A stretch of DNA of 64,000 nucleotides from Tubiluchus corallicola (Eukaryota > Priapulida > Priapulimorpha > Priapulimorphida > Tubiluchidae): the NCBI GenBank assembly GCA_030141605.1, contig JAQGDQ010000014.1, forward strand, positions 186,001 through 250,000, read 5' to 3'. The notes under the pieces are model-generated. The model saw nothing but the letters and a program-made list of their open reading frames with translations. It searched no databases and was not told where the DNA came from. Shown here in pieces: positions 1 through 64,000 of the stretch (position 1 is the first letter of the stretch; every line of letters begins with the position of its first letter). A program made the translations under genes and the position numbers.

Positions 1-195
1 TGCTGCATGCCACACGGATTCTCGTAGCAACTGTCATATAAGTGGCAGTTTCTTCCATAATATGGTGGGATACAGTTGCATCTATAGTTATTGGGCAAAG
101 TGGTGCAAGTTCCACCGTTCAGACAAACAACACTGTCACATAAATCAATCAGCTGCCGACACATTGGTCCAGTATATCCAGGCGGACATGAGCAT
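1..195 (-). CDS. EGF-mosaic gene exon: EGF modules, cut by the window edge
   Basis: The exon has acceptor TTTGCAG at 196-197 and stays open to base 1. It codes [12 protein letters not shown], then a module with [12 protein letters not shown] and [10 protein letters not shown], then CYENPCG. The exon and gene continue to the left of the window, so the C-terminal part is unseen. Confidence 0.83.
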
Positions 196-3100
196 CTGCA
201 AAACAATCACACTGTCACTCTGACAGTTTTAGCAGACCTGACGTCACTCTTAACTAATGATAAAGAGATACAACTGGAATATTGTGAGAAGGTAGCATTT
301 TAAAGCTGTCTTTATAATTGTAATCACACAAAACCACATTTCTCAGTTCAGAAGTAAGGCACTCTAGTCGACATGCTAGGTCTAATAATTAATCCTTTTT
401 CAGTTAAAGAAAAAAAGTAGTAAGTAAAAAGGGATCCTAGACAGCTTACTTCTGGTAAATATTAAAGTAATTAATTTAGAATTATTTTTTTTGGTGCGCG
501 GTAAAATGGCGCAGGAAAAAATGGCATGGTAAAATGGCACAGAAAGAAATGGCATGGTAAAAATTGCACAGGAAAAAATGGCACGAATGGACAAGTAGGT
601 AAAAATGGCACAGGAAAAGTAGAAAATATGGCAAATGTGTTATACTGATGCAATTGATTTCTATAATAAAACTAGAATGCACTCAGTAAGAAGTAGATCT
701 CTGCCAAAGCCGAACAACCCTAAAACTTATTTGTCTGATTCTTTTGATTAAAAAAATTTAATACAGAAATAAACAAGCAAATATACAAAAATGAGTGTTG
801 GTATTATGGTGTAGATTAGCAAAAGTCTCACAAGTATTTGCTCATTAAATAGATTTATAATCAATAATGCAAGAATGTTCCTCATATTGTTTATCTACCC
901 CTTTTAACCATTAATTTTGTCATTGTGCTAATAGACTGACATATATATTCGTATTTACATACCAGATTATCTGATAAGGCTCTACACATTAATAACCAAA
1001 GGTTATAGACAGCGTTACACATTCGACAATTTCTCGAAATGGTACTAGAACTAACTCGTAGTACATTGTTTGTCCAGGTGGAGATAACAAAAAAAGAAAT
1101 ATAAACATTTCTCTGAGATTTCCACAAAGTATTTCATAAATGTTTCTGCCTTCTCCACAAAGTTTCATGGAAATCTATTAGGTAGTGTAGTTGTGTTATA
1201 GGCTTAAACCCATAACAGACAAAAACAACCAAATAAACAAACTGTATTGAAGCACAACTTCCTTGGCAGAGGTAAAAATAACTAAAATAATTATCCCCCG
1301 TGCCAATCCTAACCCTGCAACACATTTTACTAAGTGTGGCATTTTTTCCTGTGTCATTTTACCTACTTTTCCATTTGTGCCATTTTTTGCTGTGCCATCT
1401 TTTCCTGTGCCATTTTTACTGTGCTATTTTTTCCCATGTCATTTTTACATAATTTCAATTTGTGCCATTTTTCCTGTGCATTTTTACCTACATTCTCTTT
1501 TTTCACTATAACTCATAAACATTAGTGCCGGTGTTAGTCTTTTCTAATGACTTTAATAATGTTTTTTGTATTTAATGTAAATTTGAATCTATGGAAGCCA
1601 TAGTGGCTTTCTGCAACCATATACATACTGCAAATGATGACTAACTACATCAGATCATCAAATGTGGAAAACATTGCCTACAGTAAACAGAAAGGCCGCA
1701 TTCTAAAAATAGCCTGTCAGCTAATTGTAGCTGTGTGCAAAACAATAAAAACCTACCGAAAGCCATTTGGATTATTGTAACAAGTTGAGATGGGATTACA
1801 CGGCCGTGATGCGCAAAAGTCTTCTTGTTCACAATTTGATCCAATGTAACCTTCTGGGCAGAAACACAAATAAAGTGTGCCATATGCCAAGTTCTCTTCT
1901 GGAATGCAGGTGGCGCCTTGACGGCACGGTGAACCTACACAGCTGTTTTGTTTCTCACAGAACTTGCCAGAGTATCCAGTTAAGCAATCACATCTGAAAA
2001 AGAAGTATCACTGGATAAATTTGAATTAAAAATTAAACCAATAATGAACAAATGGTTAAATTATAGCTACAATATCCAAGACATAGTATTCACTAAATAC
2101 TTGGAAATCAATGTCAAAAGCTCAGAAATTATCTGAAAATATGACCAAACATTGTTAGCATTTTAATCAATGACGTCTTCAAGTTGATTTGTAAAACCTG
2201 TTACAAAACCTTACAAGACCTATTTTAAGTGAATAGAAAGAGTTACGTCTACTGTCAGATTATAATTGAAACATACAGCTAGTGATGATGTTGTTGTAAA
2301 CGCCTTAATCTGTACATTCACTCGACTTAGCATAATTGTACAAGATACACAGAAAAGTAAAAGAAAGTAAAATTGAAATTAACAGACCGGAAATCATTGA
2401 CGAGATCGACACATCTTCCACCATGCATACACTGGTTGTTGCAATCATCTATGTTCACTGAGCACGTCATGCCGGTGAAACCTATAAAAACATTTGTCAC
2501 TCTATAAAATAACAAAGCAGTAGCAAGCAGTTACAAAGATTGTATGTCCAGACAAAGCTTTTTATACCACCTAGTGAGGGAGTGCAAAAAAGTGCTGTAG
2601 CTCGAGCAAAGAGTGGCCATTTATTCTCTATGGAAGAGTAAATTTCCAACTCAGCCATCAAACACTTATTCACTAATTAAAAGATTAATTTGATACACAA
2701 AATTTTAAGATTCTTGTTTTAACTGATGAATATGAATGCCAAGCATTAAAAACAATTTGCTAATTAGTAATTAGAGCTATAATTTAGGGCATTTATACAT
2801 AACCAACACCCCAACACTTGCTATTCAACTTTTGCCACTGTACTAAAATCAAAAACCCTGTGTAAATTAAGCTAATATAATTTCAACAGTTTTACGCAAG
2901 GCTGCAGCATAGCAAACTTGTGTATAAAATTGTTTTAAACTAAACGTTTTGTTATGCTTTTTAGCCACTAAAAAGTGTACGAGTTGCATGCTTATAATCT
3001 ATAGACTGTTCACCAGCCCTTCCTTTACCTTATCAGGGCTTTCTACTGTTTTAGAACTTCGGGCGTAGAACATTTTTCCAAATTACTAGTGTCGACAATA

Positions 3101-6100
3101 ACAAATTATGTCTGTCTACATCAGAGCAAAAAAGTTTGCTCTTAGTCAATTTGCCCATCATGTTTAGAAAACCTACAGACAATATAAGGGTTAGTATCAT
3201 AGTGATTAAGCTACGCAACACGTGTTAAAATCTCTCTGCTGTTTTTCTGCTTGTTACTTGCAAAAAAGGAACTTTTTGTTAATCATACTGTTATTGTCTA
3301 ATGGCTAACAGACTACTGATTTACAGTTATGTGGTTTATTTTTTGTTATCTGCAACAGTTGTGAAGTTATCAATGAAAAATCAATAAAATTTTTGATATT
3401 TGTAGCTGACAATATTAAACTGAAGGTACCTACTTTACCCCTTCACTGGAAGTGATATTGTTTACCTGTTCATGGTAAATCGGTAAACTGCATCTTCCTT
3501 GTGTTTTGATTTTAAACACAAAATTAAAATGCATAATCAAGGCATTGTATAAATGCTTCAAATAACTGTCTATAAAATCTTTGCCCATACTGAACATGCT
3601 ATCAAGGATTTCTACTTGGGGAAAAAACAGAATAAAAGCATTAACTAGTTTTAAAGGTACTCGTGTAGATAAAAAGCCAACATGTAAACTCGCTTGCAAA
3701 TTATACTGGGTAAGAGAAGGCCAAAATAACATTAGAAATTTCTTGTATACTGAAATTTAAACGATGTTGAATTTAATGCATTGATTATGCATTTTAATTT
3801 TAAGTTTAAAATCAAAACACGAGGATGATACAGTTTTAGAGGAAGTACATAATTATGTGTTAATAGGCCTGTCTGCATACTATAAGGCGCACACTTTTTA
3901 CTAACTGTATTGCTTTTAAGACATGGCAGAGATTTAATGGCTTTGTTATTGTTTCTTTTTTCTCCTGAGTGTTGTTATTGTTGTTAAAATGCAGATTTGG
4001 CAGTAGCCTACTTGTATGTGTTTGTATGTATACTATATTTTTAATGACGACGAAATGCTAATTATTTTCGACCTCTCCTCTACACTGTGATGGACTCCTC
4101 CGTACGAAGCCATTGCATAGCCTCAATAAAAAGAATCCAATATTCTTGTAAAAGATGCAAGTTGGTATTTAGTTGAATTGCAGATGAGTGCGAACAAAGG
4201 GTGTAGCCAGGTTCTAAAGTTAGAGGGAGCAAGCACATAAGAAAAGGTGCCGTCACATGTACCAAACAATTTTTAATGCATTCGTTATGCATTTTTATTT
4301 TGTGTTTAAAATCAAAACACAAGGAAGATATAGTTTTAGAGGAAGTACATAATTGTTATTTTGTATTTAAAATTCAAACACAAAAATAGTTTTACGGTAA
4401 ACTCATCTCAAAACATAAAAACGTGTGTTGTTTAATTATTTATATTTTAAACGTAAAATGAAAACAAAATGAAGCATTGTGAGAAAGGTATCATAAGGAA
4501 CTACAATTGTTGAAATTGTACAATTAAAAAAATTGTTGAAAAGGCTCCAAATTTGAAAAATGTGCTCAGGCGAGCTACCCTAGCTCTCCTATTAGCTATG
4601 CCACTGGTGTGAGCTGTAGCAATGTGATGAAATCAGAGAAAATTTCATAATCAAAGTTCAGTGTAATTCAAATAAATGTGTGTTTGCAAACCAAAACCGT
4701 CCTAACTAGGCGTATTTAAAACTATGTTATGATACTTCAAAGTAGAAAGCACCAAATTTTTGGTTAATTTTTTATAAAAACAAATGCTAAATATATTGGA
4801 CTTTTACATTCCAGCATCGAATCTGCTGTATTTAAATATAACTTCAATGTGTTCTTGCAAAGTCTGTAGCAGCCAACATTTGTGCGGTTGCTAAGCGTAT
4901 TGCAGAAATGCGGAAAAAAACAATGGTTAACTTTAATAGTGATTTTCTCCAGGTTATATCATCTTTTTCAGTGCATAGTGTGCACCTAAACTTCAACGTG
5001 GTTTACTTCAGCTTAGAAATAACATAGAGCAATTAGCTTGATATCAAAATGAAGATTCAGAACACGTGAATAACTAAAAATCCTTAACGACTTCTGGACT
5101 TTTGGTATGCAAGCACACGTCAAACTATAAGTCAATTGAAATTACCAGTTTGGCAAGTACAAATAAATTGTTCCAAGCTGCCATCATCAACACAAGTTGC
5201 TCCATTTAGGCAGGGTTCCGATGCGCAGGCTGGAAGTTTGACCGTGCAAAAATTACCACTGTAACCTGCAAAATGAAAATTCATAATGATCACTGTAGTC
5301 GAAAAATAATGCAAATTACTCCTGCAATTATGAGAAAAAATAATGAACACTAAATGAAAATGACCACAGGTATAAAAATTGACATCATTATCAAAAGGTA
5401 AGTGACTGTTAGTAGTTACATTTAATTTTGTTTGTTTATTAGACAAAAACACATTACAATTACATAATAAGATATACTACATACAATTATAGAAACTGAA
5501 AGCAAAAATTACTTGTCAGTTATTAGCGAACAAATGATGTAACTTGGAGAGCCCAGCTGCAATGCATGACGTGTTGTTAGGTGCTAGGGGCAGATGTGCA
5601 ATGAAAAGAGATGACGTGAAGGTAAGTAGGGTGTAAGTAAGTAATGCAAGTAAAATAGAAGAAAAAAGCTAGAAATTATAAAAAATATTATAAAACGATG
5701 AGGTGATAATGATGAAAATGCAATGAAATGGCTATAGCATAAGTCATTTATGTATACAGGGATGGACTGTGAGTGGCAACCAATGTGGTGAACACAATAT
5801 GGAAAGAAATGTTGAAGACCAAATCCACCTAATATCGAAAAACCTAATATATATTTAAGAGACATGTTTTCATCTCCTTCTTAAATCTAGGTTGACATGA
5901 TACTGTTCTGATATTATAAGGAATAGAATTCGAAACATTGGGACCTACAAAAGAAATAAAATGTTTAGCAACATTGGTTTAGCAATATTTGACATAATAT
6001 TCATTATACCTAATATTATGGTGTTTGATATTTTTGCTTATACGATTTATAAACTCACTGCCTCACTGGGTATCAGGGATTAAGTAAATGCTCAGGATAA

Positions 6101-9100
6101 TTGGTACCTTTCATAGCCAAGAATTTGTAATTATGGATATTCTCCTGAAATGCCTTAATACAAGCAAGGTCAATTTTTCACTTTCCTGTCACTTTCCTTT
6201 GGTTAGTTGGTGTGGTACTGTTTGCGTTAGGCTTAAGCACTATAGTGGACACAAGTAGAAAACTCTTGAAGTGACACATGGAGAGTCCACTAAAGACCTG
6301 ATGTGGAAGATATGAGTGTCCACTTAAGGTTTGGTATGAAATGTATGGAGAGTCCACTCAAACCTTGATATGGAAAAACCTTTTCCATTTTGTATTACAT
6401 TACATTAAGCTCACTGACAAGTCAGTGCTAGCTGCAATCAGCATAAAAGCAAGTCATTCATGATTATAGTAGCTGAAACAGTAATGATTGGAGGAAATAA
6501 AATCAGCACTGCTTGTTATCAAGTTAAAATCATTCTTCCAACATTATAAAGACCTGCATCCATTACCAATTTAAAGTAATTATTGATTATAGTATCAAAG
6601 TGAGGCTTTTTGCCAAAAATGATTTAACTAGAAAAGCAAGCTGATGAGACTGTCGGTAAAAGAAGTCAAAATGCCCTTAAGGTCTCAAGAAATACTTTAT
6701 TTTTTCCTTCAGAAGCTTTTGTCCCTCAGGGGCTTGAAGAAGTCTGTGAGGTTGTCAAAACTTCTGAAAGAAAAAAAATTCAGGCCTTACAGGCCATTTT
6801 GACTTCTTTTACCATTTATGACCATGGCAAGTCTAAGAAGAGTGCTATCTTGTTTTCAAGCTAATGCCACCGTTTCAGTTTGTCGTCAATAATCTGGAAT
6901 TTTTGATAATTATTCAACAAATGCCAGACAATCGAAAAAGCGAAAATAAACTAACCTGGAAAACAACGGCAGACAAATAAATTTGCTTTTGCCACACAAA
7001 TTCCATGTTCTCCGCACGGGTTCCCTGTAAGAATATAAACAATTTTTATATTAAATACCACTTAACAAAACTTCATCTTCTGAAAAATATATGGCTTGAA
7101 GTCATGGGGTATATATAAGTGCATTGATAATAATAAAACTTAAAAAAATTATAATGAAATACTAAATTAGTTTACTTTTCGAGTCACAAAAATTGATACT
7201 TTGAGTTACGTTGTATTTTCCATGTAAATCAAAAAGAAGGCTTTGTACTACTTAACTGAAACTTGTTTAAATCTGCATTCATTTAAAAGCCAATATTTAA
7301 AAAAATTATGCAAAAAGCTCCGCTGTATGCTCACAAAAAATATAGATACAGTAGTACACAAGCAATGTTTCAGTAATTACAGGTCTTTACAGATTGTACC
7401 ATATACTTCAATATAACATGAAATGTCCAACATAATCACAGAAGTATTGTTCTCAAATGAACTTTTAAAATTACTTTTTAAAATTTTCTGCACAAAAATA
7501 AACTTAATTTAACATTACCCATGCAGGGATTCGCTTTTTCACAAGACAGTCCTTGAAAACCAGGTGGGCATGTGCACTGTGGCGGTCCGAGTAAATTTAT
7601 CATACACAGACCACTGTTCATACATGGTAAAGATATGCAGCTCGCAATCTGGAACATTGAATATGGGAAACTGTCATAGATAATTGCTAACTATAAATAG
7701 TCGATTCCAGGTAATAAAGTGTTACCTGTACATAATTAGTGTAACTCGTATTTAACCTTCTCACATGTAAAAAAGCCACAAGGTAAAAAAAGTCATGGGG
7801 AAAAAAGGCACAGGAAAAAAGAAATAATCCGAACCCTAACTATAACCAAAATTAATTGAGACTTCTTTCCTAACCAAAATTGTGACTTTTTTCTGTGATT
7901 TTTCCTATGACTTTATTACCAGTCATGAAGCAGTTAAATTCATTATAATGTCCCCACTTTATAATGCCAACCTTGCCTAACACACATCTTTGGCAAAACA
8001 AGATGTGTATATTTTAGATAGGTATGTATTAATGCTCCTCGTTATAATGCCAAACTTGCTATAACGCCAACTTTTTTACAGTCTCAAAGTAGGCGGTATA
8101 AAGAGGTTTGACTTTATAACTAACTATTTTGTAAAGTTAAAATTACAGACTATTGTTTGTTATTTAAACTTGAATTAAATTTTCAAAATCTAAGAAAATG
8201 AATAATGACAAAAACATGACGAGTTTCCACAACCTTAAATGCCATGTTTAAAAAAACTTGTGCGCATTATGAAAATTAGTATTATAGTGTTACCTTCTCA
8301 TTGCAAAATTTTCCGGTATAACCTTCAGCACATTCACAAATGGCTTTGCCATTTACAGGCCAACATGTTGCTCCATTTTCACATGGATCTGGCCAGCAAG
8401 CTCCGTTGCTTAGCTGAAAGTGCCATTAATTAACATTAACATCATGAAAAAGCAAAACTAAAATAAAAAACATAATTCCTAAATAAAATAAACATCCCAT
8501 AGCTGCAAAACGTTTTTATTTTAAAAAAGCAACAATAATTTTTGAACATTTTAAGAGATAAAATATACTGTAACTACTAGCTAATTCTTGCAAATTGAAG
8601 AAAATGAGAGAATCATGGAATAATAATAGTTCTATGGAAAGATACATTATATAACTGAAGAACTGCAAAACTTTTTATTCGTGCTAACTACTTCCTAAAA
8701 TAAACATCAGAAAAATAAATTCTTTGAACATTTTAAGTGACAAACTAACCTGTAGCTATACGGAAGGATATATTACAGACCTGAAGCACTGCAACACTTT
8801 TTTGTAGAAGTGGTGTTCTTATGCAAAATTTATTATCACAATATCTCATTAAAGCTTTATAGCTTACAACTATAAAATTTACCAAACCTTAAATCTGCTT
8901 AAAATAATTCTATAAATTCTCTGCATAAGACCTACAGTAGCTGAGATGAGATGTATTAATATGTTCAGTTGCCATGACCGGTTACTGCTACAAAGTGATG
9001 CATTTGAGCACATTTAGAACGATATTCCACATCTAATAAAAAAATCAATAACTTTCACAAAAAAATCTGAGTCTCAAAAACTTTAAGTAAAAAAGTCTCT

Positions 9101-11540
9101 GCATGTTTATGAAACCTATATATTACCTGAACAAGGACTACTATACACAGGACGTGCACGCTCAGATTTCTGATTCCGCCAGCGGAGGCGATCTATACTT
9201 GTGTGAACGTAATCTAGAAATAGTGCGCTTTAGAGAGTAGTGATCTTGAAAATTAAAGAATGGGCGGATCGGTAGATAGCGAGTATTATTTTTCATTTAA
9301 TTGGTTCTTTACATTACGGGAGAAAAGTACCAATTGTTTATTTTATGTATCAAAGGAAATTAGTGTTCATTTTTACTTCTTAAATAGCGCACTACTTTAG
9401 GCGTAAGTGTGTTTTACCGGAAGTAGAGCTTTGTCATTGTGGGAAACTTGAAAGTCAAGTGAAGCGTTGTTTTCATGCTTGTGTTTGTTCTTTGAGGATT
9501 ATTTTCAAAATTTCTCGTGGATTTTATACATCTGTGCTCAGCAGCATGCCTAACAAGTGTGGTGTTGTTAAATGCAAAGGTAACTATGACACGGAGAACA
9601 AGTGTCGTGTGTTCAGACTGCCAAGAGATCATGTAGAAAAACAGAGATGGCTAAGTGTTCTTCCCCCACGCGAAGGCTTTGTTGTTGATCCAACGAAATT
9701 TTTCATTTGCAAAAAGCATTGGCCATCAGATACTCAAATGGTCAAAATTCCAGGTGATCACACCAGGCCAGTGGATCCACCCAGTATTTTCAACGTTCCA
9801 ACATCATGCTTGCCCACTCCAAAGCCACCACCTCGCCCTCCAAAAACTGAGGACCAGCAGCTGAATTATTTCTTTAAAAAGGATAAAATAACTTCTCTCA
9901 ATGAATTCACTCCTGAGAAAGACCTGCATAAGATGTATCAGAACCTCATTATATCTCGCACACAAGACAAATTTGTGTGCATGTTCATAGAAGAGGACCA
10001 CAGTCAATGTTATATGTCAATTATTGTTCACAATAAGCCTACCTTCTGTTCCCCTCTTACTCTGTATGCTTTCAAAAACGGGATCAGTGTGCCATTAAGT
10101 AAAATCCTCAGTCCGAACAATGGGCTGTCCTCTTCCTCACAATTTTTCGCGGTTGTGAATTCTGTTGTCAACCACATTCATCATGTTGATGATATTGTCA
10201 ACAAAGTGACAAAGTCTCTTGAACTTGAACTAGCTCAAAATCGAGAACAATCTCCTAGTGTTAATGCTAAAGCCAAGAAGCTCAAATTTCTAACACGACA
10301 GCTTCAACTATTATGTGATAAGACTTTCACAGTGTCTGATTATTGCTTTGCAATAGAGTCATTTCCCCATTGCAATTACGAACAACTGCGTGACTTTTTA
10401 GTGTCACCCAGCAAAAGAAAGCTGCAGTCAGTTATTTCATCGACAGATATTGACAAGGTGCTAGGTAGAACATTTCAGAAAGTAAAAAGCTCTGAGCAGA
10501 AACACAGTTTACAGGCAGTCAAGGGGGGCCGATGCATTCATGCAAGCTGGAGATGTCTGTTCAGCATTCAAGCAGAGACTGGCGTGTTTTTTTGCATCAT
10601 TCCTGGAGTTTGTGGACACAGACACATCATCCGAAATCCAGTTGCACACATGCAATGGGATTGATTTCGAGGATGCGAAAATTATGGAGATTTGTGTTGA
10701 CGAGACTCTTTCCAAAACTGAACTGAACGCGTGTGCATATGTCGCAGGTTGGTTGGAGAGTAAGTGCCAAAATGACATTTCTTTTCCCGAGGATGAGCCT
10801 CTCCTTTCTGAGGAAATAAAAATGTTCATTGAAGAAGTGTCTAGGGGAGGTCTTACAGTGCCCCACACATTCACGTTCGAATTCGTAACAACTGGCTTAC
10901 GTTTTGTGAAGAAGTCAACTCACACAGTCTGCTGCTGCAACAAGCTCATGAACATCCTCTCCATAATCAATGCCTACTTTGATTTTGGAGAATTTTCAAG
11001 AAATGCTCTGAGATGCCTGGCGAATGTACTGCTGCATGGACTACACAATTTGGAGAAGGATCACCAGCAGAACTCAGCCCTTTACCAGACCTCCATTAAG
11101 AAGGCGCGACTAGCCGACTAATTGTCGCAAACATCTCTGCAAAATGGTGAGTGCAATAATTTCATGTATTCTAATTTACACAGAGGAACCTATGAATGAG
11201 TTTATATAGTCCTGACAAAATGGTGCAGTCTGTTTATTCTCTATAGAAAGTGACAGGTAATCATCGGGACACAATGAGTTGCAGATATGGTGTGTTTTTT
11301 TGGGAGGGGGGGATATCATAGGTACCACTGTTTTTAAATTACTAGATGAATGAGGAATATGTTCTATGTGTATTGTGGCATGCTATAGGTCACCATGGGG
11401 GGTAAATATGTCCAAATTATTAGCACTGAATGTTAAAAATTGATCGCCTCCGCTAGCCGAATCAGAGTCCTGTTGTATAGTAGTCCTTGTACCTGAAGTA
11501 AAATGTGAATTTGTTTAGCTACCTAACTAGCCACTTGCGG

Positions 11541-11601
<61 letters not shown>

Positions 11602-14600
11602 TACACATATATATACATATATGACTGTCAAGTCAGGAAAACAAATAACTTACATTTCTACAGTAGTTGCCATGGTATCCATCTGCACAAGAACAAAAAA
11701 TGCCCACATTGTCATTGAAGCATGTTCCTCCATTCTCACATAAATTTTCCTCACAGGTGGACCACATGTACGTGCAATTTTTACCGTAGTATGGTTCTGG
11801 ACACATACAATGGTATTCCCCGCCTAAAGAAAAATCAAGAAAGTTCGTGAAAAATTTGAAACACTCAAAAATCTTTCAGTCAGTTATTGTCAGATTCTCT
11901 AAATTTTCCATATGTAATCAAATTATGAAATAAACAAATTTTTGCATATACAGAAATTAAAAACAAACAATCAAAGCATTCACCATTGCTGTAACAGTGT
12001 CCTCCATGCATGCAAGGCTTTAATGAACATAGATCTATCCGGAAGTTGCAAGAAAATCCAGTGTAGCCATGTAGGCATTCACACCTGAAACTTTCTGCAC
12101 CCAGATCATGGCAGGTTCCATTGTTATGGCATGGAGAACTGTGGCAAGGCAACAAGATTTCATCGCACATATCACCTGTGAACCCAGGCTCACAGTCACA
12201 GACGAATGACACGTTGTCCTGCAGGAGACATTCTCCATGTTTGCAAGGATTCGCCTTACATGGTGAAGTGTAAATTTCACAAAATTGGCCATGAAAGTAG
12301 GTTGCACATTCGCACTCAGCAACGTTCCCAACATTATAACAAGTCCCTCCATTCTGACAGCTGGTGTTCATAATGTCACACGGCTGAATTTCAGTCTCGC
12401 AGAGCAGTCCTGTGAAATTGGCTCTGCAAGTGCACGTGAAAGTACTGTTAACATTCATGCAAGTTCCATTGTTCTGGCAAGGTGAACTGTCGCACTGCGC
12501 AATTCTTTTTTCACAGATTAAGCCCTCGTAGTCGCTGCCACAGATGCAGTTGAACATGCCAATTTGATCGATGCAAATGCCTCCGTTAAGGCAGGGGTTT
12601 GGTTCACAGACTAGCACGTCCTCACACGTGCGTCCAGTGAATCCAATTGTGCACAAACATAAGAAGTTGTCATCCTCCTCAACACAAGTACCATCATTGC
12701 GACATGGAAACCCGCTACAAGGTGTGACAGACGCACTGCAGTTTTCTCCAGTATACATGGCATCACACAGGCAAGTATAGTTGTGCCCCTCCGGCACACA
12801 TTTGCCATTAACACACAGATGATCCTCGCACACATAAATATCACAAAATCTGCCTTTAAAACCTGGTTCACAGTCGCAGAATGCAGTTCCATTAAAAATC
12901 GAACATTTTCCATTTTTACAAATTTCACAAGTAGGCAATAGCGTATAGCATTTTTCACCCGTATAATTACCAAAGCATTCACATGAAGTTACATTATCAC
13001 GCAAAATGCATTTTCCATAACCACAGTCAACATTGTTGCAGAGCATAGTGTTGTTTTGTGGTATGGGACTGCCATCCTCACAATTACTTCTATTGCAGCT
13101 AGTCGACATAGCTAAAGATGTCTCGCAATTTGTACCCGTATAATTTCCGTAACAGATACAAATATTTTCTTTACAGATACCATGAATTACAGTTTCACAA
13201 GTTTTACCAGTATGCCCTGCAAGGCACACACAATGAGAATTTTTGCAAACTCCATTAATACAAAGTTCAGAACAGCCAATTACAGTCTTAGTTGCATTTT
13301 GAAATAGTAATTTATCTTTCAATGTCACTGATGATATAGTTATCATTGCTTTGCTGGTTGTTCCTACAGCTGTTGTTGGTGTCACAGTAGTGCTTTCCAA
13401 TGGAGACACTCCAAGTGTCTCTCCAACTGTTGTTAGTGTACTTCTAAATGATGTTACCCTTAAAAAAGTTGGGGTTGACACAGGTAAAACTGTATTTTTC
13501 GATAATGGTTTTTCTAAAGGCTTAGGTGAAACAGGGGTAAATACTGTTGATGCCATTTCTTCACTGCATGTTTTGCCAGTGAATCCTACATCACAAGCAC
13601 AAACTGATTTAGATTCAGAACAAATGCCATGTACACACATGCCCGGAGCGCATTCAAGGTCCAATACAATTGATCTATTACAATATGAGGGATTAAGACA
13701 GACACACATGTAAAAAGACTCATTTAAGTTTAGACAAGTTCCTTCAAGACACGGATCATAACGACACGGAAGTTCAGTCTCACACAGCAACCCTGAAAAG
13801 TTCTCATCGCAAGCACAATGGAATGTTATAACGGAAGCAATGCATGTTCCATTGTTTTTACAAGGGTTATCCTCACAAATAGATGAAAGAGCATTACAGT
13901 TTTTTCCTTTGTAACCAGGAGGACACACACAAACGTAATCATCGAGTCCCTCATAACAAGTTCCTAGTCCACACGGTTGGGAAGAACAATAGAGAAATCG
14001 CTGACACAAGGAACCTGTAAAGCCATTTGCACATATACAAGAATATCTGCCACCATTTTCCATACAGGTCCCATTATTGAAACAAGGTTGGTCCCCGCAT
14101 GGCCGAGAACTACGATTTCTTACATGCTCGCATAAATAACCGGTAAAGTATTCTGGACAAATGCACTGAAACAAGCCATTAATTTCCTGGCACGTACCAT
14201 TGTTTTGACAGCGTAAATTTTCACAGGTGTTGAGCTTTTCACAGTGAAGCCCAAAATATTTATCTCGGCAAATGCAAAAAAATGTGCCGTCCATTTCAAT
14301 ACAAGTACCTCCATTTTTGCAAGTGCTGTCTTTGCAAGACAACCCCACCTCACAATTCTTGCCAGTAAAATGAGCAGCACAGACACACTTGTAGCTTTCC
14401 GCATTTTCTACACATGTTCCATTGTTTAGACACACATTTGGGGAACACATTTTTTCATTTTCACAAAACCGACCAGAAAATCCAGGCAAACACTTACAGT
14501 AAAATGAATTTTCCAAGTTTGTGCATGTAGCATTATTTTGGCACAAACTAGTTGCACACCAGTTTGGAACCTCACAAAACATTCCGGTGTAATTTTCCTC

Positions 14601-17600
14601 GCAGAGACAGATGAAAGAAGTACTTGTTTTTAGACAAGTACTATTATGTCTACACGGGTTTGAAATACATGGAGAAGGAATAGAACAATCTACACCTGAA
14701 TAGTCATTGTGGCAAATACATTTATATGGATTTCCTTGCACGCACGTTCCATGATCTCCACACGGATCATTTAAACATGGATGTTTCTTCTCACAGTTCT
14801 TGCCAAAATAATAATTTGAGCAAATGCACCTGTATCGATTTCCTTGATTAACACAAAAACCACCATTTTTGCAAAGCGACTGACTACAAGGTTGTCGAGT
14901 TGTGCAACGTTTGCCAGCATATCGGTTTCTACAAATGCAATGAAATGAGTTTTGCATCTCTAAACACTGGCCCCCATTTCTACAGGGATTTTTCGCACAT
15001 GCTGTGTCAAATTCACACGACTTTCCAGTCTTGCCGGGTGGGCAATAGCAACTATAATCTGTGCCAATAGAATGGCACGTGCCAGTGTTGCACGGATTGT
15101 CAAGACAAGTATCCCTAAATTGACAATGTGTTCCTGAAAAATGAGCATTGCAAATACAATTGTAGTTATCTCCATCTGCAATGCACACACCATTATTCAA
15201 ACAAGGACTACGAAAACAAGGATGCTGATGCTCGCACTGCACACCAGTAAAACCATCATCACACAGACAATAGAAAGAATCGAAACCTTCAAAGCAACTT
15301 CCACCATTTAGACACGGTTCAGAAAGACAACTTATAGGTGTTTCGCAAAGCTGTCCAGTCCATCCTGCATTGCATCGGCAAATGTATTCAACAAATGTTG
15401 AAATACTCAACTGTATACAATCACCGTGGATACAAGGACTACTTGAACAAGGTTCTGACGTCTCACAGTTTTCTCCAAATTTACCTTCTGTACAAATGCA
15501 GATATGTCGATCAGCAACATCTACACACGTGCCATCGTTTCTACAAGGATTTCTTATACATGGTTTCTGTGTTCCACATGTTTGCCCCATGTACGTTTCT
15601 GGACATAAACAAGTAAATGTATCCTCACTTTCCAAACAAACCCCTGCATTCTGGCAAGGATAACTAGAACAAAAAGTCTGTGTTTCACATCTTCTACCAG
15701 TAAAGCCATCTGAACAAATGCACACAAAACCGTTTAAAATATTCACACACAAACCTTTATTGAAACAAGGTGACCCACTGCAGGGCAGTTCCGATTCACA
15801 ATTTAATCCAGTAAATCCGGCAGTGCAAATACATATGGCCTCTGCACCATAGTTAACACAGGTTGCATCATTTTTGCATGGATAAGAAAGACATGGGTTA
15901 AGTATGTCACAGTCTTTTCCTATATAGTTACTTGTACACTTGCAAACGTAACTGTTTTGTGAATTCAAACAAGTTCCACCATTCAGGCAAGGGCGTCTTG
16001 AACAAGGTTTTCTAACCGCACAATTTTTGCCAAAATAGTCACTTGCACATAAACAGCGATACGCACTTCCGTCTTTTATACATGTTCCTCCATTTAAACA
16101 TGGACTGTTTACACATCGATGGAGAACATTACAAGTTTTACCCAAATAATATTCTGGGCAAAAACAAACAGCAGTCTCACCAAGATTAATACACTGTCCA
16201 CCATTCTCACAGATTAGGTCATGACATGGTAATACAGACTCGCAGTTTCTTCCTGTATATGTGCTAGGACAAGCACATACATAGTCATTATTAGCATCAA
16301 TGCAGCTGCCACCATTTAAACAGGGAAAACTTGTGCAAGACATTTTCACACCACAGTTCACACCAGTATACCCAGGAGTGCATAAACATGCAAACTCTTT
16401 GGAGTCAACATTCACGCATGTTCCTTCATTTTGGCATACCTGCAATGAGCAAGGAAAATGATTTCTGCACTGTGTGCCCGTAAAATCAGAAGGACACACA
16501 CAAATAAAGCTACCGAGTGTATCAAAACATGTCCCTCCATTCTCGCACGAATTATGTTGACATAGTAATTCAGTATCGCAATGTGGTCCAGTGAAACCCT
16601 TAGTGCAAATACAGTGATAATCGTCTCCAATATTAACACACTTTGCCCCATTTCTACATTTCTGGTCGGCACAAGGGAGTTTAACATCACAAAGTTGTCC
16701 AGAATAACCAGGTGGACAAATACAAGAAGCTATATTGTTAGTTTCCAAGCAAGTGCTTTCTCCATAACACTGTAATGTTGCACAAGACATTGAAGCAATC
16801 TCACAATTAGTACCACTGAAACCAGGTGAACAAATGCACTGGTAATCGTCACCTGTGTTCAGGCAAGTTCCAGAGTTTTGACATGGATGACTGAGACAGT
16901 AATTTGTAGCTTCGCAGTGACTGCCTGTCCATTTCTGCTGACAAATGCATTGGTAGGAATTATTCTTTAAGTTTTCAATACACAAACCATCATTTTGACA
17001 AGGACGATTATGACACAACACTGCCAAAGTCTCACAGTTTTTACCAGTGTACTGTTCGAAACAATTGCAAACATAATCATCCAACATGTTGGGATTATTT
17101 CTCATTTCTACACAAACTCCACCATTTAAACATGGAGAACTAACACACGCTTTTCTGTATTGGCAATTCTTACCAAAGTACTCATTTTTACATATGCACT
17201 TGTACGTAGTTTTGTCAATGTCAATGCACACACCATAATTTTTACAAGGCGACAAATCACATGACTTTTCAACAAAAGTTGTACAAGTTTCATCCAATTC
17301 ATCACTGTGGCATAAACATTCAAATTCTTCACCAGGAATTGTATCAACACATGTTGCTAAGCTAGGACATGGATTCTGAGAACACAACAGTCTTGACTCA
17401 CAAAACTGCCCTGTGAAATGCAACGGACATTGACATAAAAAACTGTTCAATCCCTGAATCATACATGTACCATTATTTAAGCAATAGCTATCACTGCAAG
17501 AGGTTTCATTAAGGCACATTTCATCCTTACACGTGCTTAAGTGAATTTCACACAACTTTCCTGAAAACCCAGCCTTGCATACACAAGCATACATCTTCCT

Positions 17601-20600
17601 GTCATTGCTAAGAAGGCAAGTTGCATTGTTATGACAAACATTGTTGTCACATGGCATTGTATCTACACACAGAGAAGCATTCATACACAAACAAGTAAAT
17701 GTATCTCCTGCATGAATACATTGTTGACTTGTTGAACACGGTGATGATGCACACGGATTAAAGCCTTCACAGTTCCTTCCTGGATGGGTCAACGGACAGG
17801 TGCAATGATAAGTATTGCCAAGTTCAGTACACATACCTGCAAATTGTACAAAACAATGTAAAAAGGATAACGCTGTAGATAAATTAGTAAAGTATTTGTT
17901 TCTTCTCATTTAAGTTATATTTTCTCTTAGCGATAGAAAGTAATAGACAATATTTAGAAAATATGTAGATGAATTTATCGCCTGCAAGTGAAGAGCATTC
18001 TTTAAACTTATATATGCAATACAAATATATATATATACATATATATATATATAAATTCAAAATACCTAATGTGTCTTTTATAATGTTTAATTTTGCATTT
18101 ATTGTTATGTGCACGTATAGTGTTATTTAATATTAACTACTCCTATATAATGTTTAACATGTAAATGGCAAAACCTCCAAGATGGCTTGTAATCATCTCT
18201 GCTATGTGATAACATTTTGTACCCATATGTGTCAGATGCTAACAAATGTAACATCAATTATACGAATTTTCCCAGTTCACAACAATATTTGCACAACAAC
18301 AGCTACTACCTCCATTAATGCAAGGTGATTCCAAGCAACTGATAACAGGTTCTTCGCAATTTTTTCCCCCATAGGCAGAATTGCAAAAGCATTTGTATTG
18401 ACCAATAGGAATGTCAGCCGGACAAAAGAAACGACCTTTTCTACAACAAAACCCTGTTTAAAAATATAATTGTTTATTGCATGTGTAAAATTAAAACAAG
18501 CCAAAGCAGTACACTTGCAAAATTGAACTTATAATATATAATTTGCTAAATTAAGTGAAAAACAAATTTATTATTAAGCATAAAAGCCAAAACAATAATT
18601 TAGGTACAAATGAGCACTACTGACATGTAAAATTTGTAAAATGACTATAAATGTCAGTCCATTAAGAAAAAAGTAACGTATAATTAATTACCTTCATTTT
18701 GGCAAGGATTTGGTTCACATGGATCGATCAACGTCTTGCATTTAGCTCCAGTATAACCAAAATCACAGTGGCAAAAATAACCATCTATTCCGTCGATGCA
18801 TATACCTAAAATCAACATTATTCTAAAAAATGCGTGCTCAGTTATTTTACTTGAATAATACACTAACAAGCATTGTGATTATGACAACAAAATCTCAACT
18901 ACAGTATTTTGTAAACAGACTTACTGGTTTAAACCAGTGTTGCAGGTTTAAAAATTAAAAACATCAATATTACTCAATAAATTTTGTGCAGTAATAAACA
19001 TTACTCAATAAATTAGCAAGAATAGTTACTACTATTAAAGAGGAATTTGAGAATTGATTAAATCTTGAATTACTGTCATTTAAAACTTAATTTTAAAGTT
19101 GAACATGACCACGTGAATATAACTTAGACATGTTTAAACATAATGACTTGAGACTTAGCAAGGACTTAGGCCGCAATGACTTGAGACTTGACTCGAACTT
19201 GAATCCCAAGGACTTGGGCTTGAGTTGAAAGACTTGACTACAAGACTGGCTGAAACATTTTCATACACATTAAAAACCAAGTTAACCATTTGTGCATGGA
19301 TTTTCCAAACAGTCATCTACATTTTGTTCACAGTGTTCTCCCGTAAATCCTGGTAGACAAACACAGACTTTCTGCGCACGTCTGACAGATGGCGGATAAC
19401 ATATTCCACCATTCTCACAAGGATCACCATCTAAAAATAAAAAAATAAAAATAAATTTTTATAATGGCACCAAAAATATAGTTTAATAAGCTCCAATAGC
19501 ACAGGATTGAAAAATGGAACAGTAAGTTACTAATTTATTGAAAAATATATAAGAGTTTTTCAACCAGAGTTTTTATAGATAAACCAAAACCTCAAGTGCA
19601 ATTCTAGACATACACATCTAGAAAATGTGTATCATAATAATGGCTTAAAATTTTTTAAATCTCATCTCCTATAATAAACTCCACAATACCTTCTGCAACC
19701 AGTATTCTGACAAATATGTTGTTTGAATTAAAAGTGATGAGGACATTTATTCGAAACGAATGCAAGCAACTTGCAGCTCTCACATACTTATGCTGCATAG
19801 CAAATGGAAAGTCTGTCGCCATCACCTGTACATTTCTGTATTCTATCACAGTTCTTCCCAGTCTGGTGTTTAGGACAGATACATCGATAGCCTAAAGTTG
19901 TACCAACACATGTTGCACTATTGTAGCAAGGATTTGAATCGCAGTTATTAGCTACCGTCTCACAAAATGCTCCTAAAAGCAGTAAAATGACAATCAGCTT
20001 TAAAGGAAAGGACACACCGTTTAGCAGGTTGGGTTTGTTTTGCTGCTGTCACTTAGACTTAGAAAAATATAACAAAGAAATCTGCAACAAAAACTGTCTG
20101 TAAAGCATAAAGATAATTTATACTGCCGTTTTGCATAAATTTTTTTGGTGCGGTGATAACCGCCATTCCCTTGAAAATTATGGCAAATATTGTGGACTTT
20201 GTGAACTTTTGTAAGCGCAAGCCACTTAACTAATTCAAACTTCTGCAGACTACCAGTTATCATAAACAGATGACAGACTATCATAAAATTAGTTTACTAA
20301 TTTTTTGTGTAAAATTTTTAAAAACTTTGTTGGAAATTGACAGGTGCTGCTTTTCTTCAGGTGACGAATGACATCATTGGTGAATGAATGGCATTCAAAA
20401 TGGGAGCGACCAAGCAGACCACACTTTTGTTTCTAAATCCTGACTAACATTTGTCTCACAAACATTGAAATAAGACAAAGTTCCAAGAAGACTTGCCATT
20501 TCCTTTAACTATTTCTAGACTGCAGTAAAATTCAAACTTACCTTATGTTCATACAAAAAGTATCATAAAATTAGTTTACTAATTTTTTGTGTAAAATTTT

Positions 20601-23600
20601 TAAAAACTTTGTTGGAAATTGACAGGTGCTGCTTTTCTTCAGGTGACGAATGACATCATTGGTGAATGAATGGCATTCAAAATGGGAGCGACCAAGCAGA
20701 CCACACTTTTGTTTCTAAATCCTGACTAACATTTGTCTCACAAACATTGAAATAAGACAAAGTTCCAAGAAGACTTGCCATTTCCTTTAACTATTTCTAG
20801 ACTTTGCTTAAGATTTGTTGAAAATATCTGCCTAACAGACATTTCAGCTAACGCCACACAAAAGTGCGCTTGTTTTCATGTTCGTGTTTCACACTTACCT
20901 GTAAAATCAATCATACAAGAGCACCTAAACCCGTTTTCAAGTTCCATGCACTTTCCGCCATTTTTACATGGATTGTTTTCACAAATAGCTCTTTTGAATT
21001 CACATTGTCTACCTAACAGGACATTCAAATTAAATTAATTCGGGTGTAAGATGAGACATACACAGTTCGTTTAAGTGATAAGACCTGACAATCAGTATTC
21101 TGCTACCTAAACAGTAGCGCTAGCACAATGATACAAATAAAACAAAATGCTTATATGAGATACATAATGGGCAAGGAAGAAATGCAAATTATCATGGACA
21201 CATTAATTAGGAGCTTTTTTGACAATTGATAATTATTGCTGCATTAAAAGAAAAAAATAATAATATTTAAGTAATTTCAATTGCTCACTGCTTTACCAAC
21301 ACATTAATTAATAAATAAAATTTCAGCAATACCCAATACAAAGCAAATCTGTGTTTAATAAAAACAAAAAATGTACCCGTAAACAGAACTGGGCAAATGC
21401 ATTTTCCCATTTCGCAAGTGCCACCATTTACACACCAGCAATTGGCAATTACTGTCTCACAATATATGCCAGTAAACCCCGGACGGCAACTGCAGTGAAA
21501 CCTATCATTTGAAAGTGCAGTACACACCCCGTTCTTGCATGGCTTCAGCAAACACTGTGGATGATCCGCTGCACTAGAAAATGTTAAGCACATGAATAAT
21601 TAGAACATGGAACTTCATTGCGCAAATGTAGAAAAACTTCTTAATTATACTATTTCTGAAACGCATAAATAATTGTTGAGTGGTTACTGTCCTCACTCTA
21701 CTTAGCAGGGATGTTATCTAAAATGAATTTACAAACCAAAATCTAAATTTATTAAACACAGAAAACCGATACTGAAACGAAACTGAACCAAAGCATTTTT
21801 ACAAAACCAACTAGTGCAAAAAGAAAAATCTAAAATAAGCAAAATGTATTGTTTTCTATTTGTTTGCTTTTATTTGCTGTGATGCAAAATCACTGATAAA
21901 AAATTTTAAAACGAAAAGGACAAGGAAGTTTTACAGAACAGAACCTCAAGCATGATGGAGTGGCTTACTTTAGAAAATGTGTTATGTTTTTGGATTTAGG
22001 TATCCTTAATGACTAACGTTTAAAGATCAAAATGCTTCATTAAAAAATAAACAAATTTAATTTTATAGATATTTTGTGGCCTATATTTCATAAATTACAA
22101 AATTAAATGCAATTTTGCTCAAGTAAATTCAGACGTGGTTTGATATTTCGGTTGATTGGGCCTGGAGACCCTAAACCTTCACACTTCACAGTCGTCAGCA
22201 CTGAAGATATGCCGTATTGTCGGTAAAAACACATCACAAACTGTTGTGCAAATGAAATTTCCTCTTTATTTGAACTAATTTAGCCAAGACTTTTCAGCGG
22301 TTTTTTACATCTAGGAAAAAGGAAAGAGTAAATTGGATAAATACTAGTAAAACATCGGAAAAACACCACCGAAAATTCTCCAAAACTGAAAATTTCATTT
22401 CAGTAACATCCCTGGTGCTTGGGGACTAACGTTAACCATGGCGGTCAGTTAATGCAACTTTCTTGATTCACGATTTCAGCAGTTTCATTGTCTATACTAG
22501 CTGAATGTCGGCCTATATACATCTACCATCATTTTAGAGGCATAGTCTTGATAATGAGTCAGGTTCCGGAGGCGCCAAAGTTATCTAAATCGAGCAGTAT
22601 CTGCCATTTAATGCTGGATTTCAACTTGCAGGATTTGGTATTGTATAAAAAAGAACATTGTAGAATAAAATCAAGATTATGATTATCAGGTGCAGTCATA
22701 AACTTAAGACAGCAATTATTAATTAACACACTGTCATATGCTAATGAGAGACAAATACACTCTAAGGCAAGTTAAGTTTTGCATTCAACAAGACTATTGA
22801 CCCTTACCTATATGGAAAACTATCATCTTCACTAAGTGGAATCCATATTAGGGATGCACTCCTTGAAATCACAGCATGTCTTGTCAGCCCATGAGTATTA
22901 ACATCAGTATCAAATGCAACTATAGAACCTTTTCTGTTTGGGATAAGAAGCAGATCTGTCTCTTTTGTACGGTTTATAGGCTCGATTACACTAGCACCAG
23001 TATCGCGTGGGACAGATGAATCACTTTCGAGTAACTCCTCAAGAGGTTTTACTTGCAATGAACTTGACACGGTGGAAACGTTTGTATCAACGAATGATTG
23101 TTTAACAAACATAGTACTTTCAGTAGCAAGGCTATATTTATAATTGGTTAAAATACTAAACTTAGTAGCAATGTCAATATTGCTCATGTTAGCAAAGCTA
23201 GAATTAGGAAATGTATATGAAGGAAACTGAGTATTAGATTGTGTGACAACAGAAGTCCTTGTTGTAGCTAAATCATAAGATGAAGCTAATTCATATGCTT
23301 TCGACGTTCTGTTAGCTATAGCATCAGTACTTCTTTTGTTGATTTTTACTGTTTTCTGATTTGTTATCATAGCCTCTGAAACTTTACCTGGCACTACAGA
23401 CACCGCTTGCTGTTCAATTTTCGTGAAATCAGGGCTTGTAGCACTTTCTTGCCAATGGTCTTCACCAGAGCTTGACTTGACTGTAACTTCATTTGAAACC
23501 GTTGTGCTTTGCCTCTTCCAAAACAATAAAATGTCCCTTAAAACATTTGCAATAGTTGACAAATCACTAGAAAATGAATGATCATTGTCGCTTAAATTTT

Positions 23601-25469
23601 TCGATAAAGTAGAAAAGCTTGCATTATTTTCCCTGAGAGTGTCACGTGCATGAAACTTCTTCATTTCTTTTTTATCTGATTCAAGTTTCCAAAAATGAAG
23701 CGGTGTAGAGATGGTGGACTTTTTAGTGAGCAAAGGCTGATTTGAATATCTAACAACAGAATTTTTCAAAGGTTTTTCAAATGGCACTTTTAATATTTCT
23801 GCATAACTCGGACGTGATGTAGATAAAAAAGGTGGTTGGTTTACTTCAGAATATGGTACATTTTGATCTGTACCCAGTCCAATGTGTTTGCTGGCAGGTA
23901 TGTAAGTCCATGGTGAAGTAGCCCACATTGGAAAAACAGAAAATTTTTCCTCTTTTGAAAAACTCATCTGTAACTTTTGTACATTACACATTTCGTCAGC
24001 TAAAATAAAAATGCATTTCATTATTTAATATACAATTATACAGGTTGACCTGTTTAAGGTTTAGCATGCATCAATAAATTAATAACAGCATGATAGGATT
24101 CTGCCACCTGTACTGCTGCCTATACACAACCAGGCACTGTATGCAGATCAATAAATCTGAACAGTAGTAATCTCATAGAACGAAACCTGGGCTTGTTCAT
24201 TTATTAGCTACTGGTTTTCACACAGTTAACAACAATGAAACGTATGAACGTACTACCTGTAGCATCAACTTGTATCTCACAGTGTTGGCCAGTAAAGCCA
24301 AAGCAACAAAGGCATGTGAAATAACTCAGTCCAGTCCATGTTGCTTTATGTGCAACACACTGGCCTCTACCACTACATAGTTCAGATATACACGTATCTT
24401 CTAAAAAAAATTAAAAAGTAATTAAATTTAATTCTGCGGGTAGGGATTAATGGGAGCTGTTAAAAATGGAAAACTATTAAAATTCGGAATATATCATGTC
24501 TAAATCCTTTTATAATAAGTGTTATGAGTAAAGATGTACCAACCAGAAGTTTTGTTTTCATCACAAATTATACTTCAGGAAATCACCTTTTCCGGATTTG
24601 GATTAACATATCTAGCATAAATACCTAGATAATCTTACAACTACCTAGCATAAATATTGTACAGTTGCAATAGTATTTAGAGCTTATTATTGGTATAAGG
24701 TTAATACACTGTCTCCCATTTCAATAAAACGCAGAAATAAAAAATACAAGTTTCAAAAATTGCACTTTCCATTTTAATGTACTTTCTTTCAGCATTGCTT
24801 GGTGATAGAATGTCCAAATTTAGGTTTGCTTATACTTTAGTAAATTTGTATTTAATTACGATAGTAAATGTAATCAAGGTAGTCTGATAATGATGACAAC
24901 GACTGTTGCATTAAAGGCCGCAATTGAGTCAAAATGATGGTATAACAACACAATGTTTTTACATTAAAATTGTTGTAGTATATGGACGTTGTATTACACT
25001 GAATGAAAGATTTTTGCCGATACACTATCTGTTTTCACCCCTCACCCCTGCATGGTAATGGTTCTGTGTTCTGTCCATTACGAAGCCATTGCGTGCTGGC
25101 ATCTATAAACAAGGTCAGTGGTCTTGTAGGTGCTTTTTACCATCTCAGCACCTGTTCCACTGGCATGGAGGACACAAGCTGTTCATACATAAACCTTGCC
25201 GTGTTCTACACGCTTGCCTAGCATTTTTCTCTAAAATTACATTAACCGTGTGTGTCAGCACCAATATCATTACAATATTACGAATGTTACATTCATTACA
25301 ATATCATTTATTAAATTACCTCCATTGCAAGTGAGAGAGCTTTCATCATAGCCGTTGTTGCAGTCAACATTACCATCGCAAATCCATTCGCAAGGTATAC
25401 ATTCTGATGGATTATCAAAGTTCACACATGATGCCTGGCAAGCCCCTCTGTAGGTTGAACAAGAAAATA
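1..25469 (-). CDS. Giant EGF-repeat mosaic protein (LDLa, Ser/Thr-rich linker, about 60 EGF modules), partial at both ends
   Basis: Eighteen exons chain in frame on the minus strand. In transcript order they are 25469-25320, 24400-24257, 23999-22808, 21573-21377, 21012-20899, 19972-19826, 19430-19287, 18805-18692, 18453-18310, 17836-11984, 11823-11654, 8413-8294, 7648-7519, 7024-6956, 5265-5146, 2481-2388, 1993-1757 and 195-1. Every junction has AG/GT and every codon phase matches, giving about 3,110 residues in the window. Modules are an LDLa domain, EGF modules (six Cys, C-x-C-x2-G-[YF]-x-G-x2-C), a Ser/Thr-rich exon, then long EGF runs. The protein is likely extracellular, either secreted matrix or the ectodomain of a membrane protein, with fibropellin/Notch-like EGFs. 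Most junctions are phase 1 and fall at two recurrent places: after the G of the C-terminal C-x2-G, or in the N-G-G before the third Cys. The start, signal peptide and C-terminus are outside or unseen, so no orthologue name is given. An exon could have been missed in a long intron where phase permits skipping. Confidence 0.88.
488..640. repeat. Tandem AAAATGGCACAGG-type repeat, left arm
   Basis: About ten imperfect copies of a 13-16 bp unit built on AAAAATGGCA(C/T)(A/G)GG. The inverse motif recurs at 1335-1500. Confidence 0.65.
1335..1500. repeat. Tandem CCTGTGCCATTTTT-type repeat, right arm
   Basis: About ten imperfect copies of TGTGCCATTTTTCC, the reverse complement of the motif at 488-640. 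The two arms are about 700 bp apart. Confidence 0.65.
1757..1993 (-). CDS. EGF-mosaic gene exon: EGF modules
   Basis: A 237-bp phase 2-2 exon (acceptor TTTTTCAG, donor GTAGGT). It closes one module ([13 protein letters not shown]), encodes a full module ending [11 protein letters not shown], and starts another ([12 protein letters not shown]). Confidence 0.85.
2388..2481 (-). CDS. EGF-mosaic gene exon: EGF half-modules
   Basis: A 94-bp exon (acceptor TTATAG, donor GTCTGT), phase 1 in and phase 2 out. It codes [17 protein letters not shown] and [13 protein letters not shown]. The INIDDC-like segment fits a Ca-binding EGF start. The donor GTCTGT is weak, but the join restores [13 protein letters not shown]. 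Confidence 0.75.
3474..3860. repeat. Inverted-repeat element with TTTAAAATCAAAACAC arms
   Basis: The segment 3474-3545, reverse-complemented, closely matches 3770-3860 (core TTTAAAATCAAAACAC preceded by GATTATGCATTTTAATTTT). It is a candidate MITE of about 390 bp in an intron of the EGF gene. A further direct copy of the right arm lies at 4263-4358. Confidence 0.55.
4263..4400 (+). repeat. Further copy of the TTTAAAATCAAAACAC repeat
   Basis: Bases 4275-4350 repeat the right arm at 3778-3858, sharing GTTTAAAATCAAAACAC and TTTTAGAGGAAGTACATAAT. A shorter degenerate copy follows at 4355-4400. Confidence 0.55.
5146..5265 (-). CDS. EGF-mosaic gene exon: EGF module
   Basis: A 120-bp phase 1-1 exon (acceptor TTTGCAG, donor GTAATT) with YSGNFC closing one module, then [12 protein letters not shown] and ICTCQTG. 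The downstream intron of 2.7 kb holds copies of an inverted interspersed repeat. Confidence 0.82.
6655..6813. repeat. Hairpin (foldback) element in an intron
   Basis: The left arm starts GGTAAAAGAAGTCAAAATG at 6655 and runs through CTTCAGAAGCTTTTG. The right arm ends CATTTTGACTTCTTTTACC at 6813 and contains CAAAACTTCTGAAAG. The arms are about 60-70 bp, imperfectly complementary, around a short loop near 6735, as expected for a miniature foldback transposon. Confidence 0.65.
6956..7024 (-). CDS. EGF-mosaic gene short exon: part of an EGF module
   Basis: A 69-bp phase 1-1 exon (acceptor CTTACAG, donor GTTAGT) coding [18 protein letters not shown] and CFPG. It completes the module begun at NPCMG in the exon upstream, leaving a doubled N-P-C motif across the junction. 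It is short but well bounded. Confidence 0.72.
7519..7648 (-). CDS. EGF-mosaic gene exon: EGF module
   Basis: A 130-bp exon (acceptor TTCCAG, donor GTAATG), phase 0 in and phase 1 out. It codes one module with [13 protein letters not shown] and [11 protein letters not shown] and the first residues of the next (NPCMG). Confidence 0.78.
7757..7925. repeat. Small inverted repeat of GGCACAGGAAAAAA type
   Basis: A-rich copies of AAAAAAGGCACAGGAAAAAA at 7770-7825 face T-rich GTGACTTTTTTCTGTGATTTTTCC at 7880-7915 around a centre with CCCTAACTATAACC. It resembles a shortened version of the 488-1500 element. Confidence 0.45.
7942..8115. repeat. Pogo/Tigger-like terminal-repeat remnant
   Basis: The right end, reverse-complemented, begins CAAACCTCTTTATACCGCC, resembling pogo/Tigger-type (Tc1-mariner superfamily) termini with CAAACCTC-x-[CT]TATAACG. 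Internal TTATAATGCCAA repeats fit this. The left terminus is not clear and there is no transposase, so it is a truncated non-autonomous copy at best. Confidence 0.35.
8294..8413 (-). CDS. EGF-mosaic gene exon: EGF module
   Basis: A 120-bp phase 0-0 exon (acceptor TTTCAG, donor GTAACAC) coding a module with [16 protein letters not shown] and [10 protein letters not shown]. The 3.2-kb intron upstream of it (8414-11653) contains the THAP transposon. Confidence 0.8.
9124..9131. repeat. Target-site duplication, left copy
   Basis: The 8-bp word TACCTGAA lies directly before the transposon terminus CAAGG and is repeated perfectly at 11490-11497. Eight base pairs is the usual target duplication of P-superfamily elements. 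Confidence 0.85.
9132..9193 (+). repeat. Left terminal inverted repeat of the THAP transposon
   Basis: It starts CAAGGACTACTATACACAGG and ends CCAGCGGAGGCGATC. It matches the right end in inverse orientation except for an internal insertion of about 15 bp. Confidence 0.85.
9546..11121 (+). pseudogene. THAP-domain P-type transposase, frameshifted and probably core-deleted
   Basis: The start is taken at the ATG of MPNKCG, the usual opening of a THAP domain; the frame is open 29 codons further up but lacks an ATG there. Residues about 1-90 form a THAP zinc finger (C2CH): Cys in [12 protein letters not shown] after the first helix, and FICKKHW supplying the last Cys and His, followed by a PSIFNVP tail. 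A long helical region follows with a SPSKRKLQS segment recalling the short motif before the catalytic domain. At the GGGGGG run (10523-10528) the frame must shift by one to continue [11 protein letters not shown] through to the stop at 11121. The second part has CAYVAGWLE and SRGGLTVP, typical of P-type transposase C-termini. I do not see the RNase-H-like DDE core between them. It could be a two-ORF gene, but a damaged transposase is more likely. Confidence 0.75.
11442..11489 (-). repeat. Right terminal inverted repeat of the THAP transposon
   Basis: Read on the minus strand it begins CAAGGACTACTATACAACAG and ends CTAGCGGAGGCGATC, mirroring the left end. Confidence 0.85.
11490..11497. repeat. 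Target-site duplication, right copy
   Basis: TACCTGAA, identical to 9124-9131. Confidence 0.85.
11541..11622. repeat. (CA)n(TA)n microsatellite
   Basis: About 30 bp of CA followed by about 50 bp of imperfect TA/CATA, next to the transposon's right flank. Confidence 0.9.
11654..11823 (-). CDS. EGF-mosaic gene exon: EGF modules
   Basis: A 170-bp exon (acceptor TCTTTAG, donor GTAAGTT), phase 1 in and phase 0 out. It finishes an EGF with [14 protein letters not shown] and encodes a full module ending [10 protein letters not shown]. It directly follows the giant exon, with an intron of 160 bp. Confidence 0.82.
11984..17836 (-). CDS. EGF-mosaic gene giant exon: about 48 tandem EGF modules in one 5.85-kb exon
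   Basis: A single uninterrupted 5,853-bp exon (acceptor TTTGCAG before GT-ATG-TGT, donor GTGAAT after TACAGCAATG) coding about 1,951 residues. I count about 48 EGF modules, most with the six-Cys pattern and endings such as GFTG-x2-CE or YFGKNCE. Around genomic 13300-13570 the array is broken by a roughly 90-residue Thr/Ser/Pro-rich linker. The modules next to the linker are compact, with a shortened loop between the first Cys residues. Some modules carry D/N and aromatic residues compatible with Ca-binding EGF, but I cannot assign this module by module. Many N-x-S/T sequons, often NNGTC, suggest N-glycosylation. Flanking exons carry about one module each, so this block has a different history: intron loss or expansion inside one exon. 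Confidence 0.9.
18024..18054. repeat. (TA)n microsatellite
   Basis: A short AT tract with one CA interruption, in the intron before the giant exon. Confidence 0.8.
18310..18453 (-). CDS. EGF-mosaic gene exon: EGF modules
   Basis: A 144-bp phase 1-1 exon (acceptor AAACAG, donor GTAGTA). It carries an unusual CC pair near its start, then [13 protein letters not shown] and [10 protein letters not shown] leading directly into the giant exon. Confidence 0.8.
18692..18805 (-). CDS. EGF-mosaic gene exon: EGF module
   Basis: A 114-bp phase 1-1 exon (acceptor ATTTTAG, donor GTAATT). It starts within an N-G-[x]-C position of one EGF and ends at the equivalent position of the next ([10 protein letters not shown]), so it is a circularly permuted single-EGF exon. 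Confidence 0.82.
19287..19430 (-). CDS. EGF-mosaic gene exon: EGF module
   Basis: A 144-bp phase 1-1 exon (acceptor TTTTTAG, donor GTTAAC). It codes [11 protein letters not shown], then [13 protein letters not shown] and the start of the next module (CLENPCTNG). The donor departs from consensus at position +3. Confidence 0.8.
19826..19972 (-). CDS. EGF-mosaic gene exon: EGF module
   Basis: A 147-bp phase 1-1 exon (acceptor GCTTTTAG, donor GTGATG) with the module [12 protein letters not shown] and [11 protein letters not shown]. Reading upstream through the acceptor gives a hydrophobic stretch that mimics a signal peptide. The splice from the exon at 20899-21012 restores a normal EGF (FTG|AFCE), so I treat the hydrophobic reading as intron. 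Confidence 0.8.
20279..20521 (+). repeat. Perfect 243-bp direct duplication, copy 1
   Basis: Identical at every base to 20561-20803, from TATCATAAAATTAG to CTATTTCTAGACT. It is intronic. Confidence 0.92.
20561..20803 (+). repeat. Perfect 243-bp direct duplication, copy 2
   Basis: Second copy of 20279-20521, with a 282-bp offset and a 39-bp unique spacer. Identity without a single difference means a very recent duplication or an assembly artefact. Confidence 0.92.
20899..21012 (-). CDS. EGF-mosaic gene exon: EGF module
   Basis: A 114-bp phase 1-1 exon (acceptor TGTTAG, donor GTAAGTG). It finishes the previous EGF at RQCE and holds most of the next one up to CMIDFTG, the classic one-module-per-exon arrangement. 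Confidence 0.82.
21377..21573 (-). CDS. EGF-mosaic gene exon: about one and a half EGF modules
   Basis: A 197-bp exon (acceptor TTCTAG, donor GTACAT). It codes one complete EGF module ending [11 protein letters not shown] and the start of a short compact EGF with [17 protein letters not shown], completed by the next exon. A second AG sits just inside the exon, but only the outer one keeps the frame with the Ser/Thr-rich exon. Confidence 0.8.
22808..23999 (-). CDS. EGF-mosaic gene exon: Ser/Thr-rich, mucin-like spacer
   Basis: A 1,192-bp open exon (acceptor TTTTAG, donor GTAAGG) coding about 397 residues with no EGF module and almost no cysteine after its first codons. It is rich in Ser, Thr, Asn and Lys, with N-x-S/T sequons and runs such as [11 protein letters not shown], which suggests an extended O-glycosylated stalk between the LDLa/EGF head and the main EGF array. 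I recognise no domain in it. It is in frame with both neighbouring exons, including the split codon AG|T at the 3' junction. Confidence 0.75.
24257..24400 (-). CDS. EGF-mosaic gene exon: one EGF module
   Basis: A 144-bp exon with acceptor TTTTAG and donor GTAGTA, phase 1-1. It encodes one EGF module ending [11 protein letters not shown], with a longer than usual loop before the fifth Cys and an extra Cys beside it. It joins in frame to the LDLa exon upstream and the Ser/Thr-rich exon downstream. Confidence 0.8.
25320..25469 (-). CDS. EGF-mosaic gene exon: LDL-receptor class A module
   Basis: Acceptor TTTTTAG and donor GTAAT bound a 150-bp phase 1-1 exon. The translation holds the LDLa calcium box, with WICDG-x2-DC-x2-G-x-DE followed by a final Cys. 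LDLa modules of this kind are Ca2+-dependent ligand-binding units of extracellular proteins. The N-terminal half is atypical, with extra Cys before the CIP motif. This is the most upstream exon I can support firmly, so the signal peptide lies further right. Confidence 0.75.
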
Positions 25470-26250
25470 CTAAAAATAATAGTGACATATCAATTAATAA
25501 AAGAGTAATTAGTAACAAAAATGTTACCTATTATTATGTATGTTACATACTATTAAGAGTTGAATGGTATGGGGAGGATTATTAAAGAACAAAGTGATTA
25601 TCTTATAAAAGCTGCAGTAGCCGAAATCGGCTTAAAAACCGGTTGCTGTCAGTTCGCACTTTAAAGGAAAACTGCAACCAGTGTTAAAGTGAAAGTCAAA
25701 ACAATCTACTATTTACTTACTTGAAAGAATTGTTTCTGCACAAACATAATTTCATGTTTACGCCGTTAGTACTTTGCGGTTACATGCATTTCACCATTCA
25801 CTAGTTAGACGGGCACTAGCGCCTGCATTTCGGAAAAACAGATGCTATACATCTCAGTTCAGAGTGTTCAATTGTGATGTAGTACACACGTTTAATAACT
25901 CATTAGTGAGCACAGTGGTAAATTTGAAATTTGGATTTTTATCTTAAAACTTGCCAAGTTTTTTAGTATATCACACTAGATGTTGACAAGTAGTATTGTA
26001 CTTCAATTCTCGCTTTTGCAAACATGTGCAACATGTATAGTATAAATGCAGTAAAAACATAGAGTAAGTTCTGAAACCATTTTTTAATTCAAAAGAAAAT
26101 CAACATTTTTGTAATGCACAAATAACAGCTAACCTTGCTAGTACCACGTATCAACTTGAAACCTGTCCTGGTTTGCACATGCACAAAATAAACCTAGAAC
26201 CTGTATCTGTTATGTTAGGTTTCCAGCAACATGCTTGTGGAATGTTTGTG

Positions 26251-28242
26251 CTGTTAAAAATTATGTTCATTTGTGATGTCATAAATAGTTGTACTCGCCT
26301 GCCGTTAATTAAGATTTTAACGAAACATTTTTGCAGTATTATTGGTGTCAAAATGTATATTTTTTACCATACTTGAAAATGAGGTAGGACACAAAAATCA
26401 TCCTATCATCCTTTAATACGGAAAAACGAGAAAATGTTACTAAACAGACTGCACAAACTACAAAAGTAAAAACTACTAATGACTTAATCTCTTTGCTTTA
26501 ACTGCTTACACAACCTGCAGAATAAGCTGAAGTTCAACTTGTAAGGCGTGTTGATGTTTTACACACAAAACTGAACTGAAACTTAAACCTTTTCAACATC
26601 ACCAGACAGTCTAGTGACTTTTTGATATTGCTGCGATGATGGGGCTGAATCTAAGCAATCAAAGCAGTCGCTTTCAAGAAGATAATTCCATTGCTGAGAA
26701 TAGGCCACTCTATTTTCTAGTTTTATAATTTTTCACACACCTTTATCAGTTACCTTTAATTACAGTTCCAGTTTAATTAATAAGTGGTAAAATAGTAATT
26801 TTTGTGGCACTGGTATGTGCTAGTTAGCTTTGTAGAGACATTTTAAACATTTTTAGATCATTTTGTCCATATATTCACATAAACATCAAACATAAATATA
26901 AAATTTACTCAAATACAATTGAAATTTTACACATGTAAAAGCACGGACTTATAATTACAAAAAAAAATTGTAGAATAATTAGGGAAAAAACTTACATGAA
27001 AAAAGTTTATTGTAGCATAAAGTGGAGAAGATTGGGTAAATATTCAACTTAATTCCTAAAAAAGTCAAAGGTCTACTTAATAGTCGTTTAAGAATATCAC
27101 ATCTACTTTATCACATTCAGGTAATTTACATGTTCATAATTTGTTCAATTTCAATTTGATTTGACCTTGCCATAAATTTCAGTCTCGGTAAATTTAGTTG
27201 CTCCATTTACAAATGCTTATAGATATGTAGACAGTCGAAAATATATGCATGCATCATTTTTGTTATGTAGCAAAATCGCGTGAAAATATTGCTTATTTAA
27301 TTGCTACAGTTTATTCTTGCTTATTTTATTTTATTTATAGTTTTGTTATTGCTTTTTTGCTTTATTTGCTTTGCATAGTTTATTTTGCAGATTGATTAAA
27401 ATGGTCAAAACTATTCTGCATTGTAAAACTGAACATAAGCACTTAACTGATATTAATATTCCATTTTTTAGGTTTTTGCATTGTACAGTTTAGTGCTTGC
27501 TGATCATTGAATTAGTTCTTATAAATTAACCTTTTGTAGAATGATACCATAATATCAAAATTTGCTCCTAAATTTCAGTAGTCACTATTGGAATCCTATT
27601 TATTTTATTTAATATACTAGCTGATCCTAATGTCCATTGTTTTTCCTTCGTCATCACAATCAACATTGCATTATGTGTTTGCTTAATTGCATATGATCGT
27701 TTGCATGAGTAAGTTGATAATTATATTTTGCTTTAATTACTTTTTGTTCTTCCTGATTGCTTGAAATTCATGATTTACTTTACTGCTCAATTTGTTTACT
27801 TGTAACTGAACAGCTACATTTTACTTTATTTCATTTCATAATAAGCATGCATCACTTGTAATTTTAATATCTCCACTAAATAAGAACAGTTTGACTTGAT
27901 GACCTCTTTCGGTCTTTCACCATCCGTTTTCCACATCTCTTAAATGACTTAATATTGTACTAATTTATGATGTTTGTACATATGCAAAAAACTATATCTG
28001 AATCTAACAGTTAAGCAACCTGTTTCATCTATCTTGTATCCAAGTGCAGGTATGATGTAAAACACAGCTGCTGTCAATATAATCCATAATACATGCGCAT
28101 AAAAATCCATATCCTTTTATCCTGGTTCTACGAAAAAAACAGTCACTAATTACATAACTGTTTTAGATACAAGTGACATTTGCAAAGCTACATTTTGGAA
28201 TACTAGCAACAACAGTATTTAATTACTAACAAACTTTGAAAA

Positions 28243-28326
<84 letters not shown>

Positions 28327-28759
28327 GAGAGACAGAGGGGAGATTTACTTTTATTTACACTTATTTTTTCACTGCTTATTGATCAAATAATCTATTTACA
28401 CTTAGCTTTACAATGCTTTTTGACTGAATAATCTATTTGACATGTTTTTACAGTTCAATAATTGAAGAGTAGTAAAACAAGTTCTAGGATGTAATTAATA
28501 AAACATTAATTACCTTATGTTTTATATTTTAGGCAACAGATCACATAAATTAAGATTATAACCAAATTTAGTCATAAATAGTTACCTCATTTCTTCATGA
28601 ATTTCTACATATTATGACCAAATGTTCTGTAATGTAGATGAAAGAGGAATTTAGGGTCATGTGTCTCGATTTATCCAGCTATTAATTCTTCTTTGTTCAT
28701 CTGTTCTATAAGAAAAGTTTATTATGGATCATTAAATTAAAAATATTTATTAATACAAC
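26251..28759. other. Gene-free AT-rich stretch with a (GA)n tract
   Basis: I see no coding sequence that holds up here. The only structured feature is the (GA)n/(GACA)n microsatellite at about 28244-28342. If the EGF gene's 5' exons lie further right, this is intron. Confidence 0.5.
28244..28342. repeat. (GA)n-(GACA)n microsatellite
   Basis: About 65 bp of pure GA, then GACA units, then GA again. Confidence 0.9.
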
Positions 28760-28875
28760 TTAATTAGCATAGTTAGTGTTCCTCGGCCAGTTAGGTGGCT
28801 TGCCGTATGATTTACAAGTTATACTATTTCTGCCATTTGTACAAGTTTGTATAAGTACTTTGTACGTAGGGATAC
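28760..28875 (-). CDS. Candidate Cys-containing exon (last exon, or internal with an alternative donor)
   Basis: Acceptor TTATATAG precedes an open frame coding IPTYKVLIQTCTNGRN, SITCKSYGKPPNWP and a stop. Two readings compete. First, it is the terminal exon of a small gene. Second, it is an internal exon ending at 28816 (donor GTAAATC), which would join in phase 1 to the LDLa exon at 25320-25469 and belong to the EGF gene. It also joins in phase 1 to the candidate exon at 29369-29446 if that exon uses its inner GT. I recognise no domain. Confidence 0.35.
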
Positions 28876-29368
28876 CTATATAAAAAAATGTGTCATTGTG
28901 AAAAATCAGTGAAAGATAATAAAAAATCAACGTGTTAGGAAAATTTAACAGGCATACATATTTCACAGTTTTATACAGTAATACCAATTAACATTCCTAT
29001 ATGGCACTTAACGCTTAGACAAGCGGACACTATAATATTGCCCACGTTTCGTCGGTGCTGGAGTCACATCACCGTATTGTCTTTAACGACTTGTATTTCA
29101 GCTTTTGTGAAGAATTTTACCATTGTAATAAACAGCTCATATTGCGTTGATTTAAGCATTTACTCAACATTTTGTCGATAGACATTGATGTGGAGATATA
29201 ATTATTATAGTTCTATCGTCATGTCCGGTTCTTCAATTACTTAACATAGCAGTGACACTACATCCTCATGTATTCTTTGCATTACTCTCCATTATATTGT
29301 AACACCATCCAGTCTTATTATTACTACTAGTAGTAGCACCTTACAAAAATTTGAAAGAGAACTTACAC

Positions 29369-29446
29369 ACTGACGTTCGCATTCTCCATGAACCATCATC
29401 ATCATAATTACATTACGCCTGTTGTAGACATTAGGCACACAGAATT
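29369..29446 (-). CDS. Candidate small exon with three cysteines
   Basis: A good acceptor (TTTATTTTAG) and nearby donors (GTGTAAG or GTAAGTT, two bases apart) bound an open frame with FCVPNVYNRRNV, four Met from an ATG run, and HGECERQC. Joined at the inner GT it reads ERQC-IPTYKV into 28760-28875 as a 78-bp phase 1-1 exon, the same class as the EGF gene exons. The stronger donor (GTAAGT) would break that frame, so assignment is open. Confidence 0.33.
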
Positions 29447-29742
29447 CTAAAATAAAGGAAATCTGTCCTCAAGACACGTAAACACAGTAGTAGTCCATAA
29501 AAAACTAGACACTGTTATACCAGTGGCTTATCAGCACCTGAATCGAAACTCGAAAGCCTTGATTCGTTCATGGCTTTGCGTTCCTTGGTTACCTAGCAAA
29601 TCAATCTACTTTGCGCTATACCATGCGCAGTTTACTGCCAGTGAAGTACGGGCCTAAACCTAACGCATGCGTGAAAAAACGTAACCCGACAGCTGCATGC
29701 ATATAAAATTTGAATATGTTTTGAATAAATGCACTTAGACAT

Positions 29743-29941
29743 CAGGGCCGTACTCGGCTTTTGAAAAGTGGTCCGGCCACAGATACGGAACAGGTAGAAG
29801 AAGAATATACCAGCAACATATAGAAGAGTATATTATAATTTATAATACAGAGTTATAATATAAATAATGAAGGGGAGATGTCTAGGCACGTATGGCAGAA
29901 AAAGTGGTCCGGCCATGGCCGGACCGCCGACTACGGCCTTG
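29743..29941. mobile_element. hAT-like MITE, 199 bp, with a perfect 20-bp palindrome
   Basis: The left end CAGGGCCGTACTCGGC mirrors the right end GCCGACTACGGCCTTG as inverted repeats. Subterminal GTGGTCCGGCCA repeats follow inside both ends. On the right they form the perfect palindrome GGTCCGGCCATGGCCGGACC (29906-29925). The CAGGG terminus is typical of hAT elements. Flanking GACAT occurs on both sides. An 8-bp duplication would be TTAGACAT versus TTGGACAT, depending on where the right end is set. Confidence 0.65.
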
Positions 29942-30139
29942 GACATTCGTTACTTTGTAGTAAAGTCGTAACGTTGAGTTTGCTTATATAATTATGTATA
30001 CAAGAAGCTTTGTGTTTTTTGTATATTTTAACGCACTAATTCACTAGAACTTTGTCATCTGTTGTGCACAGATTTTAATGTTTAGTTTGGTGTCTAATTT
30101 TTGTGAACGTTGAATTAATATGGTCTTTTGACAATAAAT

Positions 30140-30166
30140 TACTACTGCTACTACGGCTACTACTAT

Positions 30167-30201
<35 letters not shown>

Positions 30202-30207
30202 CTATTA

Positions 30208-30238
<31 letters not shown>

Positions 30239-30246
30239 GACGACGA

Positions 30247-30338
<92 letters not shown>

Positions 30339-30346
30339 GTCTACTA
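30140..30346. repeat. (ACT)n/(ACG)n trinucleotide array
   Basis: About 200 bp of ACT units with blocks of ACG, nearly pure in its right half. Poly-Tyr/Leu/Thr frames here are artefacts. Confidence 0.95.
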
Positions 30347-30354
30347 CGCTAATT

Positions 30355-31900
30355 CACCCAATGTCGTCAGCATATTGTTGGTGACTTATAGGAATGGCTT
30401 ATAGGAACCTGGTGCAGGATAAGTACGATCAACCTTCAACCATATAGGCAGGGAGATTTTTTCGGAATCGTGGCATCATAATCATGATCTGTAAAAGAAA
30501 CATCTTCGCTTTGGAGTGCATTGGCTATAGGTACAACTTGAAAAACCCTGGGCTGAGGCAGTCAAATTGAGCAACACCGACGTTAGTTTTAATAGCTCTT
30601 CGTATAGGCCGCATTGTCTAGTTCTACATGAAGCCTGATTTCTATAAGTAGGATTGTTATCATGTGTAATTTATTTGTTCTAAAACTGATTTTAAATTAT
30701 CAATATTATTCCTCTATCAACAGTATCAAATGCCTTGCTCATATCAAGTAGTAATAGTATTAGAGTAACTGAATAAAAAATAGAAGTTACAGCTTTTTCG
30801 GCTAAGATTTTTGCAGACATGATTAATTCTGTAGTGCTCCTTCCTTCTCTATATTACGTTTATGTAATTGGCATAGCGTTGTTGAATCTGAGATGTATGC
30901 GTGTAATTTGTAGGTTGCTACTTATTTTGAAGTTTTATTCGTGTGACGGTATTTCTGAGTTACTATAAATATATACTTATAATATTCCCAAACAGCTTGT
31001 GGTGCGTTAGAGTTGCTTAGTATTGGTTGCTATGTATTTAAGTTCTACTTATGTTTACATTGGTCTTCAGGTTTTCTGCTATGTCACGACGTAATTTCTT
31101 ATGATGGCGCAATAGCCAACAGATAACGCGTAGATTTACAGATCGTGCAGTTACGAGTTCGTTACTATTCATTCATTTTTGGAGCCACACGTCCTCTGAC
31201 ATGACTCTTGCAATCATTGTAAAGCATGCTGCCCTGTCACCCGCAACCTCCCTCCTCTCTTTATTTTTGGTATCTAATGGTGTGTTGATAAGACCTTTTT
31301 GGAATGAAATTAAAATCAGCAGCTGTCCTCTTTCTACATTGCTTCTTAAAATGCTAATTTTAATGGTCCGTCTTCTGGTAGTCGTATAGCATATTCAAAC
31401 GATCATAATCTTCTCCTTTTGATTTTAACATTCCTCTGCTTTGACTTTATTATACAGATCCTAGTTTGATATTTCCTTTAGCCATTTTATTCCTAGATTC
31501 TAGAATGTTCCTATAGTTTCTTCTTCGAAATGCTGAAATGCGTCTATTTCTGATTTGTGATCTGTTTTGATTGTCAACAATTCTGAGTTGTGGAGAAACA
31601 CTGTTTCCACAAATGCATCAAATATTTTTAATTTTATTTCTAGACTGATCCACTTACTTTTAAATTTTTTTGTTAAATTTAGAATATGCAGCTAGTGCTA
31701 AGATTTAACTTCTTGGTATATATTCATCTGTTGCTAGGAGGCTGCCTAAATATTTACATTTTCTCCAGGCATCATCTCCATTTCCTTTTTATGTGATACT
31801 CTTCTGTTTTATCTTTGTTTAATTTGAGATAAATTTGTTTAATCGGGGACGCAACGGAAACAAAAGCTTTAGAGTACAAAGAATTAGTGACAGGGTCGGC
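30355..31900 (-). pseudogene. Decayed LINE (non-LTR) reverse transcriptase
   Basis: Stops and shifts pervade the minus-strand reading, but three RT landmarks occur in order. LLLLDMSKAFDTVDRG (about 30700-30750) matches the first catalytic Asp motif. GVAQFDCLSPGFFKLYL (about 30530-30590) corresponds to the GVPQG-x-LSP-x-LF motif. HQQYADDIG (about 30358-30385) is the catalytic YADD box. Upstream sequence to about 31.9 kb looks like degraded N-terminal pol but is not translatable. The (ACT)n array abuts its 3' side. It is an old inactive copy, and I cannot assign the clade. Confidence 0.7.
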
Positions 31901-32309
31901 ATTTTAGTTAGATAATCCTTTAGTAGAATTTAGGCAATTTTAGTGTTATTATGAAGCCCATTTTAAACATTTTTATTAGATCACTATTAAAAATAATTGC
32001 CAGTTAACTACGCAATTAACCACTTTATGCTCGACCAATTTAGTTTGCCAAAAGCAGGAAAAGTTTGCAACACTTTTGAGCTTCGCGACGAAAAGTTGAC
32101 CGGTAGACAAAGACGATCGACTAAGTAAAGGTCCATCGAAGTAGTCGACCAGGAAAATTGAAAATGGTATTTTAGACATTTAGTCTGCAAAACCACCATT
32201 TTGACCGACATTTTTGAAATGTTGCTGCTGCCACGTACAAAACAGTAAAGCTGCTCGGTCAAGGAAATGCTGATACTAGATAATGTTAATCTAAACATAA
32301 TATGTTTAG

Positions 32310-32347
32310 TCGTCGTCGTCGTCATCATCATCATCATCATCATCGTC
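32310..32347. repeat. (GTC)n(ATC)n microsatellite
   Basis: GTC units run directly into ATC units, just left of repeat copy A. Confidence 0.85.
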
Positions 32348-32380
32348 ACTACCACCATTATGATTAGGATCCGATAATGA

Positions 32381-32720
32381 CTTTTTGGGACCCCTAGGCT
32401 AATGAAATTATTGGGCCTCAAACGGAGATACCCTCGAACTCACCCACACCCGTCTTAGAACATTTTTTTCGTGATATGTATTTTACTGGCATTTACATGG
32501 CTTGAAGTAAGCTTACTGTAAATTCTTAAATAAACTAGAATAGTTATCTTTTGTTAGTCAACAAAAATTTTCTTCAAGAAATACCACTATTATACTATTT
32601 ATCGCAAAATAAATTAGCACGTGTTTCAATACACAGTGAAAAACAGATTTTTTGACAATCTTTTAGCAGGTCCTTCAAGCTGCGATAGGCCCTAGGTTGC
32701 CACCTATACTAGCCTATAGG
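32381..32720 (+). repeat. Interspersed repeat family, copy A
   Basis: It shares with copies B (42157-42249) and C (53281-53625, inverse) a GGGxCCCCTAxxCTAATGAA-like start and a core TACTATTTATxGCAAAxxAAATTAGCAC. The right end CTATACTAGCCTATAGG matches copy C. Confidence 0.65.
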
Positions 32721-32750
32721 ATAATACGCTCATGATTACGATAAACATCG

Positions 32751-32803
32751 TAATCATCATTATCATCGTCGTCGTCGTCGTCATCGTCATCATCGTCATC
32801 ATG
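32751..32803. repeat. (ATC)n(GTC)n microsatellite
   Basis: About 50 bp of mixed ATC and GTC units. Confidence 0.85.
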
Positions 32804-35098
32804 ACAAAGTTCAAAATTCGAAACTGTTTACCTTTTGGTTAATTTTCAGCTGCGTTTCACTCTTGCAGGGATCGTGAGCGTATTTGTGACGTCATGCCTG
32901 TAGGCGCATTTTCGCTAAGCCAAAGAACACATGCATGTGACAAAAATTTAGTCGTTTGAAAGCATACTACGAGAGAATGATTGTTAAATGAATTTTTGCA
33001 ATCTGTGGCCAGGCCTGGCAGTGAGGAGGGGTGAAATTTTGACCTTCGATGCTGAATGCGCCAACTATGTGTTGTAGCACATCATTTGAAAGCTCGCAGG
33101 AAGAGGAATTGAACAGTGATGTTCATTTCAAAAAGTTTGCTATCTGTGTGCTAGTTAGCTGTGGGAGTCGGAATAGGAAAGAGTTAAAATGCAGCCGTTT
33201 ACTGGTAATGTATCGTTGTTCAAAGTATTGAACTGCTGGTGGCACCTCGCCACCCGGGGGTGGTTCGGGCCTGCAGATACGGAGGCGGAGCAGCCTATTA
33301 ATGATTTCCACACAACCACAATTAAACTGAATTAAATAACGCTGAAGATTTAACTGGAAAGAGATTTAAATATTACAAAGCCTAAACTAATAACTATGAC
33401 ATGATTTTAAACAAATAAAAGAAAATCAGAACAAAGAAGTAAAGTGGAGAGACTTGCCATATAACGGGTAGTAAGAGAGCTCTAAATCTCATGGAAGAAA
33501 CACAAGCATAAGCACCACCAACTCTGTACCCGATTACCTGATTAGCACCAGTAACCCGATTACCACTGTAGCTCACCCTCCTTTTATAACCTTCCCCAAA
33601 CTAGTGTACATGTCAGAAATAGCGCTAAAATGAAACCTGATTGGTTGAAACTAAAATGTGTGAAGATTTAGCCAATAAGAACCGAAATATTTGTAGAAGA
33701 ATAATTTAGAAGACTTAGGTTTGAACTACTTGTACTTTTAGGGGTGACATGTAACACTAGTTTGGTAACCATGCTGTACTTTGGAATAAAGGTAGAGGTA
33801 TAGTATGTTTTATATTGGACGGACGCTTGTTTACGTGCATGAGTTGACCTCAGGCTAAAGGTCACTTGTATGTCAAAAAAGCAAATACGTAATTTTAGGT
33901 ATTATTAATTAAAGCAGTGTCACTTTAAATGTAATAAATAGTGTCGAATTTACCTGCACAGTTTTGTAAGCCATGTATCCTTTTCCTTCTAGTGAATATT
34001 TTAACAGTTAGCACAAAATAATGTTTCCAGTACATATGGGTATATCAATTGGCTTTTGAAAAACGAGCTACTGATAACTCCCTAGTACTGTGCAGCTATG
34101 TCGCATAGTATTACGAGGATGTGAATTTTGCTGAACTTTATGGCTGGTAATCGAGCAAGTAACAAAAAGAGTTTAAATTAGCTATAATTTATAACATGCT
34201 TTTACACCATTATGTTCTCTCAGCATCTAAAATAGTAATGCTAGTAGAATCGTAGAATAATAATACGATGTATAAACTCAATACCAACAACAACGTGAAA
34301 ACAGTGCGGCTAATTTATTGTTGCTGTTTTCTCTTATTTTTTATGCTTTAATATTATCATAATTTAGCCGTAGCGAACAAAACAGATACTTAACTGCTTA
34401 AAAGTAAAAACAACAACTCTTAAATTCAATCACTTTTAGCTTAGCAATCGTTTCTTGTATACAACATTGAATATACAAAACGATAATCCGAGAATAAAAA
34501 ATGTGCAAACACTGAAACCGTAATTAAATTCATTTGATTATGGGGAAAACGAATTTTTATCATGGTTGAATGAAGAGAAATCAAGGTAAAGCTACAAAAT
34601 TTTGGTAGATTGGAATCGTTACAGTGTTTAACTATAGTTTCCAGCGTTGTAGACATGAAAAATGGCCTCATTACGTGATTATTTAGACAGAGTGGCGCTG
34701 AATAGAATGAGATTCACACCAATGAATTCTAGCTTTCAAGACATCGTTGTTATGTTACTTTAAAAGAAATGACTATTGAATATATAAACCAATATGAACA
34801 AATTAATCGATGTCGTCCAAAAAACTATCGTGGAAAGTAACAAAGCAGTAAGCAAGAAGAAGAATATCTACTAGTGACTTTTCTCCTGCTGGTATTCAGT
34901 GCTGGAATCGTAGAAGCGTTATAAGGTATTAGTAAGCCTCTTGCAGTTTGCGTTTAATGACTGACTGACTAATTCACTGATTTACCAATGAGAAGCTTAG
35001 ATAATATCTAAGAATAAACCTAACGTTATAAAGGTCAGTTTGCCCGATAATAACAGCGATTAAGGGTTCTTCATCACAGTAAACGTCATTTTCTCTGT

Positions 35099-36884
35099 TC
35101 ACACCACTCGACATGGTTGGCATTCGCATTTCACAATGTATCTGTACGTTGCGTAGACATTACTTCCATTGTCACAGTCAAGTCTGACGGCTTTCATCAC
35201 AGATAATCGATCTCTACACAATGTGCACGTGTATTTAAAGGGCTGTGTCAAAATAGGCTCGAACGTTACTTGTGGAGTTGCACTTGTCTTCTTGCAACTT
35301 CCTTCACATCTGGTCATCAGAACATTCTTGTAAAAAAAGAAAAGAAATTACTCTTTGGTTTATTCAGAAGAATTAGCGAGTAAACACTGCATAAAATGAC
35401 AATAATTTAGCTATCAGAAACGTTCAGTCTTGGCATAAAATAAATATACATGTAACATCAACAGTGTTTAGTGTTAGCTTGCACAATAAACATGACTTCT
35501 TATTACTAATACATTATATTACGCCTAATATGCGCCATTAATGTAATGATTACTACTGTCGATGTCGTTGTTGCTGTAGTTGCGCTGCTGCTGTTGCTCC
35601 TGCGACTGTTGCTGCCTGCTGCTACTGCTGATGTTGCAGTTATTACTGCTGTTGTTGTTGCTGCTATTGCTGATAATGAAAATGTATATTAAAGTCTTAC
35701 AGTAACTATGCAACTACAGCTACCTGCTACAGAATTTAACTAGGTGGACAAAGTAAATAAGTAAGTTTATTTTACGTCGATCTTCATTACTTATAAGGAA
35801 CATGTCCACAAGGGACTATTCAATGGACTAAAAATTATAACAACTACAAATTAAAACAGTAAATAAAGGCTTAATTAAGACTTACATCGGACATACATAG
35901 GCACTATAATATTGACAGCAATATTGCGCAAATGTTCTTTTAGTCATACACAATAGATGAATGAAATATTGCGCAATGGTCAATATTCAGCCTGCGTGTG
36001 CTCCCTAATACTGTTATCATAATACTGAATAAATACTGATCACACGTACTGTATGTCTTGCATATACGAAATAAAGAAATAACAATAACAATATTGATGA
36101 TGATGATGATGATGATGATGACGATGACGATGACGACGAGGACGACAACGACGATAATGTTGTGCAGGAAGAGGAGGAGGAGGGCAATAATGATTGCACC
36201 TACAGCTGCTGTTACTGCTCTTATTTATAGTGCTGCTTTTACTGGTATAGAGAAAGTGTACAGTGCCCTTGCATCTATTGTTTGAACTGAATATCGATCA
36301 AAATCTAGTAATAGGTGGTAGATTTATTTAAACAAAATAAATGCTGTTCAGCTCATATGGTTTAATATAGGTGCCTACTCAAAAATGCTATAGCTACATA
36401 GCCACAATTAGGGAATAAAGCAATAAAATGCATAGAACAACAATGTCTATTTTAGCTTTAGTTTAATACATATACCTTACATGTTATTCGTTGTTGTATG
36501 TTGAGTCCTTAAAAGAATTGTTGTAACTGTAAGTTATAAATAGTGCTACTGTTGTCTGTCAAATGAGCAATGGTAAAAAGTGTTGTTTTTGTCTTTTTAG
36601 CAAACATAAACGGTGTGCGGTATTTGCCACTGCTCAGCAGTTACAATCTAATTTTACCTTACGAGTGCAGTTAAGATGAGGATGAGCAATCGTTTCTACA
36701 ATGTAATGCTTTTGACAAGATCGTCTTGACTCAGCTCTTCCAATTTCTAGCAATGCTGCCCATAGAGTAATCAGCAACCAAGGATTGATAGGCAGTCGAC
36801 TCAACTTACTCTGGAAAACAACAACAACAACACAAACATTATAATAAACTACAAACAAGGACAATTTCTTACCTTTACTAACAT
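35099..36884 (-). CDS. Small secreted cystine-knot protein, glycoprotein-hormone/bursicon/DAN-like (three exons)
   Basis: Exons are 36884-36873, 36810-36658 and 35326-35099, all phase 0, with donors GTAAGA and GTAAAA and acceptors TTTTCCAG and TTTACAAG. The product is 130 residues. Residues about 1-30 are a signal peptide with hydrophobic core WLLITLWAALL and likely cleavage after GRA. Ten Cys follow at 36, 52, 62, 66, 89, 92, 106, 122, 124 and 127. C62-E-G-S-C66 and C122-E-C124 are the C-x-G-x-C and C-x-C ring motifs of a growth-factor cystine knot. C-x9-C-x3-C, C-x13-C, C-x15-C and C-x-C-x2-C spacings resemble GPA2-type and bursicon-type subunits. Sequons are at N51 and N108. The usual C-x-C-C has Leu in place of the middle Cys. 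It probably acts as a secreted ligand. The subfamily is undecided and expression is not shown. Confidence 0.78.
35559..35680. repeat. Imperfect CTG/TTG trinucleotide tract
   Basis: Mixed GTT, GCT and CTG units over about 120 bp in the second intron of the cystine-knot gene. Confidence 0.8.
36095..36155. repeat. (GAT)n(GAC)n microsatellite
   Basis: GAT repeats grade into GAC repeats inside the second intron of the cystine-knot gene. Confidence 0.85.
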
Positions 36885-37353
36885 GTTGGACGTGCAATTA
36901 GCTTTCGCACAATCATCTGAGCGTACAGACTTATTTTAGCTTTTAACGTATTTCAAAAAAGTTAGACGCCCTTATCTTGCATTTTGTTAGACCTAAGTGA
37001 TGCTCATATTTTCCCGCAACCTTAAATTTAATTACGCTATTAATTATGATACAGAATTTTACTGATTATTACACATATGCACTTAGTTTTGTCCACACAA
37101 CAATGTCATCGTCTTAGCACTTCTTCGCTGTCTTAGTATTCATTTAATTATTTGTAAATGCGAAAATGTTGTGAATAATCTCTGTGTGTCCTAGTTTATT
37201 AATTTCCACATGTGTTGTATATTATTGACACATAAATAATGCAGTATGTAGTATACATTTTTATGTGCAATGTACTTTTACTTTGCATACATGAGTTTTT
37301 AGTTGGTATGTTTTATATGTCTATCAATTTTTCTGTCCCTGTGTTTGCCTGTC

Positions 37354-37456
37354 GATCCATCCATCCAACCATCCATCCGTCCATCCGTCCATCTGTCCAT
37401 CCATCCATCCATCATCCATCCATCCATCCATCCATCCATCCATCCATCCATCTATC
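37354..37456. repeat. (CATC)n microsatellite
   Basis: About 100 bp of CATC/CGTC/CTGTC tetramer units. Confidence 0.92.
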
Positions 37457-37734
37457 TAAAGGTGTTCTGCCCCGAGACCATGTACAGCCTACCTTACTCA
37501 ACTCGTGCCAGTTAGATAGTTTCTTGTTCGCCAAATGGGTTTTAAACAGGAGGTCAGCAGCTCCAGGTTAACAGGACAACTGAACGCAGAGTCGACCGTT
37601 AAAGGAAACACAAAATTTTTGTTGACTAGGAAGTTTAAAGATTAAAAAAGTTAAAATACAATATTAAAAACATCCACGGACTACAAAAATATTTACAAGA
37701 CAAAATTAATTTGTAGGTAAATAATTTAAAACGC

Positions 37735-37767
37735 ATTATTATTAAACATTATTATTACTATTACTAC

Positions 37768-37864
<97 letters not shown>
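37735..37864. repeat. (TTA)n microsatellite
   Basis: About 130 bp, nearly pure TTA. Confidence 0.95.
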
Positions 37865-38151
37865 TAGGAGACATTTTTTGTTTTTCCTTTTATTGCTTTC
37901 CTTTCTTTTTCTTTCTTCTCTTCTTTCTTCTTCCCTCTTTCTTTCTCAATTCCTTTTATTCTTTTTTCTTTTCACATTTTTTATTTTTCAGTATTACATT
38001 TTTTGGGCTCAAACTATCCCTGGTTGTTGTGGGGTTAAACACATTTAAAATGTATCTTCAGTAACAATTTCTTTAATGGCTTCATCTATGGGCGCTTAGT
38101 GAAAACCATCTGTCTGAAACTACACGCTGTTACATTTAGCGTCCAAAAAAG

Positions 38152-38361
38152 CTAAAATAGCTGTTTTGACGGCGCGATCTCCTCGCGAAGGTCTCTCATC
38201 TCCACAATGAGCTCTTGTTCGTCTGAAGAGCAATTTCCCGCAAATGAGTGTTTTTGTTCGGGTGAAGCTGAGTACCACATGCTCAACCGTGAGCCGTCTG
38301 AAGACTTCTTAAACAAACCAACCAGGTTTGAATTTTTTAATACCGTGTAGATACTGTTCAA
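38152..38361 (-). other. Protein-like open frame of unknown nature
   Basis: A minus-strand frame with charged, coil-like sequence near its end (SSDEQELIVEMRDLREEI) and higher GC than its surroundings. It has no ATG at its start (TTG) and no clear splice site. It may be a fragment of a transposon ORF or of a lost exon. Confidence 0.25.
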
Positions 38362-38840
38362 GTAGGGCGTACACGTCAGCTGACTTGCTAAAGCAAGTAC
38401 ACTTTCGCACAGTTACAGGAGACCAGTGCCGCGCACACGAGGTAAATTTTTTTGTAGCAACTCGCCTTACATGGATTTTTACTATGTCCGAGCTCGATGA
38501 ACGCTATTTCACAAACTTTGCCGCACACAAGTTTTCATTAAATACTAGCCGCATACGGTAAAAATCTATCTGTAACTAACTGTCTGACATAAACGGTCCC
38601 AGACAAGTTTGCCCGCACACGGCAACTTTTGCTTGAAGCAATCCGATAACCTTAGCAACAATTATTACATGACAAGTGATCAAAGGGTTACTTTTTATTG
38701 GTCTAATCTGATTCTGTGTGATATAAATTTTTGTTCAGAGCGTCTACAAAAGAGTAAAAGCAGTTGTCTGAGATATAAAATTCAGCACGTTTAAAAAAAT
38801 CTGTGTGCGATAAGAAGTTTATAAAACGGCGTTCTGGGTT

Positions 38841-39010
38841 ATGTGGCCGAGTGGTTTAGATTTCGGTCTGCAACCACACGGCTTTGAGTTCAATACTAGC
38901 GTCTGCCAACGCTAGGGCTTTACATCCTTATATTGGTGCTAAGTCGCTAAATGGCCGTTGCTAGTGTGCTAAGTGCTAGTGTTGTCTGTTAAATGAGCGA
39001 CCGTAAATAA
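38841..39010 (+). repeat. tRNA-derived SINE-like fragment
   Basis: GTGGCCGAGTGG resembles a Ser/Leu-type tRNA A box, and GAGTTCAATACT, about 40 bp on, resembles a B box. The arms do not fold into a sound tRNA, and unrelated sequence follows, so it looks like a SINE head rather than a functional tRNA gene. Confidence 0.45.
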
Positions 39011-39489
39011 ATACATAGGGGTCCATTAGCGAATTCATTCAAAATGTTTTACTTATAAAATAAAATAAAATGTAAGTACAGATACGATTATATATATATA
39101 TATAGAATAATTACAAAAACAGAAAGACACCTCTGTTTGCAGGGGAGAATGTTTTGACGTACTAATTAGATAAACACTGGCAAATATATACATAAAGTAC
39201 ACGAAGAGAGTACACTAAAAAGCTTAAAGCGTTTCTAAGCAGGACAAATTGAAAACATTCACACATGATAATTATACTAAAAAATTGAACACGAGGTAAA
39301 AATCACAATATATATATATAATATAATAAAAAAAACGAACAGGCCAATTTATTACTAGAAGAAGTAAATCATTTTTCTAAAACCTGTCACCAGATCAGTG
39401 AAATTGCAAACGGGAATGCAATTGATCTTTAATGAAAAGGAATCATCACAAAGCTGCACAAAAGACTCTAAAATATTATTGCTACAATT

Positions 39490-41330
39490 GCCCTGCATAA
39501 TAAATTATCTCAAAAAGTATCCTCTGACACATGAGCACAATCAAACAACAAATGTAAAGGTGTTTGTAATTGTCCGCAGAGACATAAGCCACTTGGAAGC
39601 AAACCTATATGATGAAGGAAAGATTTAAAAAAGCCCTGACCGTGTATAAAACTGAGGGCTGTTGTCTCCAAGGCTCTATTGATAGCAGCAACAGATAAGA
39701 AAATAGGGTATCTGGAACAATGTGAAACAAATCATATGTACCATTTATAGTTACATACATATTAAATTTTCAGTGCCATACCGACTTTTTACACATGTTT
39801 ACGGTTTCCTTTTTGTTCGGAATGTCAGCGGATAAAACATGATTGATGTTTTTACGTCGCTCATTATTAACAATCTGTAAGTATTCTTGGCATTTGTGTT
39901 GTACTTTCAACTTCCAAAGGGGGTAAGACGCGCAATAGCTCTAATAGCTCTCTACAGGGTTTGAAAGCAGCCCCTACAGCAGTTTTGACAACATCATATT
40001 GTATAGCGTCGAAAAATGAATGTTTCTTAAACATCCAAGCTGTCGATCCACACAGAATAATTGGTAACACGAAAGTTCTATACAGTTGTACAGTAGAGGC
40101 CATCCGTAACCCCTTATGTTTCCAACAAACAGTCCGTATTTTATTCCACGTGCACCAGGCAGATTTTCTGACTTTATTAACATGACGTTTAAAATCTAAT
40201 TTTTTATCAATAGCAACTTCCAGCACTGTGCTGTGTTCAACATATTCAACTTCAGCTTCACGAATTTTCAGTTTGGGAATGTCATCTTCATTTAGAAGAA
40301 GAATTTATAACAATAGCTTCAGTTTTATTTTTATTACAATTTATTTGTAAACGCCATTTTATACACCAATTACACAAATGAGTGTAGCACAGTTGTGCTG
40401 ATTTATGGCATTGTTGGAGACTGTTGCTAGACACATAAAAGGTTCCATCGTCAGCATATTTAAAAATTTCAGGACCCCTGGCGCTGCATTCATCTCCAAG
40501 CATTTCTGAGACGAAAATAAGGAACAACAAAGGCGAAAGAACAGACCCTTGTGGTAGTCCCATTTTGACGCCGTGTGAGGGTGACGTGTAATGTATATAA
40601 TATAATATAAAGTGACGTCACTTTTATATTAAATGTTCGAATAGAGAGGAAGGTTTTTTAAGCCTAAGAAACAGCCTCTAATTCCAAACTGGTGCAATTT
40701 ATACGTAAGTCCATTTATCCAAACGCTGTCAAAAGAGTTTTTCTAAATCGCAAAAGACAGCGAGACCAGCGGTTTTTCGTAACATGTTTTCCTGTATGAT
40801 ACTTACTAGATGAAAACTATATCGACCAGGATTACGATTAGGGATGTCACCTTCTTGGACACTATCCAGCAAATTAAATTCTTGACACTTATCAAACAAA
40901 CGATTTACCAAAAGTCCTTCCATTAATTTACCAACGAAGGAAGACAATGTAATCGGACGGTAAGAATTTGGGTTAGAATAGTCGTCTTTATTTTGTTTTC
41001 GAATAGTTTTTGATACCGACCATGGCAATATGTTGGTTTTTAAACAAATTGTGCTCAAATTTAAGACTAGAGATCTCGCCCAATGCCCGAAATGTTTTAT
41101 CATACACGGATGAATGCCATCCTGATCAACACTTTTGCCTGAAGCTTGCGTATGTTTAATTGCATTATGAAGTTTAGACATGGTGACTGTCCTGTCCAGA
41201 CTGTTTACACCAGAGTCGGGAAAATTAGATGCATTACAGAAATGATCCACCTGCGTTTTCCACTCATCATCTAAAAACTCGTTATCCAGGTGAGAGCCGG
41301 TAAAAAGCTTTCATACAACAGGGAACTCTT
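39490..41330 (-). pseudogene. LINE (Jockey/CR1-like) reverse transcriptase pseudogene
   Basis: Several minus-strand frames join as one broken pol. From 41250 down: SYRPITLSSFVGKLME (RT motif 1), then FCDLEKLFDSVWINGL crossing a frameshift near 40738 (first catalytic region). At 40563 MGLPQGSVLSPLLF and KYADDGTF give the second motif and the YADD box. Next is a thumb-like segment (VAIDKKLDFKRHVNKV, WNKIRTVC). Further down, in another frame, CLCGQLQTPLHLLFDC resembles the C-terminal Cys/His motif of such LINEs. At least three shifts or stops and a deletion between the first two RT motifs make it inactive. No endonuclease domain is seen upstream, so it is 5'-truncated. Confidence 0.82.
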
Positions 41331-42156
41331 ATCTTCATGGATAATGTAAAATCTGTCTTTCTTCAAAATACCAACATGGTATAGAAATATAGGTTGATCT
41401 ATGCTTTTAGATCAACCTATATGCATCAGAAATATACATTATAATGTCTTTTTTACTATACTTCCCAAACTATTATAATTATTGTAGGTCTGTAGTGTAA
41501 TGATGCAATGTGGAAATATATAAACTTTTGAACTCATGACATCCTGTATTTATCCATCTATTTATCAACTTTTGAAATACACGTGGACAGACAAATTTTC
41601 TGAAAGAGTAAAGGAACCACGACCTTTAAAAATGGTTGTGTTGCAGTTAAATAAAAGTCGAAAAGTGCGTTTATATGTATGTCATAATTTGAAGCCTTAC
41701 ATTGTCCAGGATCATTTTAGATTAGTATGCTGGTTTCCCACCATGAAGGTCGCGTGTTCAACTCCCAACAGAGTCATGCCAAAGACTTAAAAAATGGTAC
41801 CGTTGATTATTCGACCAAGCACGCGGGTTTATGAAGTAACGTGCATAATAATAATAGGGACCACCTCGCAAAAAAGTATTGAGTTACCTAAGGTGTTAAC
41901 CCTGGGTTATGTACTAAACGAAACAATAATACTTATTATTATTACCCCTGCATTCCGGTGCTTCTCAACCCTTACACATTTAAAGTTGCCCGACTATCCC
42001 TGGCCCTCCCCTCGCAATGATTTTTCTTTCTGCACTATGAAAACTGGGTTCACGTCTGGAGTCTAAATAACAAACCGACTTTGGCATGGAGTTTTGTTCT
42101 CGATAACACAAAACACAACGTAAAATAGTAAAATGTTGTGGAACAGAGCAAGGACC

Positions 42157-42249
42157 GCCTTTTGGGGCTCCTATTCTAATGAATTGGGTGCTCTTCAGAC
42201 GAAGAAATATGACAATTTTACTATTTATTGCAAACCAAATTAGCACATA
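42157..42249 (+). repeat. Interspersed repeat family, copy B
   Basis: CCTTTTGGGGCTCCTATTCT, then TTACTATTTATTGCAAACCA and AATTAGCACATAGG, matching copies A and C. It is shortened relative to both. Confidence 0.65.
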
Positions 42250-42953
42250 GGATAAGTGTGGTAATGTCGGACATAGGCTAATGTCGGACATAGGCGAATA
42301 TCAGACAATGAGTTTTACGTTTTCCTAAAACCCATTAGATTACCTGGGCGTTGTTTTTTTCTTTTTGTTGTTAATACAGGCACATGACATCTTTAGACTG
42401 ACATATTCACGACTGTCTAGTACTTCGTCTTCTGGCATCTGTGTGGTCGTGAACATACAAACTCGCTTTATTTTTAATCGTATTAACTTTTTTTGATTTT
42501 CTGATAAACAGACTAATGCATTGATTATTTGCAGCATTTTCTTTAGAAATGGTTTATTTTGTAAGTTGCCTCTTTCTTCATGCTTTCATGCTACACTTTG
42601 TAAAACACCAAATTTGTTTGTTTATTATACAACTCACTGAAGCAATGTCCGACTTTACCCAAAGGCCAAGGCTAATATCGGACAATTGAATTTTTGTGTT
42701 CGACTTTAGCCTGAATTAATTGTTTGTGTAGGTGAATAACATAGATTTTTGGCCATGTGAGTCAAAATGTAAAAATAACAAGATCTTAATCGTTTTAGAA
42801 ACATGGGAAGGAAACCGTTATCGAAACGGCAGGAAAGAAAAAAATGCTGCAAATATGAAAAACTTTAAGAATAACAGAGGGAAAATAGGAAAACTTGAGC
42901 AGTTGAGCTCTGATCAAATGCAATCTGTCATCAAATCTAATCTAATCTAGTCT

Positions 42954-42986
42954 ACACACACACGCACGCACGCGCACACGCACACG

Positions 42987-43030
<44 letters not shown>

Positions 43031-43040
43031 CACACACACA
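42954..43040. repeat. (CA)n microsatellite
   Basis: About 85 bp of CA with scattered CG interruptions. Confidence 0.92.
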
Positions 43041-43973
43041 CTAGCACACCAGTTATCCCAATATTTTACATTTCATGCAACCACTCCCAGATTTCTTAAC
43101 AATATAGTTTTAGTTTATCATACATCATTCCAAGAAAATTGTAAAAATATAGACAAAAATCTGAAAAATTCCAATTTTGTCCGACATTACCCCATTTTAT
43201 CCTATGTTAACACAACCGGGAAAAACATGTATTTTACCAAGTGTCACTAAAGTTTGTGGGACCTCAAACATGTGGGGCCCTAAGCTATTGGATAATCCGG
43301 CCATGCCTATCAATACATACATTTGTGCTGTCGCCTTCATTGTCGTTATTTGAATCACGATAAATCGATAAACAAGCTTTCCATTTGGTTTTTAATGTCT
43401 TTTGCATATCTTGAGTGCGAAATAACAATTATTTTTTAAAGTTAGCTTTGCGCTCAGTGCTTATAGGAATAAGAGTTAGGATTATAGAGTTAAGGATTAT
43501 AGTATTCCCGACAGTAGCAAATAAAAAAAACATCTATAAACAACGATTTTAAACTTACAATTACACACATGGAAGACTTCAAGACACTAGTGTACTTGGT
43601 CCAAAAAATTTTGGCGCCATTCTTTTAAACCTTTAGTATGTAACACGGCTATGGAAATAAACATGCAATGTTTTGCATGAAAAGCGAGAACGCTACCACA
43701 TAGCTATTACCGCCTGCAAATTTTGAAAAGATATCAATAATAAACTGCCAATAAGCAAGCTTTATTGAACGTAATTAAATAATTAAATATTGAACGTAAT
43801 TAAATAATTATTTTTTCCAGCATATTTATCCATTTTATTGTTTCAATGAGTTAAAACTATTATAGATCCTATTGTTTACTTTGCCAATTTCACAGACTAT
43901 TTCAGGTAGAACATATACATTACATTAAATCTCCAAATTAGTGCTTTAAATGCAAGTGCCAATGTCATCGTCA

Positions 43974-44142
43974 AAACCACCTAAACCACCACCACCACCA
44001 CCACCAACCACCACCACCACCACCACCACCACCACCACCACCACCACCACCACCACCACCACCACCACCACCACCACCACCACAACCACCACCATCATCA
44101 TTATCATCATCATCGTCGTCATCGTCATCGTCATTGTCATCT
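43974..44142. repeat. (ACC)n(ATC)n compound microsatellite
   Basis: About 110 bp of ACC followed by ATC/GTC units. The minus strand is a long GGT run. Confidence 0.95.
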
Positions 44143-45069
44143 AGGAGAAACCATAATTAAATATGCTGGTGCTTTCTAATGTGAGATATATCACACATTT
44201 AAAAGCGTCACTGCATAGTGCATAGCCCTCCAGCGCTGAAACGCCGTAAAATTAAACATACTAAAGTTTTCAAATACCAGCATAACTATTATAGCTAAAG
44301 TTTACATTACTGCGGAGATCAAGTCATTACCGTAATAGTTCAGCCTACAAGAAATTTGTGCGTCAGACTTAAATACAGCATACATATAACAGCACTTACC
44401 TGGAAAAAACGCATGTTTACTGTTTTTCTAAATTCATGTCGAATACCAGTCAAAATAAATGTCTATTGTCAACAACACTGCACAAATTGACTTCTACAAA
44501 TTGCCATTTTGACCCATCCTTAAGGCTCAAAAGATGTCTATCAAAGCGTAGCATCGTCAATATGCTGCTTGCGCCGCTACTTATGGATCATAACCGGGCA
44601 CTCTGTGCGCAATGCTCTTTTTATATAGACCTCTAAACACTCCGGAAATGGCAGTTTTCGATTACATTGAAGTCTTCCAACATAGCACTGGACGCATCAA
44701 ACTTTTATAGGAAATTAAACTCAATGAAAAAGACACGAAGACGGTTTTGTATCAGGTATAAAACTAGGCGCGAAACAGAAGATTACAAGAAGATTGGATT
44801 GAAATAAGAGCAGAGCAAAGCATTTATTTGACTTTAAAATGCAAAATCTGTCTTCATATTTAACTAGTAAAGAGACAGTCTAATGCAGCTGCTAATCCAA
44901 TGTCAGTCGCAACTGCATAGAGACTACACTGCTTTAATTTTGAGTGCTCATGAGGAGAAGATGGCTTCGCTACTGTGAACAAACACTGGTTTCATTGAAG
45001 ATAGCACGAACTCAATCTGTAGTCAGCAATGGTTGATTGCGTTTGGCTCTGGGATTGTCTGGCAAACGA

Positions 45070-45274
45070 TGTGTGTGAGGGCAGTAAGGAGAGAGCGGGT
45101 GGAAGGGGGGAGAGATAGGATCGTGGAGCAAAGAGAGAGAGCGAGAGCAGGGAGAGAAAGAGAGAAGGCAGGTAGCGAGAGAGAGAGAGGAGAGAGAGAG
45201 ACAGAGAGAGAGAAAGAAAGAGAGGAAGGAAAGGGGAGAGAGAGAGAAGGAAGGAGGGAGAGAGAGAAAGGAAA

Positions 45275-45328
<54 letters not shown>

Positions 45329-45340
45329 GAGAAAGAGAAT
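45070..45340. repeat. GA-rich polypurine tract
   Basis: About 270 bp almost free of pyrimidines on the plus strand, ending in pure (GA)n. Such polypurine tracts can form triplex (H-DNA). Confidence 0.9.
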
Positions 45341-46010
45341 ATCTGTATTAAGATTATAAATAATTAAGATGTCCTAGACTCCTAGAGGATCAAATTAAGA
45401 CTAGTTATGATTTAAAATAGGAGAATATTCTGGCAATTGCATAGTACTTGTTTTTCTTCCTACGCAGTCTTTTTACTCTTTCTCTAACATTATAATTCAT
45501 CAGTAATTTTTTCAGCTGATGAAGCCGGCTTGGGCAGAAACCTTCTGAAATAAATAAAATCATTGTGAGGTTATAAAGGGCACTCAACGTTTTTAACTAG
45601 TTATGATTTTTTAAGTTACCGACGAAAAATTGTGTTATTTAATACATTAAAATTTAATGTCATTGTTAACTTGTCAATTGCTATATTTCTTAGATTTAGA
45701 CCTAATACCAAACGTGCTCTTTCTTCATTCATGCAATGATATATTTATAATTCAATGTTGTAAATTGTATTTGTAATCTAAGTTTTTACTGTTCAGAATT
45801 CAGTAGGAACCGGGTATACATGGACAATGTAAAACTGTCACACTAAAGAGTATGATAATGTGTAAAAGCGTCATCAAAGTGTATATTCGTGACAAGTTTA
45901 GCTATGGTGTTCCAGCACATGGCATGGAAATCTGTCAATGAAGAATTAACAAGTACTACGATAACGCAGTCTTTTTAAAGATTTATACAATATATGCCAA
46001 CTTAAAAATG

Positions 46011-47678
46011 TTAATCTACTTGTGATATGAACAGCGGACTCATAAGACAGCGTTTGTAAGGAGGTCTGCCTGTATGTGGTCTTGTCAGTGGATCGTTTAG
46101 TGTCGCGTTGAATGTTCCCTGTAACACAGTGTCTTTCACTGTTTTAGGCAAATGGTAATGTCCAGGGCCTGGGGTATCATCATACTTGCATACAAATCTT
46201 TCAGTTTTGACTGGCATTAGATTCCGATCAGAAAAAGCTGATTTGGTAACATACTGTCCAGGTCCCGGATTATTAGGGTCGGCTATCTGCACCAGGTTAT
46301 TGGGAACTCTTGAGAATCTGGTATCGGAAGAAAGAAAGACACCACGTGACTTCTTCCCAGGACGTGGCTCCTGCTTACCCTGCGTTCTGTCGTGTGAATC
46401 AGCTTTGTTATAAAAGTTTGGCCCCGGTACAACATCCTTATCCGATGGTACAAACCTTCTCGTTTTTGAAGTAAACACATGTGTAACTTTCTTTACTTCT
46501 TTCTCAAGCTTTTCTGCTACGTTGTATGCATTTGCTGCTGGTAGACTTTGTTGATACTTTGTAGCATAAGCAATTTTGCGTTTGGCCTGCGAACCGAAAC
46601 CGCCTTTTTGCAATGAACCTTGTTTTAAAGCCTGCTTAACACATTTGTCTGCAAAGCCAGGCGGATTGAAATAAGTTGGTTCTGGCATGAGATATCTTAC
46701 ACGTGGAAATCGGACAGCAGTGTGTCCAAAAGGGCATCTCACGTTGTAATGAGGTGCACTTGTTGAGGTAAAGGAATTTTCCGTTAAGTGATAGTCACAA
46801 GGAGCCGGAGAAAACTCCACTTGAGTTTCGAAACGCTGAGCTTTGGCTCCAAAAGACGGAAATGCTTCTTTTTCGCGAATCTGCTGAAGTACATCATCAA
46901 ACTGGCCGCTGATTTTGTACTGATTTGGTGCAGGCACAGATTTTTTTATTTCTGCAGTGGATACAATTTCGTGATACCTGGGCAGATGAGATCGTGATAT
47001 GGTCAAACCGTTTTTGGCGCTTTCCCAGTCTGTGGGCTCTTTAACGTCATACTGTCCAGGTCCGGGACCTAATTGACCTTTGAAAGTCATCCGTTTTCCC
47101 GTCAGTTTAGAGAAAAAGACGCCTTTGTATTTTGATGGACGAAAGTCTCGGGCGTCATAAAAAGCTGGACCTAGTGTATGATCTCCAGTTGGTTCTTCTA
47201 CTCTATGTAAGTTACCATCCAAGTCCTCCTGGAAACCAGCTGCCTGTAGTGAAGGAATTGCTGGCGGTTGACTTTCAACTATCACTACCGGACGAGGTTT
47301 GAGCGAACCTTTTTGTTTTTTAGTCTTCGGAGCGTTCCTACCATCTTCGTCTCCCCAAGCGCTTGTCACGTGATAACTCCCTGGACCAGGTGAAGTAATC
47401 GTCCGTTGTCCTTTCAATCGACGCTCCGTGCGGGGCATACTGCAGGCTCCCTTCAGCTTATCTTGCTTCTGCTTAGGGAAGTACGTAGCTGGTCCTGGCG
47501 AAACTTCTTCATTTATTAGCGAAAATTCTCTTGGGGCCATTTTTTCAAAAGGTGCATATGCTGTTGATCTGCAGTTCCAATGTCTGCAAAATTTGGGATA
47601 GTAGTCAGCAGGACTTAGATTCGGGTCTGTGCTTCCAATTTCTTGTAGACACAGTTCTCGCTTTGATCTGTTGTACAT
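46011..47678 (-). CDS. STPG2-like sperm-tail PG-rich repeat protein, single exon
   Basis: An intact 555-residue frame starting at ATG 47678. It carries at least six Pro-Gly motifs of the SHIPPO/STPG class: SPGPATYFP, SPGPGSYHV, GPGPGQYDV, VPGPNFYNK, NPGPGQYVTKSAF and TPGPGHYHLP, with further decayed copies (APNQYKI, SPAPCDYHL). The N-terminus (MYNRSKREL, EIGSTDPNLSPADYYP, APFEKMAPRE) follows the layout I recall for STPG2, whose human form is somewhat shorter. Proteins of this family are axonemal/microtubule-associated components of cilia and sperm tails. There is no signal peptide or membrane segment. The coding sequence has no intron here, although vertebrate orthologues have many. A CAG|GT-type junction just upstream of the ATG could be a 5' UTR splice site. 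STPG1 or another SHIPPO paralogue is the alternative. Confidence 0.85.
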   Translation of the reverse strand: MYNRSKRELCLQEIGSTDPNLSPADYYPKFCRHWNCRSTAYAPFEKMAPREFSLINEEVSPGPATYFPKQKQDKLKGACSMPRTERRLKGQRTITSPGPGSYHVTSAWGDEDGRNAPKTKKQKGSLKPRPVVIVESQPPAIPSLQAAGFQEDLDGNLHRVEEPTGDHTLGPAFYDARDFRPSKYKGVFFSKLTGKRMTFKGQLGPGPGQYDVKEPTDWESAKNGLTISRSHLPRYHEIVSTAEIKKSVPAPNQYKISGQFDDVLQQIREKEAFPSFGAKAQRFETQVEFSPAPCDYHLTENSFTSTSAPHYNVRCPFGHTAVRFPRVRYLMPEPTYFNPPGFADKCVKQALKQGSLQKGGFGSQAKRKIAYATKYQQSLPAANAYNVAEKLEKEVKKVTHVFTSKTRRFVPSDKDVVPGPNFYNKADSHDRTQGKQEPRPGKKSRGVFLSSDTRFSRVPNNLVQIADPNNPGPGQYVTKSAFSDRNLMPVKTERFVCKYDDTPGPGHYHLPKTVKDTVLQGTFNATLNDPLTRPHTGRPPYKRCLMSPLFISQVD

Positions 47679-49663
47679 ATCGCTTTGTTACCTGTTGTAC
47701 AAAACTATAAACACACTAATATAAAGCTAATCAAGTTAGCGATTCCAATTTATGACATTCATCTGTGCTTCGATGTGTTAAAAATTATAAAAAAGTAACA
47801 AATTCATCGTCGTATAGTATCACTCAGGGCAAAAACAACGAGCCAGTACATTCGTGTCTGAAACTTAACCTAGTCTGCCACTTACGTCATTATAATAATA
47901 ATAATTAAGAAACAATTGCCATGACGAAGCTGACGCCATAAACAACAAAGATTTGTGTTGCTAGATTATAGATTACCAACTTTAGAGTTTTTCTAGGTCT
48001 GAACAGTCGACATAATACTGAATGTTATTTAGTTATAGAAATCGTTCTACCGCTTATATGCAAGCAAATTTGAATGTCGGTGTTTCGACAGTATAAGTCT
48101 GCATCTTACAAAACTAAAACGCTAAATGTAAACCTTCTCAACACATAGTATAGCTACGTATGCTCGAATATAGGTGCGTATGTTTTTTAATGTGTTTTGT
48201 GTTACTTCTGTTTGATAAGACGAAAAAATTGTTTCGTGTTTAAGCTGATTTTGAATTTGGCTCTGTCATGTTTTGTTCCAAGTCCTTATAGATTGGGAGC
48301 ACAGAGAGAGGTTTAATGCGAAACTCGAGCATAAAAGGCTTAAATAGCTAAACAAAATGGCCAAGTTTCAAAAACATGTTGTCTTGTATTGTGCAACAGT
48401 CATCAGATGTCAAAGGTCACGTAGATTCAGCCAAAAAAGAACCATTTAATTCAAAATTTGAGCACAAGGAAAATTTTTGTGGCAGCGAGTGGAGTGTGGC
48501 TAGTAGTGCTTAGATTTATGCTCAAGATAAAAAAATACCAGTCATAAGCAGACACAAGACATACTGGGCCGTTAGCCAATGGTCACTATTTCACCTATAT
48601 TAGAGCACAAGAAAAATTTTTGCGGGAGTTTTCAATACTTGCCTAGTGCATGCTAAATTTATACTTTTTGAAAGACAACCAAACATCATGGTTCTTTTCT
48701 GGCAGCTTGAGGCAGTTTGTAAGCTTTACCTTTCTTGCTAAGATGATGTTACATCTTAACTCGTGAAAGCAAGGAAAATGGGTAGTGTTGATACAACGTT
48801 GCCTAAAAAATTTGCAACAGCAGATATGTTGACGAATCTTCTTTGGTGTTTTTCCCTACTGCCCACATCCATCCACAATGTAGATTTTGCTGATATGATA
48901 GAAAAAAATCACTGCTGTATGGCAGAGTTTACATGTTGATGCAGATATGTATGTTGAATGTAAGATATCAATTTGTCTTGGAGATACCGATATAGCAGGC
49001 CTTCCTTATCATGCTAGCAAAATCGCTTTCACAGTGTGGATGGATGGGTGAGTACTGGAAACAGAAGACACGTATATAAATATATCTAATGTTGCAACTT
49101 CTTTAAAAAAATTGTTTGGGACTTGTCAATGAATTTGCTTGTGACAGTAATGAAAATTGTGTAAGAAACGTTTTAATTAACCATGTAAAAATTGGGACAG
49201 TTAATTAAACCAGTGTTCTTGTTATTCGCAAGTTTTCTTTTTGACCGTTCCACTATTTCAATATTCAATTGCAGACTAGATATTCACGAAATTTCCATCA
49301 AAAATACTGGTACGCTGCTATAACCTTACCACTCGTTACCCTACTTGAACTTATTTCACGGACTACTAACAAGATGCATTCATAGATAGTTTGCATAATA
49401 GTGAGACATAATGATTTTGATGGTAAACCTTCCCTTTACTGTACTTGCATTTTCTGATACCTGAATCGCAATTGGCTTTATAGTTTAGGAGTTGACAGAG
49501 ATTTGTATTACATTTCTAAAATACGATTTGTAAAAAGGTTTGAATGATGGAATCTAATCATGTATTAGTCACCTCAAGTTTTCAAAATGATGCCATAAAT
49601 AAGAAACGCCTCCTAAAATTATCAAATCAAATAAATTTAAATCATATTTTCAATGTACTAATT

Positions 49664-49930
49664 AAACTTTGCAAAAATGTTCTTTACATCTAACTAAATA
49701 AAGATCAGTTCTTAAATAATGAATTTGATTATGAAGATCAACTTATTACCGTAGCCACTTCTAAGTTTTCAAATTGGTGCGTTACGTAGGAGGTGCCCCT
49801 AAAGTACCTCTCAAAATTAATTTAAAATGACACTGTGACTATACTTTGTGAAAATGTTTTTTACATCTTACTGAATTGGTGCGTTACGTAAGGGTGCCCC
49901 TAAAAGTGATACCCACAAATTAAATTTAAT
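49664..49930 (+). repeat. Two-copy tandem repeat around GGTGCGTTACGTA
   Basis: AAAATGTTCTTTACATCT and AATTGGTGCGTTACGTAGG...GGTGCCCCTAAAGT recur about 100 bp apart as AAAATGTTTTTTACATCT and AATTGGTGCGTTACGTAAGG...GGTGCCCCTAAAAGT. Confidence 0.65.
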
Positions 49931-50064
49931 CTTTTTGCCACCGTGCGGGGCATCGCACATTGAAATCACGCGGAACAGCAATCCGCAGAAGGAAATGGCT
50001 GGTTGTTAGACATAAACTATAAATTACTGAATCTTGTCAGTAAGATTACAAATGCGCTTCTCGG

Positions 50065-50127
50065 CGAGTCAATGGTGCACACAGGGATGGTGAGTCAGTG
50101 GTGCACACTGGGATGGTGAGTCAGTGA
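50065..50127 (+). repeat. 26-bp tandem repeat, about 2.5 copies
   Basis: The unit is GAGTCAGTGGTGCACACTGG plus GATGGT, repeated with one or two differences. Confidence 0.8.
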
Positions 50128-51157
50128 CGTTTTACCAGTTGGTGCGAACATATTAAATGTCAGACACTCACAATGAATTGTTTATAACATTAAAAATGAG
50201 TGACCGGTTTATAAATCGCATTTTTTGAAAAGTGCATAATTTACTGATGCATTTTTATTGTAGTAAACATTCATTATTTCAGTGAATTGATTTCGTGTAT
50301 ATTGTATATAATTATGTAAATAACGTGTCCTCTTGTATGTGTTTTTTGTAGTTGTATGCTTTGTTTTATTGTCATTTTAGTAATTTTAGTTTTATGTTTT
50401 AATGTGAGGTTTTATCTTCCAATTGCAGATACTAAAGCATCCTCTTATGGTTTGTACTTTGTTTATCTTTGTTCTACCAGATTCTTTCTCGTTTGCTACC
50501 TTCTGGATAAATGCTTCGTCACAAATGCTGATCAACTATATTGGATTGATCTTCTTTTTTATACTTGTTCTTTTCATTTTTTCCCACCCAACTTCTTTGT
50601 CATGTATACTGTATCTATATTAAGTGTTGTGCGAAGTGTGCAGCATATTAGCAATAACTTCTTTTGTCTTTCTATGCAGTCGTATAATTCAGTGACAGTA
50701 TAATTTATTATGCCTTAACATACACAATGATAGGTTTTACTAGTGAAGCAGACTAAGCATTCGCTTTTATCACTATTCTTGCCTTTAACTTGGACACCTG
50801 TGAAAATACCTTATTTGCGAAAACAGTTTTCCTGTACCTGTGTTTCGTTTATTCAATATCTACTTAAAATTATCTGTTTCGAATAAAATAGCTCTTTATT
50901 TCTCTGTATTGAATTAAACTCGTTTTCCTTTATTTGTCCATTTTCCAATTATTTTTATGATGGTTTGTCGATGTGAGTATTATAATTTTTCATTTTCGTA
51001 ATTCTTTATACATTTAAGTTTGCCAATTTATTTTTTCTATTGTAGTTTACAACTGTAACATTAATTAAAGAAGCTTGGGCTAAAGTTTATAATTCACCAC
51101 ACACAATAAAGTTACTTCGTGAAGCGGATTAGGATTACGTTCAGGTAAGGATTGATG

Positions 51158-51207
51158 TTAGGTTTAGGCTTAGAGTTAGGGTTAGGGCTAGGGTTAGGGT
51201 TAGGGTA
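51158..51207 (+). repeat. Interstitial telomere-like TTAGGG repeats
   Basis: Four perfect TTAGGG units and one CTAGGG variant, preceded by degenerate TTAGG/TTTAGG units. TTAGGG is the common metazoan telomere unit. Confidence 0.8.
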
Positions 51208-51644
51208 TTTGAATTGTGCGGGGGAATTGTAAACTCCTTCTGAAGCTTTGAATTGTGATGGAAAATAGGCGCTGCACACAGCATAGGTTTTCAATCCGGA
51301 TAAGCTACGCTTTCGTTGATGAGTAGCTACAGTAAGGGATGACACATCTAAATCACTAAAATGCTAAGAAGTGTCACCTATTTCTGTAAGCCTTTTGCAC
51401 GTTTTTGTTTTACATTTTTTCACGAACGTTTTTTATTCAAAATTGTGTGTTTTTTGTGTGCATACAATCTATTGGGACTGTTGTAGTTCCTGTATTAAAT
51501 ATTTGAAAAAGGTTTTGTGAAATATTGCTAATACTACAATTAGTTCATTTTAAAAGTATCAGTAAAATACTAATTTATTTACTGATTGATTATAAACTCT
51601 GACTAATGGTGGTGACTAGCATGAAAATTCAGTCCTGTATGGAC

Positions 51645-51725
51645 CATGTGGGTTAATAGCTCAAATGGTAAAAGCGTGTTTCCTGAAAAATAATATTCTG
51701 GGTTCAAATCTTGGTTCACTCACAG
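51645..51725 (+). repeat. tRNA-like (SINE head) fragment
   Basis: TAGCTCAAATGGTAAAAGCG matches an A box/D arm, and TGGGTTCAAATCTTGG matches a B box/T arm. The acceptor stem pairs only partly and the anticodon stem not at all, so this is a decayed tRNA-derived sequence. Confidence 0.5.
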
Positions 51726-52484
51726 TTTTTCGGATCTTCAATCCTAAATTTAAATTTTGATTATAATATCTCATTAACTGACGTGTGAGGTAATTTTCAG
51801 TGACGTCATAAACAAGTCTTTTTTGTCCGTAGCAACAGACTCCTAGTTACCATGCAAAGGAGGTTTCGATTTGCAAAACTGTGGGCAATAGTTTGTTGTC
51901 ATCCTCAAAGGAGAAAGACAGACACTCTCAAACTTTGACAGACAAAGATGCCTGACCTATATTTTTGTTATTTGTTACAGAAAACCAGAAAATTCAAGAA
52001 TTGCAAAGACACTAGCAACGAATAATTAGGAGCAGCAGCAAAGATGGGTAAGGAAATCCATTGAGCAGGACAGGAACCAAGACTTATAAGTAGACAAAAT
52101 AATTTTACTCTCATTACTTTATTGTTTATTTTGATTGGCATGAAAAATCCGGTTTTGCCGTCTCCAGACTGTGCATTGACCACAACGTATGTCAGCTCAA
52201 AGATTTTAAGAAATGCAAAGCATTTCTGTCTTTCACATTTTCGTTTTGATAGCATGTTTGTGCCTTATAAAATTACTCGAAAATGATAAAAAAGCACTGG
52301 CATTCCAAATTCCAAGAGGGATAGCTAAGTTTAGTCAGCCTACATCGTAGGAATTTTTGTATGACAATCCCTAGATCTATATATACTTTGTAATATTCAT
52401 TCTATTTGATTATATTGGATTACATGTACATTGGATTATGGTCTTTTCTTCCCCTCTAAATTACATAAAAACGGGATACACAGC

Positions 52485-52633
52485 GGGGGAGGTCAAAGGA
52501 CCACCGGCCAAAGGACCACCAGAAAAAGGGGAGGCAAGGTACTAGCGGACAAAGCACCACCGAATAAAGGGCCATCAGACAAAGATTCGCCGAAAACACA
52601 AATGACCACCGGTCAAAGGGCCACCAGGCAAGT
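52485..52633 (+). repeat. Degenerate CAAAGGACCACCGG minisatellite
   Basis: About nine diverged copies of a 14-17 bp unit: CAAAGGACCACCGG, CAAAGGACCACCAG, CAAAGCACCACCG, CAAAGGGCCACCAGG. The segment is GC-rich in an AT-rich setting. Confidence 0.7.
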
Positions 52634-53280
52634 GTCAATGGAAAATCGAGTAAGATACATTGTGCTTTGTGTTGAGATATTTATGTTAGTAATTTGTCTA
52701 GGTTAAATTGTGAAGTTCTGTATTATTTATTTTTCAGCGACTTTCTACTCAGATGACCAAAATAATCTTTTTGTACGTTGAATAATTCAATGGATGCTAT
52801 AGATTAAAACAATTAAAAATTCTGAAAATATTAAAAAATAAAACTTAGATTTTTAAAAAATTTTAAGAGGCATAAAAAATTTTAGTTTTACATTATTAGG
52901 TTTATTAATTTTTAGTTTAATGAAAATGGCGTTATCCTTATCAGTGAGAACCAAGTCTTATCTTTAACTGGTTTTTCTTCGCTAATTGCCATTAGACAAA
53001 AAGCGTCAGTCCTTTGGAGCTCAGGTGTGTACAGTCAACGTCCGCATGAGACTTACCTTCTGTTATAATACTTTCGCTACTGCTATACCCAGTGTGATCC
53101 AGTAGTATTAGATTTTCTGATTTTGAACTTTCTCTGTACTTTTTATAGAGTACCTGTATGAAATGGTGAAGTAGCCGTCAAAGGTACTCTTATATTTACT
53201 GAAAACAATTATGTCTTAAATAAGTGAATTAAAATTAGTTTTTATATTAATTTATGACTTTAGTGGTGAAATATAGATCT

Positions 53281-53625
53281 AGTAGCCAGCGCTGGATTAT
53301 ATTTTAGGCTAGTATATGCTGCAGCCAAGAGGCCCTTCAAGTTTTGGTAACATTTGGTAAAAAAAATGTTTTTTACTACGGTTGTGTTGAAATATGTGCT
53401 AATTTGGTTTGCAATAAATAGCAAAATAGTGGTATATTTAAAGAATATTTTTATTCGCAAACATATGAAAGCTATTCTAGTTTATTTAAAGAATTTGCAA
53501 TAAATTTATTTCAAACTATGTAAATGTCGCTAAAATATATCAAGAGCAAAAATAGTCAAGTCGGGTTAGTCCGTCTGAAGGGTGTTTCGTAATTTCATTA
53601 GAATAGGAGCCCCAAAAGGTCATAA
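53281..53625 (-). repeat. Interspersed repeat family, copy C (inverse)
   Basis: The reverse complement starts CCTTTTGGGGCTCCTATTCT, contains TATTTATTGCAAACCAAATT, and ends with ATACTAGCCTA followed by a GCGCTGG flank, matching copies A and B. Confidence 0.65.
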
Positions 53626-54779
53626 TTCGGCCTTGTTAGTAGTGTAGAAGCAGCTCTGCTAATTATAAACGTCGTTTGCAAACAGCAGATAAAAGTAATT
53701 ATGTATAGATGAAAAACACCTACACAAAATTATATATATATTTTATACGACGGAGTGTTTGAGTACAAGGTGAAGGGGGAATATCAATTTTTTTCCTCTG
53801 AGATGCAATGTTAAATGGAGGTTTTTGAGATAAGAGGTTCATGCGACTATGATATGGGCCTATTTCAGTTATTGACTGATAGCTGACGTCTTCAGAGGCG
53901 TCATAAACGCTTTTCTCGTCGTCATAGTAGCAATTTCTTGGCTACACTACACACATGCAGTGAACAGTTGAAGAAGCTCATGTCCGGAATCTCGATTCAA
54001 GAAAATACTGAAGTTAAAGGAACTGCCTGCAGGTAAAAATGTGCAAACTTCTTCAAGTTTTTCTACTGTACCATGGCCAGTGATATCATAATTATTATCA
54101 CGTTATTTCTTATTATTCTAGTGAAAATCCCGATTTAAATTAGTACAAACGAGAAAACTAGAGGAACACTAGTTGGAATTGGGAAGTTTGGACACGAGTA
54201 GGACGAGCTCAATAATTGCTTGGTCAACGCGAAGGTTAACTCAGTAGGTATTCCTGTTTAAAAATCTTTTTTATGCATTTAAGAATATAGCTCACCAATA
54301 TCAATTATACTCGGCAAAAACTGTGTACAGCAAAATGTCTAGTAAGTAAGCAAGCAAGCAAGCAAATAAATAATTAGTAAGAACGCGACCAGAAAGCAAG
54401 CAATAGTTTATTTCAAGACGGGATATAAACAATAAAACACTAGTCATAACTGCTTACCGTGCGTCTGACGTAGGCCTTTGACGCCCACGACAGCTTTTGT
54501 GTGAAGCAAATTTTGAGTGAGCACACCTAACCACAATAGTCCGTAATAACAGCTACTGCACCTTTTCAAGCTCATAAAGGCACCGGCAGCAAAAAATCCG
54601 TTGTTCTCAGCAGAAAATCAAAAGTGCAGAATATTAACTTGTTTACGTAGAATAGTGCAGGTGCTTTCTGAAAAAATAGAAAAAGTATATTTAAAAATAT
54701 GTTTGGTCAGTGAAAATACAAGCTTTGGTTTGTGTCTTGTTAGACTAGATTTTTTTAGAAATTGGTTAGTTATTATATT

Positions 54780-54830
54780 GTTGCGGAGGTGGCCAAGAGG
54801 TCCAGGGTTCAAATCTGGATCAGCCAAACC
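54780..54830 (+). repeat. tRNA-like B-box fragment
   Basis: GAGGTGGCCAAGAGGTC, then CAGGGTTCAAATCTGG. The spacing between the boxes is too short for a tRNA gene, so it is a truncated tRNA-derived repeat at best. Confidence 0.35.
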
Positions 54831-54949
54831 ATGTTGCAGACAAATGTTGTAGACGTGAAAATAGAGAAGAAATATCAAAATTTAAACAGAAAATTAAGAT
54901 GAAAACTAGCCAGAATTTTTCCTGCGTTCCTCATGCTGATCATTACTAC

Positions 54950-55095
54950 CGAGCAGGTGCTTAGGTGGTAAACGCACCTGTCCGTCTGTCGACTGAACCG
55001 ACGAGGCCATTCCATGCCAGCTACTTATAGCTACTAAATGGCTTCGCAATTGATCGAACTATCACAATGTAGAGTGGAGGTCGAAAAGGCATTTC
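54950..55095 (+). repeat. tRNA-like SINE fragment
   Basis: AGCAGGTGCTTAGGTGGTAA resembles a tRNA 5' half. It is followed by a segment (TTATAGCTACTAAATGGC) faintly like that after the 38.84-kb fragment. Confidence 0.35.
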
Positions 55096-58000
55096 GCACC
55101 CGTAACAATATTTTGGACTTATTGGAATAATTTATAACATTTTTACTATTGGAATTGCAATTTTTATGTTGCGTACAAATATGCAAGTACTACATATAAG
55201 CCAGTATAAGTTCTTTATACAAGTATAAAATATGTACATGTATTTTTGTTTTTTTTTTGCTATTTTCGTTAGTCTGTAGATAACGTGTGACGAAATGATT
55301 GCTATTTATTGGTCGAATCTGGCTCGTGTGATGCAAATTGTTGCACCGAGTCACTTATGGGAGCAAGATTCGTTTGTGTGAGACAGAAAATTAAGCAGTT
55401 AAATAAAAATCTGTTTTGCACAAGTTGTGGCACACGTATTTCGTTTCGTCTGAGACGGGTGTAATAAAAACATATTCATAAAAATGGAATGACGGTTTTA
55501 ATCTTGTTGCGCAATCTCAGTAGTGATTATTAAAGTTTGCCTTGTGATAGCAATGTAAACTTCTGTCAAAGTGTTAATTAAAACGGTTCACACACAAACT
55601 TTATTAATCGCTCATACAAAACTCGGAAAAATTCTAAGCAGAACAAATTTGAAGTTGAAAGACTGGAGTTGAACATGTTAGCATCTGGAAGTGAGATGTT
55701 TCGGGTTAGGCGAAAGAGTTATATTGTTCGTGTAAGTTGTTACACTTTAGCGTAAGCAATATAAAATTGCTTTTCCATGATTTCATTAGCTTTCATAATG
55801 TTCTAGGGTATTTTTTGTCAAATTGCTTTCTTGCTTTGTATAAGAAAACTTAATTTGTGAAATTTGTAATGCACAGCGATACTAGTTTAGCCAATTTTTT
55901 GGTAAGACAAAACAGCGAATAGATACCATAAAAAATAATTAGCTGGAATCATTCCATAATGGATGGAATTCATCAAAAGCTTAACCCCGTCATCCTTGAA
56001 GTGACATCATAAATGTTTGTGCGTCATAGTTTCTTGACTACGCAAAACATTTTCAGCAGCCGGCTTGATAAAGCCCGGAAAGGTTATGACACTTCAACTG
56101 GTAAAAGAAATGGTTATATAGGTAAAGTTATGCAAAGGTTTTCAAATTCTCCTGATATAACATGTCTAGTAATTTTTGCCATGTTAATTCTTATTTAGTG
56201 TTTCTGGTGTGAACAAGAAAGCTGCAAGTAGGTTGTTGGTTTATGATAGGAAACTGGAAGTATGAAGTGACAGTAATGGTATGAGTTTGATGACGCCTAG
56301 CTCAACTTGAAAGCTAAAATGGTAGGTAGCCGTCTTAGAAAAACTTTGTTACGCAGTCGGTTATTTCACAAATATATATTTTGACGCTATGGAAAAAATC
56401 TATTATATATCGGTCTAGTTGTCACAGTAATGAATTTCCGCACCAAGCGTTTGTAATGCAGGGCTATAGTTAACCATCAGGCAGTTTATTAAACCATTAA
56501 ACGAAAAGTCAATCCTTGAACAACATTCATTGTATTTTAATATATATTTAGAAATAGTGAAATTGCCGCGTAATGTACGCGCACAAAATGCCTTGCTTAA
56601 AATGCAAAAGAAATTTAAATAATTCTTGTCTACCGCCAAACGAACCTAGCCGAGGGCATATTTGAAAAAATGACGTCGAAGGCACGCGTAAAAAAACTTC
56701 TGCAGTTTACTCAGAAATTCTGCTATTTTAGCTTATTAAATCTTTGTGTTTAACTGTGTTTTTGTAAAAATTAGTCATCGAATCAATTAATAGCACCTTA
56801 AATAAGAAAATGTTCCAATTACATGTTTTGTTATACTGTACACTACAATTTTTTCTATAAAAATCCATTCAAACGTTGTATTATCCAAATCTTTCTCGCC
56901 TGCTGAAAAAAGACTACAAGAAATAAAAGTGATAGTATACTGCAAATCAGTATACGTACGAAGTTGTTGGTGTATTGCGCTATCCTTCCTGTAGAAATCA
57001 TGCTTGTTGAAACCCCGATAAAGATTTTTCATGGTTTTGCCCATATAAAAACTTACAACCAAATCATTGAAATTTGCATAAATACGAATTATTAAATAAC
57101 TGTGTTTTGTCTTTTGCATTTGTAAAACAGGATAAATTGACTAGTTAACTGAAGACTAATAAACGAAAGAAACTGAAGAGAGAAAAACCAAAAGGGATGA
57201 GAACCCAAGTCAGAATAGCAATGCCACAGATGACGCCACACAAAAATTTCTGTACAAACATTATACAATTTTACATAGACACTAAAGTGGATTCTATAAT
57301 ATTACATTTACGCATTCTGTAATTAGCTATTTTAATTTGTGCGTATAACATTATTTACAGTGATATTAAACAAGAAGTATTGAAGTGCGTGCTTAAGGTT
57401 ATTAATGCAGCAAGCTTCCTGTGGGGTAACATAAAAATGCAGATAAATTAATATACAAATTATTAAATTAAAATTCAATATTTGAATCCGCAAGAGTTAC
57501 AATCAGTATTCTCAGGAACTACACAAATTTAATTTAATTTAATGCTTCAGAGAAGACCAAAGAAACACCTGTAGAAACTGAATGGCGAACGATAAAAAAC
57601 GGAATAGTAAGAGCTACGAGTAGATCTAGATTCTAGAAAGATGGCAACAAATTAAAAAAAGAAAGACCAAAGACAGAAGAGGATCAGCAGGAAGTAGTGC
57701 CAGAAAAACACCAATAATGACTTCACGCCTGTGCACGCCTATTGAGTGTCCTTTAGTGGTTATTATAAGGTAAATAATTTCACCCTTCGATCATCTAGAA
57801 ACTGAATTTTAATTTTAATATACGAATTGGCTATTCAATTGAGTTTATGCAACGCAACAATCGAAGTGGTTAAGACCCAGAATAGAAAAAGAGAATTTGC
57901 TCGGATTGATTCTGGCCGTTTATCTCGTTGACGAGGTGTGTACGTCCGAACATGACTAAGAACATCTCTTCATCAATATATCATCTTAGAAAATAAACCA

Positions 58001-58883
58001 TCATAATGAGACAGATTCCGGTCCCTCCATAACCATCCATAATTGACAAGAGCTCTGTAATTGCAGAGCTGAATAAAATAATACTAAAAGTGGCTTCAAT
58101 GTTATAATCTAGCTGATGTCTAAAGTCCATCTTTAAAAATGGTACCTGCTGTCGCCCTTCTTGGCGCGTGGTATTTAGGGTAAAATGAGGGTAATAATAG
58201 TCTCTGTTATGCAGCTGTAGATTTATTCTTTACAGTCGGCAAAAAGCCCTTTGTTATCAATGTTAATTGTTTATCTAAATGCCGACTTTAAATTATTATT
58301 ATTATTATATACAGGTAAGCTGGTGAATGCTGGGCAGCGTGAATGCCGCGAAGGCAAGCTGTGTGAAGGTACGTGTTGCAGAATTTCTACAGTTTGCTTA
58401 GAAGTTCCGTTATTCTAATGTTGTGTTTAACTGTGTTTATCTGGATATTAGTCATTCGATCAGTTATGATCAAATTTACAGTGGTTACATTGCTTTAATC
58501 AACAGGATTATACCTTGAAATGTGTAAGTGATTAACATTAATTGTGTAAATAATTAATTTACTAATCATTGTTGACTTTTAGATACGCGAGTAAACTTGC
58601 CAGCACGTAGTACGTGTCGGGCTGGTTACTTAGTTTATAGAGTTCACTCTAAATTCTGAAGAAAGATTCTAAAGCAGCTGGCGGGATGTGTTTATATTGC
58701 ACGGAAACCGGATGATGCCATTTTTCGGCTAAAATGAGCGCGCCCAAGCATAAAGTAATCACGACTTTAAAGTGACTTTACTAATTATACAAGATGCTTA
58801 TCATAATTTTATTGCTGAATCCTTCTAACATTTTCCCAAATATTAATAAGCTCGCCTTTCCGAAAGACTTGGCTCTTGTTTTA

Positions 58884-59103
58884 AGCCCTACATGAGGGGA
58901 GGAGGTTGTGTAATGTGCATCCGGGCTCACGTGTGGGCTTGGATTGCATGTAGTAGGAGGATGTAAGACCTAATGTGCGCTATCTAGCTGACACCTGCGC
59001 ACTTAAGCCCCACATTTGGGAAGGAGGGTGTGCATCCAAGCTCACATGCGGGCTTGGATTGCATGTGGTAGTAGGGTTCAAGACCCAATATGGGCAAATG
59101 TGC
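58884..59103 (+). repeat. Satellite outlier: two diverged monomers left of the main array
   Basis: It contains the signature GGGCTTGGATTGCATGTAGT and GCCCCACATTTGGGAAGGAG of the array that begins at 60.03 kb, with more differences. It is separated from the main array by about 0.9 kb of unrelated DNA. Confidence 0.85.
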
Positions 59104-60024
59104 ATGTGTACAATTGAATATATATATATAACATATGTATGTATGTATATATATATATATATATAACATACCAGTAGAATTAGTATATAGATATTAATAA
59201 CAATTCTGGAAGGGTGACTGACCTCGATAGCTCATAGTTCTTTCACCACCCTTTCATCACTAATCAATAACTACTTTTGCACTTTGTAATATTATTGTAT
59301 GTTGTACAGAATTATAAATCACCTAGTTATGTATTTTGCTATTTTAAAATTGGTGATGAACTAATAAACTTACTGACTTACTAACTTACTTTCTTAATGC
59401 TGAGTCTAATACTTACTTGTTTTAATTGTAATGTGCTTTTGCATATGATAAATGCATTATATACTCAACTACTATAAATCGAATGTTCAACTTTTTGTTA
59501 TTCTTTCGTCCCCCCCCTTCTCTTTCTTGCAAGGAATTTTCTCGAGCATTAAATCCCTCACACTAGGAAGGAATGGAATAGACCTGGATAAAATCAGGGA
59601 GTTGGGAAGGTCAAAGGTCACTTGTTGCTTTTTTAAATATCACACGCACATCAATCAGAGTTTGCTGGTGTTGGGATTTTATTGCTGTCGCAACCGTTAG
59701 ATGGCAGTCCATATTATTGTGGAGTTGGCTTCTCAGCAGTTCGTTGTTAGTTGTTACTTCTTAAACGATTTTCAGATACATGATAACATTAGTATTAAAA
59801 CCAAATTAAATAATTTAGATAAGTAATATTAAAAAACCCTTTTAATCCACGAGTTAATTTGACAAAATCTGTGTATTTACAATATTTCGTACAACATGTA
59901 CCTATCTCTTACAGTAAAGACTGTTCTTATATTCATAGCTGGCAATTTTCTTATGAGATTACTTCTACGTATTTCATTTATCAATGTACATTGAAAAAAT
60001 GAGATGTTCTGGTGTTTGAATAAT
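59104..60024. other. Non-satellite segment splitting the array
   Basis: It holds a (TA)n tract (59115-59166), then a segment (about 59216-59395) ending ACTAATAAACTTACTGACTT that resembles the 3' tail of a CR1/L2-type LINE, and about 600 bp without recognisable content. Confidence 0.5.
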
Positions 60025-63000
60025 GTGTATGGGAGGAAGAAGGGCATGCATATGCATCCAAACCCACAGGCGGGCTTGGATTGCACATGCTAGGAGGGTG
60101 CAAGACCTCATGTGGGCTTTCTAGCTCACATGGTGGCATGTAAATGTGTATAGTGGAAGGAGAGCATGCACATAAGCCCCACATGTGGGGAGAAGGCTGT
60201 GCATCCAAACCCACATGTGGGCTTGGATTGCACATGGTAGGAGGGTGCAAGAACTCATGTGAGCTAATTGTCTTACACGAGGCCTTTGCACGTAAGCCCT
60301 ACATGTTTGGAGGTAGTAGGCATCCAAGCTCCTATGTGGAATGGATTGTGTGTGGTAGGGGTTGCAGGACCCAATGTGGGTTAACTACTCACACCTGGGC
60401 TTTGTAGTTAAGCCCCACATTTTGGGAGGAGGATGTGCATCCAAGCACACACGTGGGTTTGGATTGCACATGGTAGGAGGGCGCAAGAATCCATGTGGGC
60501 TTTCTAGCTCACATGGGAGCCTGCAATTGTGTATGGGAGGACGAAGGGCATGCATATGCATCCAAACCCACATGTGGGCTTGGATTGCACATGCTAGGAG
60601 GGTGCAAGACCTCATGTGGGCTTTCTAGCTCACATGGGGGCATGTAAATGTGTATGGGAGGAAGAAGGGCGGGCATGCATGTGCATCCAAACCCACATGT
60701 GGGCTTGGATTGCACATGCTAGGAGGGTGCAAGACCTCATGTGGGCTTTCTAGCTCACACTGGGGCCTGCAAATGTGTATGGGAGGAAGAAGGGCATGCA
60801 TGTGCATCCAAACTTACATGTGGGCTTGGATTGCACATGCTAGGAGGGTGCAAGACCTCATGTGCGCTTTCTAGCTCACATGGGGGCATGTAAATGTGTA
60901 TGGTGGAAGAAGAGCATGCACATAAGCCCCACATCTGGGGAGAAGGCTGTGCATCCAAACCCACACGTGGGCTTGGATTGCACATGGTAGGAGGGTGCAA
61001 AAACTCATGTGAGCTAATTGTCTCACATGTGGCCTTTGCATGTAAGCCCTACATGTGGGGAGGTAGTAGGCATCCAAGCTCCTATGTGGATTGGATTGTG
61101 TTTGGTAGGGGTTGCAAGACCCAATGTGGGTTAACTACTCACACCTGGGCTTTGTAGTTAAGCCCCACATTTTGGGAGGAGGATGTGCATCCAAGCACAC
61201 AAGTGGGTTTGGATTGCACATGGTAGGAGGGCGCAAGAATCCATGTGGGCTTTCTAGCTCACATGGGAGCCTGCACTTGTGTATGGGAGGACGAAGGGCA
61301 TGCATATGCATCCAAACCCACATGTGGGCTTGGATTGCACATGTTAGGAGGGTGCAAGACCTCATGTGGGCTTTCTAGCTCACATGGGGGCATGTAAATG
61401 TGTATGGGAGGAAAAAGGGCGGGCATGCATGTGCATCCAAACCCACATGTGGGCTTGGATTGCACATGCTAGGAGGGTGCAAGACCTCATGTGGGCTTTC
61501 TAGCTCACATGGGGGCATGTAAATGTGTATGGTGGAAGGAGAGCATGCAAATAAGCCCAACCTGTGGGGAGAAGGCTGTGCATCCAAACCCACACGTGTG
61601 CTTGGATTGCACATGGTAGGAGGGTGCAAGACCTCATGTGAGCTAATTGTCTCACATGTGGACTTTGCACATAAGCCCCACATTTGGGAAGGAGGGTGTG
61701 CATCCAAATGCACATGGTAGGAGGGTGCAAGACCCAATGTGAGTTAACTACTCACACCTGGGCTTTGTACATAAGCCCCACATTTTGGGAGGAGGGTGTG
61801 CATCCCAGTGCACATGGGCTTGGATTGCACATGGTAGGAGGGTGCAAGACCTCATGTGGGCTTTCTAGCTCACATGGTGGCATGTAAATGTGTATAGTGG
61901 AAGGAGAGCATGCACATAAGCCCCACATGTGGGGAGAAGGCTGTGCATCCAAACCCACATGTGGGCTTGGATTGCACATGGTAGGAGGATGTAGTAGTAG
62001 GCATCTAGGCTCCTATGTGGGCTTGGATTGTGTGTGGTAGGGGGTGCAAGACCCAATGAGTCTTGCTTTGTGGTTAAGCCCCACATTTGTAGTTAATGAC
62101 TGCTTTGTAGTTAAGCCCCACATTTTGGGAGGAGGGTGTGCATCCAAGCACACAAGTGGGTTTGGATTGCACATGGTAGGAGGGCACAAGAATCCATATG
62201 GGCTTTCTAGCTCACATGGTGGCATGTAAATGTGTACAGTGGAAGGAGAACATGCACATAAGCCCCACATGTGGGGAGAAGGATGTGCATCCAAACCCAC
62301 ATGTGGGCTTGGATTGCACATGGTAGGAGGGCGCAAGACCCCATGTGGGCTTACATGGGGCATGTAAATGTGTATGGGAGGAAAAAGGGCATGCATGTGC
62401 ATCCAAACCCACATGTGGGCTTGGATTGCACATGCTAGGAGGGTGCAAGACCTCATGTGGGCTTTCTAGCTCACATGGGGGCATGTAAATGTGTATGGTG
62501 GAAGGAGAGCATGCAAATAAGCCCAACCTTTGGGGAGAAGGCTGTGCATCCAAACCCACACGTGTGCTTGGATTGCACATGGTAGGAGGGTGCAAGACCT
62601 CATGTGAGCTAATTGTCTCACATGTGGACTTTGCACATAAGCCCCACATTTGGGAAGGAGGGTGTGCATCCAAATGCACATGGTAGGAGGGTGCAAGACC
62701 CAATGTGAGTTAACTACTCACACCTGGGCTTTGTACATAAGCCCCACATTTTGGGAGGAGGGTGTGCATCCCAGTGCACATGGGCTTGGATTGCACATGG
62801 TAGGAGGGTGCAAGACCTCATGTGGGCTTTCTAGCTCACATGGTGGCATGTAAATGTGTATAGTGGAAGGAGAGCATGCACATAAGCCCCACATGTGGGG
62901 AGAAGGCTGTGCATCCAAACCCACATGTGGGCTTGGATTGCACATGGTAGGAGGATGTAGTAGTAGGCATCTAGGCTCCTATGTGGGCTTGGATTGTGTG

Positions 63001-64000
63001 TGGTAGGGGGTGCAAGACCCAATGAGTCTTGCTTTGTGGTTAAGCCCCACATTTGTAGTTAATGACTGCTTTGTAGTTAAGCCCCACATTTTGGGAGGAG
63101 GGTGTGCATCCAAGCACACAAGTGGGTTTGGATTGCACATGGTAGGAGGGCACAAGAATCCATATGGGCTTTCTAGCTCACATGGTGGCATGTAAATGTG
63201 TACAGTGGAAGGAGAACATGCACATAAGCCCCACATGTGGGGAGAAGGATGTGCATCCAAACCCACATGTGGGCTTGGATTGCACATGGTAGGAGGGCGC
63301 AAGACCCCATGTGGGCTTACTAGCTCACATGGGGGCATGTAAATGTGTATGGGAGGAAAAAGGGCGGGCATGCATGTGCATCCAAACCCACATGTGGGCT
63401 TGGATTGCACATGCTAGGAGGGTGCAAGACCTCATGTGGGCTTTCTAGCTCACATGGGGGCATGTAAATGTGTATGGTGGAAGGAGAGCATGCAAATAAG
63501 CCCAACCTTTGGGGAGAAGGCTGTGCATCCAAACCCACACGTGTGCTTGGATTGCACATGGTAGGAGGGTGCAAGACCTCATGTGAGCTAATTGTCTCAC
63601 ATGTGGACTTTGCACATAAGCCCCACATTTGGGAAGGAGGGTGTGCATCCAAATGCACATGGTAGGAGGGTGCAAGACCCAATGTGAGTTAACTACTCAC
63701 ACCTGGGCTTTGTACATAAGCCCCACATTTTGGGAGGAGGGTGTGCATCCCAGTGCACATGGGCTTGGATTGCACATGGTAGGAGGGTGCAAGACCTCAT
63801 GTGGGCTTTCTAGCTCACATGGTGGCATGTAAATGTGTATAGTGGAAGGAGAGCATGCACATAAGCCCCACATGTGGGGAGAAGGCTGTGCATCCAAACC
63901 CACATGTGGGCTTGGATTGCACATGGTAGGAGGATGTAGTAGTAGGCATCTAGGCTCCTATGTGGGCTTGGATTGTGTGTGGTAGGGGGTGCAAGACCCA
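60025..64000 (+). repeat. Satellite array with higher-order structure, open at the right edge
   Basis: Monomers of about 118-147 bp share CTTGGATTGCACATGGTAGG, GTGCAAGACCTCATGTGGGC and TTTCTAGCTCACATGG. Most include the palindrome CCCACATGTGGG or CCCCACATGTGGGG. Two higher-order patterns occur: a 750-bp unit (60144 and 60894) and a 966/979-bp unit with starts at equivalent positions near 61523, 62489 and 63468. The last three copies are almost identical; the 13-bp length difference lies in one monomer near 62346/63312. Open frames on both strands (for example the recurrent MCNPSPHVGLDA) are by-products of the repeat and are not genes. Confidence 0.93.

Follow-up and report, generated by a model that had tools for sequence, protein, structure and literature searches.

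A probable norrin gene without a counterpart of Cys95, accompanied by Frizzled-4 in an invertebrate genome

Introduction

Human norrin (NDP) is the Norrie-disease protein and signals through Frizzled-4 (Fz4). It has been studied functionally in vertebrates, in which it serves the vessels of the retina, the ear, and the brain, and the neighbourhood of the vertebrate NDP gene contains the monoamine oxidase (MAO) genes. According to excerpts of a structural report on norrin (PMC4497409), strands β1–β2 and β5–β6 contact the CRD of Fz4, and Asp46 of norrin forms a salt bridge with Lys109 of the receptor. The same excerpts place a glycosaminoglycan site at Lys58, Arg107, Arg109, and Arg115, and a putative LRP5/6 patch at Lys54, Arg90, Arg97, Gly112, and Arg121. 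The two chains of the dimer are linked by Cys93–Cys95′, Cys95–Cys93′, and Cys131–Cys131′, and signalling is lost upon Cys-to-Ala exchange at the inter-chain bonds or upon changes of the dimer interface (PMC4497409, excerpts). In an excerpt of a further report, the C93A/C95A/C131A variant of norrin is a monomer (PMC11695057).

Other cystine-knot proteins utilize different disulfide plans. In the case of NBL1, five intrachain disulfides are described and the dimer is formed without disulfides (PMC7473711, excerpt). A 2014 survey assigns to NDP the Cys pattern of bursicon, while gremlin and NBL1 are listed there without the seventh conserved Cys (PMC4079206, excerpt). The survey's excerpt also contains a probable coral norrin orthologue, and echinoderm BLAST matches to norrin appear in an excerpt of another report (PMC9590158); for the liver fluke Fasciola, the relevant passage of a published report states that norrin was not found. 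The existence of norrin outside vertebrates is hence already known and is not itself new. Among the matches listed in the open-licence literature, none treats the function of norrin in an invertebrate (titles and abstract starts), and none describes a naturally occurring norrin that lacks Cys95. Here, we describe a gene that is probably the norrin of the animal by descent, encoding a putative secreted cystine-knot ligand of Fz4 without the counterpart of Cys95.

Gene Structure and Predicted Protein

The window, namely the whole analyzed stretch of 64,000 nucleotides, is located on contig C147 of a eukaryotic assembly comprising 343.5 Mb. Splicing of the window letters confirms a three-exon gene model on the minus strand between positions 36884 and 35099 (Table 1), at the place given by an earlier note that had named no strand. 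All exons are in phase 0, both introns begin with GT and end with AG, and the predicted product is 130 residues long, in agreement with that note. The tiny first exon proposed there is likewise recovered as a predicted stretch of four codons (MLVK), which fits a start exon: a stop codon lies in frame upstream of its ATG, and exon 2 contains no Met ahead of the knot, so that an upstream exon is needed. At the other end, the stop codon of the gene follows three residues past the last Cys.

Table 1. Coordinates of the parts of the norrin-like gene in the window and of the Frizzled-4 gene in the same genome.
Feature	Position	Strand	Description
Exon 1, coding part (predicted)	36873..36884	-	ATG TTA GTA AAG = MLVK; phase 0; donor GTAAGA
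Intron 1	36811..36872	-	62 nt; GT...AG; T-rich 3′ end
Exon 2	36658..36810	-	51 codons; core of the putative signal peptide, Cys36, Cys52, sequon N51; last residue Lys55
Intron 2	35327..36657	-	1331 nt; GT...AG; imperfect trinucleotide repeats (by eye)
Exon 3	35099..35326	-	75 codons + stop; CEGSC, CTLC, C106, CECQPC, sequon N108
Codons C89-T90-L91-C92	35216..35227	-	TGC ACA TTG TGT; Leu replaces norrin Cys95
L007, Frizzled-4 by sequence	G000:C716:898248-902153		one open frame, 621 codons

The spliced product contains ten Cys (36, 52, 62, 66, 89, 92, 106, 122, 124, and 127) and two sequons (N51 and N108), the numbers that had been claimed for it. The N-terminus resembles a signal peptide, as had also been claimed: hydrophobicity peaks at about residues 16–25 and is followed by GRA/ES, a possible cleavage site picked by eye, and secretion is graded as probable. 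In a Pfam scan of the protein, the Cys_knot profile, which the earlier note had suggested as a check, is narrowly passed with 26.3 bits over a cut-off of 24. NCBIfam, a prokaryote library, gives zero matches for the protein. The Cys-spacing pattern occurs once in the window and in none of 100 shuffled windows; the pattern was derived afterwards from the protein itself and the bases were simply shuffled, which makes this a weak control. A single-sequence structure prediction of exon 3 alone reaches a mean pLDDT of 39.3, too low to judge the knot. A genome profile search with PF00007 yields nothing, including at the norrin locus, so its genome-wide silence means little.

Norrin Identity by Descent

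Among all PDB chain sequences, the best match of the protein is norrin (E 3.3e-25, 91.7 bits), with 43 of 96 aligned residues identical. The matches up to E 10 comprise nine distinct sequences: six of norrin, one of mucin-2 (E 5e-4, 23.1 bits), and two of VWF (E 0.29 and 0.78). The C-terminal CK domains of mucin-2 and VWF are thus the next-best matches after norrin, but they score at least about 69 bits lower, and the candidate stands alone as a short protein. Chains of gremlin, NBL1, sclerostin, and bursicon, although present among the searched PDB chains, give no match up to E 10. Exon 3 alone retrieves norrin at E 2.2e-18; exon 2 alone retrieves it weakly (E 0.38), with all four matches being norrin and aligned up to the exon boundary. 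The norrin and Frizzled-4 chains of the PDB are assumed to be human, as species are absent from the match listings.

In the reverse direction, PDB norrin searched against the genome gives two first-look candidates and a single match, which is exon 3 (E 3.2e-17). Norrin is therefore both the best and the reciprocal best match, with PDB chains on one side and the animal's own genome on the other. The protein itself, searched against the genome, gives five candidates and three matches, of which two are its own gene. The third, L003 (E 8.6), was considered as a second copy and rejected as a chance match, since inspection by eye suggests a Walker-A ATPase on the opposite strand. One norrin copy was found in the genome. 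Furthermore, the candidate scores 100 bits to norrin and the four other knot proteins of the genome at most 27; measured from norrin, the values are again 100 for the candidate and at most 27 for those four. In a tree of six sequences, with the knot stretches picked by eye, the candidate pairs with norrin at a local support of 0.87.

The gene structure agrees with this assignment. In human NDP, a splice-donor variant c.174+1 is described, and the next AUG is codon 59 (PMC9412000, excerpt); as 174 is three times 58, the human intron lies after codon 58 in phase 0. Norrin Lys58 aligns with Lys55, the last codon of exon 2, and the exon 2/3 boundary thereby falls at the same codon and in the same phase as the human intron. 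None of the 33 listed genome matches to amine oxidase, a set in which MAO is not told apart, lies on contig C147, so the vertebrate-like linkage is absent; the MAO neighbourhood is not a defining feature of norrin outside vertebrates.

Compared with norrin (PDB 5bpu and 8wvx), the candidate shares the 43/96 identities, ten of eleven Cys, the phase-0 intron after the Lys58 codon, a short N-terminus that is mostly signal-peptide-like, and Fz4 in the same genome. It differs in the exchange of Cys95 for Leu, in the sequons within the putative LRP5/6 patch, in Asp and Asn at the positions of R109 and R115, and in a spacing from CEGSC to CTLC that is one residue shorter.

Loss of Cys95 and Dimer Chemistry

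In the alignment, all eight Cys of the cystine-knot domain of norrin (39, 55, 65, 69, 96, 110, 126, and 128) are present. Among the inter-chain Cys, 93 and 131 are present and 95 is replaced by Leu91. The Leu at the middle Cys of C-x-C-C, pointed out in the earlier note, is thus real (CTLC) and most plausibly reflects the loss of the Cys95 of norrin. Its codon, TTG, is two changes away from either Cys codon, and a one-base error does not account for it. Owing to this replacement, the claim made here is limited to orthology by descent and does not extend to full membership by disulfide chemistry. Without Cys95, the inter-chain Cys93–Cys95′ bonds cannot form. That these bonds are easily replaced is made less likely by the signalling loss of Cys-to-Ala norrin (PMC4497409) and by the monomeric state of the C93A/C95A/C131A variant (PMC11695057).

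The order of the ten Cys, C..C..CxGxC..CxxC..C..CxCxxC, matches that of NBL1. By analogy with the NBL1 pattern, Cys89 and Cys127 may be bonded within the chain; alternatively, Cys127–Cys127′ and Cys89–Cys89′ bonds may form across the dimer. A possible, though rather doubtful, arrangement is a norrin built on the disulfide plan of NBL1/DAN, in which Cys89–Cys127 would be intrachain, the dimer non-covalent, and the glycans positioned over the LRP5/6 face. With this gene as the only invertebrate norrin in the comparison, the loss of Cys95 could be confined to this species or shared by a large group.

Receptor-Binding Surface

At the nine norrin sites known from Fz4-binding mutants, three residues are identical (V45, L61, and K104), two are conservative (R41K and D46E), and four are changed (R38S, H43Y, A63T, and K102V). 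The counterpart of Asp46 is Glu43, and its salt-bridge partner, Lys109, is retained in the animal's Fz4. From these residues, binding of the candidate to Fz4 appears likely. In the heparin site, K58 and R107 are kept and the other two of the four residues are lost (R109D and R115N); simultaneously, two Fz4 residues that share the glycosaminoglycan site are changed in the animal's receptor (His154 to Gln, Asn155 to Asp). Heparin binding would thus be reduced or moved, to judge from the residues involved.

In the putative LRP5/6 patch, R97 and R121 are kept (two of five), R90K is conservative, and the positions of K54 and G112 are taken by the Asn of the two sequons. Contact with LRP5/6, as read from this patch, is doubtful. 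Engineered glycans near the places of the sequons (L52N/K54S and M114N/L116S) left the Fz4 binding of norrin unimpaired (PMC4497409, excerpt). The loss of Cys95 together with the sequons in the putative LRP5/6 patch suggests a probable ligand of Fz4 whose dimer chemistry is altered.

Frizzled and LRP Genes in the Same Genome

A Frizzled search of the genome gives nine matches: four are genes with long open frames, and the other five are pieces located on a single contig, C32. Among PDB chains, the CRD of L007 matches Frizzled-4 with 201 bits and Frizzled-10 with 146 bits; 87 of 118 residues are identical to PDB Frizzled-4, and Lys109 is kept. By sequence, L007 is identified as Frizzled-4. L005 and L006 are long single frames as well, and the frame of L004 begins within the CRD, which implies a further exon; these three genes are named by eye only.

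On contig C969, a fragment resembles LRP6. Its best single stretch scores 103.8 bits to LRP6, whereas the highest of 20 LRP4 stretches reaches 54.5 bits. By whole-chain score, LRP4 comes first (239 and 234 bits in two runs), because phmmer sums the repeated propellers.

Relationship to the DAN Family and Bursicon

The protein had been likened to GPA2, bursicon, and DAN-family subunits, a kinship that the searches do not bear out. Pfam DAN (PF03045) is absent among its Pfam matches up to E 10, and the DAN-profile search of the genome finds four other places (L043–L046) without the norrin gene. Among these, L043 is gremlin and L045 is of sclerostin type by PDB search, and L044 is a gremlin-like partial frame with 46% identity to L043 over 72 residues. 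L046 appears bursicon-like by eye and keeps C-K-C-C; among PDB chains it matches NBL1 best, with 21 bits, and bursicon chains are absent from its matches up to E 1. Since none of the four is recognized as NBL1, the NBL1 place may be empty in this genome.

NBL1/DAN (PDB 4x1j) shares with the candidate the same order of ten Cys; it differs in that the candidate gives no NBL1 match up to E 10 and Pfam DAN stays silent. In the case of bursicon and GPA2/GPB5, the general cystine knot and the form of a small secreted subunit are shared. However, bursicon and the glycoprotein hormones carry C-x-C-C, whereas CTLC is found here, and no such chain appears among the PDB matches; furthermore, the separate bursicon-like gene L046 keeps C-x-C-C in the same genome.

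Alternative Explanations

A norrin by descent could now act mainly in the manner of NBL1 or gremlin, with Cys89–Cys127 intrachain, a non-covalent dimer, and binding of BMP-type ligands instead of Fz4 or in addition to it. The ten Cys in NBL1 order point in this direction, as do the five intramolecular bonds and non-disulfide dimer of NBL1 itself (PMC7473711), both sequons in the putative LRP5/6 patch, the NBL1 place that may be empty after the four DAN matches, and a report excerpt that describes binding and inhibition of BMP4 by Xenopus norrin (PMC3308935). We consider this shift of function unlikely, because the sequence outside the Cys is norrin-like and not DAN-like, the genome encodes an Fz4 that retains the Lys109 contact, the Cys131 that joins the human chains still has its counterpart, and DAN proteins are already supplied by gremlin, the gremlin-like partial frame, and the sclerostin-type gene.

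That the locus is a norrin copy in decay or without expression, or that the gene model is wrong and the true first exon lies elsewhere, would suit a model built from sequence alone with an exon 1 of four codons, and also the loss of Cys95 and of two heparin-site residues; nevertheless, the open frames, the GT...AG ends, the intact knot Cys, the stop codon closely following the last Cys, and the status of sole norrin copy found in the genome render it very unlikely. The proposal of the earlier note, in which the protein is an as yet unassigned hormone with a cystine knot from the GPA2/bursicon or DAN groups, draws on the common Cys spacing, the short N-terminus, and the passed Cys_knot profile. 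It is scarcely credible in view of the reciprocal norrin match, which contradicts it, the lack of any such PDB chain up to E 10 and of a DAN profile match, and the separate bursicon-like gene with C-K-C-C, named by eye. The description of an unusual cystine-knot ligand accordingly stands as regards probable secretion, the tiny exon 1, and the odd Cys set, but not as regards hormone kinship; nor is the suggestion of a lineage-specific ligand supported.

Other Features of the Window and the Genome

On the minus strand at 11880–17909, an open frame of 2009 residues carries tandem EGF repeats, with 18 and 22 EGF stretches in two scanned parts; on the same strand, the places at 19.8, 21.3, and 25.3 kb carry further EGF along with a weak match resembling LDLa that stays below cut-off. 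An open frame at 46011–47687 (minus) with sperm-tail PG-rich (SHIPPO) repeats (E 1.8e-14) likely encodes a ciliary or flagellar protein. A THAP zinc-finger match at 9384–10664 (plus) is barely above cut-off (E 6.3e-5) and belongs perhaps to a P-element-like transposon, and reverse transcriptase pieces in several frames at 39867–41310 (minus; RVT_1, best E 6e-12) probably represent a non-LTR element. Between 60167 and 63762 lies a GC-rich tandem satellite with periods of 62–272 bp, which raises GC to 0.51, the remaining 4-kb bins ranging from 0.32 to 0.41. At 20279–20803, a 282-bp unit occurs 1.9 times with 100% matches and is either a very recent duplication or an assembly artefact.

Pairs of matches with identical scores occur on contigs C1776/C2120, C205/C528, C1292/C2279, and C1338/C1677; the assembly seems to retain some allelic copies, and the norrin gene showed one only. 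A homeodomain search of the genome gives at least 118 matches (186 first-look candidates, 150 of them scored). Two long open frames, L034 on G000:C1789 (2118 residues) and G000:C1925:306718-309168 (1933 residues), contain four homeodomain matches each and are presumably ZFHX-like. Among 25 of 30 fetched homeodomain loci, Hox1, Hox2, and Hox3 on one contig, Hox4, a posterior Hox gene, and three central Hox genes on one contig were recognized by eye; one central gene carries what we take to be a Ubx/Lox2/Lox4-like peptide. This reading by eye is suggestive of a protostome, most likely a lophotrochozoan. A COX1 match is absent from the assembly.

Proposed Mechanism and Implications

Direct support exists for the gene structure, the orthology in sequence, the Cys set, and the occurrence of Fz4 and an LRP6-like fragment in the genome. 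Points against the norrin reading are the partial conservation of its functional surface, the weak match of exon 2 alone, the whole-chain lead of LRP4, the missing amine-oxidase linkage, and the signalling loss of human norrin upon exchange of the inter-chain Cys or changes of the dimer interface. With norrin by descent as the preferred reading, the protein would probably be secreted by means of its signal peptide. Its knot would consist of a ring of Cys62/Cys66 and Cys122/Cys124 threaded by Cys36–Cys92, with a Cys52–Cys106 bond joining the fingers; these pairings are assumed by analogy with norrin. The secreted protein would most likely serve as a short-range ligand of the Frizzled-4 of the same genome, and such a ligand would feed the Wnt/β-catenin pathway together with LRP5/6. 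Should the NBL1/DAN disulfide plan prove true, the protein would bind Fz4 in another oligomeric state, and its output might change as well, for example to Fz4 occupancy or BMP antagonism instead of β-catenin activation.

The retention of norrin and Fz4 together in an invertebrate would mean that the pair predates the vertebrate vessel tissues and had an older task. If the absence of Cys95 is general in the lineage, it would provide a natural experiment on the need of covalent dimerization for Fz4 signalling, and norrin and the DAN-type BMP antagonists would stand closer together.
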